Assembly (NCBI GenBank): GCA_027019175.1
Contig: JALUXB010000037.1
Span: 1-59,662 of the forward strand
Direction of reading: 5' to 3'
Length of the DNA stretch: 59,662 bases
Origin: Sulfurovum sp.
GTDB taxonomy: Bacteria > Campylobacterota > Campylobacteria > Campylobacterales > Sulfurovaceae
Made by a program: the position numbers and the translations under genes. Below the pieces are notes generated by a model that worked only from the letters and a program-made list of their open reading frames with translations, did no database searches and was not told the DNA's origin. Below are positions 1 through 59,662 of this stretch, piece after piece (the first letter of the stretch is position 1; each line of letters starts with the position of its first letter).

Positions 1-248
1 ATATTGCAGTTTACAGTGTGTACCATACACCATGTGGAAGGTTTGACTTTGATGCATCTATCTATGCCGACACGGGCGTAAAGAGGCAGTTCTGCAATCT
101 TCTCGGAACGATAATCCGGTTTTTTCCTGACGCTAAGCGTATCGTCTTCTGCTATCTTGACAACCGTACCGAAAAGTCCCGGGTAGAAAGTATCCGCTGC
201 GGCAAGAAGTACCAGAAAGGACATTGTCGCAAGCCAAATCTTTTTCAT
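1..248 (-). CDS. Secreted SH3-like domain protein (partial, 3' end outside window)
   Basis: The gene starts at an ATG at 248 and stays open to the left edge, so about 82 N-terminal residues are visible. It opens MKKIWLATMSFLVLLAAADT, a signal peptide. The next part reads GTVVKIAEDDTLSVRKKPDY and then SEKIAELPLYARVGI, the usual start of a bacterial SH3 (SH3b) repeat, where LxVRxxPxxxSxxI is the hallmark. Such domains bind peptidoglycan or proteins in the periplasm; the ligand here is unknown. It begins 7 nt after the stop of the upstream gene, so it is the sixth and last visible gene of the left-hand operon. A second Cys-containing stretch near the edge (CIKVKPSTWCMVHTVNC) suggests a disulfide. 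Confidence 0.75.
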   Translation of the reverse strand, partial: MKKIWLATMSFLVLLAAADTFYPGLFGTVVKIAEDDTLSVRKKPDYRSEKIAELPLYARVGIDRCIKVKPSTWCMVHTVNCN

Positions 249-255
249 TGCGCCG

Positions 256-630
256 TTACCACTTTATCAGAAAAGCGACAGATTCCGTACCGCTGTCGTA
301 GACTCTCTCTTCGCACAGCGCTTCTATATCTTTAGATATCTCTTTTTTATAGGTGTAGTCCGCATATCCCATACCGGGTATTTTTGTCGTATCGGTCTTT
401 TTCAAACCAAGGCTTTTACAGTCGAAGTCCACGTTGGTAATGGTCTTTTCGATATCGCTGCCAAATTCGAACTTGATCGACTTGGTCGCTTTTTCGATAT
501 CTTTTTTCGAAGCATTTTTGACGATCTTCACTCTGTAGTTCTCAAGATCGATCTTCTCTGTCGCATAGACTGTCGATGTACCCAGTACCGCTATAACCAA
601 TGCCGTTGTCACGCTTTTTTTCTCAAACAT
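256..630 (-). CDS. Small secreted protein of unknown function
   Basis: A 124-residue protein with an N-terminal signal sequence (MFEKKSVTTALVIAVLGTST, probable cleavage after VYA). The mature part is short, charged and mixed alpha/beta, with two cysteines (FDCKSLG and EALCEER) that could pair in the periplasm. A strong AAGGAG ribosome site precedes the ATG. I do not recognise a family. It lies 45 nt after the preceding gene's stop and 7 nt before the SH3-like gene, so it belongs to the same operon as the giant VWA protein. Confidence 0.7.
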   Translation of the reverse strand: MFEKKSVTTALVIAVLGTSTVYATEKIDLENYRVKIVKNASKKDIEKATKSIKFEFGSDIEKTITNVDFDCKSLGLKKTDTTKIPGMGYADYTYKKEISKDIEALCEERVYDSGTESVAFLIKW

Positions 631-675
631 TTTTTCTCCTTTTGGTTTGATGAATTTTTTTAAGAAACCTATGGC

Positions 676-1863
676 TTAGAACCTTCCTTTTCTATAGGCT
701 TCCATCCTTTTTTTCTCCTCTTTGGTGGAGGGGCGTATCTCTATTTTGAACGCTATCTTCTGGTCTTGCGTACCGTCCACAGGCGGGATCATCGCGCTTT
801 CCAAAGCTACCTTGCTGCCGCATCGATTCTCTTTTGAGGGTTCAATGGCATCTATCTGCGCTTTCCATACCGCTATCAACTCGGAATTTTTCGCTTCATT
901 TCGATACTTGGCCGCCATATCGTTCACCTGGTCAAATATCGTTTTTGCAAGTTGGGGTATCTTCTTTTTGTATGTCAGCTGCTTGCTGTAGCGACCGTTT
1001 TTTCTCAATCTTCCCCAGGTAAACTGTAACGGCTTGTGGTCTGGCGAGAGATCAACATAGAATATTGTGTTCTTGTCAAATCCCCAACCGGCATCTTCTG
1101 ACTTTAAAATAGGGGAGCCACCCATATTTTTCACTACTTCCTCTTTGCTCTCCACCTCATATTGGCAGCTTTGCATATTTAGCCTGTAACGCTCTTGGTG
1201 TATTGTGCGTGTCGATTTGGCATCGACATGAAGCTGATCTATTTTTCCCTTGTCGGTATCGACATAGATATAGTAAAGATCTTTGTCTTTTTCGAAACTT
1301 ACAAGTTCCCTGTTCGTTCCCCTATAGTTTTCGATGGGTTTTAGTTTTGTGGTCGTTTTTTTGCTTGTAATGACGGTATAGTAGGCCTCTGGACACATCT
1401 GATCTGCCAATGATTTTGAGGCCTTATCTACCAGTTTGAAAAAACTACCTTCCGGACCAGAAGCCTTTGCCTGCGCTGTCAAAGAACCTTGACGGTCTTC
1501 TATCCTGAGATCAATTGATACGCTCCCATTTTTGAAAGTTGCCTTTCCTTTTACCAAATGTGTAGCTTCTGTAAAGTGAGGTTTTAAGCGGTTAGAAGGA
1601 TCAACATAGTCGCCAGACGAAAATTCAATCTCCTTCTCTATTGCTTCCTTCATCCGAGGGTCTTCTGTCGCAACTACTTTATATGAACAACGAAAAATAT
1701 CCAAATCAGTAACGACCATATTTGCCAGTCTATCCCCTGGTGTAGCATTACCGACAATAGTAAAGTCAGCAGGGTTGTAACCAATCGCTGTCTGTTGACC
1801 GGATACAGCCTTCAGAAGATTTACGCTGCATACAAGTAACAGTCCTAATAGCATCTTCTTCAT
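676..1863 (-). CDS. Periplasmic protein with CsgG/LpoB-like N-terminal half, unknown function
   Basis: About 395 residues. I place the start at the ATG at 1863 (MKKMLLGLLLVCSVNLLKAV, a signal peptide), one base after the preceding stop; an upstream TTG would add four residues. Residues 30-165 follow the pattern of the CsgG/LpoB/FlgO-type fold: a conserved helix (GDRLANMVVTDLD), a long helix with an acidic cluster (KEAIEKEIEFSSGDY), a strand resembling gAxylv.G (THLVKGKATFKNG), a strand pair (VSIDLRIEDRQGSL) and a last amphipathic helix. That likeness is my reading of the pattern, not a search. The C-terminal half is charged, with four or five Cys, and I do not recognise it. Its placement between two secreted proteins of the same operon supports an envelope role. 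Confidence 0.7.
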   Translation of the reverse strand: MKKMLLGLLLVCSVNLLKAVSGQQTAIGYNPADFTIVGNATPGDRLANMVVTDLDIFRCSYKVVATEDPRMKEAIEKEIEFSSGDYVDPSNRLKPHFTEATHLVKGKATFKNGSVSIDLRIEDRQGSLTAQAKASGPEGSFFKLVDKASKSLADQMCPEAYYTVITSKKTTTKLKPIENYRGTNRELVSFEKDKDLYYIYVDTDKGKIDQLHVDAKSTRTIHQERYRLNMQSCQYEVESKEEVVKNMGGSPILKSEDAGWGFDKNTIFYVDLSPDHKPLQFTWGRLRKNGRYSKQLTYKKKIPQLAKTIFDQVNDMAAKYRNEAKNSELIAVWKAQIDAIEPSKENRCGSKVALESAMIPPVDGTQDQKIAFKIEIRPSTKEEKKRMEAYRKGRF

Positions 1864-1864
1864 C

Positions 1865-3088
1865 TTACTGTCCAAAGAGACCCTTCATCATCTCGGCGGC
1901 TTTTTTCAAGTCTTCCTGGCTTGGTCCTCCTGAAGGAGGGGTACTACCGCCTTTGCCTCCAAACATCTTTTCAACATCTTTAAGTGCATCCTGGGGGTTT
2001 GCCATAGTACGTTTTACCGGTTTGAAGTCTGCCAGATGCAAAAGATCATCAGCAGTTTTTAGAAGATCGTCCGTAACGTTTTCGGTTGCGGTAACCTCCA
2101 GCAGGGCATTTGGCAGTTTTATGTCAAGTGCTTTGATTCCTGCCATATCCAAACGGGCCATCTGGTAGCGGTCTCCCTGCAGTTTTCCCCGCTTTAACCC
2201 TGTGATGCTAAGTCCCCTGAGCTTATAGGTTGCGATCAGTCCCTGGTTGTGCGGATCGTTTACCGAAAGGCTAAGATGAATGTAGCCATCCCCTTTTTGA
2301 TAGAGAGCGTTCTCAAGGTGCATGCCCATCATATCCGAACAGGTTCCGCTGTCGATCATCTTCCATCCGTCGGCACTGCTTTTAGCAATGGAGTGCAGCA
2401 TTGTCGCTTCGCCGTGTTTGCCTATAATGGCACATACAGGCGGCTTTTTAATGTGTATGAGAGGTTTTTTAGTCTGTCCTATATGTGTAGGTGCCGAGGA
2501 GTTTCCACTTGCTGCAAACAGTGTGTCGGGCAGATCGCTTTTGTCAAGGTTCGTAACCCTGAAGCCGTCCCCTGCAACGATAACATATCCCTCTTTTACC
2601 TCATACATATTGCCTGTTTCACCTTCTGGCGACAATTTGCTCATAAACTTGGAGAAGCCGTTCATGGCATTGACGAGATCTTTGTCGTTTGTTACCAGTA
2701 CTTTGTCTTTTTCTATACCTGCCTGGTCTTTGACGCTAATGGTCCACTCTTGGGCTTTAACGCCGGCGACAGTTTTGGTGCCGCCTTTGTGAATGACCTC
2801 GATTTCTGGCTTTTGCATAGCATCGCTTTGTCCGCCCATTTGAGAGAACTGCGAAAGCATCGCACTCATATCAAGGTAACGTTTTTTGCCGTTTACGGTG
2901 GTGACCGAATAGATCTTCTCTCCATTGACAAGCTGAGCAACCTTGCGGCCCCCTTCGTTGCCTTCCAAAAGCATATGGGCATCGTCTTTGTAGAAGAACT
3001 TCTGTTGGGTACCGCCCATTTGCATCGTAAGCGTATAGTCTGCCATCGCCAAAGCGCTAAAAGCGCTTATCAGTATGATTCTTTTCAT
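1865..3088 (-). CDS. Periplasmic DUF4412-like protein
   Basis: About 407 residues from the ATG at 3088 (MKRIILISAFSALAMADYTL), preceded by a strong AAGGAG. The ATG shares its A with the upstream TAA (TAATG), so translation is coupled. Residues 17-170 look like a DUF4412-type beta-rich domain: a repeated strand pattern around YTLTMQMGGTQQKFFYKD, then KIYSVTTVNGKKRYLDM, then AGVKAQEWTISVKD. Such domains often occur in lipid- or matrix-binding envelope proteins, and the function here is not known. Residues 210-330 form a second unknown domain with Cys at PPVCAIIGKHG and SGTCSDMMG. The C-terminus is a Gly/Pro-rich linker (GGKGGSTPPSGGPSQ) and a short helix. DUF4412 is a moderately sure call by pattern. 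Confidence 0.65.
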   Translation of the reverse strand: MKRIILISAFSALAMADYTLTMQMGGTQQKFFYKDDAHMLLEGNEGGRKVAQLVNGEKIYSVTTVNGKKRYLDMSAMLSQFSQMGGQSDAMQKPEIEVIHKGGTKTVAGVKAQEWTISVKDQAGIEKDKVLVTNDKDLVNAMNGFSKFMSKLSPEGETGNMYEVKEGYVIVAGDGFRVTNLDKSDLPDTLFAASGNSSAPTHIGQTKKPLIHIKKPPVCAIIGKHGEATMLHSIAKSSADGWKMIDSGTCSDMMGMHLENALYQKGDGYIHLSLSVNDPHNQGLIATYKLRGLSITGLKRGKLQGDRYQMARLDMAGIKALDIKLPNALLEVTATENVTDDLLKTADDLLHLADFKPVKRTMANPQDALKDVEKMFGGKGGSTPPSGGPSQEDLKKAAEMMKGLFGQ

Positions 3089-3594
3089 TATTTTGCTCCT
3101 TTTAGAGTGTTTGCAACGCGGACCATCTCTTTCCACCAGACAAGTTTGTAGTGTCCGTCGTCATTGAAAACAAGTATCATCGACTTCGTTTTGGGGGCAG
3201 CCAGAATGTAGATATGTTGCGCACCGTTTTTGAGGTCTTTGCTAAAGGGCGCTTTGGGGTCGTTGTCTTTAAACGATTTCAAAAACCCTTTTTTAACCGT
3301 TCCGTAAAGCGGACTCTTGTGCAGCGGTTCAAAACGCTTACTGTGTTGAATGAGACTTTCCAGCGCTTCAAGGGAAAAACCGTTGTCGTCGGATGCCAGA
3401 GCGTTCCTTGATTTGATGCCTCCGACGATCCACTCGTAGTTGAAGTCACCGTTGAGCCCGTATATGTTCTCTTTTATGGCACCATACTGTTTGGTGACAA
3501 CTTTAGCCTTTATCTCTTTGAACAACCCTCCAATAGAATTGTCGTTTCCGAACAGAAACCCTGTTAAAAGCAGTGCAAGTAAAACTTTTTTCAT
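3088..3594 (-). CDS. Secreted protein of unknown function
   Basis: A 168-residue protein from the ATG at 3594 (MKKVLLALLLTGFLFGNDNS), with an AAGGAG site six bases upstream. A longer reading that starts inside the giant gene has no ribosome site and no signal peptide, so I reject it. The mature part has a central segment NIYGLNGDFNYEWIVGG and ends in strand-like IYILAAPKTKSMILVFNDDG plus a Trp pair (LVWWKEM). It lies 70 nt downstream of the giant VWA gene and overlaps the next gene by one base. I recognise no family; an exported accessory protein of this operon is the simplest reading. Confidence 0.65.
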   Translation of the reverse strand: MKKVLLALLLTGFLFGNDNSIGGLFKEIKAKVVTKQYGAIKENIYGLNGDFNYEWIVGGIKSRNALASDDNGFSLEALESLIQHSKRFEPLHKSPLYGTVKKGFLKSFKDNDPKAPFSKDLKNGAQHIYILAAPKTKSMILVFNDDGHYKLVWWKEMVRVANTLKGAK

Positions 3595-3664
3595 ATCTTT
3601 CTCCTTCTGTTTTGTTTTGAGCATTTGAACGCTTCTTTGCCGCTGTTGAAGTTTCGGTACGGTG

Positions 3665-6600
3665 TTAATTGCATCCGCTCGCCCCCTCTTTTGCAGCCCC
3701 AAAATATGCCGATACCGCATCACCGAAGCCATTGGCGTAGCCGCCGACGGTTGAGGCTATATCACCAAGATTCTTATGCGCCAGCATCTTCTGAAATGCT
3801 TCACCGAACCTGATGCCGTTGGCGGCATTGCCGTGGTCCGTACAGCCCAGGATCGCACCTGCACCTCCGGTCGCATTGTCTGTAAGAACGTTCGAGCCCA
3901 CTTCCTCTGAAGCGCTTTTGGCCATGGATGAACCGACCTGCAGTACCGACACGCCACATGCGATCTGGCTGGCTATCTGCTCAGCGTTTTTCAAAATGGA
4001 ACAGTAGTCCTCCTCATTCAGTGCCATTTTCGCAACACTGAAAATGGACGTGCTACTTCCTATGAAAAAACCTACTGCATACTGATTGACCGCCTGGATA
4101 AAGTCCATAATGGATTTTTCCGTCATCGCACCGTGCTGTCCGTTTTCGAAAACAGAGATCAGGTGGTAGTTGTCAGGATCCATCTCAAGCCATCCCATCT
4201 GCGCTATCGGTTTTTCCGGTATGAGCCAATAGTTGTCACTCTCCTGATAGCGCTGTATTACCTTTTTGGAAAAGTGCTGTTGCGTCAGCCATTGCGTGAT
4301 GCTCTCTTTTGCCGGATCGGAAATGCTTCTGTATGCGGGTAGGAGCGTTATATCGCGCACCTTGCTATCCTGCCAGTACTCCAATATGCCTTTCCCTCCT
4401 GGGATAGAGGCAGCTTCGGCCTTGCTGTTGAAGAAGCCGCTCATAATATTGAAAGAACGTGTTGCATTCTCATCTCCATAGACGTCATTGAATACCATAC
4501 GAAGGTTCAGAGAACTTATCAGCTTCTTATCAGGTCTCTTCTCGATCATCGCTATCATGGCTCTTGGTGTCTTGTTGCGTTTTGCATCGACTCCAAGGAT
4601 TTTCTGCAGTTGCGCTTCATATCTGCTCTGCAGTGCGGTGAACCTGTATAGCTTTGTTCTGTTTACCCACTGCAGTTTAGAGAACGGTGCAACCTTTTTG
4701 ATGCCGCTAAAGCGTGCTTTTCTTTGTGTCTCTATTGCCTTTAACGCCGTTTCTGACAGGTCGGGCGATGCAAATGCAAAGGTGAAGAAGAGTTCGTCGA
4801 TACGTTGTCCCTTTTTGAATGTAAAAGTGTATTCCTCCAGATACTCTTCACCGTTATAGAGTTTAATGACAAGCGTTTTTGGAATGATCTTCCCCTCGAC
4901 TTCTGTATCATCGTTCTCTATGCCGTCATGGGCTAAATAGTGCGTCTGAATGATGTGTTTGCCGTCTTTGTTCTTCCCCTCGGTAAACCAGACATCTATT
5001 GGCATATCCGAGGCATACTCCAGGGAAAATGAGCGATTGAGTATCTTTTTACGCTTCTCTTTTTGCGTATTTCCGCCACTCAGTGCACCAGCCATGCCAC
5101 CCATTTGATGGCTGACACTTTCACGGGCGTCCTGATAGGTCAGTTCTATTTTTATCTCTGCATCATCGGAGCCGATCCCGTTCATACCTGAACGGCTGTC
5201 TGGTTCAAGCTCTTTACTCAAAGCCTCAACAGGTTTAAGAAACGGCAATACCAGACTTTGGGTGTGATTCTTCTCTCCCCACTCGATAAAGGGAACATTG
5301 TTGAGCTTTACAGGTATGGCGCCGGCTTTTGCCTTTAACGCCTCTTTCCCTGCATCGCTTAAACTGTAATAGCCCAGTGTGATCGGCACGTTGTATGTAC
5401 GGATCAATCGGTAGAGTGCCTGCAGCATCTCATATTCGCCACCCCATCCCTGCGTCAGCATGGAGGCTGTAGAGTAGCGTACTCCGTTATCCAGGGAAGG
5501 GACCCACTGCAGTGCCTGAAGTGTTTTGATCATCGTATCGATGCTGTCGATCTTTGCAAGTTTCTCTTTACCGTAGAGTGAGATCGGCAGAGGATCGACA
5601 GTCTGCGCCTGCGGGTCTGGGGAGTCCAGCGTAACAACAGGCAGTTTGCTGCCGGTTTTCTTCTTCACTGCCGTCTTTTTCGATCGCATCTTTTTCAAAA
5701 GAACTGCCACTTCCTTATCGTAGTCTCCTTCTGTATCAAACGCCAGTTTCTCTGTCATCAGATACGTTAGTGACGACGGCAGTTTTGGCAACTTTTTCAT
5801 ATCGATCTTGTAGCTTAGCTCCTTGAAGATAGGTGAGATGAGATAGTTAGCCTCTGCTTTTTCGATTTTCTCTTTGTCAAACAGTACTACAAAACGGCGT
5901 GAGGTACCATCATAGATGACTTCTGAATTATCATATCCGACTATCTTCTGTCCGGTTTCACTGTCAGGTGCCCACCACTTGTAGGCACCTTCAATCCCCG
6001 ACTGATTGCTGAACGATCCAAGACCCTTGTGCCCGGCTTTGTATTCGACACTTTTATCGACAATGGTGGCAAAACTCTTTATCTGGTCATATTTGCTCAT
6101 GACAACGGCATCATGTACTCTGGTGGACTCGCCATCCTTGATGTCATGGAGTGTGATATCAAGTGCCAGATATCCGCGTGGGGTCAGATAGAGACCATTG
6201 AGATCCATTGAGACCCCTTCAGCCTTGGCGGAGGTCAGCGTTTTGCTCTCGGATGTGATATTTGCCTCTTTGATCGGGATCTCGACATCATCACCCTTGA
6301 GCTCCACAAGAAGCGATCGGGGGTTCTCTTTAAGCGCTTTGGGGATATGGAATGCCAGTTTGAAACGGTTAAAAGAGCCCGGTGCCAGGGCGATGTCTTT
6401 GTAGAGTCCCATTGGCAGCGCAGTGGTGATAGGGTGTGTTGGAAAGATGTAGTCCCCCTTGGCACTCTTTATCTTAAGAAAGATACGTTTGCCGGCATCG
6501 ATCTTCAGCAGTGCATTTACATTGCTTTTGAGTGTAACGTCCAAAATATCAAACACCGCTTCCTTTTCAGCCTTGGTTGTCCTGATCTTCTCCTGCAGCG

Positions 6601-9600
6601 ATTCGGACGTTACTTTAAGAGCAAAATTCTCCCCCATTTTTTTGAATGAGGACTTTGGAAGTTCGTCTGTTTTCTCTTTTGTCACTTTCATCGTACCGAT
6701 AAGCGGGATATCAAGGTGTCCGTAGGCGGTATCGTAAAGATGCAGCGAGAGGCTCTTGATGGGCTCATCGGGAATCGTGAACGCCAGCACACCCTCTTTT
6801 TTCACTTTGGGTTCAACCACAAGTTGGTGTTCATCCAGCTCCACCAGCGGTTTTTCCAGTGCCCATGTGATCGACTCGAAGGGTATCTCGTATTCATTAT
6901 TGACACGTACGAAAAGGTGCCTTCTAAGATCGGGAATTATGTAGCTTGGAACCGCTTCGATACTTTTGTCGTTCTCGCTGCTTCTATCGATCCAGGCGCT
7001 TGGGTGTTTGGAACCGTCTTCGAGTACCAGTACCTTTTGTGACGGAAGTAGGTTTTTCAAGGAGAGGTCCAGAACCAGGAAACGCTTACTGTGTCCTGCT
7101 CTGATGTCTTTGAGTCTGTCGAAGAGATAGGCGCTTTTGGCCTCAATCTTTACAGCGCGGTTGCGTCCGCCAACAGTGCGGTTATGTTCGTCTCTAAGCG
7201 GTAAGATCTTGCTTAGCCACACCTCTTTGATCGGTGTGTCATCACCGTAGATCTTTTTGGCGTTTTGAACATTGTAACTCTCCCTGTCTGCATCGAAAGG
7301 CTCGATGCGGTAACTGACATCGGTTACTTTCTTTGTGGCGTTGCTCTCTTTTAGGAGTAGGAAATCGACAGCCTTTTCGCCGACAGCAACCAGCATCTGT
7401 CCGTTTTTATCATTGCGCCGTTTGAGTTTGACGGTAACCACCCCCGCACCTATCTGTGTTGCATTGTGCTCTCCGACTCTTTGCGTAACGTCCAGTATCT
7501 TCTGGCGGATCTTTTCTATATCGGCACTGACGAAGGCTTCTCCACCGCTTATTTTTGCAAGACGTTCAACCTCCTTTTTTGCCTTTTTGCTTTCAACAAT
7601 ACCCAGCCATAAAGTTTGGATTCCGCTTCGTTTAAAAGCCAAAAGGGCCGATTTTAACTCTTTTTGCTGCTCTTTGTTGAATTTGAATGCATCTCCGGCA
7701 GCGTCGGTCAGGAAGATAAAATAGCGTCTGTTGGAGGGGATAACGCTGGAGAGTGCATATCCCTGTTTGACCGCTTCCAAAATATTGGTACCGCCACCGA
7801 TCTTCATTGCTCCGATACCGGCAAGGAGCCTTGCCCGGTCTTTTGTGGCAATTTGCAGGGTTTTGACCTCGCTGTTAAATACACTTAATTGAACGAAGCT
7901 GTTTTCGGGGAGGTTCTGTATGCTTTGCGCCAGGGTGCTTTTAATCTGCTCGTAACGGTATCCGCACCCTTCACACTCTTTTGCCATTGTAAAGCGCAGA
8001 TCCTGTGATCCGCTCACATCGACCATGTAGTTGACTACGCTTTGGCTCCCCTCTCTGGGAAGCTTTCCCCGTTTGTAGGTGAGCCTGTAGGCGGAAGAGA
8101 GCGTATGGGCGATGTCGTCGAAAATGTGGGTAAGCTGCTCCTCTTTCTCTCCCTGGTAGTAGGTTGTTTTGGTCAGTTTGGCAATCGTCGTCAGTGTGGT
8201 GGTGTCCGCTCCTTTGCCGAACGCGATCGGGTAGATGGGGATATAGGAGGACTGTACCTTTGACATCATCTGTTCAAAGGTCGCTTTGCTGCCCCGTCTG
8301 GTATCGTTGTAGTTGGCATCTTTGCCATCGGTGAACAGTACGATGGAGGCGTGGCTTTTTTCTTTTAGCAGTTCGACACCTTTAATGATGCTGTCGTAAA
8401 GCGCAGTTGCACCGTTGGCTTTGATCTTTTTCAGTTTGGCAAGCAGCATTTTACGGTTTTTTGCGGTAATGGGCTTGACCTTCGTATCGAAATCGACCAG
8501 TGTGATCTTTGCATCTTCTGGCAGTTTTTCAATAAATGCTTTGACACTCTGCAGCGCAAGCTTCATACTCTTTTTCATAGAACCTGACGAATCAAGCAGA
8601 ATGACTACGTTCATTGGCTGGTGAAGCGGCTCCAGATTTACCACTTCGCCTGCGACCGTTCCTGCTTCAAGGACGGAAAAGTCCTCTTTTGTCAGATTCA
8701 TATCTTTGGGAAGATGCGAGAGAGAAAGTGTGACGCTTGCCTGCTCGCTCTCTTGGGGGGTAACATCATAGATCGTCATTTTTGTGGTTACCCTGTCGCT
8801 GCCGCTCGATCGTTTCCGACTCATCTCCTCATAGTAAAGAGGCCACTCGATGGTCGTCTGATGGTTGGCAAGAATCGGTACCAGGTTACTTCGCAGGTTG
8901 CCCTTTGTGAGGGTGTAGTAGGCGTTGTTGAGCCAGTAGATCGCATCACCGTTTGGCAGATAGTCTCCCTTGTTGTTAAAATCTCCCAGTACATTCCCGA
9001 CACTTTCTATATGCGGCAGCGAAGAGAGGGCGTTTTGCATTCGAAGTAGTCCCGCTTTTTGGGAAAGTGCACCCAAAGAGGGGACAGGGTACGCTGTACG
9101 GAGCAGTTTCAACCTGACCTTTGTTCTGCCGTTGTAGGGTGCTATGTCAAAATAGTGTAGTGCCCGGTAGGGGTCCAGATCGTACATAGTGTAGCGCTTG
9201 TAGTATTTTGCATCGCAAGTAAGACTGCTGCTGTAACGGATGCGTATCGCCTCATCTTCCAGGTCGGGCTTGGCTTTGATCTTTATCCCCTCTCCTTCGA
9301 GGATCTCAACACTAAGATAGTAGTAGTGCTTCCCGTCAAAGTTGCTAAGATAGGAGAGCTTTTTGGGAATGCCTTCTCCTTCGTCAAGCACGATCTCCTG
9401 AGGTTGGTTGGGTTGAAGAAGGTGTTCTTGATAGATATAGATGCGCACCTCAGAGTTCCAGGCGTAACTGAAATCATAGTAACGCCTTACGCTCTCATTA
9501 CTCTCCATATAGAGCGTCCGATCCTTGTCGCGGTAGAGAGGTTTGAGCCCTTTTTTGGCAAGTGCATCCTCAATATCGATACGAGCCTGCTTATGGCTCT

Positions 9601-9838
9601 CTTTCGTTTCTGTCGGGTAGCGAAACTGCCAGTACTGGCCTCTGACATTGATGGTGTGTTTTGTTTTGTTCAGATCGTATGAAAGCGAAGTGTCATCGAT
9701 ATCAAAATAGTCTTTGTAGTCGTTGTAGCTTTCAAGCGGAAAGGGACTCCAGGGTGGAGGAACGATCTTGCTGGAGGCGTTTGTATATGTTAGAAACAGT
9801 AAGAAAGACAGTATTGTAGTAAATAAAACTTTTTTCAA
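3665..9838 (-). CDS. Giant secreted tandem-VWA protein (2057 aa)
   Basis: The protein opens with a signal peptide (MKKVLFTTILSFLLFLTYTN) translated from a TTG start at 9838; the purine run AGGAGAGG upstream fits that start. Residues 1-400 are beta-rich and unassigned. VWA domain 1 (about 408-590) has the MIDAS motif DSSGS, the Thr in NGATALYDS and the Asp in FTDGKD. VWA domain 2 (about 600-790) has DVSGS, GGGTNILEA and FLTDAAGD, so both metal sites look intact. From 790 to 1400 are long beta-rich repeats of unknown type. Around 1460-1500 (QGWGGEYEMLQALYRLIRTY then NVPITLGYYSL) the pattern recalls a transglutaminase-like core but lacks the catalytic Cys. A hydrophobic, Gly/Ala-rich tail (1930-2057) could insert in or contact a membrane. 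It is the first gene of a six-gene operon of secreted proteins. Binding of a surface or periplasmic partner is inferred from VWA biology; the true ligand is unknown. Confidence 0.8.
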   Translation of the reverse strand: MKKVLFTTILSFLLFLTYTNASSKIVPPPWSPFPLESYNDYKDYFDIDDTSLSYDLNKTKHTINVRGQYWQFRYPTETKESHKQARIDIEDALAKKGLKPLYRDKDRTLYMESNESVRRYYDFSYAWNSEVRIYIYQEHLLQPNQPQEIVLDEGEGIPKKLSYLSNFDGKHYYYLSVEILEGEGIKIKAKPDLEDEAIRIRYSSSLTCDAKYYKRYTMYDLDPYRALHYFDIAPYNGRTKVRLKLLRTAYPVPSLGALSQKAGLLRMQNALSSLPHIESVGNVLGDFNNKGDYLPNGDAIYWLNNAYYTLTKGNLRSNLVPILANHQTTIEWPLYYEEMSRKRSSGSDRVTTKMTIYDVTPQESEQASVTLSLSHLPKDMNLTKEDFSVLEAGTVAGEVVNLEPLHQPMNVVILLDSSGSMKKSMKLALQSVKAFIEKLPEDAKITLVDFDTKVKPITAKNRKMLLAKLKKIKANGATALYDSIIKGVELLKEKSHASIVLFTDGKDANYNDTRRGSKATFEQMMSKVQSSYIPIYPIAFGKGADTTTLTTIAKLTKTTYYQGEKEEQLTHIFDDIAHTLSSAYRLTYKRGKLPREGSQSVVNYMVDVSGSQDLRFTMAKECEGCGYRYEQIKSTLAQSIQNLPENSFVQLSVFNSEVKTLQIATKDRARLLAGIGAMKIGGGTNILEAVKQGYALSSVIPSNRRYFIFLTDAAGDAFKFNKEQQKELKSALLAFKRSGIQTLWLGIVESKKAKKEVERLAKISGGEAFVSADIEKIRQKILDVTQRVGEHNATQIGAGVVTVKLKRRNDKNGQMLVAVGEKAVDFLLLKESNATKKVTDVSYRIEPFDADRESYNVQNAKKIYGDDTPIKEVWLSKILPLRDEHNRTVGGRNRAVKIEAKSAYLFDRLKDIRAGHSKRFLVLDLSLKNLLPSQKVLVLEDGSKHPSAWIDRSSENDKSIEAVPSYIIPDLRRHLFVRVNNEYEIPFESITWALEKPLVELDEHQLVVEPKVKKEGVLAFTIPDEPIKSLSLHLYDTAYGHLDIPLIGTMKVTKEKTDELPKSSFKKMGENFALKVTSESLQEKIRTTKAEKEAVFDILDVTLKSNVNALLKIDAGKRIFLKIKSAKGDYIFPTHPITTALPMGLYKDIALAPGSFNRFKLAFHIPKALKENPRSLLVELKGDDVEIPIKEANITSESKTLTSAKAEGVSMDLNGLYLTPRGYLALDITLHDIKDGESTRVHDAVVMSKYDQIKSFATIVDKSVEYKAGHKGLGSFSNQSGIEGAYKWWAPDSETGQKIVGYDNSEVIYDGTSRRFVVLFDKEKIEKAEANYLISPIFKELSYKIDMKKLPKLPSSLTYLMTEKLAFDTEGDYDKEVAVLLKKMRSKKTAVKKKTGSKLPVVTLDSPDPQAQTVDPLPISLYGKEKLAKIDSIDTMIKTLQALQWVPSLDNGVRYSTASMLTQGWGGEYEMLQALYRLIRTYNVPITLGYYSLSDAGKEALKAKAGAIPVKLNNVPFIEWGEKNHTQSLVLPFLKPVEALSKELEPDSRSGMNGIGSDDAEIKIELTYQDARESVSHQMGGMAGALSGGNTQKEKRKKILNRSFSLEYASDMPIDVWFTEGKNKDGKHIIQTHYLAHDGIENDDTEVEGKIIPKTLVIKLYNGEEYLEEYTFTFKKGQRIDELFFTFAFASPDLSETALKAIETQRKARFSGIKKVAPFSKLQWVNRTKLYRFTALQSRYEAQLQKILGVDAKRNKTPRAMIAMIEKRPDKKLISSLNLRMVFNDVYGDENATRSFNIMSGFFNSKAEAASIPGGKGILEYWQDSKVRDITLLPAYRSISDPAKESITQWLTQQHFSKKVIQRYQESDNYWLIPEKPIAQMGWLEMDPDNYHLISVFENGQHGAMTEKSIMDFIQAVNQYAVGFFIGSSTSIFSVAKMALNEEDYCSILKNAEQIASQIACGVSVLQVGSSMAKSASEEVGSNVLTDNATGGAGAILGCTDHGNAANGIRFGEAFQKMLAHKNLGDIASTVGGYANGFGDAVSAYFGAAKEGASGCN

Positions 9839-9880
9839 AAAACCTCTCCTCTTCTCTCAAATTTAGCAACTCTCAAACTC

Positions 9881-9886
9881 ATTATA
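9881..9886 (-). promoter_or_regulatory. -10 box for the giant-VWA operon
   Basis: Read on the minus strand this is TATAAT, inside the palindrome CATTATAATG, 43 nt before the TTG start. No convincing -35 is visible at 17 nt. It faces the + strand promoter of the pqi-type operon across an operator-like palindrome. Confidence 0.5.
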
Positions 9887-9923
9887 ATGAAGAAGTGTGC
9901 TAAAAATGTGCCAAAATGGTTTT

Positions 9924-9944
9924 AGCGGTAAAATGTTTACCGCT
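9924..9944. repeat. Perfect 9-bp inverted repeat (candidate operator) between divergent promoters
   Basis: The arms AGCGGTAAA and TTTACCGCT are exact complements separated by the trinucleotide ATG. No T-run follows on either strand, so it is a poor terminator. It lies between the minus -10 at 9881 and the plus promoter at 9979-10009, which is where a repressor or activator dimer would bind. Confidence 0.5.
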
Positions 9945-9978
9945 TCTAAGGTATGGATAGGAGTTCTATTTTGTTTTT

Positions 9979-10009
9979 TTGACAGGCTTAACATGGAATT
10001 AGATATAAT
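9979..10009 (+). promoter_or_regulatory. Sigma70-type promoter for the pqi-type operon
   Basis: TTGACA at 9979-9984 and TATAAT at 10004-10009, with a 19-nt spacer (longer than the ideal 17). The distance to the ATG at 10048 is about 38 nt. Both hexamers match consensus exactly, which is unusual in this window. Confidence 0.65.
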
Positions 10010-10047
10010 ATTCTCATTAACAGTTTAAATATGAGAGGATAATGAGA

Positions 10048-10668
10048 ATGAAAGAGCTGAAATATGTGGGGGCGAAACCAAAAGTCTCTCCCAAAGGGGT
10101 TAGTTTCGATGCCTCCAAGCCTGACAGCTATACATTCCTCAGTGCAGCAGTCGAGCTGCTTGAAACCCTTGACTTTACAGCAACAGAGGGGAAAGAAGTC
10201 AACCTGCATGAAGTCCGTGCCAAAGAGTACAACGGCAAAGAGCTCGTCGAACTCGTGAGCAAGTACTGTGAGAATATCGATGCGATTTTCGATGAGGGGC
10301 AGGCCGGTACCGAGGCGCTTATTTCAGAGTACCGCAAGAAGGTCGAGGCGAACCCAAACCTCTCTTACGACGAGCGTCAGGCGTGGCTTGGCAATATCGA
10401 CATCATGCACGACTACTATCTGCAGTATATGACCAACGAGCGTGCCTATCGCTGTCTGCTGCATATACTTGCGGATAAGATTCACGAAAATCACATTGAG
10501 AGTGTGGTGGTGCCACTGGGCAGAAACTACGGGCTGGTGCTTGGCAACCTTGCCGATATACTCCGTGACCACAAACCGCCTTATGATGCAACGATGCGTA
10601 TTGAACAGAAGGATGGCCTTGGCTATGCGATCCTGGACATGAACCGTCCCGCACCGCTGGAAATATAA
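10048..10668 (+). CDS. Conserved-looking cytoplasmic protein of unknown function
   Basis: A 206-residue soluble protein with no signal peptide or membrane helix. I prefer the ATG at 10048 (MKELKYVGAKPKV), which sits eight bases after AGGA; an ATG at 10042 is only two bases from it. The protein is largely helical, with an acidic middle (SKYCENIDAIFDEGQAG) and a strand near IESVVVPLGRNYGLVLG. I do not recognise a family. It is the first gene of the operon, 9 nt before the glutamate-synthase-like gene and upstream of the Pqi genes, which hints at an accessory or regulatory role for that system. Confidence 0.65.
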   Translation: MKELKYVGAKPKVSPKGVSFDASKPDSYTFLSAAVELLETLDFTATEGKEVNLHEVRAKEYNGKELVELVSKYCENIDAIFDEGQAGTEALISEYRKKVEANPNLSYDERQAWLGNIDIMHDYYLQYMTNERAYRCLLHILADKIHENHIESVVVPLGRNYGLVLGNLADILRDHKPPYDATMRIEQKDGLGYAILDMNRPAPLEI

Positions 10669-10677
10669 GGATAGCAT

Positions 10678-12402
10678 ATGATCGACCGTATTTGGGAGTT
10701 TCTCGGCAACTTCACCGAACTGATACTGGTACTGCTCTTTATCGGGCTGGTGCTGCTTTTTATTTATGACCGTTATGTGCAGCGTAAGCATCAGCTGCTG
10801 ATCAACTACCCGGTCATAGGCCGTTTCCGTTATCTTTTTGAAGCCTTGAGGGAACCGCTGCGTCAGTACTTTGCCGAAGAGACCTTCTATGAGTCGCGCG
10901 ACAAGGTGGAGTGGGTCTACAAGGCGGCAAAAGATGTACCAAACTACCAGTCTTTCTCTGTTTCACAGCCCTTTTCAGGGTCACGTTTCGTACTCAAGCA
11001 TTCGGCAAATGTGAAAAACGAAGATGAGGTTTCCGACGAAATGTCTGTTGCTTTCGGAGAGAATCGCCCCATTCCATTCATTGCCAAAACACCTATTATC
11101 CGTTCAGCCATGAGTGACGGAGCATTGAGTCCAGAAGCGGTACGTGCCTTTTCACTTGGCGCGAAACTTTCTGGTTTTACGGTCAATACAGGTGAGGGGA
11201 GCCTGACTTCCAACCACCTCTATACGTTAGAGCCTGGCAAAGAGGATATCGGCTACCTTGAAGTGGTCAAGAGTACACCGTTTGCCGAATTTGTTTTCAA
11301 AGTGTTAGATAAAGTCTTCAACCGAGCGATGGCACTCAAAGCCTATCGCAAGATACTGCTGAACAAAAAGACGAGCAACACCTATCTCTATGATAAAAAA
11401 AGCCATATGCTCTACCGTGTCAACTGGAACGCACCGCTTGATGCGTTTCCGAAGGAGGTACCCGAATCGCTCCCGGATATTATTTTCCAGATGAGTTCAG
11501 GGCTCTACGGCGTGCGTGACAAAAATGGAAACTTCGATGAGGAGCGCTACGCGAAGGTGATGCGTTTCTGCCGTATGACGGAGATCAAGATTGCACAGGG
11601 GGCCAAGCAGACGGGTGGAAAACTTGCGGGCAGCAAGGTGTCGGCGGATATTGCTTACTATCGTGGTGTGGAAGAGGGTAAAGACCTTTTTTCGCCAAAC
11701 CGTTTTCCCTATGCCGATACGATCGACCATCTGCTCGATTTTGTAGGACGTCTTCAGGAGATCTCCAAAAAACCTGTGGGACTTAAAATTGTTATTTCCG
11801 ATGCCAATTCTGTCGAACAGGTGGTTGCAAAAGCTGCCATTCGAAAAGAGCTTGGCCAGGCGCTGCCGGACTTTATCAGTGTAGACAGCGGTGATGGCGG
11901 AAGTGCCACCGCACCGCTTGAGATGATGGAGTCAGTGGGGCTTACAACCAATAATGCGCTTTACATTTTGGATTCGGCACTGCGCAAGCATGGACTGCGT
12001 GATGATATCAAGATCATTGCCAGTGGGAAGCTGCTGACACCGGATGATGTGCTCATCACTATGTCTATGGGAGCCGATGCGGTAGGTATTGCGCGTGGTT
12101 TTATGATGAGTGGCGGATGTATCAGGGCGCGTCTGTGTTCTGGTTACGGCTCACACCAGTGTCCGGTAGGCATGGCAACACAGGATCCAAAACGAAGAGC
12201 ATCCTATCTTGTTGTCAAAAAAGGACATGAGATCGCGAATTACCATAGGAATCTTATCAAAGGGATGCGTACACTTCTTGCGATTATGGGCTTCAACCAT
12301 ATTTCAGAAGTGAGCAGGAAAAATCTTACATACAAAGAGGAGAGTGGAGAGATATATTTCGATGTGGATAGCTATTTCAAACAGAAACTCCATCTCAAAT
12401 AG
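10678..12402 (+). CDS. Membrane-anchored FMN-binding glutamate synthase-family protein
   Basis: 574 residues. Residues 12-32 form one membrane helix (LTELILVLLFIGLVLLFIYD-like). The rest is a glutamate synthase central/FMN domain (about 90-540), seen in SAMSDGALSPEAVRAFSLGA, SVDSGDGGSATAPLEMMESV and the phosphate-binding stretch IIASGKLLTPDDVLITMSMG ADAVGIARG. Three cysteines in CIRARLCSGYGSHQCPVG (spacing x5 and x7) match the 3Fe-4S position of the family. No glutaminase domain is present, so this is not a full GltB. Stand-alone proteins of this kind are widespread; their reactions are mostly unproven. It lies 14 nt before the pqiA-type genes in the same operon, an association I cannot explain biochemically. 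Confidence 0.85.
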   Translation: MIDRIWEFLGNFTELILVLLFIGLVLLFIYDRYVQRKHQLLINYPVIGRFRYLFEALREPLRQYFAEETFYESRDKVEWVYKAAKDVPNYQSFSVSQPFSGSRFVLKHSANVKNEDEVSDEMSVAFGENRPIPFIAKTPIIRSAMSDGALSPEAVRAFSLGAKLSGFTVNTGEGSLTSNHLYTLEPGKEDIGYLEVVKSTPFAEFVFKVLDKVFNRAMALKAYRKILLNKKTSNTYLYDKKSHMLYRVNWNAPLDAFPKEVPESLPDIIFQMSSGLYGVRDKNGNFDEERYAKVMRFCRMTEIKIAQGAKQTGGKLAGSKVSADIAYYRGVEEGKDLFSPNRFPYADTIDHLLDFVGRLQEISKKPVGLKIVISDANSVEQVVAKAAIRKELGQALPDFISVDSGDGGSATAPLEMMESVGLTTNNALYILDSALRKHGLRDDIKIIASGKLLTPDDVLITMSMGADAVGIARGFMMSGGCIRARLCSGYGSHQCPVGMATQDPKRRASYLVVKKGHEIANYHRNLIKGMRTLLAIMGFNHISEVSRKNLTYKEESGEIYFDVDSYFKQKLHLK

Positions 12403-12416
12403 GATAGCGTGTAACA

Positions 12417-13040
12417 ATGGCTGAGAAGATTTTATGCTGCCACGAGTGTGATGAATTGGTGCGCGTACCCCAAACACGGAAAGAAGGGCGTTTGAAGTGT
12501 CCGCGCTGCGGTACTACGCTGCTGCGTCAGAAGAAGGGAATGGTAGAGATTATGTACGCACTTTCCATTGCGGCATCTATCCTTTTTTTGTTGACCAACT
12601 ACTTTCCATTCCTCTCCTTTCATGTCGTTGGCAACACATCACATGCAAATTTTATGACCAGTATTGTCTATCTTTTTGGAGAAGGTGACTGGCTGATAGG
12701 CCTTGCCGTATTGATGACAACCGTGGTTGTACCGATGATCCGCATTGGACTGATGCTGAGTCTCTTTGGACCGATCTATCACGGTATCATACCACCTTAT
12801 ACTGTATTTGCACTCAAGGTACTTTCCCATTCGCTTCCCTGGGCGATGCTCGATGTCTTTTTGGTTGGTGTGTTTGTTTCCATGGTGAAACTGGTAAAAA
12901 TGGGAACGATTATTCCGGGACTCTCACTCTGGGCCTTTATGGTGATGGTCTTTGTCATGGCGGCGATGCAGGTGGTCTTCGACCCGCAGCCGCTGTGGGA
13001 GAAGGTCGATGAACGTCGTAGTGAGAAGGGTCTGGTATGA
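12417..13040 (+). CDS. pqiA: PqiA-type membrane protein, first half
   Basis: 207 residues. The N-terminus has two CxxC pairs (CCHECDEL and CPRCGTTL), a zinc-ribbon motif typical of the PqiA domain, and then four membrane helices. E. coli PqiA carries two such domains in one chain; here each is its own gene. PqiA anchors the MCE protein PqiB to the inner membrane for lipid transport between membranes. The stop overlaps the next start by four bases (ATGA), so the two halves are translationally coupled and probably act together. Symbol by family, since the split gene is not strictly PqiA. Confidence 0.85.
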   Translation: MAEKILCCHECDELVRVPQTRKEGRLKCPRCGTTLLRQKKGMVEIMYALSIAASILFLLTNYFPFLSFHVVGNTSHANFMTSIVYLFGEGDWLIGLAVLMTTVVVPMIRIGLMLSLFGPIYHGIIPPYTVFALKVLSHSLPWAMLDVFLVGVFVSMVKLVKMGTIIPGLSLWAFMVMVFVMAAMQVVFDPQPLWEKVDERRSEKGLV

Positions 13041-13681
13041 GGGCGATCGATCTTGGCATGGCAAGCTGCCATACCTGTCATGAGGTGGTCAGACTGCCAA
13101 AGGTTAAGGGCGAAGGTTCTATTCTCTGTCCCCGATGCGGAGAAGAGGTGCATCTGCGCAAACCCAACAGCATCCAGTACACCTGGGCACTGGTAATCGC
13201 CAGTATTATTCTGTATATTCCCGCAAATGTACTGCCCATGATGGAGGTCGAAACCTTTGCCGGTACACAGGCTGATACGATCATCAGCGGAGTGCTCTAC
13301 TTTCTGGAAACAGGCTCTTATCTGATTGCATCGGTGATCTTTATTGCCAGTATTATTGTACCGATAACAAAGCTGATCATTTTGATCTATTTGCTTATTA
13401 CGGTGCAAAAAAAGAGTCCGTTGCGTCAAAAACAGCGCAAAAAGCTTTATGTACTCACAGAAATCATCGGAAAGTGGTCGATGGTCGATGTTTATGTGGT
13501 TGCCATTATGATCGCACTGGTACACTTTGGGGGTATGACAGAGATCAAAGCCGGAGACGGGGCAACCTACTTCCTGCTTGTGGTGATTGTCACTATGATC
13601 GCTGCAATGCAGTTTGATCCGAAGCTGATATGGGATACGGAAATTCAAGAAAAGAGGAAAACAGATGCAGGAAACGCATGA
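13037..13681 (+). CDS. pqiA: PqiA-type membrane protein, second half
   Basis: 214 residues, equivalent to the second PqiA domain. It shows a CHTC pair and a CPRC pair (SCHTCHEV and LCPRCGEE), then helices including ALVIASIILYIPANVLPMME and LVVIVTMIAAMQFDPK. The conserved proline/asparagine region ANVLPMM is typical of this family. It overlaps its twin by four bases and the MCE gene by 17 bases. The pair replaces one longer PqiA; no frameshift is needed, because each copy has its own start and stop. Confidence 0.85.
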   Translation: MRAIDLGMASCHTCHEVVRLPKVKGEGSILCPRCGEEVHLRKPNSIQYTWALVIASIILYIPANVLPMMEVETFAGTQADTIISGVLYFLETGSYLIASVIFIASIIVPITKLIILIYLLITVQKKSPLRQKQRKKLYVLTEIIGKWSMVDVYVVAIMIALVHFGGMTEIKAGDGATYFLLVVIVTMIAAMQFDPKLIWDTEIQEKRKTDAGNA

Positions 13682-15248
13682 AACAGACAAGATAGAAGAG
13701 GCAGTTTGGGAAGAGAAAAAAAAGGGAATCTCTGCTGTCTGGATCGTTCCGATCGTTGCACTGGTGATTGGATTGTGGCTTTTTTATCAGTCATGGAGTG
13801 AAAAAGGGCCGGAAGTGGTTATCAATTTTAAGTCTGCTGCGGGTATACAGGCAGGGAAGACACCTGTCAAATACAAAGATGTTGTTGTAGGAAAAGTAAC
13901 CGATGTCACGTTTGGAGAAGCCTTGAAAACGGTTAAGGTTACTGCGGAACTGAAAAAGAACATGAAACCTTTTTTGAGTGAAAATACCCGATTTTGGGTA
14001 GTTCAGGCACGGCTTGGTGTAGGTGAGGTGCAGGGACTCGATACATTGCTCTCCGGTGTCTATATTGTAATCGATCCGCATGAAGGCAAGGAGAAAGTAC
14101 GTGAGTACAAAGGGCTGGATCATATTCCGGTTGTCACTTCAGGAGAGAAGGGGCGTACGTTTAAACTCAAAGCCGATACTGTCGGATCGCTCAGTATCGG
14201 ATCTCCCATCTACTACAAGCGTTTGAGGGCGGGGAGTGTCGCGTCCTATAAACTCGATCCGGACGGAAAGTATGTGACCATCGAAGTTTTTGTCAAATCA
14301 CCGTTCGATAAACTTATCAATGACAAGACACGTTTTTACAATGCCAGCGGGATCGATGTCAATATGGGAGCAAATGGCTTTGAGATCCAGACTGAATCGT
14401 TAATCTCGGTGATGATGGGGGGACTTGCATTTGATAATTTTATTGCGTTCGGCAAGGGGGAACCTGTAGGGAAAGAGCATGTTTTCAGGCTGTACAGCAA
14501 TAAGACGGAAGCCAAAAAGAAAGAGTACAATCGTGCTATTTACTTCTGGGTTTATTTTAACGAGTCGATCAGAGGACTGTCTGTTGGTGCACCTGTTGAG
14601 TTCCATGGGCTTGAGATTGGAGAAGTCGTCAACTATTCTCTTGTAGGCAATGCCGATACGGCAGAGTTCAAGATTCCAATTTTGATCAAGATTGAACCTG
14701 AACGCTTTACGATACTGGGCAAAAAGAGTGATGAAGACCAGATTGATCTTCCTGTCTTTAAAAAACTGCTTGCCAAAGGATTCAGTGCACAACTTCAAAC
14801 AGGGAACCTTATTACCGGAGAACTCTTTATAGACCTTGGTTTCCATCCTGATATGCCGAAAGCTGTGCTGAAAAAAGAGTACAATTATTATGTGATTCCA
14901 AGTGTACCGGCAACAATGGCTTCGCTCAAATCAGATCTGCAGACAATTCTCAAGCGTATTGCAGCCATTCCGTTCGAAGAGATCGGCAAAGAACTGAATG
15001 CGTCATTGAAAGATGCACACGAAGAGACACTGCCAAAACTGAATCAGTCACTTGACGCACTTTCAAAGCTGATTAAAGATACCAGTGTCCTGATGAATGA
15101 AGCACGGAAGAACTACATCGATACCAATGCACAGATGAACAAAAAAATCCAGCGCCTGCTTGATGAGGCGACGCGGGCAACACGTTCTGTCAAAAACCTG
15201 ACTGACTATCTTGAACGTCATCCGGAATCATTACTGAAAGGAAAATAG
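13665..15248 (+). CDS. pqiB: PqiB-like three-MCE-domain lipid transport protein
   Basis: 527 residues. There is one N-terminal membrane helix (about 24-42), then three MCE domains: about 48-145 (INFKSAAGIQAGKTPVKYKD), about 160-260 (KADTVGSLSIGSPIYYKRLR) and about 290-405 (YFNESIRGLSVGAPVEFHGL). A C-terminal coiled-coil-like helix (440-515) ends the chain. In E. coli PqiB three MCE domains and a long coiled coil form a tunnel across the periplasm, and this layout matches. Genes before it encode PqiA halves and the next gene its lipoprotein partner, so it is the core of a lipid-transfer system from inner to outer membrane. Confidence 0.9.
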   Translation: MQETHETDKIEEAVWEEKKKGISAVWIVPIVALVIGLWLFYQSWSEKGPEVVINFKSAAGIQAGKTPVKYKDVVVGKVTDVTFGEALKTVKVTAELKKNMKPFLSENTRFWVVQARLGVGEVQGLDTLLSGVYIVIDPHEGKEKVREYKGLDHIPVVTSGEKGRTFKLKADTVGSLSIGSPIYYKRLRAGSVASYKLDPDGKYVTIEVFVKSPFDKLINDKTRFYNASGIDVNMGANGFEIQTESLISVMMGGLAFDNFIAFGKGEPVGKEHVFRLYSNKTEAKKKEYNRAIYFWVYFNESIRGLSVGAPVEFHGLEIGEVVNYSLVGNADTAEFKIPILIKIEPERFTILGKKSDEDQIDLPVFKKLLAKGFSAQLQTGNLITGELFIDLGFHPDMPKAVLKKEYNYYVIPSVPATMASLKSDLQTILKRIAAIPFEEIGKELNASLKDAHEETLPKLNQSLDALSKLIKDTSVLMNEARKNYIDTNAQMNKKIQRLLDEATRATRSVKNLTDYLERHPESLLKGK

Positions 15249-15833
15249 ATGAAATTACGAGGTCTACTTGCCATTGTACTGCTGGGACTGCTGCTTGGCG
15301 GCTGCAGCAGCAAATCAAACTTTTATCAGCTGCATACGGCAAGTGTCGATGATGTGCAGCGATCCAAGCATATCAAGAAAACAGTTATCGGTATTGCCGA
15401 AGTTGACTTGCCGGAGTACCTGGACAAGCCGCAAATCGTTACGCGTCTTTCTGCAAGTCAGTTGAAAGTGAATGAAACAGAACGCTGGGTAGGTGCATTT
15501 GACAAGAACATTCAAAGCGTACTTGCCAACAATCTTGCCAAATTGCTGCCGCAGTACAGTTTTATGGTACGCCCATGGGAAGAACCGTTGGAAGACCGTT
15601 ACCGCATTTACCTCAGCGTCGAGCGTTTTGATGGTGATGCCAAGAGTGGTGTGGTTTCCTTCCGTGGAAGATGGAGTCTTGTCGATATGGAGAACAACAG
15701 GCTGATTACGGGTGAAGATATCGACTACAGTGAGCGTGGCGGGGCAAGTGTCGATGCCCTTGTCGATACGCAAAGCCGACTGCTTGAGCGTCTAAGCAGG
15801 CATATTGCACAGCGGGTGAAGAGGTACCTGTAA
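15249..15833 (+). CDS. pqiC: PqiC-type outer-membrane lipoprotein
   Basis: 194 residues. Lipobox LLLGGC (Cys about 19) after a short signal MKLRGLLAIVLLG. The domain starts NFYQLHTASVDD and continues TVIGIAEVDLPEYLDKPQIV, the hallmark of the ABC-type transport auxiliary lipoprotein (DUF330, PqiC/YmbA) family. The ATG follows the pqiB stop with no gap. It would sit at the inner face of the outer membrane and receive the PqiB tube. A second protein of this family occurs at 40733 with the Mla-like genes. Confidence 0.9.
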   Translation: MKLRGLLAIVLLGLLLGGCSSKSNFYQLHTASVDDVQRSKHIKKTVIGIAEVDLPEYLDKPQIVTRLSASQLKVNETERWVGAFDKNIQSVLANNLAKLLPQYSFMVRPWEEPLEDRYRIYLSVERFDGDAKSGVVSFRGRWSLVDMENNRLITGEDIDYSERGGASVDALVDTQSRLLERLSRHIAQRVKRYL

Positions 15834-15835
15834 GG

Positions 15836-15853
15836 TTCCTGCGAAAGCAGGAA
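15836..15853. terminator. GAAA-loop hairpin between convergent pqiC and ackA
   Basis: Arms TTCCTGC and GCAGGAA with a GAAA tetraloop. A perfect 7-bp stem with a GNRA loop sits in the 36-nt gap between convergent genes. No T-run follows on either strand, so a bidirectional terminator is possible but not certain. Hairpins of this sequence type are also common dispersed repeats in proteobacteria. Confidence 0.45.
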
Positions 15854-15869
15854 TCTTAATGGCATATCC

Positions 15870-17051
15870 TTATATTCCGTTCATAACCCTCTCACACTGC
15901 CGTACAATCTCAAGCTCTTCATTGGTCGGTATCACAAGCAGTGTAACACTGCTTGCCGGTGTTGAAACGATACTGCCACTTTTTACAGCTTTTTCATTGG
16001 CACTACTATCCATCTCCATTCCCATCCACGCCATAGCATCACATACCATTTTGCGTACTCTGACCGCATGTTCTCCTATGCCGCCGGTGAAAATAACTGC
16101 ATCAACACCACCCATTGCGGCAGCGTAGGCACCGATGTACTTTTTGATCCGGTAAGTATACATGAAAAGGGCAAGTCTGGCATTTTCATCTTTCTTATCT
16201 GCACGTGCAATGACATCGCGCATGTCATTGGTACCGCAGATGCCTTTGAGACCGCTTTTCTTGTTAAGCATTGTATCGACAGCGTCAACTTCAAATCCGT
16301 TGCGTACAAGATAGGGGATAATGGCCGGATCCAAATCGCCGCTGCGGGTGCCCATCATCAGGCCTTCAAGCGGTGTCATACCCATGGAGGTATCGACACT
16401 TTTGCCATAGGCAATCGCCGCTGCACTGGCACCGTTGCCAAGATGCAGGGTAATCAGACGCAGTGCTTCGAGCGGTTTACGCAGTAGTTTGGCACTCTCT
16501 TTGGCTACATAGCTGTGTGAGGTGCCGTGAAAGCCGTACCGACGTACGGCATATTTCTCTTTAAGCTCCAGAGGCAGGGCGTAGCAGTAAGCGTATGCGG
16601 GCATGCTTTGGTGAAAGGCAGTATCAAATACCGCAACTTGAGGAATGGTTGGGTAGTGTGCTGCAAAGGCACGGATTGCTTCAAGATTGGAGGGGTTGTG
16701 CAGCGGTGCAAGAGGGATAACACGTTCAATCGTTGCAATAACTTCAGGGGTGATTTTTACCGGTTGGCTGAAATGTTCTCCTCCATGTACCACGCGGTGT
16801 CCGACAGCATCAAGCGTGCGGAAATCTTCGAGAATATGCTTCGTCTTGAAAAGCTCTGCAAGCAGTGAAAGGGCTTCATGATGGTTGGCAATATGTTTTG
16901 AAGCTTTGTATGTTGTTTCATTGTAACGGAGTGTCGATGCACATTGTGCTTCCCCGATGCGCTCGATGAGCAGTGATGCAATACTTTTTTGTGCAACAAA
17001 ATACTGGCATTTCAGTGAAGAACTTCCGGCGTTGATCACGAGTATATTCAC
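15870..17051 (-). CDS. ackA: Acetate kinase
   Basis: 393 residues; ATP + acetate to acetyl phosphate + ADP, reversible. Signatures: NAGSSSLK at the N-terminus, GFHGTSHSYV in the middle, HLGNGASAAA and DTSMGMTPLEGLMMGTRSG in the active-site region, and GVDAVIFTGGIGEHAVRVR near the C-terminus. It starts at a GTG that overlaps the pta stop by four bases (GTGA), a coupled pta-ackA pair. Acetyl phosphate made by this pair can feed ATP synthesis or signalling. Confidence 0.97.
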   Translation of the reverse strand: MNILVINAGSSSLKCQYFVAQKSIASLLIERIGEAQCASTLRYNETTYKASKHIANHHEALSLLAELFKTKHILEDFRTLDAVGHRVVHGGEHFSQPVKITPEVIATIERVIPLAPLHNPSNLEAIRAFAAHYPTIPQVAVFDTAFHQSMPAYAYCYALPLELKEKYAVRRYGFHGTSHSYVAKESAKLLRKPLEALRLITLHLGNGASAAAIAYGKSVDTSMGMTPLEGLMMGTRSGDLDPAIIPYLVRNGFEVDAVDTMLNKKSGLKGICGTNDMRDVIARADKKDENARLALFMYTYRIKKYIGAYAAAMGGVDAVIFTGGIGEHAVRVRKMVCDAMAWMGMEMDSSANEKAVKSGSIVSTPASSVTLLVIPTNEELEIVRQCERVMNGI

Positions 17052-19144
17052 GATTGCGCCTTTTGCTGTGCCTGAATGGCGGTGATGGCGACGGTGTTGA
17101 CAATATCATTGACGCTGCAACCGCGGCTAAGATCGTTTACAGGAAGTCTGAGTCCCTGCAGTACCGGGCCTATAGCGAGTGCACCCGTGGCACGCTGTAC
17201 CGCTTTATAGGTATTGTTACCGGTATTGAGGTCAGGGAAGATAAATACCGTAGCATGTCCGGCTACTTTACTCCCGGGCAGTTTTTTCTTCGCTACCTCT
17301 TCATCGATGGCAGCATCGTACTGGAGGGGGCCTTCAATGAGCAGATCGGGGCGCATCTGCTGTGCGAGCAGGGTTGCTTTGCGTACTTTTTCTACGTCAG
17401 GACCATGCCCGGAATTTCCTGTAGAGTAGGAGAGCATGGCAACTTTCGGTTCAATGCCAAACTGCTGTGCCGTATCGGCTGACGAGATGGCAATTTGCGC
17501 CAGCTCTTCGGCAGAAGGATCGAGGTTGATCGCACAGTCACCGTAAACCAGAACACGGGTATCCAAACACATGAAAAATACCGATGAAACAAGATCCACT
17601 CCAGGCATTGTTTTGATGATCTGCAAGGCAGGACGAACTGTATCTGCGGTGGTGTGTGTGGCACCGGAGACCATACCGTCTGCCATGCCTTCATAGACCA
17701 TCATTGTCGCAAAATAACTCAGGTGTGTCATGGCATCTTTGGCTGCATTCAGTGTCAGTCCTTTGTGTTTTCGCATATTGTAAAAGCGCTCTGCAAATTT
17801 TGCTTGCATGGTCGTATTGTTCGGATCGGTTATTTGCACATTGCCAAGGTCGATACCGAGGCTTTTGCAGCGGTGAAGGATGGTTTCTTTATTACCGAGC
17901 AGTGAGATGTCAGCTATATTGCGGTGTGTAATGATCTCTGCTGCACGAAGAATGCGTTCATCATCGCTTTCAGGAAGTATAATCCGCTGTGTATTGCTGC
18001 GTGCTTTTTCAACAAGCCGGTAGAGAAACATAGTGGGAGTCAAAATCTCTTTAGGCTGTTTCCTGAAAAGGGTACGCAGTTTCTCTTTGTCGACGGCTTC
18101 ATCAAAGAGTGCTTTTGCCAGTGTGATCTTCTGTGTACTGCCTATGGTAATGCGCGGAGGAATTTTTTCCAACTGGAGGGCTGTTTGATAACTGTCAGCT
18201 TCTACAAGCATCATGGGAACAGTGCTCTCTTCAAAATCTTCCATGAGTTTCACAATGGCATTGTGGGGAGGAATACCGCCGCTTAGTACGATTCCGGCAA
18301 TATTCGGATGGTGTTTTCCGTAGTAGGAGAGGAGTGAAAGCATAAGGATCTCGCTGCGGTCTCCGGGCACGATGACAAGATCATGGTTGTTGATGTGTGA
18401 AAGGTAGTTTTCTGCCCCCATTGCGGCGATCTTGTACCCGTAGACAATGCGTTGCAGATGGGGTTGCTCTCCTATGAGCAGTTTGGCATTGAGGTGTGTT
18501 TTGATTTCACTGAGGGTAGGCCTGTCCAGCTGCGGATGTTCGGGAATGAAAAAGGCATTCAAGCCCTGATCTGTTGTTTTGAGTTTCTCTTTGAGGACGG
18601 TAATCTCATCAGGGTTGCAGCGATTGACAAAAGAGACAAGATGGTAGCATCCTTCCTGACGGACAAGTTCATCTGTGATATGAAGCTCCTGCAAAATCTG
18701 CTCCGGTGTTTTACCGTGGGCATTGAGTACGGGAATGTAGGCAGTTCCAAGATTTTTTGCAATGGCAAGGTTGATATCAAAATCGAACAGGTGTGAGAAT
18801 GCATCGCGGGGGTACCCTTCGATGAGTACGAAGTCGTATTGTTCATGAAGTGCGCTGACCTTTCCGATAAGTGCTTCTAAAAGTGCCTCCTGCTGATTTT
18901 GCGCAAAGGCTTCGATATAGCGGCTTTCTTTAAAACCGATACAGGCGTCATAGTCAATCTTCAGACCAAAGTGTTCGATCATAAAGGTGACGCTCTCATC
19001 TTCCTTGCAGCCGTCGGCAATAATGGGACGGAAAAAGGCGACCTTTTCATAGTGTCCTTTAAGCATTTCCATAATGCCGATGGAGACAAGCAGGCTCCCT
19101 GAACGCGGTTGGACAGGTGCAATGTAAATACTCTGATGCTGCAT
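17048..19144 (-). CDS. pta: Phosphate acetyltransferase (long form)
   Basis: 698 residues; acetyl-CoA + Pi to acetyl phosphate + CoA. The long Pta has an N-terminal P-loop-like domain (1-210), a DRTGG domain (about 215-330, around LSHINNHDLVIVPGDRSEIL) and a C-terminal PTA domain (about 370-690) starting RIILPESDDERILRAAEIIT and containing DPSAEELAQIAISSADTAQ and SYSTGNSGHGPDVEKVR. Full length and intact. The ATG at 19144 follows AAAGGGA. Its upstream region faces the RelA/SpoT-domain gene, with TATAAT on the plus strand. Confidence 0.97.
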   Translation of the reverse strand: MQHQSIYIAPVQPRSGSLLVSIGIMEMLKGHYEKVAFFRPIIADGCKEDESVTFMIEHFGLKIDYDACIGFKESRYIEAFAQNQQEALLEALIGKVSALHEQYDFVLIEGYPRDAFSHLFDFDINLAIAKNLGTAYIPVLNAHGKTPEQILQELHITDELVRQEGCYHLVSFVNRCNPDEITVLKEKLKTTDQGLNAFFIPEHPQLDRPTLSEIKTHLNAKLLIGEQPHLQRIVYGYKIAAMGAENYLSHINNHDLVIVPGDRSEILMLSLLSYYGKHHPNIAGIVLSGGIPPHNAIVKLMEDFEESTVPMMLVEADSYQTALQLEKIPPRITIGSTQKITLAKALFDEAVDKEKLRTLFRKQPKEILTPTMFLYRLVEKARSNTQRIILPESDDERILRAAEIITHRNIADISLLGNKETILHRCKSLGIDLGNVQITDPNNTTMQAKFAERFYNMRKHKGLTLNAAKDAMTHLSYFATMMVYEGMADGMVSGATHTTADTVRPALQIIKTMPGVDLVSSVFFMCLDTRVLVYGDCAINLDPSAEELAQIAISSADTAQQFGIEPKVAMLSYSTGNSGHGPDVEKVRKATLLAQQMRPDLLIEGPLQYDAAIDEEVAKKKLPGSKVAGHATVFIFPDLNTGNNTYKAVQRATGALAIGPVLQGLRLPVNDLSRGCSVNDIVNTVAITAIQAQQKAQS

Positions 19145-19202
19145 GGTATCCCTTTCTTTAGACTGCTGATTATTCTATCATAAAAGTACAGAAAGTAAAA
19201 GG

Positions 19203-19208
19203 TATAAT
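19203..19208 (+). promoter_or_regulatory. -10 box of the RelA/SpoT-domain gene
   Basis: TATAAT lies 35 nt before the preferred ATG at 19243. Transcription from it would start after the first possible in-frame ATG (19207), which is why I choose the later start. No clear -35 is visible. Confidence 0.5.
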
Positions 19209-19242
19209 GTCATACAACAATATCTTCATTTTCAGGATCCTC

Positions 19243-21369
19243 ATGCACTCCTACATCGATATTTTCAATTTTACACCGCCTGTACGGTTTAAACCGCTTG
19301 ACAAACTTGAGGATGAGATTCTCCAGCGTATGGAGGAGCAGGGGGCAGCGTCAAAGCTGAGCAAAGAGGAGTATGAACGTTTCGTTGGGAAAATGATGGC
19401 TTGCATGGCAAACTATTATGATCTTGTCGGGGTTGATGTGATAGATGGTGCTACCACTGAGCCTAACGGTTTGCTGCCGCGTTTTGCCAATGCGCTTACG
19501 GGCTATTTTGAGAAGCTTGCTTCCCTACCGGAAGGAAACAAAGAGATTGCCGTACTTCAGGCTTCGGGTGTGACGACCATCAAGGTACGTTACAAATATA
19601 CTGACAGCGTTATTAAAAAACTTATCAAACTGGGATTGCGTGACATTTCTGTACTGGAGGATCCGATGGGCGTTTTTCTCAAGGGAGGTGCCCTGCACGA
19701 TCTTATCGGGATGCAGTTTGTCTGTTCAAGTCCCTATGAGCGAGAATGGGTTGCAAGGGCGCTTTACAGCTTTTTTGAGTACGACCACCGCACCGATGAC
19801 CATCTGCTCTACGGTTTTTACAGTGTCAAGAGGGAGAGCGGCTACCGTGGACTGCACTGTGACCACACTGTTTTCTATCCGCGTTTTGATGAAATGCTTG
19901 CGAAAGAAGGTGTTGACAGTGGTATATCTGTAGAAACCTACGACACAACAATGGATGACAGAGAAATATTAAAACGCTTCAGAACGCTTTTCAATGTAGA
20001 GTTGCAGCTTCACACTGCATTTGAGAATCTCTGGGCGGGAATGGAGCATCGCAACAGTTATAATGTGCAGGCAAAAGGGGCGGGACGGAGTAAAAAGATT
20101 GCCGTACAGTGGAACCTGCTCTCCGATACGATGAAGAATCTTGAGATGCAGTTTGAGCGCCTGCAGGTCGATACCGAGCAGGCGCGTTTTGAGGTAGGCT
20201 ACCGCCATGGCTACACCTTCGTTGCCAGTGTCCTTAAGCGTCTGGATGAAAAGGCGTATGACACCTACCGGGAGTATGTTTCCAAAAGCGAGTCGCTCGA
20301 GACACTCCTTCGTCAACATGAAATTTCAAGACAGGCGTATGTGGAAGAGTCGCTTGCCATTGCGAAGGAGATAGAACAGGTTGCAGCAGAGCAAACCTAT
20401 CCTACATTGAAGATTCTCTTTTTGATGCAGAGCGCTTTTGTTCACTACGGTCTTGCCAACCACCGCAACTACTTCAACTCTGAAGACATTTACCGTTTCG
20501 TGCAGGAGGCGCTGAAGTACTATCTCTCCATTTACGAAATGCTGAAAGCCGATGAGAGTATTTACAAAAGCAATTTGCTGAAGATTATTGTTATCTTGCG
20601 TTATCAGCAGCTTGCACAGCAGTACGGTCTTGGACTTATTCATACCGGCGAAGGAGTGATGAGTGAAGCAGAACGGCAGTTGGTCAACTACGATACCAAC
20701 TTTGCCCTTTTCAAGGATGTACTTGAACAGCTCAATGAACTTACTCCCGAAGAGCTGAGTGAGATCAAGGCGGATGATGCCGCATTTTTGAAGATGGTAC
20801 ACCGTACCGATGTACTGGCACGCGAATGGGAACTGCTGGTCAATGAACCTCCCAAAGAACATGCGCGTATTGTCAAAGAAGTAGCACGTTTCAGAGAACG
20901 CTACATTACACCGGAACTTACCGAGCATTTTGAAACGCTGTTGGAACATAATAAAATCAAAAACGTAAGCTACGTTGTCAAGTTCTACACCACACTGGTA
21001 TGGCACGGACTTATTTTACCGCTTGATGCCTTGCGGCAGATCATCCGATATTCTGCCTATGACAAAATCAAAACCAGTGATCTTTTCTACTACGAGCTGG
21101 CAGCATACAAGTTTCTGGCAGTTGAAAAGTGTGAGAGCCTTGCTGTGTGCCGGGAAAAGCAAGAAAACCGCACAATGTCCGAGCGAACACGGGCGCATTT
21201 TGAAGATTTCCACCGTAAAAATATGATACGCCAGCTTTTCAAGATTTACAAAAATGAATCACGCTTCAGCTTTTTACGTGCCAAGTTCCGTTTTGAGCAT
21301 TTGACAGGTACGCATTTCAAAATGGATCACTTCAGTGAGAAATTGAGCGGTACAGCCGAAAGCATCTGA
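19243..21369 (+). CDS. RelA/SpoT-domain protein (possible alarmone synthetase) with long helical C-terminus
   Basis: 708 residues. I use the ATG at 19243 (MHSYIDIFNF), which follows CAGGA; an ATG at 19207 lies inside the -10 box. About 85-275 is a RelA/SpoT nucleotidyltransferase domain: IKVRYKYTDSVIKKL, HDLIGMQF, KRESGYRGLHCDH, and VELQLHTAFENLW followed by AGMEHRNSY. The Asp of DLIG, the GYR..H and the Glu of VELQ are kept. The Arg in the family's DxxGxR is Gln and the Arg in QxRT is His. No HD hydrolase, TGS or ACT domain is visible. The C-terminal 430 residues are almost all helical and unknown. This is not the housekeeping bifunctional Rsh, whose domain order differs. Activity, if any, on GTP/GDP/ATP is inference. 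Confidence 0.75.
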   Translation: MHSYIDIFNFTPPVRFKPLDKLEDEILQRMEEQGAASKLSKEEYERFVGKMMACMANYYDLVGVDVIDGATTEPNGLLPRFANALTGYFEKLASLPEGNKEIAVLQASGVTTIKVRYKYTDSVIKKLIKLGLRDISVLEDPMGVFLKGGALHDLIGMQFVCSSPYEREWVARALYSFFEYDHRTDDHLLYGFYSVKRESGYRGLHCDHTVFYPRFDEMLAKEGVDSGISVETYDTTMDDREILKRFRTLFNVELQLHTAFENLWAGMEHRNSYNVQAKGAGRSKKIAVQWNLLSDTMKNLEMQFERLQVDTEQARFEVGYRHGYTFVASVLKRLDEKAYDTYREYVSKSESLETLLRQHEISRQAYVEESLAIAKEIEQVAAEQTYPTLKILFLMQSAFVHYGLANHRNYFNSEDIYRFVQEALKYYLSIYEMLKADESIYKSNLLKIIVILRYQQLAQQYGLGLIHTGEGVMSEAERQLVNYDTNFALFKDVLEQLNELTPEELSEIKADDAAFLKMVHRTDVLAREWELLVNEPPKEHARIVKEVARFRERYITPELTEHFETLLEHNKIKNVSYVVKFYTTLVWHGLILPLDALRQIIRYSAYDKIKTSDLFYYELAAYKFLAVEKCESLAVCREKQENRTMSERTRAHFEDFHRKNMIRQLFKIYKNESRFSFLRAKFRFEHLTGTHFKMDHFSEKLSGTAESI

Positions 21370-21390
21370 AACGCTGTTTCTGTGCTCCAA

Positions 21391-22602
21391 TCAAGACTTG
21401 TCTGCGGGATGGCTCTTTGCATACAAAATTGCAAGCGGCTGGGCGCTGAGTCCGTGCAGGAAGATACTCAAGACAACCGTCAGTGACGCAACAGCAAATA
21501 TCTCTTCATGTCCCTCTACGCCGCCAAGCTGATGAACGGCAACAAGGATATAGAGAATGGAGGCGATCCCTCTCGGGCCGAACCAGCCATAAAAAAGACG
21601 GGTTGAGAAATCGACTTTGAAAAATCCGAAACTCAGGAGAACCGGTACCATGCGCAATACGGTAAGGCTCAGCAATGCAAAAGCAAAGGCTTTGAAGTCC
21701 CAGTAGGGTAGTGAAGCGGGAACGAAGACCATGCCAAAGATGAGAAAAGAGACCATAATAAAGAGTTCCCCTTCGCTTTCGGCAAAACTCTCCACATGCT
21801 CGCGCAGCAATTCACTGGTATTACCCAAAAAGAGCCCGGCAAAGAAGGCAGCGATGTAGCCGTTGCCGCCAAAGTGTTCTGAAAAGTAGAATGAAAGTAT
21901 TGCCAGAGCTATGGGGGCGAGGTTGCTGTACTGATGAACCATCCATCTCCTTTGGTGTGCCTGCATCATAATCTTGGCACCTGCCCAGCCGGCAAAAGCA
22001 CCTGCAACGGCACCAATGGCAATTTGCTGGGCAATATATGCCATCCAGCCGCTCTCTGCTGTAGCACTGTTTGAAGATATCATGGTCAGCACGGTAAGCA
22101 GTACCGGGAAAACAATACCGTCATTGAGGCCGCTTTCCACATTGATGGTGTTGCGTACTATAGAGGGGATACGCTCATCACTGACAACGATCTTCCCAAG
22201 TGCGGCATCGGTTGGTGCGAGGATGAGAGCCAGCAGCAGTGCATAAAGTGTCGGCTCATGGGGGTAGAACCACATTGCCGTAAGGGTTGCAAAAACAATG
22301 GTCATTGGCAGTGCGACAAAGAGCAGACGCACAGGGAGACGCCAGTGTGCTTTGAGCTGTTGGAGGTTGAGTGCGGCTGCATCGCTGAAGAGTACGACAA
22401 TCAGTGTGATCTCTGCCAAAATCTGTACCGATTCAGCATTGGCATTGAGCGGTTTTCCTCCAAACACCATTGGCGAAAAAAGTACGCCGACAATGGTAAA
22501 TATCATAGGGCCGGAGATATTGTACTTCGCCAAGAGCTTTGAGAAAAGTCCATAGCCAAGAATGACCAGACTGATCCCAAGAAAAACGAGATGTTCATGC
22601 AT
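21391..22602 (-). CDS. Cation:proton antiporter (CPA1/NhaP type)
   Basis: 403 residues with about 11-12 membrane helices spread along the chain, with little soluble tail. Conserved features: LILAPTDAALGKIVVSDERI, a family signature in the centre with the Pro-Thr-Asp ion site, and NTINVESGLNDGIVFPVLL with the second functional Asp. The product exchanges Na+ or K+ for H+ at the inner membrane. It starts two bases after the TolC-type stop (22605), so it is the last gene of a four-gene minus-strand operon with an efflux system; a link to pH or ion energetics of that pump is inference. Confidence 0.9.
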   Translation of the reverse strand: MHEHLVFLGISLVILGYGLFSKLLAKYNISGPMIFTIVGVLFSPMVFGGKPLNANAESVQILAEITLIVVLFSDAAALNLQQLKAHWRLPVRLLFVALPMTIVFATLTAMWFYPHEPTLYALLLALILAPTDAALGKIVVSDERIPSIVRNTINVESGLNDGIVFPVLLTVLTMISSNSATAESGWMAYIAQQIAIGAVAGAFAGWAGAKIMMQAHQRRWMVHQYSNLAPIALAILSFYFSEHFGGNGYIAAFFAGLFLGNTSELLREHVESFAESEGELFIMVSFLIFGMVFVPASLPYWDFKAFAFALLSLTVLRMVPVLLSFGFFKVDFSTRLFYGWFGPRGIASILYILVAVHQLGGVEGHEEIFAVASLTVVLSIFLHGLSAQPLAILYAKSHPADKS

Positions 22603-22604
22603 CG

Positions 22605-23999
22605 TTATTTGCCTTTGGAAGAGAAGGCGCTTCTATGGCTGTTGAAACTGCCGCCAAGGGCAAGATGCAGATTGACACGGTTGACCAGACGATCTTTATG
22701 GATTTGAAGTTTGAGAATCTGTGCGTTGATCCACTTTGCCTGTACGGTCAGTACATCGATGTAGGTACCCTGACCGATCTCATAGTTTGCTTTGGTCATA
22801 TTGTAGGTGGTTTTGTACTCTTTGACCATCGTACTGATGTAGTTGTAGCGCGTTGCAAGCTGCTTTTCGAGTGCGAGTGCGTTCTCGACCTCCTGATAGG
22901 CGTTGAGTACCGTACTGCGGTAGTTTTCGATGGCGATCTTCTGCTCCGCTGTGGCCGCATCGATCTGCGCCTGAATGGCGCCGGCATCGAAAATTGGCAT
23001 AAAGAGACCGCCGATGAGTTTGGCCATCGTATCCTGCAGTACATCAATACCGGCCTGACCGCTGAGTGTGATACGGGGCAGACGGAGCAGTTCGACCGCT
23101 TTTGTGTTGTGGAATGCCGAAGCCACCTGGTACTGTGCAGCGATAATGTCCGGTCTGCGGTTGAGCAGATCTGCCGGAACGCCGACAGGCACACGGGCAG
23201 GTACCGGCGGCAGCCGTTTGGCGTGCAGTGCATTGGCGGGGTAACGCCCTATGAGCACCTCGAGTGCACGGGTGTCACGCTCTTTTACCGAGAGTGCTGC
23301 CGTACGGTTCTCTTTGGCTTCGGCAACCATAGCACGGGACATATGGACATCACGCATGTTTCCCTGTCCTATCTTCGCACGCTGGTCAAGAATATGCTGT
23401 GCTTTTGTCTGAATAGCAACGACCTGATCTGTAAATTCATAGATCATTCTGTCCGAAGCGACCAGAAACCAGAGTTTTGCAGTGTTGGCAGAGAGTGACT
23501 GTCTTGCCCATTCGTAGTAGGCGCTTTGCGCTGCCATCGTAAAGGCGTCACGCTTGGTCTGGTGGGTGATTTTGCCCCAGATGTCAGGCTCCCAGTTAAG
23601 TGCAAGCACAATGTTCCCGCGACCGTGCTTGCCCTGTGCTTCCCAGCTTCGCTGTGTGTAGTTGCCCTGCAGGTTCAGTTGCGGCATCATGGCCGTTCCT
23701 GTGTAGCGCATGATCGCTTCAGCCCGTGTAATGCGCTCAGCGGCTATTTTGATGTCGGGGTTGTTCTGCTGCGCTTCGCGGACAAGCTGGTTGAGTGTGC
23801 TGTCGTGGAAGGTGCGAAGCCAGTTGTCCTGCACCTTGCCGCCGACATAGCTGCTGGCATAGTGTGTAGGATGGGGCTGTTTTGCCTGTAGCGCTACGAC
23901 ATCCTCTTTTGGCATCACCGCATCGGTAGCACATCCACCAAGCAGCAGTGCCGCTGCGGCAGAGAGAAGAACGGGGAGTGTTCTGTTTCGTGTTTGCAT
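22605..23999 (-). CDS. TolC-family efflux outer-membrane lipoprotein (NodT-like)
   Basis: 464 residues from the ATG at 23999 (MQTRNRTLPVLL), which is correctly spaced from AAGGAG; a GTG two codons earlier is too close. Lipobox LLLGGC (Cys about 24) makes it a lipoprotein of the NodT class. Two long helical halves are seen in DIKIAAERITRAEAIMRYTG and NYEIGQGTYIDVLTVQAKWI. It would form the outer-membrane channel for the HlyD-type adaptor encoded just upstream. No inner-membrane pump is visible nearby, so the partner pump is unknown or is the antiporter-flanked system itself. Confidence 0.9.
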   Translation of the reverse strand: MQTRNRTLPVLLSAAAALLLGGCATDAVMPKEDVVALQAKQPHPTHYASSYVGGKVQDNWLRTFHDSTLNQLVREAQQNNPDIKIAAERITRAEAIMRYTGTAMMPQLNLQGNYTQRSWEAQGKHGRGNIVLALNWEPDIWGKITHQTKRDAFTMAAQSAYYEWARQSLSANTAKLWFLVASDRMIYEFTDQVVAIQTKAQHILDQRAKIGQGNMRDVHMSRAMVAEAKENRTAALSVKERDTRALEVLIGRYPANALHAKRLPPVPARVPVGVPADLLNRRPDIIAAQYQVASAFHNTKAVELLRLPRITLSGQAGIDVLQDTMAKLIGGLFMPIFDAGAIQAQIDAATAEQKIAIENYRSTVLNAYQEVENALALEKQLATRYNYISTMVKEYKTTYNMTKANYEIGQGTYIDVLTVQAKWINAQILKLQIHKDRLVNRVNLHLALGGSFNSHRSAFSSKGK

Positions 24000-24011
24000 C
24001 TTCACTCCTTC

Positions 24012-24968
24012 TTAATGGAAGCGCAGGAAGTACTGCCAGCTCATCATACGAAGAAGCACTTTACGGATGATTGCGACATGGCTCCAGAAGCCCTCATGGG
24101 CACCGTAGACTGCAGCGATGGCATCGACACCAAGCGGCAGCCCCAGAGACTTGAGCGGTTTGTCCAGTTTGATGACCACGGGTATCTGTCCTTCGGGAAG
24201 AGCAGTATTGAACGAATACATATTTCGGTTGATATTCAGTTCCCCTTCTGCAAGTGCCGGAAGCATTCTGACCACTTTGCCCTGGAATGTACGTCCGGGG
24301 ATACTGGGGAAGATCACCTCTGCAGGGTCTCCGGGTTTGATGTTTTGTACAGGTTCAGGGCCAAAGCCTGCAATGAGTGTGGCCGAAGAAGTGTCGACAA
24401 AAGTCATTGCCGGCAATGCGGGAACGGTTACTGCCATCTGTCCCGGTCGTACACGCATATGGGCAACAAAACCGTCTGTCGGTGCTTTGATAGTTGTGCT
24501 GTTGAGATCGAACATCGCATCGGTAAGCTGTGCTTTGGCTGTGGCAACCTGTTTCTCCCACTCGTAGACATCAAACTTCGATCCGCCGGCAGTTTCAAGA
24601 AGCCTTTTGGTATCTTCAAGCCGTTTTTCTGCAAATTCGAGCTGCGCTTTGATCTCGTCCACTCTTGCCTGGTAAGGGGTCGGGTCTATTTTGAAGAGTA
24701 CGGTTCCTTTTTTGACAGGTTCGTTGGGTTTGACATCGATCTCGATAACTTTACCCCGTACGTTTGGCACGATACCGGTACTGACAAAATAGGTACGTGC
24801 CGATTTGGAACCGGGATGGAAGTAGGCCATTCCCATCAGCATGGAACCAATAAGTACGACACCACCGAGAATAGCAGTGGTAATGGACCATTTGTTAACA
24901 GGGATCTTAAAGACTTTAAAGATGATCCAGCAGAAGGTGATGTAGGTGAGGAGCATTAATGTTTCCAT
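24012..24968 (-). CDS. HlyD/EmrA-type membrane fusion protein
   Basis: 318 residues. Two membrane helices at the N-terminus (LLTYITFCWIIFKVF and ITTAILGGVVLIGSMLMG), then a lipoyl/barrel-sandwich half-motif (NVRGKVIEIDVKPNEPVKKG), a short hairpin (RVDEIKAQLEFAEKRLEDTK), the second half (TTIKAPTDGFVAHMRVRPGQ) and a beta-barrel. This layout resembles E. coli YiaV/YibH, which are paired with DUF3302 proteins, as here. The ATG overlaps the DUF3302 TAA by one base. It bridges an inner-membrane partner to the TolC-type lipoprotein; substrate unknown. Confidence 0.88.
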   Translation of the reverse strand: METLMLLTYITFCWIIFKVFKIPVNKWSITTAILGGVVLIGSMLMGMAYFHPGSKSARTYFVSTGIVPNVRGKVIEIDVKPNEPVKKGTVLFKIDPTPYQARVDEIKAQLEFAEKRLEDTKRLLETAGGSKFDVYEWEKQVATAKAQLTDAMFDLNSTTIKAPTDGFVAHMRVRPGQMAVTVPALPAMTFVDTSSATLIAGFGPEPVQNIKPGDPAEVIFPSIPGRTFQGKVVRMLPALAEGELNINRNMYSFNTALPEGQIPVVIKLDKPLKSLGLPLGVDAIAAVYGAHEGFWSHVAIIRKVLLRMMSWQYFLRFH

Positions 24969-25405
24969 TACTTTTCACCTCCTTCGTTTTTTGTATCATT
25001 CCCGGTGATGGTGTCCACTTTTTGTTCATAGTCACTAATGCCGTGTTGGGCACTTTCGAGCTGTTTTTCCAATGTTTCAACCTTTTCACTGAGCTTCTCA
25101 ATGAGCTTGAGCTGCCCTTTGAGCTCTTCGGAAGGTTCTATCTGCACCGTCTCCATACCCCAGCCTTTACCAGGTTTGTAAAGGTAAGCCCAGATCCATA
25201 AAAAGGGCCAGATAACATGGAGGAGGAAGAGACTGACCCACCCGGCAATATGTATGGCATCCTGATGGGGATGCTGCCGTTTTTTTGCGATCTCGTAAGG
25301 GATATCATGTATATAAATAATCAGATATATGAGAAAAATGGAAACAGTGACAAACACACCAAGTGCCACATAGTCAAGTGTACGGGGGTCTATTGCTAAA
25401 GCCAT
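24968..25405 (-). CDS. DUF3302 inner-membrane protein (YiaW/YibI-like)
   Basis: 145 residues from the ATG at 25405 (MALAIDPRTLDYV); a TTG two codons upstream is possible but weaker. Two membrane helices (VALGVFVTVSIFLIYLIIYI and AGWVSLFLLHVIWPFLWIWA), the motif HPHQDAIHIAGW between them, and a C-terminal coiled coil (LKLIEKLSEKVETLEKQLES) that may pair with itself or with the adaptor. DUF3302 partners HlyD-like proteins in many proteobacteria. It is the first gene of the four-gene operon. Confidence 0.88.
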   Translation of the reverse strand: MALAIDPRTLDYVALGVFVTVSIFLIYLIIYIHDIPYEIAKKRQHPHQDAIHIAGWVSLFLLHVIWPFLWIWAYLYKPGKGWGMETVQIEPSEELKGQLKLIEKLSEKVETLEKQLESAQHGISDYEQKVDTITGNDTKNEGGEK

Positions 25406-25439
25406 AAACAACCTTTCTGTTAAGAGTATAGTTTGGTAA

Positions 25440-25445
25440 ATTATA
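25440..25445 (-). promoter_or_regulatory. -10 box of the efflux operon
   Basis: TATAAT on the minus strand, 35 nt before the ATG at 25405. No clear -35. The remaining 100 bases to the divergent DUF2092 gene are AT-rich and show no other clear feature. Confidence 0.4.
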
Positions 25446-25544
25446 ACTAATTAATCTTTAGAGATTTTCATTTATGGATAAATGCGGGCTTTGTAAGTCG
25501 AATATCGGTAGAATTATCCTAAATAACTAAAAAGGAAAACAGGT

Positions 25545-26306
25545 ATGCATTGGAAAAAACCCTTTTTGGCAGTGGTAGCAGGTGTGCTACTGGTTGGAAA
25601 CGCATCGGCAGCGGAGTTGAAAAAACCGAAGCTGATGGAAAATGTTGTGCCCGTACCGTCGGCACTTCTGGTGAACTCTTACCAATATATGGGAAAGCTC
25701 AAACATTTTTCCATCGATGCAGTGACCACCAGTGATGATACATGGCTGGACAATATGGTAGTTACCTATACCCACTATGTACACATTGATCTCAAGCGTC
25801 CCGGACAGCTTCATATCAGTACGACAGGTGATCTTAAGGAGAAAGAGTACTACCTCAACAACGGCCACTTTACGGTCTACGATGCCCTGACAAACTACTA
25901 TGCAGAGCTTGAAGTGCCAAAAACCATTGACCAGGCACTCGACTTCCTTTTCGACAAGTACGATGTCAAGTCGCCACTGGCGAATATTCTCTACACCGAC
26001 CTTGACAGACGTATCCCTCCTACCAGCAAAGGGTACTACTTCGGTATGTCCGACGTGGACGATGTCGCGTGTCACCACATCGGTTTTGTCTCTGCGACAC
26101 AGGAGTATCAAGTCTGGATTGAGGCCGATGAAAAACCGTTGATCAGGAAGTTTGTCATTATCGACAAGACAGAGCCCGAACTGCTGCGAAGCGGTACGCT
26201 GCTGCGCTGGAATCTTGACGATGCACTCGATGACGGGCTTTTCTATTTCCATCCGCCAAAGGGTGCTGTCAAGATCGACATTGAACCTGCAGGGGAGGGC
26301 GTATAA
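25545..26306 (+). CDS. DUF2092 periplasmic protein
   Basis: 253 residues with a signal peptide (cleavage after ASA) and no lipobox. The mature part starts around 35 and follows the DUF2092 pattern: an N-terminal SYQYMGKLKHFSIDAVTTSD, RPGQLHISTTGDLKEKEYYL, the YDVKSPLANILYTDL region, and GYYFGMSDVDDVACHHIGFV. DUF2092 looks like an LolA-type beta-sheet lipid-binding fold; that is a family impression rather than proof. Ribosome site AAAAAGGA precedes the ATG. It overlaps the next gene by one base (TAATG), and the pair is likely co-translated and co-exported. Confidence 0.8.
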   Translation: MHWKKPFLAVVAGVLLVGNASAAELKKPKLMENVVPVPSALLVNSYQYMGKLKHFSIDAVTTSDDTWLDNMVVTYTHYVHIDLKRPGQLHISTTGDLKEKEYYLNNGHFTVYDALTNYYAELEVPKTIDQALDFLFDKYDVKSPLANILYTDLDRRIPPTSKGYYFGMSDVDDVACHHIGFVSATQEYQVWIEADEKPLIRKFVIIDKTEPELLRSGTLLRWNLDDALDDGLFYFHPPKGAVKIDIEPAGEGV

Positions 26307-27334
26307 TGAAAAAGAGCTTGTTTATGATCAAATTTATTGTCGTGTTCGCAGCTATCGGTTTCTTCTCTCCTACGGTGGAAGTGCAGACAGACGCTCAGAC
26401 AGGCTTGCAGGAGGTACACTTTCTGTTGCTTAACAGTGCCGATGCCAGACATGGCGGCGGTTTGCGTGGCGGGGGCATGAGGCGTGCAGGCGGTATGCGC
26501 CGAAGCGGCGGCTTCAACAGGGGCGGCGGACGGAGTTTCAACCGCAGCAGCTTTAATCGCGGCAGTTTCAACAGAAGCAGCTTCAATCGCAGCAGCATGC
26601 GCCGACCATCACCAGGTAGAAGCCGCTACCAGGGAGGGAACTTCCCCAAAAGCAAGCGTCCTGCCGTAAGCAGACCGAAAAGTACCAGACCGGTTTCAAG
26701 CAGACCGAAGACACGACCGGTAAGCAAACCGAAGACACGACCGGTAAGCAAACCGGGCAAGAGACCATCAACCAGACCGATACAGAGACCAGGCACACGC
26801 CCATCGACAAGACCTGTGCAAAAGCCGAGTACCCGTCCGTCGACCAGACCTGTACAGAAGCCAAGTACTCGCCCTGTCCAACGTCCGGGACAACCGGCAC
26901 AACCGGGAAGACCAAAACCGCCAAGTGGCAAGCCGATTCCGGGTAATCCGGTAACGCCAGTCAGACCGGGTCAGCCAGGAAAGCCTGTCAAACCGGGAAG
27001 ACCTGGCGTGAATCCTCCAGGCAACCGTCCTCCAGGTGGTGGTCAACGACCACCATACAACAGACCGGGACATGGCGGTGGAGGGCACCATCCGCATCAT
27101 GGACACCACCATCACCACTACCACCATTACCCATACTACGGATGGGGTGGCTACTGGCCATGGTTCTGGGGCAGTGCCATCACGATCGGTGCGATCGTCT
27201 CGACCATCCCGGACAACGACTGTGATGACATTCGCGTCGACGGCAAGTGGTACAAAGAGTGTAACGGTGTGCTCTTCGAACCTGTTTATCAGGGTGACAA
27301 TGTAGAGTACAAGGTTGTGGAGATCAAGAAATAG
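26306..27334 (+). CDS. Secreted Arg/Pro/His-rich low-complexity protein
   Basis: 342 residues. After the signal region come Gly/Arg repeats (HGGGLRGGGMRRAGG), Ser/Asn/Arg/Phe repeats (FNRGSFNRSSFNRSS), then many Arg-Pro and Lys-Pro copies (KPKTRPVSKPKTRPV and RPSTRPVQKPSTRPS), then a His-rich stretch around residue 255-275 (HHPHHGHHHHHYHHYPYYGW) that would bind metal. The last 40 residues (CDDIRVDGKWYKECNGVLFE then PVYQGDNVEYKVVEIK) look like a folded SH3-like unit of the DUF6515 kind. At DNA level a 24-bp tandem repeat lies at 26708-26755. Strongly basic, so a polyanion- or envelope-binding role is possible. Function unknown. Confidence 0.75.
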   Translation: MKKSLFMIKFIVVFAAIGFFSPTVEVQTDAQTGLQEVHFLLLNSADARHGGGLRGGGMRRAGGMRRSGGFNRGGGRSFNRSSFNRGSFNRSSFNRSSMRRPSPGRSRYQGGNFPKSKRPAVSRPKSTRPVSSRPKTRPVSKPKTRPVSKPGKRPSTRPIQRPGTRPSTRPVQKPSTRPSTRPVQKPSTRPVQRPGQPAQPGRPKPPSGKPIPGNPVTPVRPGQPGKPVKPGRPGVNPPGNRPPGGGQRPPYNRPGHGGGGHHPHHGHHHHHYHHYPYYGWGGYWPWFWGSAITIGAIVSTIPDNDCDDIRVDGKWYKECNGVLFEPVYQGDNVEYKVVEIKK

Positions 27335-27349
27335 GTTTCGGCTTATAAA

Positions 27350-27366
27350 AGAGGTGCTTTGCCTCT
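27350..27366 (+). terminator. Weak hairpin after the Arg/Pro/His-rich gene
   Basis: AGAGG and CCTCT arms with a 7-nt loop, followed after a few bases by GTTCTGTCTCTTGTGTTTTATTTG, which is T-rich but not a clean run. It is placed properly to end the 25545-27334 transcript. Confidence 0.35.
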
Positions 27367-27424
27367 GTTCTGTCTCTTGTGTTTTATTTGATTTTATGCA
27401 TTATCAAGTATATATATATTGAAG

Positions 27425-27501
27425 TGGTGGGTCCTCCGAGACTCGAACTCGGGACCGCCCGGTTATGAGCCGGGAGCTCTAACCAACTGAGCTAAAGACC
27501 C
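27425..27501 (-). tRNA. tRNA-Met (CAU anticodon), CCA encoded
   Basis: The minus-strand sequence begins GGGTCTTTAGCTCAGTTGG, has the anticodon loop CTCATAA on stem CCGG/CCGG, the T-loop GTTCGAGTC and ends with A73-CCA. The 5' base is directly adjacent to the rodA stop codon. CAU also occurs in initiator Met and in tRNA-Ile2 (lysidine-modified C34). The G1-C72 pair argues against initiator. The U4-A69 pair fits elongator Met somewhat better than Ile2. I leave the Ile2 option open. Confidence 0.9.
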
Positions 27502-28650
27502 TTACTTAAGAGGGATGGCAGCTTTGGGCTGCATCGTAATTTTTGCGTCAGAAGTATAACGACTGTAGTCTTTGAACGCAATTAAATTTTCTAAAATTCC
27601 GAAGATGACTGCAAATATAATGAATGAAGTACCTCCGTGGCTGAACATGGGCAGAGGCAGACCGACAACAGGTGCGAGGCCGATGATCATGAAAATGTTT
27701 ACGCCCATGTAGACAAAGAAGAGAAATGCCAAACCGCCTGCAAAGGTTTTAATGTAGTAGTCCCGTTTATGTTTCCACGAAATGTAGAGCAGGTTGAAGA
27801 TCAGTAGAATGTAGAGTCCTATGACGGTAACCATCCCTTGGAATCCAAGGCGTTCTCCGAGGTAGGCAAAGATAAAATCGGTCGATGAAACAGGGAGAAA
27901 CTTCAACTGAGTTTGAGTTGCTTCCTCTTTTGGTTTACCCTCCATACCGCCGCTTCCAATGGCAATAAGTGCCTGTCGAACCTGGTAGCTGGGTTTGTTC
28001 AGCATATCATGGATACGCTTTTTCTGATAGGGTTTGAGACCTTTTTCGTAAACAACAGGCGCGCTGACCCCTGCAACAATGGCAATGGTGAGCCAGATTT
28101 TCCAGTTGACCCCGATGAGAAAGAGAATACCGTAGCCGGTAATGAGCAGTACCAATGCAGTTCCGAGGTCAGGCTCTTTGGCAATGACAAGGAAGGGGAT
28201 GATGATGACAAGCGAGAGCTTGATGAACTGAAAAAGCCCGTATCCCTTCTCCGGCGGCGGTTTTTTCTGGATGAGGTAGGCAAGCATCATGATGACATTG
28301 ACCTTGATGAACTCTGAAGGCTGGATGGTAATATGAATGCCGGGTAGTTCAATCCAGCGTTTGGCACCGAGGATGGTTTTTCCGACAAACTCAACAGCAA
28401 TAAGAAGCCCGAGATTTACAAGGTAAAAAAGTGGTGCAAACCACCACATGATACGTCGCCATGGGATGATGACCGCTACACTGAAGGCAATGAATGCAAT
28501 GAAGTAGTAGATCATCTGTTTGTTGAAAAGGTGACGGTTGATTTCGTAGACAAGGTAGGAGGAGATGGCGAAAATTGGGATGAGCTGGAGTATTAAAAGA
28601 TAGTTGAAGTGCTTGAAGATACGTTTGTCAATATCAAGCCAAGAGTCCAT
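27502..28650 (-). CDS. rodA: RodA peptidoglycan polymerase (SEDS family)
   Basis: 382 residues with about ten membrane helices. Signatures: the RodA motif KFLPVSSTDFIFAYLGERLG, preceded by IGSGGMEGKP, and the C-terminal loop GLAPVVGLPLPMFSHGGTS. Polymerises lipid II for cell-wall elongation with a class B PBP such as MrdA (not in the window). The ATG at 28650 follows GGGGAAT. Its 3' end abuts a tRNA with no spacer, so both are probably one transcript. Confidence 0.93.
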   Translation of the reverse strand: MDSWLDIDKRIFKHFNYLLILQLIPIFAISSYLVYEINRHLFNKQMIYYFIAFIAFSVAVIIPWRRIMWWFAPLFYLVNLGLLIAVEFVGKTILGAKRWIELPGIHITIQPSEFIKVNVIMMLAYLIQKKPPPEKGYGLFQFIKLSLVIIIPFLVIAKEPDLGTALVLLITGYGILFLIGVNWKIWLTIAIVAGVSAPVVYEKGLKPYQKKRIHDMLNKPSYQVRQALIAIGSGGMEGKPKEEATQTQLKFLPVSSTDFIFAYLGERLGFQGMVTVIGLYILLIFNLLYISWKHKRDYYIKTFAGGLAFLFFVYMGVNIFMIIGLAPVVGLPLPMFSHGGTSFIIFAVIFGILENLIAFKDYSRYTSDAKITMQPKAAIPLK

Positions 28651-28712
28651 CCGTGTATTCCCCGTTAAACAAAATTAGCGTATTATATCGTAAAGTATTG
28701 AGAAGGGAAAGT

Positions 28713-29486
28713 ATGGAACCGTTCTTCCGTTTTGAAAATTTAGGTCAGTATGCTGAGTGTTTGCACGGTGTCACTATGAAAAATGCTGCCCATCCCCTAA
28801 GCTTTTCTATGGCGCTGCATACCGGTGAGACAAAAGAGACGGTCATTGCTAACCGAAAAACAGTTGAAAGGCTTTTTGAAAAGAAACAGATATGCCATTT
28901 TGTACTTGCCAACCAGACACACAGTGACCATGTACATGTGGTAAAAGAGCCGGAAACCAAAGGCTGGGAGAGTTTAGAGAGTGCTGTTTTGGACTGTGAT
29001 GCGCTTGTGACAAATCTCAAAGGGGTAATGCTTGGCATACTGACAGCAGACTGTGTACCTGTTTTGCTTTACGACCCTGTACAGAAGGCAGTAGCAGTTG
29101 TACATGCGGGATGGAAAGGTACCAAAGCGAACATTGTTGCCAAAACGATACAGACAATGCAGTGTGAATTCGGCACAGAACCGAAAAACATGATTGCGGG
29201 CATTGCACCCTCAATTGGGCAGTGCTGCTACGAAGTAGGTGAGGAAGTTGCATCACACTTTTTTCATCTGCCTGATGTACTCAATGCAAAGCACAACGGT
29301 AAATATATGCTGGATCTCCCGTTGGCAAACAAAATGCAGTTAATGCAAGTCGGCATTGCCGAAGAGAATATTGAAATGAGTGGCATCTGCACCGCCTGTG
29401 ATGTGGAACACTTTTTCTCTTACCGGAAAGAGGGAGGATGCAGTGGGAGGTTTATGAGTCTGATAGGGATGCAATTAGATGTGTAG
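28713..29486 (+). CDS. pgeF: PgeF/YfiH family purine nucleoside/peptidoglycan editing protein
   Basis: 257 residues from the ATG at 28713 (MEPFFRFENLGQYAE), preceded by AAGGGAAAG; an upstream GTG overlaps rodA's start region and lacks a ribosome site. Core motifs: NQTHSDHVHVV, GILTADCVPVLLYDP, AVVHAGWKGTKANIV and IGQCCYEVGEEV, with the Cys and His zinc ligands of the family. YfiH-type proteins act on UDP-MurNAc-Ser or purine nucleosides. The stop codon TAG is part of a REP head (GTAG) at 29483. Confidence 0.9.
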   Translation: MEPFFRFENLGQYAECLHGVTMKNAAHPLSFSMALHTGETKETVIANRKTVERLFEKKQICHFVLANQTHSDHVHVVKEPETKGWESLESAVLDCDALVTNLKGVMLGILTADCVPVLLYDPVQKAVAVVHAGWKGTKANIVAKTIQTMQCEFGTEPKNMIAGIAPSIGQCCYEVGEEVASHFFHLPDVLNAKHNGKYMLDLPLANKMQLMQVGIAEENIEMSGICTACDVEHFFSYRKEGGCSGRFMSLIGMQLDV

Positions 29487-29504
29487 GGTGCGTATTCACG
29501 CACC
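29483..29504 (+). repeat. REP-like palindrome, left unit of a REPIN pair
   Basis: The unit starts GTAG, followed by GGTGCGT, a 4-nt loop ATTC, and ACGCACC. A GTAG head before a hairpin is the classical structure of REP elements mobilised by RAYT (TnpA-REP) transposases. The GTAG provides the stop codon of pgeF, and the TTTT after the hairpin could also terminate its transcript. Opposite-strand mate at 29554-29575. Confidence 0.7.
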
Positions 29505-29553
29505 TTTTAAAAGAGCTTTTGGAAAATATTAAATTTTGTATCGTAATTTACGT

Positions 29554-29575
29554 GGTGCGTGGTTACGCACCCTAC
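29554..29575 (-). repeat. REP-like palindrome, right unit of the REPIN pair
   Basis: On the minus strand the unit reads GTAG, GGTGCGT, loop AACC, ACGCACC. It ends 7 nt before the stop of the DUF2461 gene and could limit its transcript. Confidence 0.7.
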
Positions 29576-29582
29576 ATGGTTG

Positions 29583-30290
29583 TTACCGAAACACATCCGC
29601 TTCCGTATCACAGGTTAGCGTCAATTCATAGACCCACTGTTGAAGATCGAACATATCTTCATAAATTTTGAAATTTCTGTCGATGATCGCTTCGGAGTGG
29701 AAGGTATCATCCGGAGGGAATGTTGTATAGGCGTAGATAGCACCCATTTTGTAGAGATAGCTGTGTTCATCATGACCATCACATCCTCTTGGGAATTTTT
29801 TGTACTTTGGCTCAGGGATGAGGTAGCCTTTGGCTTTGAGTGCTTCAAGGATAGTGTGCAGGCTCTGGCGGTGTGCATCGTTTTGGATATACTCCCGATA
29901 GGCTTTGAGCAGGGTGGGTTTGAAGTTGCGTATGCCTGCTGCAACAAAAACTTCATGCGGATCGTAATGCATGTAAAAACTGCTGCTTTGCATCCGGTGC
30001 CCGCTGCCTTGCCACATGATGATGCCAATACGGGTTTTGATGGGGTCGCTTAAATGAAAACGGGCATCTCTGTAGATGCGAAAAAGTGAGCGGTTGGTCT
30101 TTGGTTCGGCATGGATGGTGGGAACGAGTATCTGCAAATGTTCGCCCATCTCTTCAACGTAGGCTTTGTTGGGTGTAATGATGAAGTGTTCATACTCCTC
30201 TTTGTGTGCATCAAGCCACGCTTTGGAGTTGTTGGTGATGATCTGTGAAAGAAATTGCAGTCCCTCTTTTGGAAAACCGTTGAAAGACAT
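29583..30290 (-). CDS. DUF2461 family protein
   Basis: 235 residues, soluble. The DUF2461 (TIGR02453) pattern is clear: FPKEGLQFLSQIITNNSKAW near the start, NRSLFRIYRDARFHLSDPIK and the region SSFYMHYDPHEVFVAAGIRN. Function unknown; members occur in many bacteria. The stop of the next (ElyC-like) gene begins right behind its ATG at 30291, so the three genes 29583-32278 form one operon. Confidence 0.88.
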   Translation of the reverse strand: MSFNGFPKEGLQFLSQIITNNSKAWLDAHKEEYEHFIITPNKAYVEEMGEHLQILVPTIHAEPKTNRSLFRIYRDARFHLSDPIKTRIGIIMWQGSGHRMQSSSFYMHYDPHEVFVAAGIRNFKPTLLKAYREYIQNDAHRQSLHTILEALKAKGYLIPEPKYKKFPRGCDGHDEHSYLYKMGAIYAYTTFPPDDTFHSEAIIDRNFKIYEDMFDLQQWVYELTLTCDTEADVFR

Positions 30291-31052
30291 TTAGACTCCT
30301 TTTATCTTTTGCCAGAGCATGCCAAAGTATTCATGGAATGCGATGGTTGACTTTTTAAGCGCATTGGCTGAGAAAATTTCAAAATAGTGCGGATGTGTCA
30401 GGCTTGAAAGGTGGTATGTCGGTGCAGGGTAAGGGTGCAGTCCCTCTTTTTGAAACCAGCCAATGGCACGTGGCAGATGGTAGGCAGAGGAGACCAAAAC
30501 CATGGGTTTGGAGAGGGTAATTTTTTCAGCTGCCTTTGCTTCATCTTCGGTATCGGTTGCGGTAGGAACCAGAATGAGCGCACTTTTTGGGATTCCAAGT
30601 GCTATTGCCAGTTTTTGCTGCATTACGGCATGTGGTGTTGGATCGCTGATGCCGCTGTAGCCAGAGACAATAAGCTTAGCCTTTCCTTCCAGAGCACGAT
30701 AAAGGCGGATACCCTCTGTAAGCCGTACTACAGCTTCTGGATCGATTTGTGATGTAAGAGAGAGTTTTTTGTCTGTGTTGTGTCCATAGCCAAGCACATA
30801 AATGTAACGGGTATCTTTAGGCGCTTGCAGCAGTGCCGGATAACGGTGTTCTATGGGGTAGAGCAGCAGGTTGGCAAAAGGATCGTAGGAGAGCAAAAAG
30901 AGCCACCCCAAACCGAAAAGTACCACTCTCCTGCCTGCTTTGGTTTTGTTTTGGTAAAGCAGCCAAAGCCCCAAAGTAATGATAAGTATACCAAGAGGCA
31001 GCGGCATGAGAAAGGTTGAGATAAATTTCTTCAGCAAAAAAGCGGCATTCAC
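30291..31052 (-). CDS. ElyC/SanA/YdcF-type envelope protein
   Basis: 253 residues. The start is chosen as the GTG at 31052 (VNAAFLLKKFISTF), two bases behind the stop of the upstream gene; a longer reading enters that gene and lacks a ribosome site. Two membrane helices (TFLMPLPLGILIITLGLWLL and RVVLFGLGWLFLLSYD) precede a DUF218 domain: YIYVLGYGHN, AKLIVSGYSG, TATDTEDEAKAAEKI and MVLVSSAYHLPRAIGWFQKE. ElyC of E. coli is needed for envelope integrity at low temperature. Exact chemistry unknown. Confidence 0.82.
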   Translation of the reverse strand: MNAAFLLKKFISTFLMPLPLGILIITLGLWLLYQNKTKAGRRVVLFGLGWLFLLSYDPFANLLLYPIEHRYPALLQAPKDTRYIYVLGYGHNTDKKLSLTSQIDPEAVVRLTEGIRLYRALEGKAKLIVSGYSGISDPTPHAVMQQKLAIALGIPKSALILVPTATDTEDEAKAAEKITLSKPMVLVSSAYHLPRAIGWFQKEGLHPYPAPTYHLSSLTHPHYFEIFSANALKKSTIAFHEYFGMLWQKIKGV

Positions 31053-31054
31053 GT

Positions 31055-32278
31055 TTAGTTGTCTTTCACTTCCAGCGTTGCATCGGCATCGAGTTCCATC
31101 ACCTGCCACGGCAACCCTTGTTTATTGAGCTCTTCCATAAACGGATCGGGGTCGAACTCTTCCATGTTGTGGACACCCTCTTCGTACCACCTCTTCTCAA
31201 GCATCAGTTTGGCTCCGATCATGGCAGGTACGCCTGTGGTGTAGCTGACTGCCTGGCTCATCACCTCTTCATAGCACTTTTCATGGTCACTGACCTGATA
31301 GATGTAGACGGTTTTTGGCTCACCGTTTTTGATACCCTTGACAAAGACACCGATGTTGGTCTTGCCTTTGGTTCGCGGCCCAAGGCTTGCGGGGTCGGGC
31401 AGCAGGGTTTTAAGAAACTCGATGGGGATGATCTTCTGCCCCTGATGCTCTACCGGTTCGATGCCAAGCATCCCGACATTCTCCAACACTTTCATGTGTG
31501 TCAGGTAGCTCTCACCAAAGGTCATAAAAAAGCGGATACGTTTGAGGTGGGGGATGTTTTTCACCAGTGACTCCATCTCTTCGTGGTAGAGCAGATAGCT
31601 GTCCTTTGGACCCACTTCCGGGTAGTCCCATACCTGTTTGATTGCCATAGGTTCAGTCTCTATCCATTTGCCGTTTTCCCAGTAGCGCCCTTTGGCACTC
31701 ACTTCTCTCAGGTTGATCTCGGGGTTGAAGTTGGTTGCAAAGGGGTAGCCGTGGTCACCGGCGTTGCAATCGAGGATGTCGATGGTATGGATCTCGTCAA
31801 AGTAGTGCTTCTGCGCATAGGCGACAAAGACGTTGGTGACTCCCGGGTCAAACCCGCTGCCAAGCAGTCCCATGATGTGCTGCTCTCTAAAGAGCTGGTC
31901 TCTTGCCCACTGCTCTTTGTACTCGAACTTCGCTTCATTGGGGTGTTCGTAGTTGGCAGTGTCAAGGTAATCTACCTGACACGCCGCACATGCATCCATG
32001 ATGGTCAAGTCCTGATACGGCAGTGCCACATTGATGACGATATCTGCTTCTGTCTCTCTGATGAGTGCGACAAGCTCCTCGACACTGTCCGCATTAACCT
32101 GTGCTGTGTTGAGGGTAACACCGGTTTTTGCTTTGACATTTTGGGCAATGGTATCGCACTTGCTTTTTGTACGGCTGGCAAGGGTGATCTCTCCGAAAGT
32201 GTCTGCATTCATTGCACACTTGAATGCGACAACATTTCCGACACCGCCGGCACCGATAATGAGGGTTTTGTTTGACAT
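31055..32278 (-). CDS. Carboxy(nor)spermidine dehydrogenase, saccharopine dehydrogenase family
   Basis: 407 residues. NAD(P) site LIIGAGGVGNVVAFK at the N-terminus, catalytic and dimer regions DYLDTANYEHPNE, LLGSGFDPGVTNVFVAYAQK, and PFATNFNPEINLREVSAKGR. This length and sequence fit carboxynorspermidine synthase (CANSDH, or CASDH), which condenses aspartate semialdehyde with a diamine reductively. The arginine decarboxylase SpeA at 35983-37863 in the same window supplies the upstream step, so the pair supports the alternative spermidine route known from Campylobacter. The decarboxylase NspC is not in the window. Confidence 0.88.
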   Translation of the reverse strand: MSNKTLIIGAGGVGNVVAFKCAMNADTFGEITLASRTKSKCDTIAQNVKAKTGVTLNTAQVNADSVEELVALIRETEADIVINVALPYQDLTIMDACAACQVDYLDTANYEHPNEAKFEYKEQWARDQLFREQHIMGLLGSGFDPGVTNVFVAYAQKHYFDEIHTIDILDCNAGDHGYPFATNFNPEINLREVSAKGRYWENGKWIETEPMAIKQVWDYPEVGPKDSYLLYHEEMESLVKNIPHLKRIRFFMTFGESYLTHMKVLENVGMLGIEPVEHQGQKIIPIEFLKTLLPDPASLGPRTKGKTNIGVFVKGIKNGEPKTVYIYQVSDHEKCYEEVMSQAVSYTTGVPAMIGAKLMLEKRWYEEGVHNMEEFDPDPFMEELNKQGLPWQVMELDADATLEVKDN

Positions 32279-32322
32279 GGCTGCTCCTTGGATAAAGTTG
32301 TGTTATTTTAGCATAATTGGGG

Positions 32323-33240
32323 TTATTGCAGGTAGAGCGGTATCACCCACAGTGTAAAGAGGAAAAGCACAGGAATAAAGAGCAAGGTACTTAGCAGTAT
32401 CAATGCAGTCACATCCTGCGGACGGCAGTCGTAAAGTGAAGCAAGGTTAATGTTGGCAACAGCAAGCGGGGTCATCATCTCCATGAGAATGACCGCCTGC
32501 ACAAAAAGTGGCAGATCGGTCAGTGAGAGTATGAGTGCACTGAAAAAGGGCACAAAGAGAAACTTTTGGCTAAGTGTTCCGATAAAGAGCTTGGGATGGA
32601 CTTCACGTATCTTGATACCGTAGAGAAAGGTACCCAGTAAAAAGAGCTGAAGGACAATACCACTGTAGGCACCCATCTTGAAAAATTCTAAAATCTGTGT
32701 GGGCAGCGTTACCTGTGTAAGGTTGAACACAATGGCAACGGCAGACGCGGGGATGATGGGGATTTTGACAATGTTCAGCAGCGAAGTTTTGACGTCGAAA
32801 CTGCCGCGTGAATAGATGTAGGCTCCCAGCACATAGACCACCACCACATTGGCAAGATTGATGAGTGTGGTAAAGATGACGCTCTGTTCTCCAAAAAGGG
32901 CAATACCAAGCGGGATGCCGATGTTACCTGTGTTGCCCACAAAACCTGCAATGGAGAAGATGGAGCGTTTTTTAGGGTCATCGAAAATGATTTTGGCAAT
33001 ATAAATAGAAGGAATAAGCAAAATAAAAATAATGCCAAAATAGATGCCGACAACACCAAAGTGCTCCCAGTGCAGTTTGGCGGTACTGAATCCCCATACA
33101 CTTACAAAGGGCTGCATGAAATAGACAGACATTAATGTTAATGTTTTTGAGTCTATCTGTGTTTTGAAAATACGTTTGGCAAGATAGCCAAGTGCAATGA
33201 AAGCATAGACAAAGAGAATAGAAAGCAGTGTATGTATCAT
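32323..33240 (-). CDS. AEC (auxin efflux carrier) family permease
   Basis: 305 residues with ten predicted membrane helices in two inverted halves, starting LLSILFVYAFIALGYLAKRI. The motif GNTGNIGIPLGIALFGEQSV in the first half is typical of AEC proteins. The second half shows LTDLPLFVQAVILMEMMTPL. Substrates of this family are usually organic acids; here unknown. It is separated by 44 nt from the dehydrogenase gene and reads in the same direction. Confidence 0.88.
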   Translation of the reverse strand: MIHTLLSILFVYAFIALGYLAKRIFKTQIDSKTLTLMSVYFMQPFVSVWGFSTAKLHWEHFGVVGIYFGIIFILLIPSIYIAKIIFDDPKKRSIFSIAGFVGNTGNIGIPLGIALFGEQSVIFTTLINLANVVVVYVLGAYIYSRGSFDVKTSLLNIVKIPIIPASAVAIVFNLTQVTLPTQILEFFKMGAYSGIVLQLFLLGTFLYGIKIREVHPKLFIGTLSQKFLFVPFFSALILSLTDLPLFVQAVILMEMMTPLAVANINLASLYDCRPQDVTALILLSTLLFIPVLFLFTLWVIPLYLQ

Positions 33241-33335
33241 GAGCGTTATTATAGCAAAGCTTTCGTGATAGAATATGGAAGGATCGGCATTAGTGAAGTT
33301 TTGGTAAGATACACCATTCTATTAGAGGTTGGATC

Positions 33336-33890
33336 ATGGACTTTTCTTCACTGGAGACCTGGGGATATCTGGCGGTAGCCTTTTTCTCATTTGGCGGCTC
33401 TTTTTTCATTGTCGCGGCAGCGGGTGTATTTTCCTACATGGGGCATATGGATTTGACGACAGCACTGGTGGTTGCGGCACTCGCAAACTTTATGGGGGAC
33501 AATTTTCTTTTTTACCTTGGCAAGTACCAGAAAAAAGAGGTGATGCCCTATTTCAAAAAGCATAAACGCAAGCTGGCACTGGCAACACTGATCATGCGTA
33601 AGTACGGTGTACTGGCAATATTCATACAGAAATTTATCTACGGGGTCAAAACCCTTGTGCCTATTTCCATGGCACTTTCCAAATATGATTTCAAGAAATT
33701 TGTTTTTTTCAATTTTTTTGCGTCAATTCTCTTTGTGTCGGTGATTGGATTGAGTGCCTACTATGCCAGTGAAAGCATTATTCATTTTTTTGAGATGATC
33801 AAAGCAAGACCATGGCTGGCACCACTCTTTGCTGTAGTCATGCTCGGGACACTGTGGTATGTAATGACACATTTTACAAAGAAACGATAG
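33336..33890 (+). CDS. DedA family membrane protein
   Basis: 184 residues with five to six membrane helices. The DedA features are the N-terminal glycine-rich re-entrant stretch (FFSFGGSFFIVAAAGVFSYM) and the loop ANFMGDNFLFYLGKYQKK with a conserved FMGDN. The family's second half RKYGVLAIFIQKFIYGVKTL and PISMALSKYDFKKFVFFNF matches. DedA proteins flip undecaprenyl phosphate or affect proton-dependent homeostasis. Downstream are a REP-like copy and a strong terminator. Confidence 0.9.
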   Translation: MDFSSLETWGYLAVAFFSFGGSFFIVAAAGVFSYMGHMDLTTALVVAALANFMGDNFLFYLGKYQKKEVMPYFKKHKRKLALATLIMRKYGVLAIFIQKFIYGVKTLVPISMALSKYDFKKFVFFNFFASILFVSVIGLSAYYASESIIHFFEMIKARPWLAPLFAVVMLGTLWYVMTHFTKKR

Positions 33891-33908
33891 AAAGAGGAAT
33901 TAGAACGC

Positions 33909-33930
33909 GTAGGGTGCGTAACCATGCACC
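33909..33930 (+). repeat. REP-like palindrome, third copy
   Basis: A GTAG head, then GGTGCGT, loop AACC, and ATGCACC. It differs from the 29554 unit by one base in the right arm (G-U pair allowed). It lies 18 nt after the dedA stop. Confidence 0.6.
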
Positions 33931-33977
33931 TAAGAGACGCATGAAGGTGAAAAATACCTTTTAACGCAAATAGTTTA

Positions 33978-34006
33978 AAGGTACGATATTTCGTACTTTA
34001 TTTTTT
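33978..34006 (+). terminator. Rho-independent terminator of dedA, overlapping aspB 3' end
   Basis: Stem AAGGTACGA with TCGTACTTT (nine pairs including one G-U), loop TATT, followed by A and six T. The right arm includes the aspB stop codon (33998-34000, minus strand), so the two convergent genes share this DNA. Confidence 0.75.
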
Positions 34007-35167
34007 GCTTTTTACAAACTTCTCGATACGTCTAATCCCCTCGCGGATCGTTGTGATGTCTGTTGCAAAGGAGAATCGGAAGTAACCTTCGCTGCCGAAG
34101 CCGATCCCCGGTACGACTGCTACACCGGTCTCCTGCAGCAGTTCTTTACAGAATGCAATGGAATCGTTGGAAATATCTTTGGTATTGACAAAGAGGTAGA
34201 AGGCTCCCTGTGGTGCGACCACGGAGAGACCGTCAATATCATTGAACAGTTTGACAGCTTCGACTGCACGTGCTTCAAATGCCTGACGCATGGTTTCTAT
34301 CTCATCATCCACTTCGCCAAGGAGTGCGGGGATGGCCGCTTTCTGGGTAATGGAGTTGATGTTTGACGTACTCTGGCTCTGAAGCTTGTTCATTGCTGCG
34401 ATGAGCTCTTTTTTCGGTGTGGCAAGGTAGCCAAAGCGCCACCCGGTCATTGCGACCGATTTGCTTAGTCCGTTGATGGTGACGGTACGCTGATACATAT
34501 CGTCACTGATGCTTGCTGCGGCAGTGAATTCGACACCGTAGACCAGTTTTTCATACATTTCATCGCTGGCAACGAGAATGTCGGTACCTTCAAGCACTTT
34601 TGCAATTGCTTCAAGTTCCTCTTTTGTGTAAACCGAACCGGTAGGGTTGGAAGGGGAAGTCAGTATGAGTATTTTTGTTTTTGGTGTAATGGCTGCTTCA
34701 AGCTGATCGGCAGTGATCTTGAACTTGGTCATATCGTTGGTCTCAATGATAATAGGTTTGCCGCCGGAATATTTGACAAGTTCGGGGTAGGTAACCCAGT
34801 ATGGGGCAGGGATGATTACTTCGTCACCCGGGTTGATAGTCGCCTGAAAAAGGTTGAACAGTGACTGTTTCGCCCCATTGCTGACAATAATGTCTGACGG
34901 AGCATATTCAAGATTGTTGTCTCTTTTGAGTTTGGTTGCAACTGCTTCAAGCAGTTCAGGAATACCCGGTACGGCAGTATATTGCGTAAAGCCTTCGTTG
35001 ATCGCTTTGATGGCTTCCTCTTTGATGCGCTGCGGTGTACCAAAGTCAGGCTCGCCTGCAGAGAATGAAAGAATGTCCTTGCCCTCTGCCTTGAGATCGC
35101 GTGCAAGTGAAGAGATGGCGATGGTCAAGGAGGGTGAGAGTGTCTGTATGCGGTCTGAAAGAAGCAT
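33998..35167 (-). CDS. aspB: Pyridoxal-phosphate aminotransferase (aspartate aminotransferase-like)
   Basis: 389 residues from the ATG at 35167 (MLLSDRIQTLSPSLTIA), with AAAGGGA before it; a longer start has no ribosome site. Motifs: SNGAKQSLFNLFQATINPGD, LTSPSNPTGSVYTKEELEAI (Asn of the substrate site), SDEMYEKLVYGVEF (PLP Asp/Tyr), and INGLSKSVAMTGWRFGYLAT with the PLP-binding Lys. RFSFATD near the end binds the carboxylate. Aspartate/2-oxoglutarate or a close amino acid pair is the likely substrate. It ends at a shared terminator with dedA. Confidence 0.93.
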   Translation of the reverse strand: MLLSDRIQTLSPSLTIAISSLARDLKAEGKDILSFSAGEPDFGTPQRIKEEAIKAINEGFTQYTAVPGIPELLEAVATKLKRDNNLEYAPSDIIVSNGAKQSLFNLFQATINPGDEVIIPAPYWVTYPELVKYSGGKPIIIETNDMTKFKITADQLEAAITPKTKILILTSPSNPTGSVYTKEELEAIAKVLEGTDILVASDEMYEKLVYGVEFTAAASISDDMYQRTVTINGLSKSVAMTGWRFGYLATPKKELIAAMNKLQSQSTSNINSITQKAAIPALLGEVDDEIETMRQAFEARAVEAVKLFNDIDGLSVVAPQGAFYLFVNTKDISNDSIAFCKELLQETGVAVVPGIGFGSEGYFRFSFATDITTIREGIRRIEKFVKSKK

Positions 35168-35240
35168 AAATATCCCTTTGAATAAAATAATGAAAATTAT
35201 AACCAAAAGTGCTTGACAGGTGACTAAAAGAAGGGGGTTG

Positions 35241-35253
35241 CCCCATAATGGGG
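35241..35253. repeat. CCCC-ATAAT-GGGG palindrome between cysE and aspB
   Basis: Four G-C pairs closed by a 5-nt loop. A second, weaker hairpin (GGGTGT...ACACGCCC) lies at 35258-35280. Together they occupy the 117-nt gap between the cysE stop and the aspB start on the minus strand and may separate the two transcripts, but no T-run is seen. Confidence 0.35.
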
Positions 35254-35284
35254 AAGAGGGTGTTTCATATGGACACGCCCTGGA

Positions 35285-35986
35285 TTAATCCATCGAGTGG
35301 ATGAAGTTGTCGTAAAGCTCTTCGAGGGTGTGATCTTTCTCTTTGATTTTCTCTTTTTTTGTTTTCGGCAGTGCTTCTTCCAGGACTTCAATACGGCGCA
35401 GAAGATATTCGAAGAGCTCTTTGTTGACATCGGGGATTTTGTCATGACTGAGCGGGTTCTTGTCGTAGCCGCGCTTGAGGACACGTGCGGGAATACCGAT
35501 GGCGGTAGAGTTGGGCGGTACATCTTTGACAACAACGGAGTTGGCACCGATTTTGGAATTTTCACCGATAGTGATATTCCCAAGCACCTTTGAACCTGCA
35601 CCAATGACGACATTATTGCCGACAGTGGGGTGGCGCTTTCCCTTGTTGGTACTTACCCCGCCGAGAGTGACCTGCTGATAGATAAGTACATCGTCACCGA
35701 TGACCGTGGTTTCCCCTATGACAACGCCAACACCGTGGTCAATAAACACACGCCGCCCGAATTTGGCGGCTGGGTGAATATCGATCATGGTCAAAAACAT
35801 ACCCAGTGCAGAGATGAGCCGGGGAAGGAAGCGCAGCCCTTTGTTGTAAAACCAGTGGGCAATGCGGTAAAAAAAGACTGCCCAGAGACCCGGGTAGTTG
35901 AAAAAGAGTTCAAAGGTGGAATGCAAAGCCGGGTCGTTACGTTTGACATTGGCAAAATCCTCTTTGATCAGTTGGAACAAATTCAC
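35285..35986 (-). CDS. cysE: Serine O-acetyltransferase
   Basis: 233 residues of the EpsC/CysE type: acetyl-CoA + L-serine to O-acetyl-serine, the first step of cysteine synthesis. The left-handed beta-helix is seen in [20 protein letters not shown], with the catalytic His, then [13 protein letters not shown] and [21 protein letters not shown] charged coiled tail ([20 protein letters not shown]) follows. The start is GTG at 35986, sharing GTGA with the speA stop; AAGGAG lies seven bases before. It is the second gene of an operon with speA. Confidence 0.95.
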
Positions 35987-37863
35987 GCATTTTCTCCTTG
36001 AGTGCTTTCGCTGATGGCCTGAATGGTCTTAAGATAGCTATTTTCACTTAAATAGAGATAAATTTTTCCAAGAAGTTCCCGCTTCTCGTCAGGCGTGATG
36101 AGCGTTGACTCTTCAATGCGGTATTTGAGTGCTTTATCGATGATACCGGTGTCATAGTCGAGATCATCGAGCACATCCATAAGGTTCTGCGCTTCGATGA
36201 GATGTTCGATGTGATGGTTCCCTTTGCCATCAAAGGTAATGACTGCTTCGGTAGGATGGGTAAAAAGGTTATGTTTCATCCCCAGAACTTCCTGATAGGC
36301 TCCGGTGAGGAAGAAACCGAGAAAGTACTCCTCTTTGCTGAGATCGATGTCATGCAGGTAGAGTGGGAGATTGCGGTCAAATCCGATCTCTCCGTCACTG
36401 TCGCAGGTAATGTCCCAGATGCTTGCTGGGTTGGTCGGTTTGTCGGAGAGATGACTTAACGGCATAATGGGGAAGTGTTGTCCCAAGCCCCAGAAATCAG
36501 GCAGCGACTGGAAAGCGGAGAAGTTGACCAGGTAGCGCTCCTGAATGCGGTCCTGAAGTTTTTTAAGTTCGTCTGAGCCCTCGTTCCGGAGTAAAAAAAT
36601 CGCCTTTTTAATGATAAGGTTGACCAGAATTTCGGTATTGGAACGGTCTTCAAGATCAATGTAGCCGAGATCGAAGAGGGTAAGAAGACTCTCCATATGA
36701 TCAAGTGCATCATGAAGGTATTCGCGTGCGTTGGTGCGTTTGATGGTATTGAAAAGGTCGAAAAGCTCCTGAATGAGCGGCGGGTTTTTCTCTTTTGGAC
36801 GCAGACATTTTTCATTGTACTCCTGTGAAAAGAGTTCAAGCACAGGTGCAACGAGTACCGAATGTGCCGCGGCGATGTAACGGCCCGATTCGGTAAAAAT
36901 ATCCGGTTCATCGACCTTTTTGCTTTTGGCTATCTCCTGCATCAGGTAGACCACATCGTTGGCAAATTCGTTCAGTGAGTAGTTCCGTTCCTGTGTTGCG
37001 GTGTGCTGGGAATATTCTACCGCCAGTCCACCGCCGATATTGATAGCACTCAGTGCCGTTGCCCCGCGCCGTTTGAGTTCGGCATAAATGTTCCCGGCTT
37101 CTCTTAGCGCTTTTTTTAGCGGTGCAATGTCACCCATTTGAGATCCGATGTGAAAATGAACCATCCAGAGGTTTTCAAGCAGGGTGTGCTCTTTGAGCAT
37201 TTCATAAGCTTCGAGCAGTTCGGTAGAAGTCAGACCGAATTTGGAAGAGTAGCCGCCGCTTTTTGCCCAGATACCTATCCCTGAACTGTGCAGCCGGATG
37301 CGTACGCCGATTTTGGGGGCGATGGGAGAGGCACTTTGCTGATTGAACTCTTCATGTACCTGAATGATGGTTTTCAGTTCACCGATACCTTCGATGGTAA
37401 CAGTGATATTGTGTCCCATTTTTGCCGCTATGAAGCAGAGCGCGATCATCTCTTTGTCTTTAAAACCGTTTACAGTGATGGGCGCCCCCAACGGGGTTTT
37501 GGTCATGGCAATGATCAATTCGGCTTTGCTCCCGGCTTCCAAACCGTAGTCGTAGCCTTCTGAAACCTCCATGAGGGCATTGATAAAGTTGGGGTACTGG
37601 TTGACTTTCAGCGGGAATACAGCATGAAAGTTTCCCTGGTAGCCAAACTCTTTTTTGGCTTTTGCAAAAGTGTTGAAAAGGGTGGAGATCTGCTTTTCGA
37701 TCAGATGCGGAAAGCGCAACAGCAGCGGCCCTTTATAGCCTTTTTCCCGTATCTCTTCAGTGATGGAGAGCAGGGAAGGCTTGGATGCATAGTTGATGTT
37801 GACCGTATCGCCGTCAATGATGAAATTGTCATCGCCCCAGATATTCAAACCGAAGTTTTTCAT
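35983..37863 (-). CDS. speA: Biosynthetic arginine decarboxylase
   Basis: 626 residues, the normal family length. Arginine to agmatine + CO2. The PLP barrel domain contains [20 protein letters not shown] with the Schiff-base Lys in [39 protein letters not shown] and, later, [21 protein letters not shown]-terminal substrate-site signature CDSDGEIGF. Agmatine feeds putrescine, and the carboxyspermidine dehydrogenase at 31055 is the next recognised step in this window. Upstream minus-strand TATAAT at 37899-37904. Confidence 0.96.
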
Positions 37864-37898
37864 AAGCCTCTGCCTCGCTTCTTTGGATAAATTGGAAG

Positions 37899-37904
37899 AT
37901 TATA
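37899..37904 (-). promoter_or_regulatory. -10 box of speA-cysE
   Basis: TATAAT on the minus strand, 36 nt before the speA ATG. No strong -35. It lies in the 76-bp region shared with the divergent lipid-transport operon. Confidence 0.5.
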
Positions 37905-37927
37905 TCAAAACTTAATCCAAACTTACC

Positions 37928-37933
37928 TATAAT
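37928..37933 (+). promoter_or_regulatory. -10 box directly before the STAS-MlaE gene
   Basis: TATAAT ends seven bases before the ATG at 37940, and no Shine-Dalgarno sequence lies between them. If this box is used, the message would start at or near the ATG and be leaderless. Confidence 0.45.
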
Positions 37934-37939
37934 TAAACA

Positions 37940-39046
37940 ATGAAGAGGGAATTTATCGCGTGGACAAAGAACCGAGATCGTCTTGAAGTGGCTTTGCATG
38001 GGGAGTGGACTCTGCGTTCGGCCGGAGAACTTGAGACGTTGATCCAACACCTTCCAAAGGCCGAAAATGTCGTGGTGGATGTCTCTGGAATTACAGATTT
38101 TGACAGTGCGGGTATTTTGCTGCTGAATGAATATGTAGAGCAGGCGCGAAGTCGCGGTGTACATATTGAGGTTATCAACTATACCGATGCCCAGCAGGAA
38201 CTCTACAAAATGCTTCAAGAACATATGGTCGAGAAGATCGTGCCGAGAAAACAGGGGTTTTTCGAAGAACTTGGCAAGGCAACGGTACAGCTTGTCAGGG
38301 ACACAAAAGATTTCATTGCATTTCTGGGGCACCTGGTTGTCTCTTTCTGGTACGGTATTACCCACCCAAAAACACTGCGTTACAAGGAGACGGTCTACCA
38401 CATTTACCAGTCGGGCTTCAATGCACTCGTGATCATTGGCATGACAGCATTTCTGGTAGGAATGGTCATCGCCTATCAGGGGGCAGTGCAGCTGGCGAAA
38501 TTCGGAGCGGATATCTTCATTGTCGATACGGTGGGAATTTCTATTGTTCGTGAGCTTGGGCCTATGATCACGGCTATTGTCATTGCAGGACGCAGCGGTT
38601 CGGCGTATACCGCGGAGATCGGTGCAATGAAAATTACCGAAGAGATTGCAGCGATGCGTACCATGGGATTTGATCCGTATAACTTTTTGGTACTGCCGCG
38701 TATTTTCGCGTTGATGATCGCACTGCCGCTGCTGATCTTCTTTTCGGATATTATCGGCATTTTGGGTGGAATGGTCGCCTCCAAGATGGTTGTCGGTATT
38801 TCCTTTGACCAGTTCATTTCCCGTCTTCAGGAGGTACTGGAAGTCAAGCACTACATTCTGGGGATGATCAAAGGGCCTGTTTTTGCCTTCATTATTGCGG
38901 CGATCGGCTGTTTCCGTGGTTTTGAAGTGTCGGACAATACCGAAAGTATCGGGTTGCAAACGACTGCTTCTGTCGTCAATGCCATCTTCCTTGTAATCGC
39001 CTTTGATGCGCTGTTTTCTGTCATCTACACGGAGTTTGGACTGTGA
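37940..39046 (+). CDS. mlaE: MlaE-type ABC permease with fused N-terminal STAS (MlaB-like) domain
   Basis: 368 residues. Residues 1-95 form a STAS domain (EVALHGEWTLRSAGELETLI and VVVDVSGITDFDSAGILLLN with the usual DSAG). From 110 to 368 it is an MlaE permease with five or so membrane helices: HIYQSGFNALVIIGMTAFLV, GMVIAYQGAVQLAKFGAD, GRSGSAYTAEIGAMKITEEI and ARMIALPLL-like helices. E. coli carries MlaB and MlaE as separate proteins; here they are fused. It transports lipids across the inner membrane with the ATPase and MCE protein encoded next. Overlaps the ATPase start by four bases. Confidence 0.9.
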   Translation: MKREFIAWTKNRDRLEVALHGEWTLRSAGELETLIQHLPKAENVVVDVSGITDFDSAGILLLNEYVEQARSRGVHIEVINYTDAQQELYKMLQEHMVEKIVPRKQGFFEELGKATVQLVRDTKDFIAFLGHLVVSFWYGITHPKTLRYKETVYHIYQSGFNALVIIGMTAFLVGMVIAYQGAVQLAKFGADIFIVDTVGISIVRELGPMITAIVIAGRSGSAYTAEIGAMKITEEIAAMRTMGFDPYNFLVLPRIFALMIALPLLIFFSDIIGILGGMVASKMVVGISFDQFISRLQEVLEVKHYILGMIKGPVFAFIIAAIGCFRGFEVSDNTESIGLQTTASVVNAIFLVIAFDALFSVIYTEFGL

Positions 39047-39831
39047 AAACGGTAATTGAAGCAAGTGGGATTGTCACACGCTTTGGAGAACGTACCATTC
39101 ATGACGGTGTATCACTGAAGGTGTATGAAAATGAGATTTTTGCTATTTTGGGTGAGAGCGGTGCCGGAAAATCGGTCTTGATGAAAGAGATGATCATGCT
39201 GCAGCGTCCCAATGCGGGAAAAATTGTCGTACTCGGCCGTGATCTGTCGGCCATTGGTTTTCAGGAGGCACAGCAGCTGCGCAGAGAGTGGGGTGTACTT
39301 TTTCAGTTTGGTGCTCTCTTCTCCTCTTTGACGATCGCTGAAAATATTGAAGTGCAGCTAAAAGAGTATACCCGGCTGAGCAAACGGATGCGTGACAAAC
39401 TGGTACGTTCCAAAATTGCGCTGGTGGGTTTGGATGCACATGTCGGTGCGCTCTATCCAAGCGAGCTCAGCGGCGGGATGATCAAACGTGCTGCCCTTGC
39501 CCGCGCACTGGCGATGGAGCCAAAACTTCTCTTTCTGGATGAGCCTACTTCAGGGCTTGACCCGGTGGGTGCGCGTAATTTTGATAAACTTATAGTAGAA
39601 TTACGACAGATGTTGGGTATTACCGTTGTCATGATTACGCATGATCTGGACAGTATCTTCAATATTGTCGACCGTATGGCGGTACTTGCGGACAAACATG
39701 TCGTAGCGCAGGGAACACTTGACGAAGTGCTGGCTTCAACACATCCGTTTGTAGAAGCCTTTTTCAAGAATGAGTACACCAAAGAGAAGTTCGCAGATAA
39801 ACTGAAAGGGAGTGGAGTCGATGTACAGTAA
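39043..39831 (+). CDS. mlaF: MlaF-type ABC transporter ATPase
   Basis: 262 residues. Walker A GESGAGKSVLMKE, Q-loop LFQFGALFSSLTIAENIE, signature LSGGMIKRAALARALAMEP, Walker B LLFLDEPTSGLDPVG and H-loop MITHDLDSIFNI. The signature motif and length match MlaF of the lipid-transport ABC system. It is coupled to the permease gene by ATGA-type overlap and to the MCE gene by an 11-nt overlap. Confidence 0.95.
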   Translation: MKTVIEASGIVTRFGERTIHDGVSLKVYENEIFAILGESGAGKSVLMKEMIMLQRPNAGKIVVLGRDLSAIGFQEAQQLRREWGVLFQFGALFSSLTIAENIEVQLKEYTRLSKRMRDKLVRSKIALVGLDAHVGALYPSELSGGMIKRAALARALAMEPKLLFLDEPTSGLDPVGARNFDKLIVELRQMLGITVVMITHDLDSIFNIVDRMAVLADKHVVAQGTLDEVLASTHPFVEAFFKNEYTKEKFADKLKGSGVDVQ

Positions 39832-40732
39832 AGTAAACTATACGATTGTCGGCCTGTTTGTCCTGATTTTTGGTGTTGGCCTTGTGGCATTTTTCTTTTG
39901 GCTTGCAAAATATGGACTGACGCAGCAGTATGATGTGTATAAAACCTATTTTTATGAATCGGTTGCAGGACTCTCAAAAGATTCAGTGGTACGGTTGAGA
40001 GGGGTTGATATAGGCCGTGTCAAAGAGATCAGGATTGATCCGAAAAACATACGGAGAGTCGAAGTGCTGATGAATATCAAGCATGGTACGCCCATTAAAG
40101 AAGATATGGTTGCCCATACTTCCATGCTTGGTGTGACCGGATTACTTTCCATCGAGATTGAGGGTGGAAGCAACAGTGCCAAAACACTTAAACCGTCAAA
40201 AGACCATATTCCGGTGATCAAATCTTCCTCGTCGTGGCTGAACCAGACCAAAAAAGACATTGGTACCCTTGCAGACCAGCTTGCACACCTTGTTGTCCAA
40301 ACGGATAAACTCCTCAGCGACGAGAATATCGGGCATATCAACGGGATTTTGAAAAACACTGAAGAAATGACACAGAAGGGAACGGCACTGCTTGACGATC
40401 TTAACCAGACTGTTTTGGCGTACCGGGTAGGGATGAAGAAACTTACCAAAGATATTGACAGTATGACGGTAACATTCAATAAAGTGGGTAATGTAACGGT
40501 ACCGGCAGTCAAAAAATTCATGCAGACGACACGCAATTTCAACCGTGTGACACTGAAAGTAGAACGCAGTCTTGACAGGGGAGACTATAACCTTAAGAAG
40601 ATTCTTGAACCGATTCTTGTAGATGTCGAAATTCTTTCCAATCAGGTGAATGCACTGGCAGAGGAGCTTAAAGAGAGCCCCAGCGACATCTTGTTCAAAT
40701 CACGCAGGTCACGGCCTGGACCGGGGGAATAA
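39821..40732 (+). CDS. mlaD: MlaD-type MCE lipid transport protein
   Basis: 303 residues from the ATG at 39821 (MYSKVNYTIVGLFVLIFGVG). One N-terminal membrane helix, then one MCE domain (about 38-125): YFYESVAGLSKDSVVRLRGV, IGRVKEIRIDP and TSMLGVTGLLSIEIEGG. The C-terminal 160 residues form a long coiled-coil helix (DQLAHLVVQTDKLLSDENIG), longer than in E. coli MlaD, as in Campylobacterota relatives. A GTG at 39812 is possible but the ATG has GGGAG at a better distance. Confidence 0.92.
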   Translation: MYSKVNYTIVGLFVLIFGVGLVAFFFWLAKYGLTQQYDVYKTYFYESVAGLSKDSVVRLRGVDIGRVKEIRIDPKNIRRVEVLMNIKHGTPIKEDMVAHTSMLGVTGLLSIEIEGGSNSAKTLKPSKDHIPVIKSSSSWLNQTKKDIGTLADQLAHLVVQTDKLLSDENIGHINGILKNTEEMTQKGTALLDDLNQTVLAYRVGMKKLTKDIDSMTVTFNKVGNVTVPAVKKFMQTTRNFNRVTLKVERSLDRGDYNLKKILEPILVDVEILSNQVNALAEELKESPSDILFKSRRSRPGPGE

Positions 40733-41323
40733 ATGATGGTAATACGATATGGTATAGGACTGTTTTTGGTACTATTGCTAACCGGATGTACGCCGAAAAG
40801 TACTCCGGTAACCTACTATACGCTTGAAGCCGGACAGGTACAACCGGTAACGCACTCTCCGTATCGAAACCGTGTACTGAAAGTCTCCTACCCGATGGCG
40901 ATTAAAGAGAAAATAACCGATAAAATGCTTTTCTCATACAGCTTTCGGGACAGTGGTACCTATCAAAACTCCCAATGGTCGAACAATCTTGGAAAACTGC
41001 TTGAAGGCATTATCATTGCAGCTCTGGAAGAAAGCAGGCTTTTTAAAGCTGTACTGCCATACGCCTCGACAGTCAATGCAGACTACCGTCTTGAACCGCT
41101 TATTTATGATTTTTCACACCATATCAGAGGCAATGCTTCTTACGCAGTGGTATCTATCCAGTTTAGCCTGATCGATATCAATACCGGGAAACTGCTTAAA
41201 ACAAAGCGTTTCTCCTACCGTGAGCCTACACCGACGGTAGATGCCAATGGCTATGCCGAAGCGACAAATACAATTATGACACGTATGGTACATGATCTTG
41301 TTGTATGGCTGAAGCAGGGTTGA
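40733..41323 (+). CDS. ABC-type transport auxiliary lipoprotein (PqiC-like), partner of the Mla genes
   Basis: 196 residues. Lipobox LLLTGC (Cys about 19). Domain opens VTYYTLEAG, continues RNRVLKVSYPMAIKEKITDK, and matches the same DUF330-type family as the protein at 15249. It follows mlaD with no gap (TAA then ATG). No MlaC-type periplasmic shuttle is present in this operon, so the lipoprotein may take that place by meeting the MCE coiled coil at the outer membrane. Confidence 0.85.
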   Translation: MMVIRYGIGLFLVLLLTGCTPKSTPVTYYTLEAGQVQPVTHSPYRNRVLKVSYPMAIKEKITDKMLFSYSFRDSGTYQNSQWSNNLGKLLEGIIIAALEESRLFKAVLPYASTVNADYRLEPLIYDFSHHIRGNASYAVVSIQFSLIDINTGKLLKTKRFSYREPTPTVDANGYAEATNTIMTRMVHDLVVWLKQG

Positions 41324-41401
41324 AATCTGCAATGATGTAGAAAGCTTTTTACAGATATGATATGTGCTTTCTCATATACGGAAGTTTAGCAATTCGTATG
41401 A

Positions 41402-42616
41402 TCAGACGATCTCCTCAATGGGGATCGTTCTCTCCTCTTTTGTCTCCAGATCTTTCAGCCATACGGTACCGTTTGTCAGCTCGTCTTCGCCAATGAGCAG
41501 TGCGAAACGTGCATTAGCCTTGTCAGCTCCCTTCATATGACTCTTGAAGCCTTTGGAAACATACTCTACAGTCACCTTTTTGTGTTTGCGTTTGGCATTG
41601 GCAAGCATAAGTACTTTTTCGATAGCTTCAGGCACCATGGCACCCATGTAGTAGCCCTCTTTGGTACTTTCGGGCATTTTGACCAACTCCATAATACGTT
41701 CAATACCGATGGCAAAACCGACTGCCGGTGTGGGTTTGCCGTCGAGGTACTCTACCAGTTTGTCGTAGCGTCCTCCGCCGGCAATGGCAGACTGGGCACC
41801 AATTTCGCTGCTGACAAACTCAAAGGCGGTTTTGTTGTAGTAGTCAAGGCCGCGTACCAGATTGGTGTCTATTTCATAGGCTATGCCGGCATCATCAAGC
41901 AGTTGGATCAGTTTTTTAAAGTCTTCCTCGCATGAATTGCAGAGATTGTCAATAAGTTTTGGTGAGGTGGCAAGCAGGCTTTGGCACGTTTCATTTTTGC
42001 AGTCAAGTACACGGATGGGGTTGGTACCGATGCGGCGGTTACAGTCTTCACAAAGTTCCTCTTTGATGTCCGTCAGAAAGTTTACGAGATTTTCGCGGTA
42101 AGGCGGCATACATTCCGAACAGCCGAGTGAGTTGAGTTTGAGTTCAAATCCGATACCAAGTTCTTCAAAGATCTGTGCAATCATTATAATGAGTGTGAAA
42201 TCTTCATAAACAGAACCCTCTCCGAAGCTCTCGCATCCGAATTGGTGAAATTCACGCAGACGGCCTTTTTGCGGACGTTCATAGCGGAACATTGGACCAT
42301 AGTAGTAAAACTTCTGTTTTACCGGTTGGCGGTCAAGTTTGGCAGAGATAAAGGCACGTACGACACCGGCAGTTCCTTCCGGGCGCATGCAGACATCGTT
42401 ACCGCCTTTGTCCTCGAACTGGTACATCTCTTTGGTGACGATGTCGGAACTGTCGCCGACTGAGCGTTTAAACAGGGCAGTCTCTTCAAGAATAGGGGTT
42501 TCAATGTAGCCGTAGCCGTAGCGTTTTGCCACTTTGCTGGCGGTCGTGACAATATACACGAAGCGTTGGCTGTCCTCGAACATCAGGTCTTTCATGCCGC
42601 GAAGAGGGTTGATCAT
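41402..42616 (-). CDS. hisS: Histidine-tRNA ligase
   Basis: 404 residues from the ATG at 42616 (MINPLRGMKDLMFEDSQRF), preceded by AAGGAG; the reading frame extends further upstream but without a ribosome site. Class II motifs: RPEGTAGVVRAFISAKLDR, YYGPMFRYERPQKGRLREFH and FGCESFGEG, and histidine A motif LVRGLDYYNKTAFEFV, and the anticodon-binding domain ending ARFALLIGEDELTNGTVWLK. Attaches histidine to tRNA-His. Complete. Confidence 0.97.
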   Translation of the reverse strand: MINPLRGMKDLMFEDSQRFVYIVTTASKVAKRYGYGYIETPILEETALFKRSVGDSSDIVTKEMYQFEDKGGNDVCMRPEGTAGVVRAFISAKLDRQPVKQKFYYYGPMFRYERPQKGRLREFHQFGCESFGEGSVYEDFTLIIMIAQIFEELGIGFELKLNSLGCSECMPPYRENLVNFLTDIKEELCEDCNRRIGTNPIRVLDCKNETCQSLLATSPKLIDNLCNSCEEDFKKLIQLLDDAGIAYEIDTNLVRGLDYYNKTAFEFVSSEIGAQSAIAGGGRYDKLVEYLDGKPTPAVGFAIGIERIMELVKMPESTKEGYYMGAMVPEAIEKVLMLANAKRKHKKVTVEYVSKGFKSHMKGADKANARFALLIGEDELTNGTVWLKDLETKEERTIPIEEIV

Positions 42617-42760
42617 GATGATCTCCTTCAAAAATATATTGGCGTAATTATACCTTGTGGAGATTAAGCCCTGAAAAAAGCAGATGATTGTCCCTGGTTT
42701 AACGTCGTAAGTAATAATGGGGTAATGTTCCCATGATAAAATGGTAAAAAAGGAGGCAAA

Positions 42761-43402
42761 ATGGCTATTGTCAAGCAGACTGCTTTGGTGATGTTGGCAA
42801 CACTGGGGCTTCATGCCGCTATTTTGGATGATCTTGTGGAAAAAGTAGGTAACTATGCAACACACGCTTCACATAAAGGCCATCATCATGCACACCGTAA
42901 GCATCATTCTCTACATACCATATCACAAGAGCGTCAATGGCAGTATGCATTGAAGTTTCTGGGCTATTACCATGGTACTATAGACGGTGATCTGCTGACA
43001 CCGGAGTCTTACCATGCTATTGAACAGTTTCAGTTTGCGCACCAAGCTTTGGCAACTGGTTTTTTAGATAACCGATATAAACCCTATCTTTCAGATATTT
43101 ACAGACAAATTGCGTTGCAGCACGATATTGTGTATGCGGGCAAAGAGAAAGACCGGATCATACGAAAAAAACAGGCTGCCCTCCTGGTTTTGGGCTACTA
43201 TAACGGAAAAATAGACGGAAAGTTCGGAGTAAAGAGCAAAGAAGCATGGGAGCATGCGCTTGCTGTACGGCAGGATGAGCAGACACTCTTTGATCAGGCA
43301 CGAAAAGAGGTAGAAGAGAAACTGCAGATAATGAAAGATCCCCATTACTTCTCCCGCCATTACCATGATGAAACATCTCAATCAGATGAGGTATCACTGT
43401 AG
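42761..43402 (+). CDS. Secreted protein with two peptidoglycan-binding-like repeats
   Basis: 213 residues with a short signal sequence (MAIVKQTALVMLATLGLHAA). A His-rich patch (THASHKGHHHAHRKHHSLH) follows. Two similar units, QWQYALKFLGYYHGTIDGDL and QAALLVLGYYNGKIDGKFGV, each followed by a helix, match the PG_binding_1 pattern LxxLGYYxGxIDGxxG. No catalytic domain is visible, so it may anchor or sense the wall. It is divergent from hisS and convergent with tmk. Ribosome site AAAGGAGG is strong. Confidence 0.75.
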   Translation: MAIVKQTALVMLATLGLHAAILDDLVEKVGNYATHASHKGHHHAHRKHHSLHTISQERQWQYALKFLGYYHGTIDGDLLTPESYHAIEQFQFAHQALATGFLDNRYKPYLSDIYRQIALQHDIVYAGKEKDRIIRKKQAALLVLGYYNGKIDGKFGVKSKEAWEHALAVRQDEQTLFDQARKEVEEKLQIMKDPHYFSRHYHDETSQSDEVSL

Positions 43403-43407
43403 TTTTT

Positions 43408-43983
43408 CTAATGCTTCAGATATGCATTGATCTCATCATGGATAGTTTCGATAGGTTGTGTCGCATCGATAAAAAGATGGGGAATCTTGAGACGCAGAAT
43501 GCTCTCTTTCATATGTTCCTGCACCTGCAAAAGATATTCCAGTCCTCTAAGTTCAATACCATCAAGCGCTTTTTGGGAAGTACGGGATTTGAGTGTCTCC
43601 ATGTCTGTAAGAAAAAGTATAACACGGTCTGGAAGATCGTTGTGAAGTGCAAACTTGTTGAGTGAGACCAGTTCATCAAAGTCAAAGTCGCCGTTGGCAA
43701 GTGCATAGCCGATACCGGAGATAAATCCTCTGTCCGAAACTACAAGTTTGTCTCTGTTTGGTTTAACGACTTCTTCGTAGTGTTCTGCCCGGTCTGCAAG
43801 AAAGAGGAGCAGTTCGGCACGTTTGGAACGCAGGCTGTCTTGCAGCAGTATTTCTCTGGCATGTTTGCCAAAAGCTGTACCGCCGGGTTCATGGGTTGTA
43901 ACAATGTCCGGATACTTCTCTTTGAGCAGTGCAATTTGAGTGCTTTTGCCGCAGGTGTCGATGCCCTCGAACAAGATATACAT
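43408..43983 (-). CDS. tmk: Thymidylate kinase
   Basis: 191 residues; dTMP + ATP to dTDP. P-loop FEGIDTCGKSTQIALLKE, DRx motif SDRGFISGIGYA, LID SRTSQKALDGIELRGLEYLL. Short, ordinary family length. ATG at 43983 overlaps the coaD stop by one base (TGATG). Complete. Confidence 0.95.
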   Translation of the reverse strand: MYILFEGIDTCGKSTQIALLKEKYPDIVTTHEPGGTAFGKHAREILLQDSLRSKRAELLLFLADRAEHYEEVVKPNRDKLVVSDRGFISGIGYALANGDFDFDELVSLNKFALHNDLPDRVILFLTDMETLKSRTSQKALDGIELRGLEYLLQVQEHMKESILRLKIPHLFIDATQPIETIHDEINAYLKH

Positions 43984-44459
43984 CAGCTGCGTATCTCCCG
44001 TATGATTCTGTGTACATCGGGGGCAACGAGGTGGTCTATTTTGCCGTCATAGGCAAGAATGGCACGTACGACCGAAGAGCTGACAAAGGCATGGTTGAGG
44101 CTTGGCATGAGGTAGATGGTTTCAAGGTCAGGCTTGAGTGATGCATTGGCGTACCCCATTTGAAGCTCATACTCGAAGTCACTGACAGCACGAAGACCAC
44201 GTACGACAATGTTGGCGTCTAAATCGTCAGCAAGGTCTACCAGCAGTTTGTCAAAACCGATGGTTTCAACTTTGGGAAACGCTTTGGTTGCCGACTGTAC
44301 CATCTGGATACGCTGCTCGAGGGTAAACATCGGCTTTTTGGCTTCAGACGCTGCAACAGCGACAATAATACGGTCAAACATATTGAAGGCACGGCTGATG
44401 ATGTCAAGGTGTCCGTTGGTGATGGGGTCGAAAGTACCGGGATAGATTGCTGTTTTCAT
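43983..44459 (-). CDS. coaD: Phosphopantetheine adenylyltransferase
   Basis: 158 residues from the ATG at 44459 (MKTAIYPGTFDPITNGHLDI); a longer start begins in the intergenic repeat array and is rejected. Motifs: YPGTFDPITNGHLDIISRAF, NIVVRGLRAVSDFEYELQM, and AFVSSSVVRAILAYDG. Penultimate step of coenzyme A synthesis. The region before it is a composite repeat (44483-44647) rather than a promoter with clear hexamers. Confidence 0.95.
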   Translation of the reverse strand: MKTAIYPGTFDPITNGHLDIISRAFNMFDRIIVAVAASEAKKPMFTLEQRIQMVQSATKAFPKVETIGFDKLLVDLADDLDANIVVRGLRAVSDFEYELQMGYANASLKPDLETIYLMPSLNHAFVSSSVVRAILAYDGKIDHLVAPDVHRIIREIRS

Positions 44460-44482
44460 CTGAATTCTCCGATGAAAACGGC

Positions 44483-44514
44483 ATTGAAGATTGAGAATTG
44501 AGAATTGAGGATTG
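44483..44514 (+). repeat. Heptad array ATTGARR, 4.5 copies
   Basis: Units ATTGAAG, ATTGAGA, ATTGAGA, ATTGAGG and a partial ATTG. It is the left arm of a composite inverted structure whose right arm is at 44613-44647. Confidence 0.7.
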
Positions 44515-44516
44515 TC

Positions 44517-44609
44517 GGTATGCATTGCTTTGCAATGCTTCTGTTTGAAAGGGTCATTATTGTCTTCTCTTTAGTAAATCAAAGCTTTTCTTGGAAAGAA
44601 AAGCATACC
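44517..44609. repeat. Composite inverted element with two inner hairpins
   Basis: Outer ends GGTATGC (44517) and GCATACC (44603) are complements. Inner hairpins: GCATTGC, TTT, GCAATGC at 44522-44538; and GCTTTTCTT, GGA, AAGAAAAGC at 44584-44604. Read inward from either end, the order is purine-rich heptads, GGTATGC, hairpin. This is the REP-like plan (tag then hairpin, twice, in opposite orientation) with different sequence from the GTAG family. Confidence 0.55.
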
Positions 44610-44612
44610 ATA

Positions 44613-44647
44613 ATTCCTCATTCCTCATTCTTAATTCCTCATTCTAA
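44613..44647 (-). repeat. Heptad array ATTCYYN, five copies
   Basis: Units ATTCCTC, ATTCCTC, ATTCTTA, ATTCCTC, ATTCTAA. It ends two bases before the ubiX stop codon. As minus-strand sequence it is GA-rich, like the array at 44483. Confidence 0.7.
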
Positions 44648-44649
44648 AC

Positions 44650-45171
44650 TTATTCCCAGCGGGTATAGAGTTCATTTGGAATCCCCAGTACATCATACCA
44701 TTTTCCGATGAGGAACCGTTCCATCTCTTCAAGGCTTTGGGTATTGGCATAATAGCCCATGACCGGTGGTGCGATGATGACGCCAAGAGAAGCGAGTTTA
44801 TGCATATTCTCCAGGGCAATGGCGGAAAAGGGCATTTCACGTGGGGCAAGGAGGAGTTTTTTCTGCTCTTTGAGCGCGACTGCCGCGACACGGGTGGCAA
44901 GATTGTCGCTGATGCCGCAGGCGATTTTAGCCAGGGTATTCATAGAGCAGGGGATGATAGCAGTCGCATCGACACCGAACGAACCGCTGGAGACGGATGC
45001 AGCGATGTTATCACTTGTATGCAGTGTGACATTTTTGTTTTCAAACTGCTCCACTGTGAGTGCATTGTCAGAGACCACCACGTGTACTTCGATGCTTTCG
45101 GGCAGATAGTCGACAAATTTTTTGCCAAGTCCCACGCCGCTGGCACCGGTGATGGCTACAACAAGTTTCAT
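44650..45171 (-). CDS. ubiX: UbiX-type flavin prenyltransferase
   Basis: 173 residues from the ATG at 45171 (MKLVVAITGASGVGLGKKFV). The N-terminal Rossmann-like motif GASGVGLG, the PCSMNTLAKIACGISDNLATR stretch split around residue 90, and KKLLLAPREMPFSAIALENM are family marks. It makes prenylated FMN, the cofactor of UbiD-type decarboxylases (none in this window). It starts four bases after the sufT stop. Confidence 0.92.
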   Translation of the reverse strand: MKLVVAITGASGVGLGKKFVDYLPESIEVHVVVSDNALTVEQFENKNVTLHTSDNIAASVSSGSFGVDATAIIPCSMNTLAKIACGISDNLATRVAAVALKEQKKLLLAPREMPFSAIALENMHKLASLGVIIAPPVMGYYANTQSLEEMERFLIGKWYDVLGIPNELYTRWE

Positions 45172-45175
45172 GGGC

Positions 45176-45673
45176 TTAGAGCATTCCCATTGCCAGTTTG
45201 GCTTCATCACTCATTTTATCCTGACCCCATGGCGGATCAAAGACAAGTTCCACATCGAGGCACTCGAGTCCTTCCATACGCTTTGGTATAGAGCGTACAA
45301 GGTCAACAATGACTTCACTCATTGAACAGGTTGCCGATGTGAGTGTCATAACCACTTTGCAGCCGCTGAGTTTGCTTGTCGGGTTCTTCCAGCAGTCAAT
45401 GTCGTAGATGAGGCCGAGGTTGTAAATGTCTACGGGAAGCTCCGGATCATAGATAGTCTTGAGCTGCTCTATGACCTTCTCTTTCATTGCTTCATCTGCT
45501 TCTGCATTTTCCGGTTTGGTACAGCCGTCTTCTACCTGATCGAAACGGTTGTCTACACCTCCGACTGGTGTACTGTCTGCTTCGGCTCCCTTGCCGAATT
45601 TTCGCTCCCACGCTGCCATCTCTTCAGCGTTGCTTGGGATGTCGTCAAACTGAATGTCGTTTGGGTCTTTCAT
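45176..45673 (-). CDS. sufT: SufT/MIP18-type (DUF59) Fe-S cluster assembly protein
   Basis: 165 residues; a 60-residue acidic N-terminal extension, then a DUF59 domain: YDPELPVDIYNLGLIYDIDC, VVMTLTSATCSMSEVIVDLV, and the conserved DPPWGQDKMSDEAK end. DUF59 proteins help insert clusters into target enzymes. Located downstream of sufE with a 282-nt gap filled by repeats. Symbol by family. Confidence 0.85.
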   Translation of the reverse strand: MKDPNDIQFDDIPSNAEEMAAWERKFGKGAEADSTPVGGVDNRFDQVEDGCTKPENAEADEAMKEKVIEQLKTIYDPELPVDIYNLGLIYDIDCWKNPTSKLSGCKVVMTLTSATCSMSEVIVDLVRSIPKRMEGLECLDVELVFDPPWGQDKMSDEAKLAMGML

Positions 45674-45738
45674 GGATGATCCTTTATTTGGATTTATTTT
45701 ATCAAAATTTATTAATGTTATACAGCTTTGTTTCTCTT

Positions 45739-45768
45739 GTCATCCCGGACTTGATCAGGGATCTTGAC
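45739..45768. repeat. CATCCCGGACTTGATC-type palindrome
   Basis: Arms ATCCC..GA and TC..GGGAT, within a frame GTC...GAC. This motif resembles widely scattered palindromes in proteobacterial genomes (TCATCCCGGACTTGATCCGG kind). It is in the sufE-sufT gap. Confidence 0.5.
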
Positions 45769-45793
45769 GTAAATCAGTTATTAGACGTTCTTC

Positions 45794-45861
45794 TTCATTT
45801 CTTTTTTTCTTTGTTCGCGTGACAAAGAAAAAAGAGAAACGAAGCAAAGAAAAAAAGAAAA
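45794..45861 (+). repeat. 68-bp direct repeat copy 1 with A/T-rich hairpin
   Basis: Contains a hairpin of 11 pairs (TTTTTCTTTGT with ACAAAGAAAAA, loop TCGCGTG), then AGAGAAACGAAGCAAAG and a poly-A run. Copy 2 is at 46409. Sequence of stem and tail kept; loops differ. Confidence 0.7.
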
Positions 45862-45929
45862 CACGATAACGCGTGATTTTTGTCAAATTTCCTTGACCAA
45901 TTAAGGTCGATTATAAAATCGTTCTATCT

Positions 45930-45957
45930 GAACGCTGAACGCTGAACGCTGAACGCT
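45930..45957 (+). repeat. Heptad array GAACGCT, four copies
   Basis: Four exact tandem copies of GAACGCT. The last copy provides part of the sufE stop codon (45956-45958, minus). The minus-strand reading is AGCGTTC. Confidence 0.85.
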
Positions 45958-46375
45958 ATCCTTGTTCCTTACACTTCTGCGCATACCCATATACCTTCTT
46001 CAAAAACGCCTCCATGCTTTGCTGTCTGACAGGGGAGAGGAGTTCTACGATGCCAAGGTCCTGCAGTTTGGCAGGGTCAAATGACAAAATCTCGTCAGGT
46101 GTTCGGTTGGAGAAGATGTCCAGCAGCAGGGTCATCATCCCTTTTGCCATCTCTGAGGTGCCTTCACCACGTAAAACAAGTTTGCCGTCTTTACATTCAC
46201 CTACCAGCCATGCATCCGAAGAGCACCCGTGTACGTAGGTATCATCATTCTTCTCTTCCGGCGGCAGGGTAGTATGTTTCTTGCCAAGATCGAAGACATA
46301 TTCGAGTTTGCTGTTGTCATCGGGAAAGAGGGCAAAGTCCTCTTTGTACTGTTTGAGTGTCTCTTCCATGGTCAT
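45956..46375 (-). CDS. sufE: SufE sulfur-transfer protein
   Basis: 139 residues from the ATG at 46375 (MTMEETLKQYKEDFALFPDD), spaced seven bases from AAGGA; the ATG at 46381 is only one base away from it, so I prefer the second. Family marks: the sulfur-accepting Cys in YVHGCSSDAWLVGECKDGK, and SEMAKGMMTLLLDIFSNRTP. It would take sulfur from the SufS cysteine desulfurase (not seen here) and pass it to SufBCD. Confidence 0.92.
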   Translation of the reverse strand: MTMEETLKQYKEDFALFPDDNSKLEYVFDLGKKHTTLPPEEKNDDTYVHGCSSDAWLVGECKDGKLVLRGEGTSEMAKGMMTLLLDIFSNRTPDEILSFDPAKLQDLGIVELLSPVRQQSMEAFLKKVYGYAQKCKEQG

Positions 46376-46408
46376 GTTCATGTCCTTAATGGTTATTTTA
46401 CTTCTCTC

Positions 46409-46471
46409 TTCATTCCTTTTTTCTTTGTATCAGCACAAAGAAAAAGAGAAACGAAGCAAAGAAAAAAGAAA
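46409..46471 (+). repeat. Direct repeat copy 2 with A/T-rich hairpin
   Basis: Same 11-pair stem (TTTTTCTTTGT with ACAAAGAAAAA), loop ATCAGC, then the same AGAGAAACGAAGCAAAG tail. Together with copy 1 it brackets sufE in the same orientation. Confidence 0.7.
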
Positions 46472-46594
46472 GGCTGAAGGACTGACGTGTTGTCGTTGTA
46501 GTACCTTCTGCTGTAAAGTTTCTATGACAATTAATGTTTTTGAGCCAAAATAATTTCGATTAAGGTTTTATTTAACACAAAGTCATAAAGTTTC

Positions 46595-47770
46595 CTAATT
46601 CCTATAGAACGCCTCATCAAACGTCTTCTTGATGATCTCCTGATGTCTGTGGTCTTTTACCTGCTCAATAAGCGTATTGGCAAAGGCGATAACGAGCATT
46701 TTCCTTGCCTCTACCTCACTGATACCGCGTGAACGCAGGTAGAAGAGCTGTTTTGGATCAAGCTGCCCGGTGGTCGATCCGTGGCTTGCTTCCAGTTCGT
46801 CTATGTAGATCTCAAGCTGCGGTTTGGCGGCCATGTAGGCTTTCTCGTCAAGCAAAATCGCTTTGGAGTTCTGGTGTGCTTTGGTGTACTTTGCCGTGTG
46901 TTCAACTTTGATGAGCGCATCGAAAATCCCTCTGGAGTGGCCGTCAAGAATGTTCTTTGCCTCCTGATGGGAGGTGGCGTGTTCACCCCTGTGGATAATT
47001 TTCGAGACTGTACCACGCTGCGCTTCGTTGTTGAGGTAGAGCAAGTGTCCCGCATCGATGTGCGCATAGCGGTCAAGCTCTGCTTTGATCAACTGCAGTC
47101 CCATATCTTCACCCATATCGAAGCTCTTTATGACGGCATTGGCACGCTGGTCGAGCTTGAATCGGTGGGAAGCGACCATGGCATATTGGTTGTCATGCAT
47201 GTTCTGGTTTTTGACCATACGCAGTGTACTGTCCGGTGCTACGAAAATATCGTAACCATAGAGCACGAGTGTATCGCTGATATCTTCAGCCTGGAAACTC
47301 TCGAACACTGTTGAGTGGCGGTTTGCCTGATTGAGCAGGACAATACGGTAGTTGATGAGTGCGCCGCTTTGGGTATAGCGGTGTTCTATCTCTATGTCTG
47401 CATCACCATCGAGGTCTATCTTGATCACATGCGGGCTGAGCAGATGCCCCAGATAGTACATGGGGTCGAAATGTGCCATATCCATCGCCTGGCACTGCTC
47501 GTAGTAGATACGCATCCCTTTGGGGGCATGGGTGACCATACCATCAGTAATGACGATCTTCTCCGCCTCCTCGATGGGGTGGGGCACGTAGGAGAGTGTA
47601 CGGTACTCTTTCTCGTAAAACTTCTCAATCTGGAAGTAGCGGTACTCTTCACTTTTCTTTGTCGGCAGACCAATAGCCGCAAAACGCTCCAGTGCAGCAG
47701 CTTTAGGATCAACCCCAAGCAGTGCAGCAGCTTCCTCTACGGTTTTTTGTTTGAGATCAAGCAGCTTCAT
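46595..47770 (-). CDS. sufD: SufD Fe-S cluster scaffold subunit
   Basis: 391 residues. The SufBD-type beta-helix appears around VIKIDLDGDADIEIEHRYTQ, with C-terminal family region DEKAYMAAKPQLEIYIDELE, ASHGSTTGQLDPKQLFYLRS and RGISEVEARKMLVIAFANTL. Partners SufB and the SufC ATPase. It overlaps sufC by four bases (ATGA). Confidence 0.95.
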   Translation of the reverse strand: MKLLDLKQKTVEEAAALLGVDPKAAALERFAAIGLPTKKSEEYRYFQIEKFYEKEYRTLSYVPHPIEEAEKIVITDGMVTHAPKGMRIYYEQCQAMDMAHFDPMYYLGHLLSPHVIKIDLDGDADIEIEHRYTQSGALINYRIVLLNQANRHSTVFESFQAEDISDTLVLYGYDIFVAPDSTLRMVKNQNMHDNQYAMVASHRFKLDQRANAVIKSFDMGEDMGLQLIKAELDRYAHIDAGHLLYLNNEAQRGTVSKIIHRGEHATSHQEAKNILDGHSRGIFDALIKVEHTAKYTKAHQNSKAILLDEKAYMAAKPQLEIYIDELEASHGSTTGQLDPKQLFYLRSRGISEVEARKMLVIAFANTLIEQVKDHRHQEIIKKTFDEAFYRN

Positions 47771-48519
47771 GCCTCTTCCTCGATGCTCTCGTACCCTTCC
47801 TCTTCAAGCTGTGCAACCAGCTCAGGGCCGGCAGTTTTGATGATGCGCCCGTCTTTGAGTACATGGATGTAGTCAGGCTTGATATAGTCAAGAATGCGGC
47901 TGTAGTGGGTGATGACGAGGAAGCTGCGTTTGCCGTCTTTCATCATGTTGATCCCCTCACTGACCGCGCGCAGTGCGTCGATGTCAAGTCCGGAGTCGAT
48001 CTCGTCAAGGATGATCACCTCAGGTTCGAGCATCAGCATCTGCAGAATTTCGTTACGCTTCTTCTCTCCGCCGGAGAAGCCTTCGTTGAGCGAACGGCTG
48101 ATCATATCGGCCTTCATACCGAGCATCTCGAGGTACTTTTTCATCTCGCGCAGGAACTCTGCAGCATTGAGCTCCTCTTTGCCTTCGTGCTTGCGCTTGG
48201 CGTTGAGAGCCGTTCTTAAGAAGTAGGCGTTGTTGACCCCCGGGATCTCTACAGGGTGTTGAAAGCTGAGGAAGATCCCCTCAAGCGCTCTCTCTTCGGG
48301 TTCCATATTGAGAATGCTCTTGCCTTTGTAGAGGATGTCTCCTTCGGTTACTTCGACATCATAATGCCCTACAATGGTCTTGCTGAGGGTTGATTTACCT
48401 GCCCCATTTGGCCCCATAATGGCGTGTACCTTACCCGGTTCAAGCTCCAGATTGAGCCCCTTGAGAATCTCCTTCTCTCCGATCTTTGCATGTACGTCTT
48501 TAATTTCCAGTATTTTCAT
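47767..48519 (-). CDS. sufC: SufC ATPase
   Basis: 250 residues. Walker [15 protein letters not shown], signature [18 protein letters not shown], Walker [19 protein letters not shown] and H-loop [11 protein letters not shown]. The typical SufC region [18 protein letters not shown] is intact. Drives SufBD remodelling during Fe-S assembly. Overlaps sufB and sufD by four bases each. Confidence 0.97.
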
Positions 48520-49949
48520 CCTACGCTTCCTTCCAGTGTTAGTTCCAATAGTGCTTTTGCCTCAACGGCGTACTCCATAGGGAGTTGTGAAAAGACCTCT
48601 TTACAGAAGCCGTGTACAATCATGCTCACCGCGCTCTCTTCATCGATGCCTCTTTGTCTGAGGTAAAAGAGCTGCTCGTCGCTGATCTTGCTTGTGGTTG
48701 CTTCATGTTCAACCTGTCCGTGAATATCCTTGCTCTCGAGGTAGGGGAAGGTGTGTGCCCCACACTGGTCGCCGATGAGCAGAGAGTCACACTCGGAGTA
48801 GTTTCTCGCCCCGTGTGCGTTGGCACCTATCTTGACCAGCCCACGGTAGGTGTTCTGCCCTTTCATTGCCGAGATACCCTTGGAGATGATGGTCGAGCTT
48901 GTGTTCTTGCCAAGGTGGATCATCTTTGTTCCGGTGTCTGCCTGCTGTGCTAGCGTGGTAACGGCAACAGAGTAGAACTCGCCTACAGAGTTGTCACCCT
49001 TGAGGATACAGCTTGGGTACTTCCAGGTGATCGCGGAACCGGTCTCCACCTGCGTCCAGCTGATCTTGGAGTTATCCCCTGCACAGATACCGCGTTTGGT
49101 AACGAAGTTGTAGATACCTCCCTTACCGTTCTCATCACCGGGGTACCAGTTTTGAATGGTGGAGTATTTGATCTCTGCATCTTTCATGGCAACCAGTTCG
49201 ACAACAGCAGCATGCAACTGGTTCTCGTCACGCGTAGGCGCTGAACACCCTTCATTGTAGCTGACGTAACTGCCTTCATCGGCAACGATGAGCGTACGCT
49301 CGAACTGTCCTGTATTGAGTGCGTTGATACGAAAATAGGTGCTAAGCTCCATCGGGCAGCGTACCCCTTTTGGAATGTAAACGAACGTTCCGTCGGTAAA
49401 GACAGCGGAGTTGAGCGCTGCGTAGAAGTTGTCGGTCATGGGTACGACGCTGAACATATACTTCTTTATAAGCTCCGGATAGTCTTTGATCGCTTCGGAG
49501 ATGGAGCAGAAGATGATGCCGTGTTTGTTGAGCTCTTCAGTGTAGGTGGTCTTGACCGAAACGGAGTCTACGACCGCATCGACGGCAACACCGGCAAGCT
49601 GTTTCTGCTCTTCCAGCGGAATACCGAGCTTTTTGTACGCCTCCAATATCTTGGGGTCTACTTCATCAAGACTCTCAGGTCCTTTCTTGGGTGCGGCGAA
49701 GTAGGAGATGGACTGGTAGTCAATAGGCTCATACTTCAAATGTCCCCAGCGGGGCTCTTCCATCTTTTGCCATTTTTCGAATGCCTTTAGACGCAGTTCG
49801 AGCATCCACTCAGGCTCCTCTTTTTTCTTTGAAATAAATCGTATGGTATCTTCATTGAGTCCGGGCGGTACCACGTCGGTTTCGATATCTATTTCGAAAC
49901 CGAGCGAATACTCACCCGAAACGGCTTTGTTGATCTCTTCTTGTGCCAT
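48516..49949 (-). CDS. sufB: SufB Fe-S cluster scaffold
   Basis: 477 residues. Start [20 protein letters not shown]; family segments [60 protein letters not shown], and [20 protein letters not shown] with the catalytic Cys. The C-terminus [20 protein letters not shown] is typical. First gene of the SUF operon, under the promoter at 49982. Confidence 0.97.
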
Positions 49950-49981
49950 GGGTTTTCCTAATTCGGAGTTATTTTGTATTA

Positions 49982-50010
49982 TTTATAGCATAAAATGGGT
50001 TAACGGTCAA
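49982..50010 (-). promoter_or_regulatory. Sigma70 promoter of the suf operon
   Basis: On the minus strand TTGACC (50005-50010) and TATAAA (49982-49987), exactly 17 nt apart. It lies about 32 nt before the sufB ATG. A possible iron- or redox-responsive operator could lie over it, but no known box is certain. Confidence 0.7.
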
Positions 50011-50054
50011 GTGATACAGATCAATTTTTGAAGATTTTGTAAAAATACGTGGAA

Positions 50055-50131
50055 GTGGAGCGGGAGACGGGACTCGAACCCGCGACCCTCAGCTTGGAAG
50101 GCTGACGCTCTAGCCAACTGAGCTACTCCCG
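50055..50131 (-). tRNA. tRNA-Gly (UCC), CCA encoded
   Basis: Minus-strand sequence starts GCGGGAGTAGCTCAGTTGG, has anticodon loop CTTCCAA and the GTTCGAGTC T-loop, with a closing GCGGGAG/CTCCCGC acceptor stem and T73-CCA. It is the downstream member of a Leu-Gly pair. Confidence 0.95.
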
Positions 50132-50198
50132 CATGGAGTTTTCATTGTTCCAATGAAGGCTTATGACTGATAAGAAAGTGTTTAAAGCAAATCCCAAA

Positions 50199-50214
50199 GC
50201 ACAACCGGTTGTGC
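50199..50214. repeat. 16-bp perfect palindrome between the two tRNA genes
   Basis: GCACAACCGGTTGTGC is its own reverse complement. It lies in the 155-nt spacer between tRNA-Leu and tRNA-Gly; it could be a processing hairpin or a dimer-binding site. No T-run follows. Confidence 0.45.
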
Positions 50215-50286
50215 GAGCCTTCTACTGAAGAAGTCTCAGCGACAGCGTAGCGATTTGGGCTTTGCTCAAACGCATTCTGGATTAAA

Positions 50287-50372
50287 TGGTACCTCGGGCC
50301 GGAATCGAACCGGCACGGGCAAAGCCCATCAGATTTTGAGTCTGACGTGTCTACCAATTCCACCACCGAGGC
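50287..50372 (-). tRNA. tRNA-Leu (CAA), CCA encoded
   Basis: Minus-strand sequence starts GCCTCGGTGGTGGAATTGG, has anticodon stem TCAGA/TCTGA with loop CTCAAAA (anticodon CAA), a long variable arm (GGGCTTTGCCC) as class II tRNAs have, T-loop GTTCGATTC and A73-CCA. 86 nt. Confidence 0.95.
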
Positions 50373-50497
50373 AACAGCATTGTATAAATGCAGTCGAATT
50401 CTACCTCCAATGAACTTAAAGCACGATTTAAGATGAGGCAAAGGATTAAAATATGTCAATTTGACCCACTTCCAAACCGTGCCTAAAGAATATCTGA

Positions 50498-50503
50498 TAT
50501 AAT
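50498..50503 (+). promoter_or_regulatory. -10 box of ftsK
   Basis: TATAAT 42 nt before the GTG start. No -35 at a fitting distance (TTGACC at 50461 is too far). Surrounding bases are AT-rich. Confidence 0.4.
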
Positions 50504-50544
50504 AATCGCATTAATTAATATTAAAATTATTTTCAGGAAAGTGT

Positions 50545-52821
50545 GTGAAGATTACGATTATTGTTACAGCTATTCTCTTTATTTACGGAGCCTTTTCCAC
50601 CTTCTTCAGAGATACCGCACTGGCCGGTCATATTGGTAAAATGGTAGGCGACATGAATGTCTATCTTTTCGGATATTTTGCCTATGTCAATATATTGCTG
50701 CTTTTTTATCCGCTTTATAAACTTTACACCGATGCGAGGGTACGCCGGAATATAGACTTCTATCTTGGCTGGATACTGCTTTTTATCGGTGCCATTCTGT
50801 TCGAATCACTGGTACTGGATTTGAAAGAGGCCGGTTTTCTGGGACGGCAGGTAGTAGAATTCTTGCAGCCCTATATCGGTCTGGCAGGTTTATGGCTCCT
50901 GTGGCTGATGATTATGGCACTCTCTGCGGTATTCATTGTCGACGATGATTTCGAGTGGCATTCACTGCTTCCCAAACGTAAAGAAAAACATGTACACCGC
51001 AGAACTCCCAAAGAGGGGGTTGGTATTATAGAGAAAATGCTTTCCGGTTTGAAAGCGTTAGGGAAAGTACTGACGACCAACCCATTTGCTTCACCGAAAC
51101 TTGAAGATGAAATGATGCCAAGTCTTGATGAGGTTGAGCCTGAAGTGACAATACCTGAAAAAACACCGAGAAAACCTGTGAAAAAGCATGTTGCAGCCAA
51201 AAAAACAGCAGCAGAGTCTGCACCGGCCCCCTCTGTGCCTATGAAAAAGACAGAAAAAGCGGTTGAGACTATACCACCTTCGGATTTGGATGAAGAAAAG
51301 AAAGCGGTAGAACATTCTCTACCGAGTGTATCGAAGAAAGGGGTAGAGATTGTCAGTGAACTGGAGGAAAATTCAAAGCTGATGGAAGAGCTTGACAAGG
51401 GCAAGGTGGAGAAGCCGAAAAACTTCAAGTTGCCTAAGCTTGATTTTTTGCAAAAAGCACCAAAACAGAAACGTAAGGTCAATGAAGCGGAGATAGACCG
51501 CAAATCAGGAGATCTGCTGGAAAAACTCAAACTCTTCAATATTAACGGGGATGTGGTACGTACCTACACCGGCCCGCTGGTAACGACGTTTGAGTTCAAG
51601 CCTGCCCCCAACGTTAAAGTTTCAAAAATTTTGGGGCTTCAGGATGATCTCGCAATGGCTTTGAGTGCGGAGACCATCCGTATCCAGGCACCTATTCCGG
51701 GGCGTGATGTTGTGGGTATCGAGATCCCCAACGAGCATAAAGATATCATCTACCTGCGTGAGATTCTGGAGAGTGAGCTGTTTCAAAATTCAAAGTCACC
51801 ACTGACTGTAGCATTGGGAAAGGACATCGTTGGAAAGCCTTTCATTACTGACATTAAAAAATTGCCGCATTTGCTTATAGCCGGTACAACAGGTTCCGGT
51901 AAATCGGTGGGGATCAATGCCATGATCCTCTCTTTGCTTTACAAGAACGACCCTGACCATCTCAAACTGATGATGATCGACCCTAAAATGCTGGAGTTTT
52001 CCATCTATGATGACATTCCCCACCTGATCACGCCTGTGATCACTGAGCCCAAGAAGGCTATTGCTGCGTTGGCGAATATGGTAGGGGAGATGGAAAGACG
52101 CTACCGTCTGATGGCAGATAAGCGAACCAAAAATATTGATAATTACAATGAAAAGGTCAAACGTGACGGTTCTGCTGAACCAATGCCGTTTATTGTCGTA
52201 GTGATCGATGAGCTTGCCGACCTGATGATGAATGGGGGTAAAGAAGTTGAAACTTCCATTGCACGTCTGGCACAAAAATCAAGAGCGTGCGGTATTCACC
52301 TGATTGTTGCAACACAGCGGCCGAGTGTCGATGTCGTGACCGGGATCATCAAGGCAAACCTCCCATCACGACTGAGTTACCGGGTAGGGCAGAAGATCGA
52401 CTCTAAAGTGATTTTGGATGCAACCGGTGCGGACAGCCTGCTTGGGCGGGGTGACGGTCTCTTTACACCTCCGGGCACGACCGGATTGGTACGTATCCAT
52501 GCACCATGGGCGACAGAAGAGGAAATTGAGGAGATCGTTGAATATATTAAGGCACAGCGTGTGCCGGAATATGACGAGAGTTATCTTATAGAAGGAGGCG
52601 GTGTTTCCAAAAAAGGTGGTGAAGAGCGTGAAGTGGAACTCGATCCTCTCTATGAAGAGGCTAAAGCCGTAGTGCTTTCAGACAAAAAAACCTCCATCTC
52701 CTATCTGCAGCGCAAACTGCAAATAGGGTATAACCGTTCGGCAAACATTATTGAACAGCTTCAGGCAACCGGTGTGCTCTCTGAACCGAATGCCAAGGGC
52801 AACAGAGAAATATTGATATAA
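50545..52821 (+). CDS. ftsK: DNA translocase FtsK
   Basis: 758 residues from GTG at 50545 (AGGA six bases upstream). N-terminal membrane segment with about four helices (1-130), a Lys/Glu/Pro-rich linker (150-310), then the motor: Walker A LLIAGTTGSGKSVGINAMIL at about 446, VVIDELADLMMNGG, and RPSVDVVTGIIKANLPSRLS. The C-terminal gamma winged helix (about 690-755) has ISYLQRKLQIGYNRSANIIE. Moves chromosome dimers for resolution at division. Confidence 0.96.
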   Translation: MKITIIVTAILFIYGAFSTFFRDTALAGHIGKMVGDMNVYLFGYFAYVNILLLFYPLYKLYTDARVRRNIDFYLGWILLFIGAILFESLVLDLKEAGFLGRQVVEFLQPYIGLAGLWLLWLMIMALSAVFIVDDDFEWHSLLPKRKEKHVHRRTPKEGVGIIEKMLSGLKALGKVLTTNPFASPKLEDEMMPSLDEVEPEVTIPEKTPRKPVKKHVAAKKTAAESAPAPSVPMKKTEKAVETIPPSDLDEEKKAVEHSLPSVSKKGVEIVSELEENSKLMEELDKGKVEKPKNFKLPKLDFLQKAPKQKRKVNEAEIDRKSGDLLEKLKLFNINGDVVRTYTGPLVTTFEFKPAPNVKVSKILGLQDDLAMALSAETIRIQAPIPGRDVVGIEIPNEHKDIIYLREILESELFQNSKSPLTVALGKDIVGKPFITDIKKLPHLLIAGTTGSGKSVGINAMILSLLYKNDPDHLKLMMIDPKMLEFSIYDDIPHLITPVITEPKKAIAALANMVGEMERRYRLMADKRTKNIDNYNEKVKRDGSAEPMPFIVVVIDELADLMMNGGKEVETSIARLAQKSRACGIHLIVATQRPSVDVVTGIIKANLPSRLSYRVGQKIDSKVILDATGADSLLGRGDGLFTPPGTTGLVRIHAPWATEEEIEEIVEYIKAQRVPEYDESYLIEGGGVSKKGGEEREVELDPLYEEAKAVVLSDKKTSISYLQRKLQIGYNRSANIIEQLQATGVLSEPNAKGNREILI

Positions 52822-52847
52822 CCTAATAGAAACAAAGGATTAAATAT

Positions 52848-53477
52848 ATGAGAGATCATAGAAGACTTGTAGATGAACTTTACCTTGGAAATGCGATCCG
52901 TTCACCACAGATAATTGAAGCCTTCCGTAACATCGACAGGGCATATTTTGTACCTGAACCTGTCAAGGATGAAGTCTATAATGATATTCCTCTCCCTATT
53001 GGTGAAGAACAGACCATTTCGCAGCCCTCTACTGTGGCTTTCATGCTTGAACTGCTCGAACCTCAGAGAGGAGATAAAATTCTTGATATCGGCTCAGGTT
53101 CGGGATGGACAACAGCATTGTTATGCGATATTGTCGGTGAAGAAGGAAGTGTATTGGGGTTGGAGCGACTGGAAAGTCTGGCAGCTTTTGGAAAAGCAAA
53201 CCTGGCAAAGATGGGCTTTGGGCCGCAGTGTCGCATTGAAAAAGCGGGCAATGCACTTGGGGTACCCGGTGAGACATTTGACCGGATTCTTGTTTCTGCC
53301 AGCAGTGATATGGTTCCCGAAGAGCTCTTTGAACAACTCAAAACAGACGGAGTCCTTGTTATTCCCATCGGTGAGGTTATCTACCGCTTTCAGAAGCATC
53401 CTGACGGTCAGATCACCCAGGAGGCATATCCGGGATTTCGCTTCGTTCCGCTTATCTATAATGAAAAGCCCGAATAG
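52848..53477 (+). CDS. pcm: Protein-L-isoaspartate O-methyltransferase
   Basis: 209 residues. IDRAYFVPEPVKDEVYNDIP and LPIGEEQTISQPSTVAFMLE form the substrate side; SAM site is ILDIGSGSGWTTALLCDIVG. Repairs isoaspartyl residues in damaged proteins. Starts 26 nt after ftsK and likely co-transcribed. Family PCMT, full length. Confidence 0.93.
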   Translation: MRDHRRLVDELYLGNAIRSPQIIEAFRNIDRAYFVPEPVKDEVYNDIPLPIGEEQTISQPSTVAFMLELLEPQRGDKILDIGSGSGWTTALLCDIVGEEGSVLGLERLESLAAFGKANLAKMGFGPQCRIEKAGNALGVPGETFDRILVSASSDMVPEELFEQLKTDGVLVIPIGEVIYRFQKHPDGQITQEAYPGFRFVPLIYNEKPE

Positions 53478-53656
53478 GCGAGCCTTGAAGGGGCTGCTGT
53501 AGTAAAAAGGTAACATTTAATAGCTCGACAACCTTTTCTTTGTAACCATCCGATACATCCTTTTTATCTCCTTTTTTCAAACTTATGATTCAAATAAGAT
53601 TTAACCCTATTTCGCTACTATTAAGCTACAAATTCATATAGAACAGGAGACCGAAT

Positions 53657-56230
53657 ATGGCCTTAGTAGAAGAGTATAAAGCACACACCGAAGAGCGTGC
53701 GAAGCTGGGAGTACCACCGCTTCCATTGACAGCAGAACAGACCGCAGAACTTGTCGAGCTTCTCAAAGCAGACCCTATCGTTGAAGAAGAGTATCTTCTT
53801 GACCTGCTGAAGAACCACGTTCCTGCGGGTGTTGATGACGCTGCCTATGTCAAAGCAGCATTCCTCAATGCCATTGTGACAGGTGATGCACACTGTAAAG
53901 CACTGACGCCGGTTGATGCCATTAAAATTCTCGGTATGATGCTTGGCGGATTCAATGTCGGTCCGCTTGTGGAAGCACTGAAGTCACCGCATGTTGAAGT
54001 AGCCCAGGCGGCTGCAGACGAGTTGAAGAATACGATTCTTGTGTATGATGCGTTCAATGAAGTCAAAGATCTGATGGATGAAGGCAATATGTTTGCCAAA
54101 GAAGTGATTGAGTCATGGGCAAATGCTGAGTGGTTCACCAACAAGCCGCCTTTGGCTGAAGAGATCACCCTGACAGTGTATAAAGTACCGGGCGAGACCA
54201 ATACAGATGACCTCTCTCCTGCCTCTGAAGCTTTTACCAGAGCCGATATTCCGTTGCATGCACAGTCATTCCTTGTTGCAAGAATGGAAAAACCGCTTGA
54301 GACAATGGAAGAGCTGAGAAAAAAAGGGCATCCTCTCGCTTATGTGGGTGATGTTGTCGGTACCGGTTCATCAAGAAAATCAGGGATCAACTCTGTACAA
54401 TGGCATATGGGTCACGATATTCCGGGTATTCCCAACAAGCGTACAGGCGGTGTGGTCATCGGTTCCATTATCGCACCTATTTTCTTCAATACTGCGGAAG
54501 ATTCAGGGTGTCTGCCAATTCAGGCTCCTGTTGACAACCTTGAAACGGGCGATGTGATTACTGTAAAGCCGTTTGAGGGGGTTATTGAAAAAGACGGTAA
54601 AGTGGTTTCAGAATTCAAGCTCGAGCCAAATACGCTTCCTGACGAAATGAGAGCGGGAGGACGTATCCCACTTATTATCGGAAAAGGACTGACTGCCAAA
54701 GCAAGAGAAGCACTTGGACTTGGTGCATCAGATATCTTTATGAAGCCTGACCAGCCGCAGGATGACGGAAAAGGATATACACTGGCTCAGAAAATGGTCG
54801 GTAAAGCGTGCGGTATGGAGGGTGTCAAACCAGGTACCTACTGTGAGCCGGTCTGTACGACTGTCGGGTCTCAGGATACAACAGGTCCAATGACAAGAGA
54901 TGAGATCAAAGAGCTTGCAGCACTGAGCTTTGGTGCAGACTTTGTACTTCAGTCATTCTGTCACACAGCAGCATATCCGAAGCCTGCGGATATCGAGCTT
55001 CAGCACACACTGCCGAAATTCTGGACAGAGCGTAAAGGGTTCATCCTCAGACCGGGTGACGGTGTTATTCACAGCTGGCTCAACCGTATGTGTCTGCCGG
55101 ATACAGTCGGTACAGGTGGTGACTCCCATACACGTTTCCCAATCGGTATTTCATTCCCGGCAGGTTCGGGGCTGGTAGCGTTTGCAGCGGTTACTGGGAT
55201 GATGCCTCTTACTATGCCTGAGTCGGTACTGGTACGTTTCAAAGGTGAAATACAGCCGGGTATCACACTGCGTGACCTTGTTAATGCCATTCCTTATCAG
55301 GCGATCAAAGAGGGACTTCTGACAGTCGAGAAGAAAGGAAAGAAAAACATCTTTGCCGGTAGAATCCTTGAGATAGAAGGGCTTGAAACACTCAAGTGTG
55401 AGCAGGCATTTGAACTTTCAGATGCTTCTGCTGAGCGTTCAGCAGCAGCGTGTACCGTCAAACTCGACAAAGAACCTATCATTGAATATCTTGAGTCGAA
55501 CATTGTGCTCATTGAAGAGCTGATCGAGAAAGGGTATGAAGACAAAGCAACACTCAAAAGACGTGCAGACAAAATGAGAGAGTGGATCAAAAATCCGGAA
55601 CTGCTCGAGCGTGATGAAGATGCACAGTATGCGGCGGTTATCGAGATCGACCTCAATGAGATCACCGAGCCTATTTTGGCATGTCCAAACGATCCGGATG
55701 ATGTTGCAACACTCTCTGAAATCCTTGCCGATGAGAAGAGACCAAAAAATATTGACGAAGTTTTTGTCGGTTCATGTATGACCAATATCGGTCTTTTCCG
55801 CGCTGTGGGTGAAGTACTGAAGGGTGAAGGTGCCGTGAAGGCGAGAACCTGGATCGCACCGCCAACCAAAATGGATGAGAAAGAGCTGATCGAAGAGGGC
55901 TACTTTGCGATCTTCGGTGCGGCAGGTGCACGAACGGAAATTCCGGGATGTTCACTCTGTATGGGGAACCAGGCACGTGTTGCAGACAATGCGATTGTTT
56001 TCTCTACTTCGACAAGAAACTTTGATAACCGTCTCGGTAAAGGAGCGCAGGTTTATCTCGGTTCTGCAGAAATGGCAGCTGTTGCAGCACTGCTTGGACG
56101 CCTCCCGACTAAAGAGGAATACCTCGAGATCGTCAACAAGAAGATCACGCCTGAAAATAGAGACAGTGTCTATAAATATCTTAACTTCAACAAAGTCTCC
56201 AAAGAGGCGCTTGACGCAATGGTCGGATAA
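53657..56230 (+). CDS. acnB: Bifunctional aconitate hydratase 2 / 2-methylisocitrate dehydratase
   Basis: 857 residues, normal AcnB length. N-terminal HEAT-like domain (1-160), swivel domain (about 165-370, containing [20 protein letters not shown]), then the catalytic domains with [16 protein letters not shown] and [20 protein letters not shown], and the cluster cysteines in GSCMTNIG and [15 protein letters not shown]. Converts citrate to isocitrate in the TCA cycle. Strong ribosome site ACAGGAG. It is under its own promoter in the 179-nt gap, which has no further feature I can support. Confidence 0.97.
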
Positions 56231-56248
56231 AACCATTGCGTTGTTACT

Positions 56249-56268
56249 GCACACCTTCCCCGGGGTGC
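56249..56268 (+). terminator. Weak hairpin after acnB
   Basis: GCACACC and GGGGTGC arms (one mismatch), loop TTCCCC, followed by GGTACTCTTTTCTTC. Position right after acnB fits, but stem quality is poor. Confidence 0.4.
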
Positions 56269-56369
56269 GGTACTCTTTTCTTCTCTACTTCCTTTCTTTT
56301 TCCTTTTCAAACTTCGGATTAACAAACTGTGACTATAATATCACTATATTATTTGCATAGGAGAAAAGA

Positions 56370-56891
56370 ATGAGATATATATGGATAAAGACACTTCTGA
56401 CAGGTGTTCTGCTGCTGAGTATTAATGGTTGTGTACAAACAAACGATATTGAAGTAGAAAGTGTCAATAATGCAAAAGTGAACCTGAAAGCCTACAAAAC
56501 CTACCAGTTCCTTGAGGACAGCGGCATTGTTAAAGAGGATAAAAACGGCAAATTGCAACGTTCCAATTCTGAGGTTGCCGCATTGGTGGAAGAGATCATC
56601 AATGAGCAGCTGCAAAAACACGGGAAAAAGCCTACTGCCAATGATCCTGATTTTCTTGTTGCCTATGTTGGCGGCAGCAACAAAGATGCCGTTGTGGCTA
56701 AACTTGATGAAAAGGGCAAACAAATTGTAGAGAAAAAGCCTGCTGCTGCACTGCTGATCATGCTTGTAGATGCAGATACGGGTGAAATTCTGCGTATTGC
56801 TACAGCAGAGGGTGATTTAAAGAATCTGCCTCTTGACAAGAAGCGGGAACGCATTGAATACGCAGTTCAAAAAATGCTCGCAGGTATTTAA
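56370..56891 (+). CDS. DUF4136-like lipoprotein
   Basis: 173 residues. Signal and lipobox LLSINGC (Cys about 21). The mature part follows the DUF4136 pattern: LKAYKTYQFLEDSGIVKED, EVAALVEEIINEQLQKHGKK, NDPDFLVAYVGGSNKDAV, and a DADTGEILRIATAEGDL segment near the end. Such lipoproteins are common in Gram-negative envelopes, with no known function. The gene ends 5 nt before the metallophosphoesterase gene. Confidence 0.8.
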   Translation: MRYIWIKTLLTGVLLLSINGCVQTNDIEVESVNNAKVNLKAYKTYQFLEDSGIVKEDKNGKLQRSNSEVAALVEEIINEQLQKHGKKPTANDPDFLVAYVGGSNKDAVVAKLDEKGKQIVEKKPAAALLIMLVDADTGEILRIATAEGDLKNLPLDKKRERIEYAVQKMLAGI

Positions 56892-56896
56892 TCAGT

Positions 56897-57805
56897 ATGT
56901 CCAAAGCCTCTCTTCGCGTTCTGCACTTCAGTGACATCCATGTGGGTGCACTGGTACGCCATATGCACTGGAAACGCTGGTTCAGCAAACGTGGTATTGG
57001 TGCGATAAATCTGCTGCGCGGCCGTGCAAAGTACTTTGATGAAGTCGAAGAGAAGATAGCTGCGATGGTACGTTTTAAAGAGGCTCAGCAGGTCGACCTG
57101 GTCATCAACACAGGCGACTATACCGCACTGGGATTGGAACATGAGCTGCGGCTTGCACGCGAATTGGTTGATCCCATGATGCATCCGCCACAGCGCTACG
57201 TGACGGTGCCGGGCAATCATGACATTTATGTACATGAGGGTAACAGCCATTATCGCTTTAGTGAACAGTTCTGTTCTGTGCTTCAAAATGATCTTCCCGA
57301 GTACTGTGCCGGAGGACAATATCCCTTGGTGCGGATTGTGGGCGATGATGTTGCCGTCATTGCACTCAACAGTGCCAAACCAAACCCATGGCCATGGCGG
57401 TCAGATGGGCATATTCCAAACTGTCAGCTTGCCTCTTTTGAAAAACTGCTTGAAGACGAACGCATCAAGGGACGCTTTCTTTTTGTTATAACCCACTATG
57501 CCCCACGCCTTGCCAATGGAAAACCGGATAAAAAACTGCATGGTCTGCATAATGCAGACGACTTTCTCAGGGCATGCAGACCCATTAAAAACGGTGCCAT
57601 CCTCTTTGGCCATATCCACCGTACCTACCGCGTCGATGTACCCGAAACAACCATTCCCCTCTACTGTGCGGGCAGCGCAACGATGGAGGGGTTTGAAGGT
57701 GCGTGGGTCTATGAACTGCATGATGGAGAGCTTGCAGCGAAACGCGTATACTGGAACGGTGAGGAGTACAGCTTCGAGCCGCTTTGTATTGTTAAGAACG
57801 ACTGA
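56897..57805 (+). CDS. Metallophosphoesterase
   Basis: 302 residues. All five calcineurin-type motifs are present in order: FSDIHVG, NTGDYTA, VPGNHDIYV, VITHYAPR and LFGHIHRTY. These bind two metals and hydrolyse phosphate mono- or diesters. The substrate is unknown; CpdA- and UDP-diacylglucosamine-type enzymes share this core. Leader is only five bases after the preceding stop, so the two genes are one transcript. Confidence 0.9.
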   Translation: MSKASLRVLHFSDIHVGALVRHMHWKRWFSKRGIGAINLLRGRAKYFDEVEEKIAAMVRFKEAQQVDLVINTGDYTALGLEHELRLARELVDPMMHPPQRYVTVPGNHDIYVHEGNSHYRFSEQFCSVLQNDLPEYCAGGQYPLVRIVGDDVAVIALNSAKPNPWPWRSDGHIPNCQLASFEKLLEDERIKGRFLFVITHYAPRLANGKPDKKLHGLHNADDFLRACRPIKNGAILFGHIHRTYRVDVPETTIPLYCAGSATMEGFEGAWVYELHDGELAAKRVYWNGEEYSFEPLCIVKND

Positions 57806-57840
57806 GGTATACTGATATATCCAAACCTGAAAGGAAGAAA

Positions 57841-58065
57841 ATGAAGAAGATAATATTGACAGCACTGATTGGTACCGGATTGCTGGCAATAAATGGCTGT
57901 GAAAAGAAGAGCGCCGAAGAGAAAGCGAAAGCTTCCATTGAACAGGCTACCAAAGATACAGCTGCAGCGGTGAAAGATGGCGCAAAAAAAGCAGAAGATG
58001 CTGCCAAAAAGGCAATGAAGTGCCAGGCCGGAAAATGCGGCCAGGGCAAGTGTGGCGGAAAATAG
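57841..58065 (+). CDS. Small lipoprotein with Cys/Gly/Lys tail (HvfA-like C-terminus)
   Basis: 74 residues. Lipobox LLAINGC (Cys 20). Residues 25-55 form an Ala/Lys/Glu amphipathic helix (KASIEQATKDTAAAVKDGAK). The end is CQAGKCGQGKCGGK. Two GKCG units in tandem match the core of HvfA-type RiPP precursors, in which multinuclear iron oxidases modify Cys in GKCG repeats to copper-binding groups. No such enzyme (DUF692) or partner (DUF2063) gene is visible in the window. A copper-type ATPase follows at 58215. Ribosome site AAAGGAAG. Metal binding by the tail is inference. Confidence 0.7.
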   Translation: MKKIILTALIGTGLLAINGCEKKSAEEKAKASIEQATKDTAAAVKDGAKKAEDAAKKAMKCQAGKCGQGKCGGK

Positions 58066-58214
58066 CGATCTCTTTTTGAATCTTTCGTAAACCCGGGACG
58101 GCGCACTGCCGCCCCGAAGCCTCTCCTTAAACTCCCCTCTTTTTGTAAATTTGTCTTTATACACACTCTCTGCACATAATCCTATTAGAATGAAAAAAAG
58201 CGAAAGGATTCACA

Positions 58215-59662
58215 ATGGATGCAACACATACAATGCACAGCAAAGAGGAGTCGCATCACCATAAGGAAGAGGGCGATCATGCGGCAATGGGGCATATGCA
58301 CCATATGGAAGAGATGAAACAGCGTTTTATTGTTTCAACGATACTGAGCATACCAGTGCTTCTCTTCTCTCCGACGATCCAGCAATGGTTCGGTTTCGCT
58401 ATAGACTTTCCCTATCGTGAATTTGTGGTTTTTCTTTTTGCCACAATCATCTATCTCTATGGCGGAAAACCGTTTCTTGTCATGACCGTCAGTGAGATAC
58501 GATCGAAAAAACCGGGGATGATGACACTGATTTCCATGGCAATCAGTGTTGCCTATTTCTACTCTGTTATGACCCTGTTAATGCCGGGTGGCAAAGCGTT
58601 CTTCTGGGAGCTTGCGACACTGATAGATATTATGCTGATCGGCCATTACATTGAAGCCAAAAGTGTTCTTGGCGCTGCGGATGCTCTGGAAGACCTTGTC
58701 AAGATGATACCCAAAAAAGCGATGCGAATCAAAAGTGACGGTACCCTTGAAGCCGTTGATGTGCCGCAACTGCGTACCGATGATATCATTCTTGTACGCC
58801 CCGGAGAGAGTATACCTGCCGATGGTGTAGTGGAAGAGGGGGAGAGCATGGTGGATGAGGCGCTGCTGACCGGTGAATCGAAACCGGTCTATAAAGCACC
58901 CGGCAGCGAAGTATTTATGGGAAGTATCAATCTTGACGGTGCACTGCGCATACATATTACAAAGGAAGGAAGCGACAGCTACCTTTCCCAGGTGATCGCT
59001 TTGGTGAAAGAGGCACAACAGAGTCGCTCCAGGACACAGGATCTGGCCAATCGTGCGGCAGGATGGCTCTTTTATGCCGCTGTTGCCACGGGGGCGGTTA
59101 CCTTTGCAGTCTGGGCCGCCATCGCCTCACCGATGGATGCTGTTCTGCGTGCCGTTACGGTGCTGATCATCGCCTGTCCGCATGCCCTGGGGCTTGCAGT
59201 ACCGCTGGTTGTCGCCATTTCCACTTCTCTTGGAGCCAAAAAAGGGATACTGATCCGAAAACGTCAGGCGTTCGAAACCCTCAGAGAGATCGATGCGATC
59301 TGTTTTGACAAAACCGGTACCATCACAGAGGGGCACCTTGCTGTCAGCAAGTCGGTGGCGCTGACAGATGAAAAAGAGATGCTTTCACTTGCCCGTTCCA
59401 TTGAAGAGAATTCCGAACATATCATTGCGCAGGCTATCGTTGAGTATGCAAAAGAGAAGGGAGCGACGGTGTATGACGCCGAATCGTTTACGTCGTTCCC
59501 TGGTATCGGTGCGGAAGCGATCATTGGCGGACGACCGGTCATGGTCGGCGGACCACAGCTGCTGCGTAAAGAGGCACTGCAGATACCTTCTGAAATGAAA
59601 GCCTATGAGAAGAGCAGCGCTACAAAGGTATGGGTGGTTGTTGACCACAGGATTGTCGGGCT
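58215..59662 (+). CDS. P1B-type heavy-metal ATPase, CopB-like (partial, 3' end outside window)
   Basis: The gene starts at the ATG at 58215 ([20 protein letters not shown]) and is open at the right edge, with 482 residues visible. The N-terminus is His/Met-rich ([14 protein letters not shown]). Membrane helices follow, then the actuator motif with [12 protein letters not shown], the CPH motif ([18 protein letters not shown]) and the phosphorylation site [14 protein letters not shown] rather than CPC is the mark of the P1B-3 subgroup (CopB, Cu/Ag export). It faces the small Cys-tailed lipoprotein 149 nt upstream; the two may form a copper-handling unit. Confidence 0.9.

Follow-up and report, generated by a model that had tools for sequence, protein, structure and literature searches.

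The gene cluster at the start of the 59,662-nucleotide Sulfurovum sp. contig analysed here (the window, which is the entire contig C37 of genome G000) looks like a modular, hitherto undescribed cell-envelope system. We give an even chance to the reading that it is one version of a modular Sulfurovaceae envelope operon, in which a large exported VWA protein is combined with variable small exported proteins, nearly always including one of SH3 type, and in which the 2057-residue product of the first gene, hereafter the giant, would act as a non-catalytic ligand-binding scaffold. Sequence comparison establishes that the gene set recurs, with one large VWA protein replaced by another, and that the giant belongs to a cross-phylum exoprotein family. 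The system is read as modular because the set recurs with other adhesion proteins and because the giant is solitary in unrelated bacteria. Neither Pfam nor NCBIfam has a name for most of the accessory proteins or for over 1,000 residues of the giant; the locus links several of these unannotated families and provides a testable gene set for envelope building or monitoring in sulfur-oxidising Campylobacterota. No description of the gene set was found in the open-access literature, which is not proof of its absence.

Layout of the locus

Six minus-strand genes for exported products run from position 9838 to the contig edge, with successive gaps of 70, -1, 1, 45 and 7 nt:

3665-9838, minus strand: giant, 2057 aa, signal peptide, TTG start
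3088-3594, minus strand: g2, 168 aa, ATG start, exported, family F13; 70-nt gap after the giant
1865-3088, minus strand: g3, 407 aa, exported, family F7; its start codon shares one base with the stop of g2
676-1863, minus strand: g4, 395 aa, exported, family F9; 1-nt gap after g3
256-630, minus strand: g5, 124 aa, exported, family F2; 45-nt gap after g4
3-248, minus strand: g6, SH3-type, family F1; 7-nt gap after g5; truncated at the contig start

Since g6 is cut at window position 1 and the operon is incomplete there, six is a minimum gene count; the remainder of g6 and the operon end were searched for across the rest of the same assembly and not found. The TTG start of the giant is served by a ribosome site rated good, AGGAGAGG, 4 nt upstream. 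A promoter scan returned a count no better than that of shuffled sequences, and terminator-like sites were slightly more numerous than in shuffles (18 versus 11.6, sd 3.5).

The N-terminus of each of the six products is basic and is accompanied by a hydrophobic stretch and a credible signal-peptidase site, export signals that were called from sequence and hydropathy. The initial annotation, which described six minus-strand genes spaced from a one-base overlap to 70 nt, a signal peptide on every product and a 2057-residue tandem VWA protein leading the operon, is thus borne out by the open reading frames and their spacing, by the hydropathy judgement and by two VWA stretches in Pfam, respectively. 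Its functional labels fared less well. Pfam and NCBIfam recognise the two VWA domains of the giant and nothing above cut-off in g2-g6; the labels 'DUF4412-like' and 'CsgG/LpoB-like' have no Pfam support, neither g3 nor g4 having a Pfam match, and the DUF4412 profile does not match g3 at E up to 1. The 'SH3-like' label is supported through the full-length relative L022_5, which matches PF08239 with E 4e-8 (33.7 bits against a cut-off of 27), the cut g6 itself reaching only E 0.24. The statement that no product has a recognised enzyme domain agrees with the profile searches, but profile comparison reveals a transglutaminase-like domain devoid of the catalytic cysteine in the giant.

Close to the giant, the window also carries PqiA-type, MlaD-domain and auxiliary-lipoprotein genes (12417-15833). 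A second PqiA/MlaD/lipoprotein set lies elsewhere in the same genome (L105, 1-3441), near a 7TMR-DISM kinase and a DUF4412-type gene, which may be due to chance.

Domain architecture of the giant

The following parts of the giant were delimited by profile searches, profile comparison and AlphaFold models:

8639-9838, minus strand: residues 1-400, signal peptide and beta-rich region without a named family
8117-8611, minus strand: VWA domain 1, residues 410-574 (Pfam PF13519), complete MIDAS D416/S418/S420/T478/D504
7469-8047, minus strand: VWA domain 2, approximately residues 598-790 (second Pfam stretch), MIDAS D607/S609/S611/T684/D712
6695-7174, minus strand: beta-sandwich 1, residues 889-1048, with an AlphaFold secondary structure that is repeated in the next domain
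6263-6640, minus strand: beta-sandwich 2, residues 1067-1192, DUF4352-like by VIA
5795-6241, minus strand: beta-sandwich 3, residues 1200-1348, from the AlphaFold model
5219-5599, minus strand: transglutaminase-like domain, residues 1414-1540, from hhalign; no catalytic Cys
3944-5182, minus strand: C-terminal module, residues 1553-1965, conserved, with a 'WLEIDPxTY' motif, from hhalign

The match to PF13519 is strong (73 bits against a cut-off of 27, E 3e-20) and covers two stretches. All five MIDAS positions of the first VWA domain are identical across ten relatives, and each of those of the second is identical in nine or ten of the ten, the sole exception among the ten positions over the relatives compared being one Thr-to-Asn replacement. 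In the AlphaFold model of residues 1-888 (pLDDT 78.6), solved VWA structures are the top fold matches, with VIA Z values of about 21 and 20 for domains 1 and 2, respectively, and include the pilus proteins Mfa5 and PilB. Residues 1-400 are modelled with a pLDDT of mostly 77-95 past residue 50, and are left without a fold match because the VWA matches filled the structure search.

For the C-terminal half, modelled as residues 889-2057 with a pLDDT of 73.6, a sequence search returned no relatives of solved structure. Beta-sandwich 2 superposes over 111-117 residues (VIA Z 10.6-11.6) on a Bacillus anthracis protein and on B. subtilis YxkC, YjhA and YcdA, which we take to be DUF4352 proteins; the DUF4352 profile (PF11611) gave a weak match (E 0.024) to one relative of the giant only. 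The likeness of beta-sandwich 3 to RbmA and to the factor XIII beta domains (Z of about 7) may merely reflect a common fold.

The region spanning residues 1414-1540 has no Pfam match of its own. When isolated and aligned by hhalign to the Transglut_core region of the 759-aa proteins introduced below, it scored 25.5, against a mean of 12.0 and a maximum of 21.0 for 196 unrelated fragments, and the alignment sets 'YAPEAVLTQGWGTE' onto 'RSPAQVLKDGRGNS'. Profile comparison thus points to a transglutaminase-like domain without a nucleophile: the column of the catalytic Cys holds Glu, Ser, Gln or Asp in 14 of 14 relatives, which excludes the usual transglutaminase catalysis; the positions of His and Asp were assessed by visual inspection alone. 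A Foldseek comparison of the C-terminal model with TG2 gave a weak match (E 0.019). The conserved C-terminal module that follows resembles, over 398 columns (hhalign E 2e-12), the 759-aa transglutaminase-type proteins of loci L067 and L068, from genomes G1153 and G1197, where the matching segment lies directly behind a Pfam Transglut_core domain. In that domain of the 759-aa proteins (L067, 7077-9356; L068, 2904-5180), a Ser is aligned with the catalytic Cys.

Recurrence and distribution

Relatives of the accessory genes are found within the family in several arrangements. Genes 72-75% identical to g2 lie immediately ahead of g3 in G021 and G022; g3 is present in 19 of the 175 family genomes and is followed by relatives of g4 in G158, G123 and G021; g5 is present in seven of the 175, with 75-77% identity in G125 and G114; and g6 shares 50-54% identity with a full-length 353-aa gene. 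The recurring Sulfurovaceae set comprises families F1 (SH3-type), F2 (g5-type), F7 (g3-type), F9 (g4-type), F13 (g2-type), F4 (DUF4412-type), F8, F11 and F12, several of which were joined by BLAST clustering alone. The SH3-type family is present in 11 of 14 comparison loci, and those of g2, g3, g4 and g5 in 3, 6, 5 and 8 of 15 loci, respectively. In many genomes, SH3-type, g5-type, DUF4412-type and further members of the set reappear close to large VWA genes. The g3-type and DUF4412-type families were kept separate because g3 and the DUF4412-type genes of G125 and G170 match over only 20 profile columns. The DUF4412-type genes of L067 and L068 have no significant profile match to either family, so the name denotes likeness in build only; the DUF4412 profile itself matched none of L018_1, L022_4 and the L067 gene at a threshold of 0.1. 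A candidate relation between g4 and a 302-aa gene of G125 was rejected, as no homology was detected.

The order VWA gene, g2, g3 is common to the window, G021 and G022 (L098 and L099), the VWA protein of the latter two being 651-817 aa long and of a different subfamily from the giant. A VWA gene of this type is followed by g3 without g2 in G158, G123 and G162, while the pair formed by a VWA gene and a pseudo-transglutaminase gene comes after the SH3 gene in G170 and G121; in G125 and G114 it is the giant that comes last, so the order is not fixed. The large VWA member is therefore variable, being a smaller VWA protein in most clusters, the VWA/pseudo-transglutaminase pair in others or the giant, which is clustered with g5 and SH3 genes in all three Sulfurovaceae genomes that have it in full. 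What stays constant, on this evidence, is the combination of a large VWA protein with an SH3-type protein; the giant is not a constant member.

These results divide the earlier proposal of a surface or periplasmic assembly scaffolded by the giant, which was expected to show as recurrence with conserved order. The accessory genes do recur together in Sulfurovaceae and the order VWA-g2-g3 is kept in L098 and L099, but the full order is not, and an obligate scaffold role of the giant is not supported, the giant being neither constant here nor, for the most part, accompanied elsewhere. Membership of the giant in a large known family needing no partners had been named as contrary evidence; such a partnerless family does exist, but it is uncharacterised.

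Pfam and NCBIfam cover this family only in its VWA part. Searching species genomes with a profile of the C-terminal 1169 residues yielded 13 loci with relatives: in Sulfurovum and another epsilonproteobacterium, in Thermodesulfatator autotrophicus, Desulfobacteraceae and a Halanaerobiales MAG, and in several Clostridia. Many of these relatives are co-linear with the giant along some 2000 residues (22-28% identity). The giant's family is carried by 7 of the 175 genomes of the window's own taxonomic family, by 6 of 398 and 6 of 345 in samples of two phyla and, across the window's phylum, by 3 of 397 (the window's genome and two of the same genus); it is therefore widespread but sparse. Outside Sulfurovaceae the giant mostly stands alone among unrelated neighbours without g2-g6, and hence needs none of these partners. 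One Clostridia genome has two giants (L035, 5806-13441; L036, 3041-13426), each preceded by zinc-ribbon-type proteins and one of them by an AIM24 protein. A mobile-element or phage origin was rejected, as no relatives of the giant were found in viral contigs (IMG/VR) or plasmids, the GC content is not unusual and there are no tandem repeats.

The two halves of the giant also occur apart. G074, G170 and G121 encode the C-terminal half on its own, immediately after a VWA gene whose product (1676-1772 aa) contains PPC-like and F5/8C-like parts; in G172 the contig starts at the split C-terminal gene. In G1153 and G1197, which belong to another phylum, a cluster of four genes unites the gene for the 759-aa transglutaminase-type protein with those for a DUF4412-type product, a product of 339 aa and a VWA protein of 1130 aa, the last homologous to the 1700-aa VWA proteins of Sulfurovaceae over 530-700 residues (E of about 1e-39 to 1e-36). 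Distant genomes thus carry the VWA and pseudo-transglutaminase parts joined in one protein, as neighbouring genes or within one cluster, a pattern that is commonly taken to signal a functional link. The existence of fused, side-by-side and solitary forms in different phyla amounts to a natural experiment on how VWA receptors and a dead transglutaminase-like domain cooperate. Downstream of the pseudo-transglutaminase gene of G121 lie papain-like, caspase-domain and metallo-beta-lactamase genes (L023, 84-3758).

Rates of divergence are uneven. The window's aconitase, a housekeeping protein identified by its sequence (53657-56230), shares 91% identity with its counterpart in G125 and 85% with those in G021 and G123. 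Between the window and G125 the giant, for which this is the nearest full-length relative, is 47% identical and g5 77%; given the 47% for the giant against 91% for aconitase, its association with the accessory set may be a recent and loose one. g3 is 70% identical to its relative in G021 versus 45% in G123, at equal housekeeping distance. These identities fit whole-block exchange between lineages, and loss or differences in rate are also possible.

Proposed function and alternative readings

As a scaffold, the giant would reside in the periplasm or on the surface and have no catalytic role. Its two MIDAS metal sites would bind a protein or polymer ligand, the dead transglutaminase-like domain may provide a second binding surface for partners and the beta-sandwiches would give reach. 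Peptidoglycan is a common ligand of bacterial SH3 domains, and anchoring of the complex to the cell wall may fall to the SH3-type protein and the other small proteins. In G125, G114, G172 and G022 (L018, L072, L024 and L099) the cluster adjoins a gene for a 7TMR-DISM histidine kinase, and on contig C25 of the window's own genome such a kinase lies beside a DUF4412-type gene; the kinase and a response regulator, which are frequently encoded close by, may control the complex or sense its state. Several points count against this reading: the giant is solitary in most other phyla, gene order varies, the window contains no kinase gene, and the downstream end of the operon is absent from the contig. 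An elaboration that we consider improbable is an envelope-sensing system, in which the giant, gripping a polymer of the wall or the cell surface with its metal sites, would report the condition of the envelope to the 7TMR-DISM kinase, the interchangeable VWA protein setting what is sensed. Behind the giant of G125 are RimK-type ATP-grasp, second ATP-grasp-like and carboxypeptidase-like genes (L018, 14892-19990), and a RimK-type ATP-grasp gene also adjoins the fragment of the giant in G114.

It is possible, though rather unlikely, that the giant is instead an independent secreted adhesin, sharing transcription with an unrelated envelope operon and forming no complex with its products. Its solitary relatives in Halanaerobiales, Thermodesulfatator, Desulfobacteraceae and Clostridia are consistent with this, as is the accompaniment of the accessory set by other VWA proteins; however, the giant replaces another VWA protein, which is not a random landing, it is accompanied by g5 and SH3 genes wherever it is full-length in Sulfurovaceae, and a second phylum also has VWA, transglutaminase-type and DUF4412-type genes in one cluster. 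A surface adhesion apparatus directed at minerals, animal hosts or other cells and resembling PilY1 or the VWA proteins of type V pilus tips, for which the small proteins would be helpers of export or display, is distinctly unlikely. The tandem VWA domains with intact MIDAS, the fold matches to Mfa5 and PilB and the origin of one relative of the giant in a tubeworm-associated assembly point in its direction, but neither the window cluster nor the related clusters examined contain a recognisable pilus, sortase or dedicated secretion gene, and the family is also found in a thermophile and in Clostridia. The abundance of beta-sandwich domains and the top Foldseek match of the C-terminal model, the Salmonella alpha-2-macroglobulin (E 2e-5), might suggest a macroglobulin-like protease trap or envelope crosslinker, which is very improbable: that match has a TM-score of 0.07 and an rmsd of 30 Å, none of the seven Cys residues of the giant begins a CxEQ thioester motif and the transglutaminase Cys is absent. 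The macroglobulin and viral-glycoprotein Foldseek matches were discarded, their query TM-scores being below 0.1.

Returning to the modular envelope operon, its resemblance to known systems is partial. The giant shares with secreted VWA/MIDAS proteins (PF00092/PF13519), such as PilY1, Mfa5 and the inter-alpha-inhibitor heavy chain, export, a complete-MIDAS VWA fold and a multi-domain, beta-rich build, but differs from them in its DUF4352-like sandwiches, dead transglutaminase-like domain and unnamed C-terminal module, and in lacking nearby pilus genes. Its likeness to the transglutaminase-like superfamily (PF01841) is a profile alignment with a Transglut_core protein in the SP-x-x-VL-x-x-G-x-G helix region, whereas the catalytic Cys is replaced in all 14 relatives and is Ser in the 759-aa relatives. 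The MoxR AAA+/VWA systems (Bat, RavA-ViaA and NorQ-NorD) also have a VWA component; in contrast to the membrane-bound Bat VWA proteins, that of the window is an exported giant, and no MoxR-type AAA+ gene is present in its cluster as far as the contig reaches. In the vWA-MoxR ternary conflict systems, VWA proteins are combined with MoxR-type NTPases and effectors, for instance trypsin or caspase, in variable gene sets reminiscent of those described here (PMC7159879), whereas in the present locus all products are exported. PADLOC gave no match, and a role in anti-phage defence was rejected. The MoxR/Bat operons of the window's genome are on other contigs (C5 and C27). In G086 and G066 (L101 and L102) the SH3-type end of the accessory cluster lies close to a MoxR/Bat-type operon, and in G066 most of the accessory genes are present in two side-by-side copies (L102, 6661-17947).
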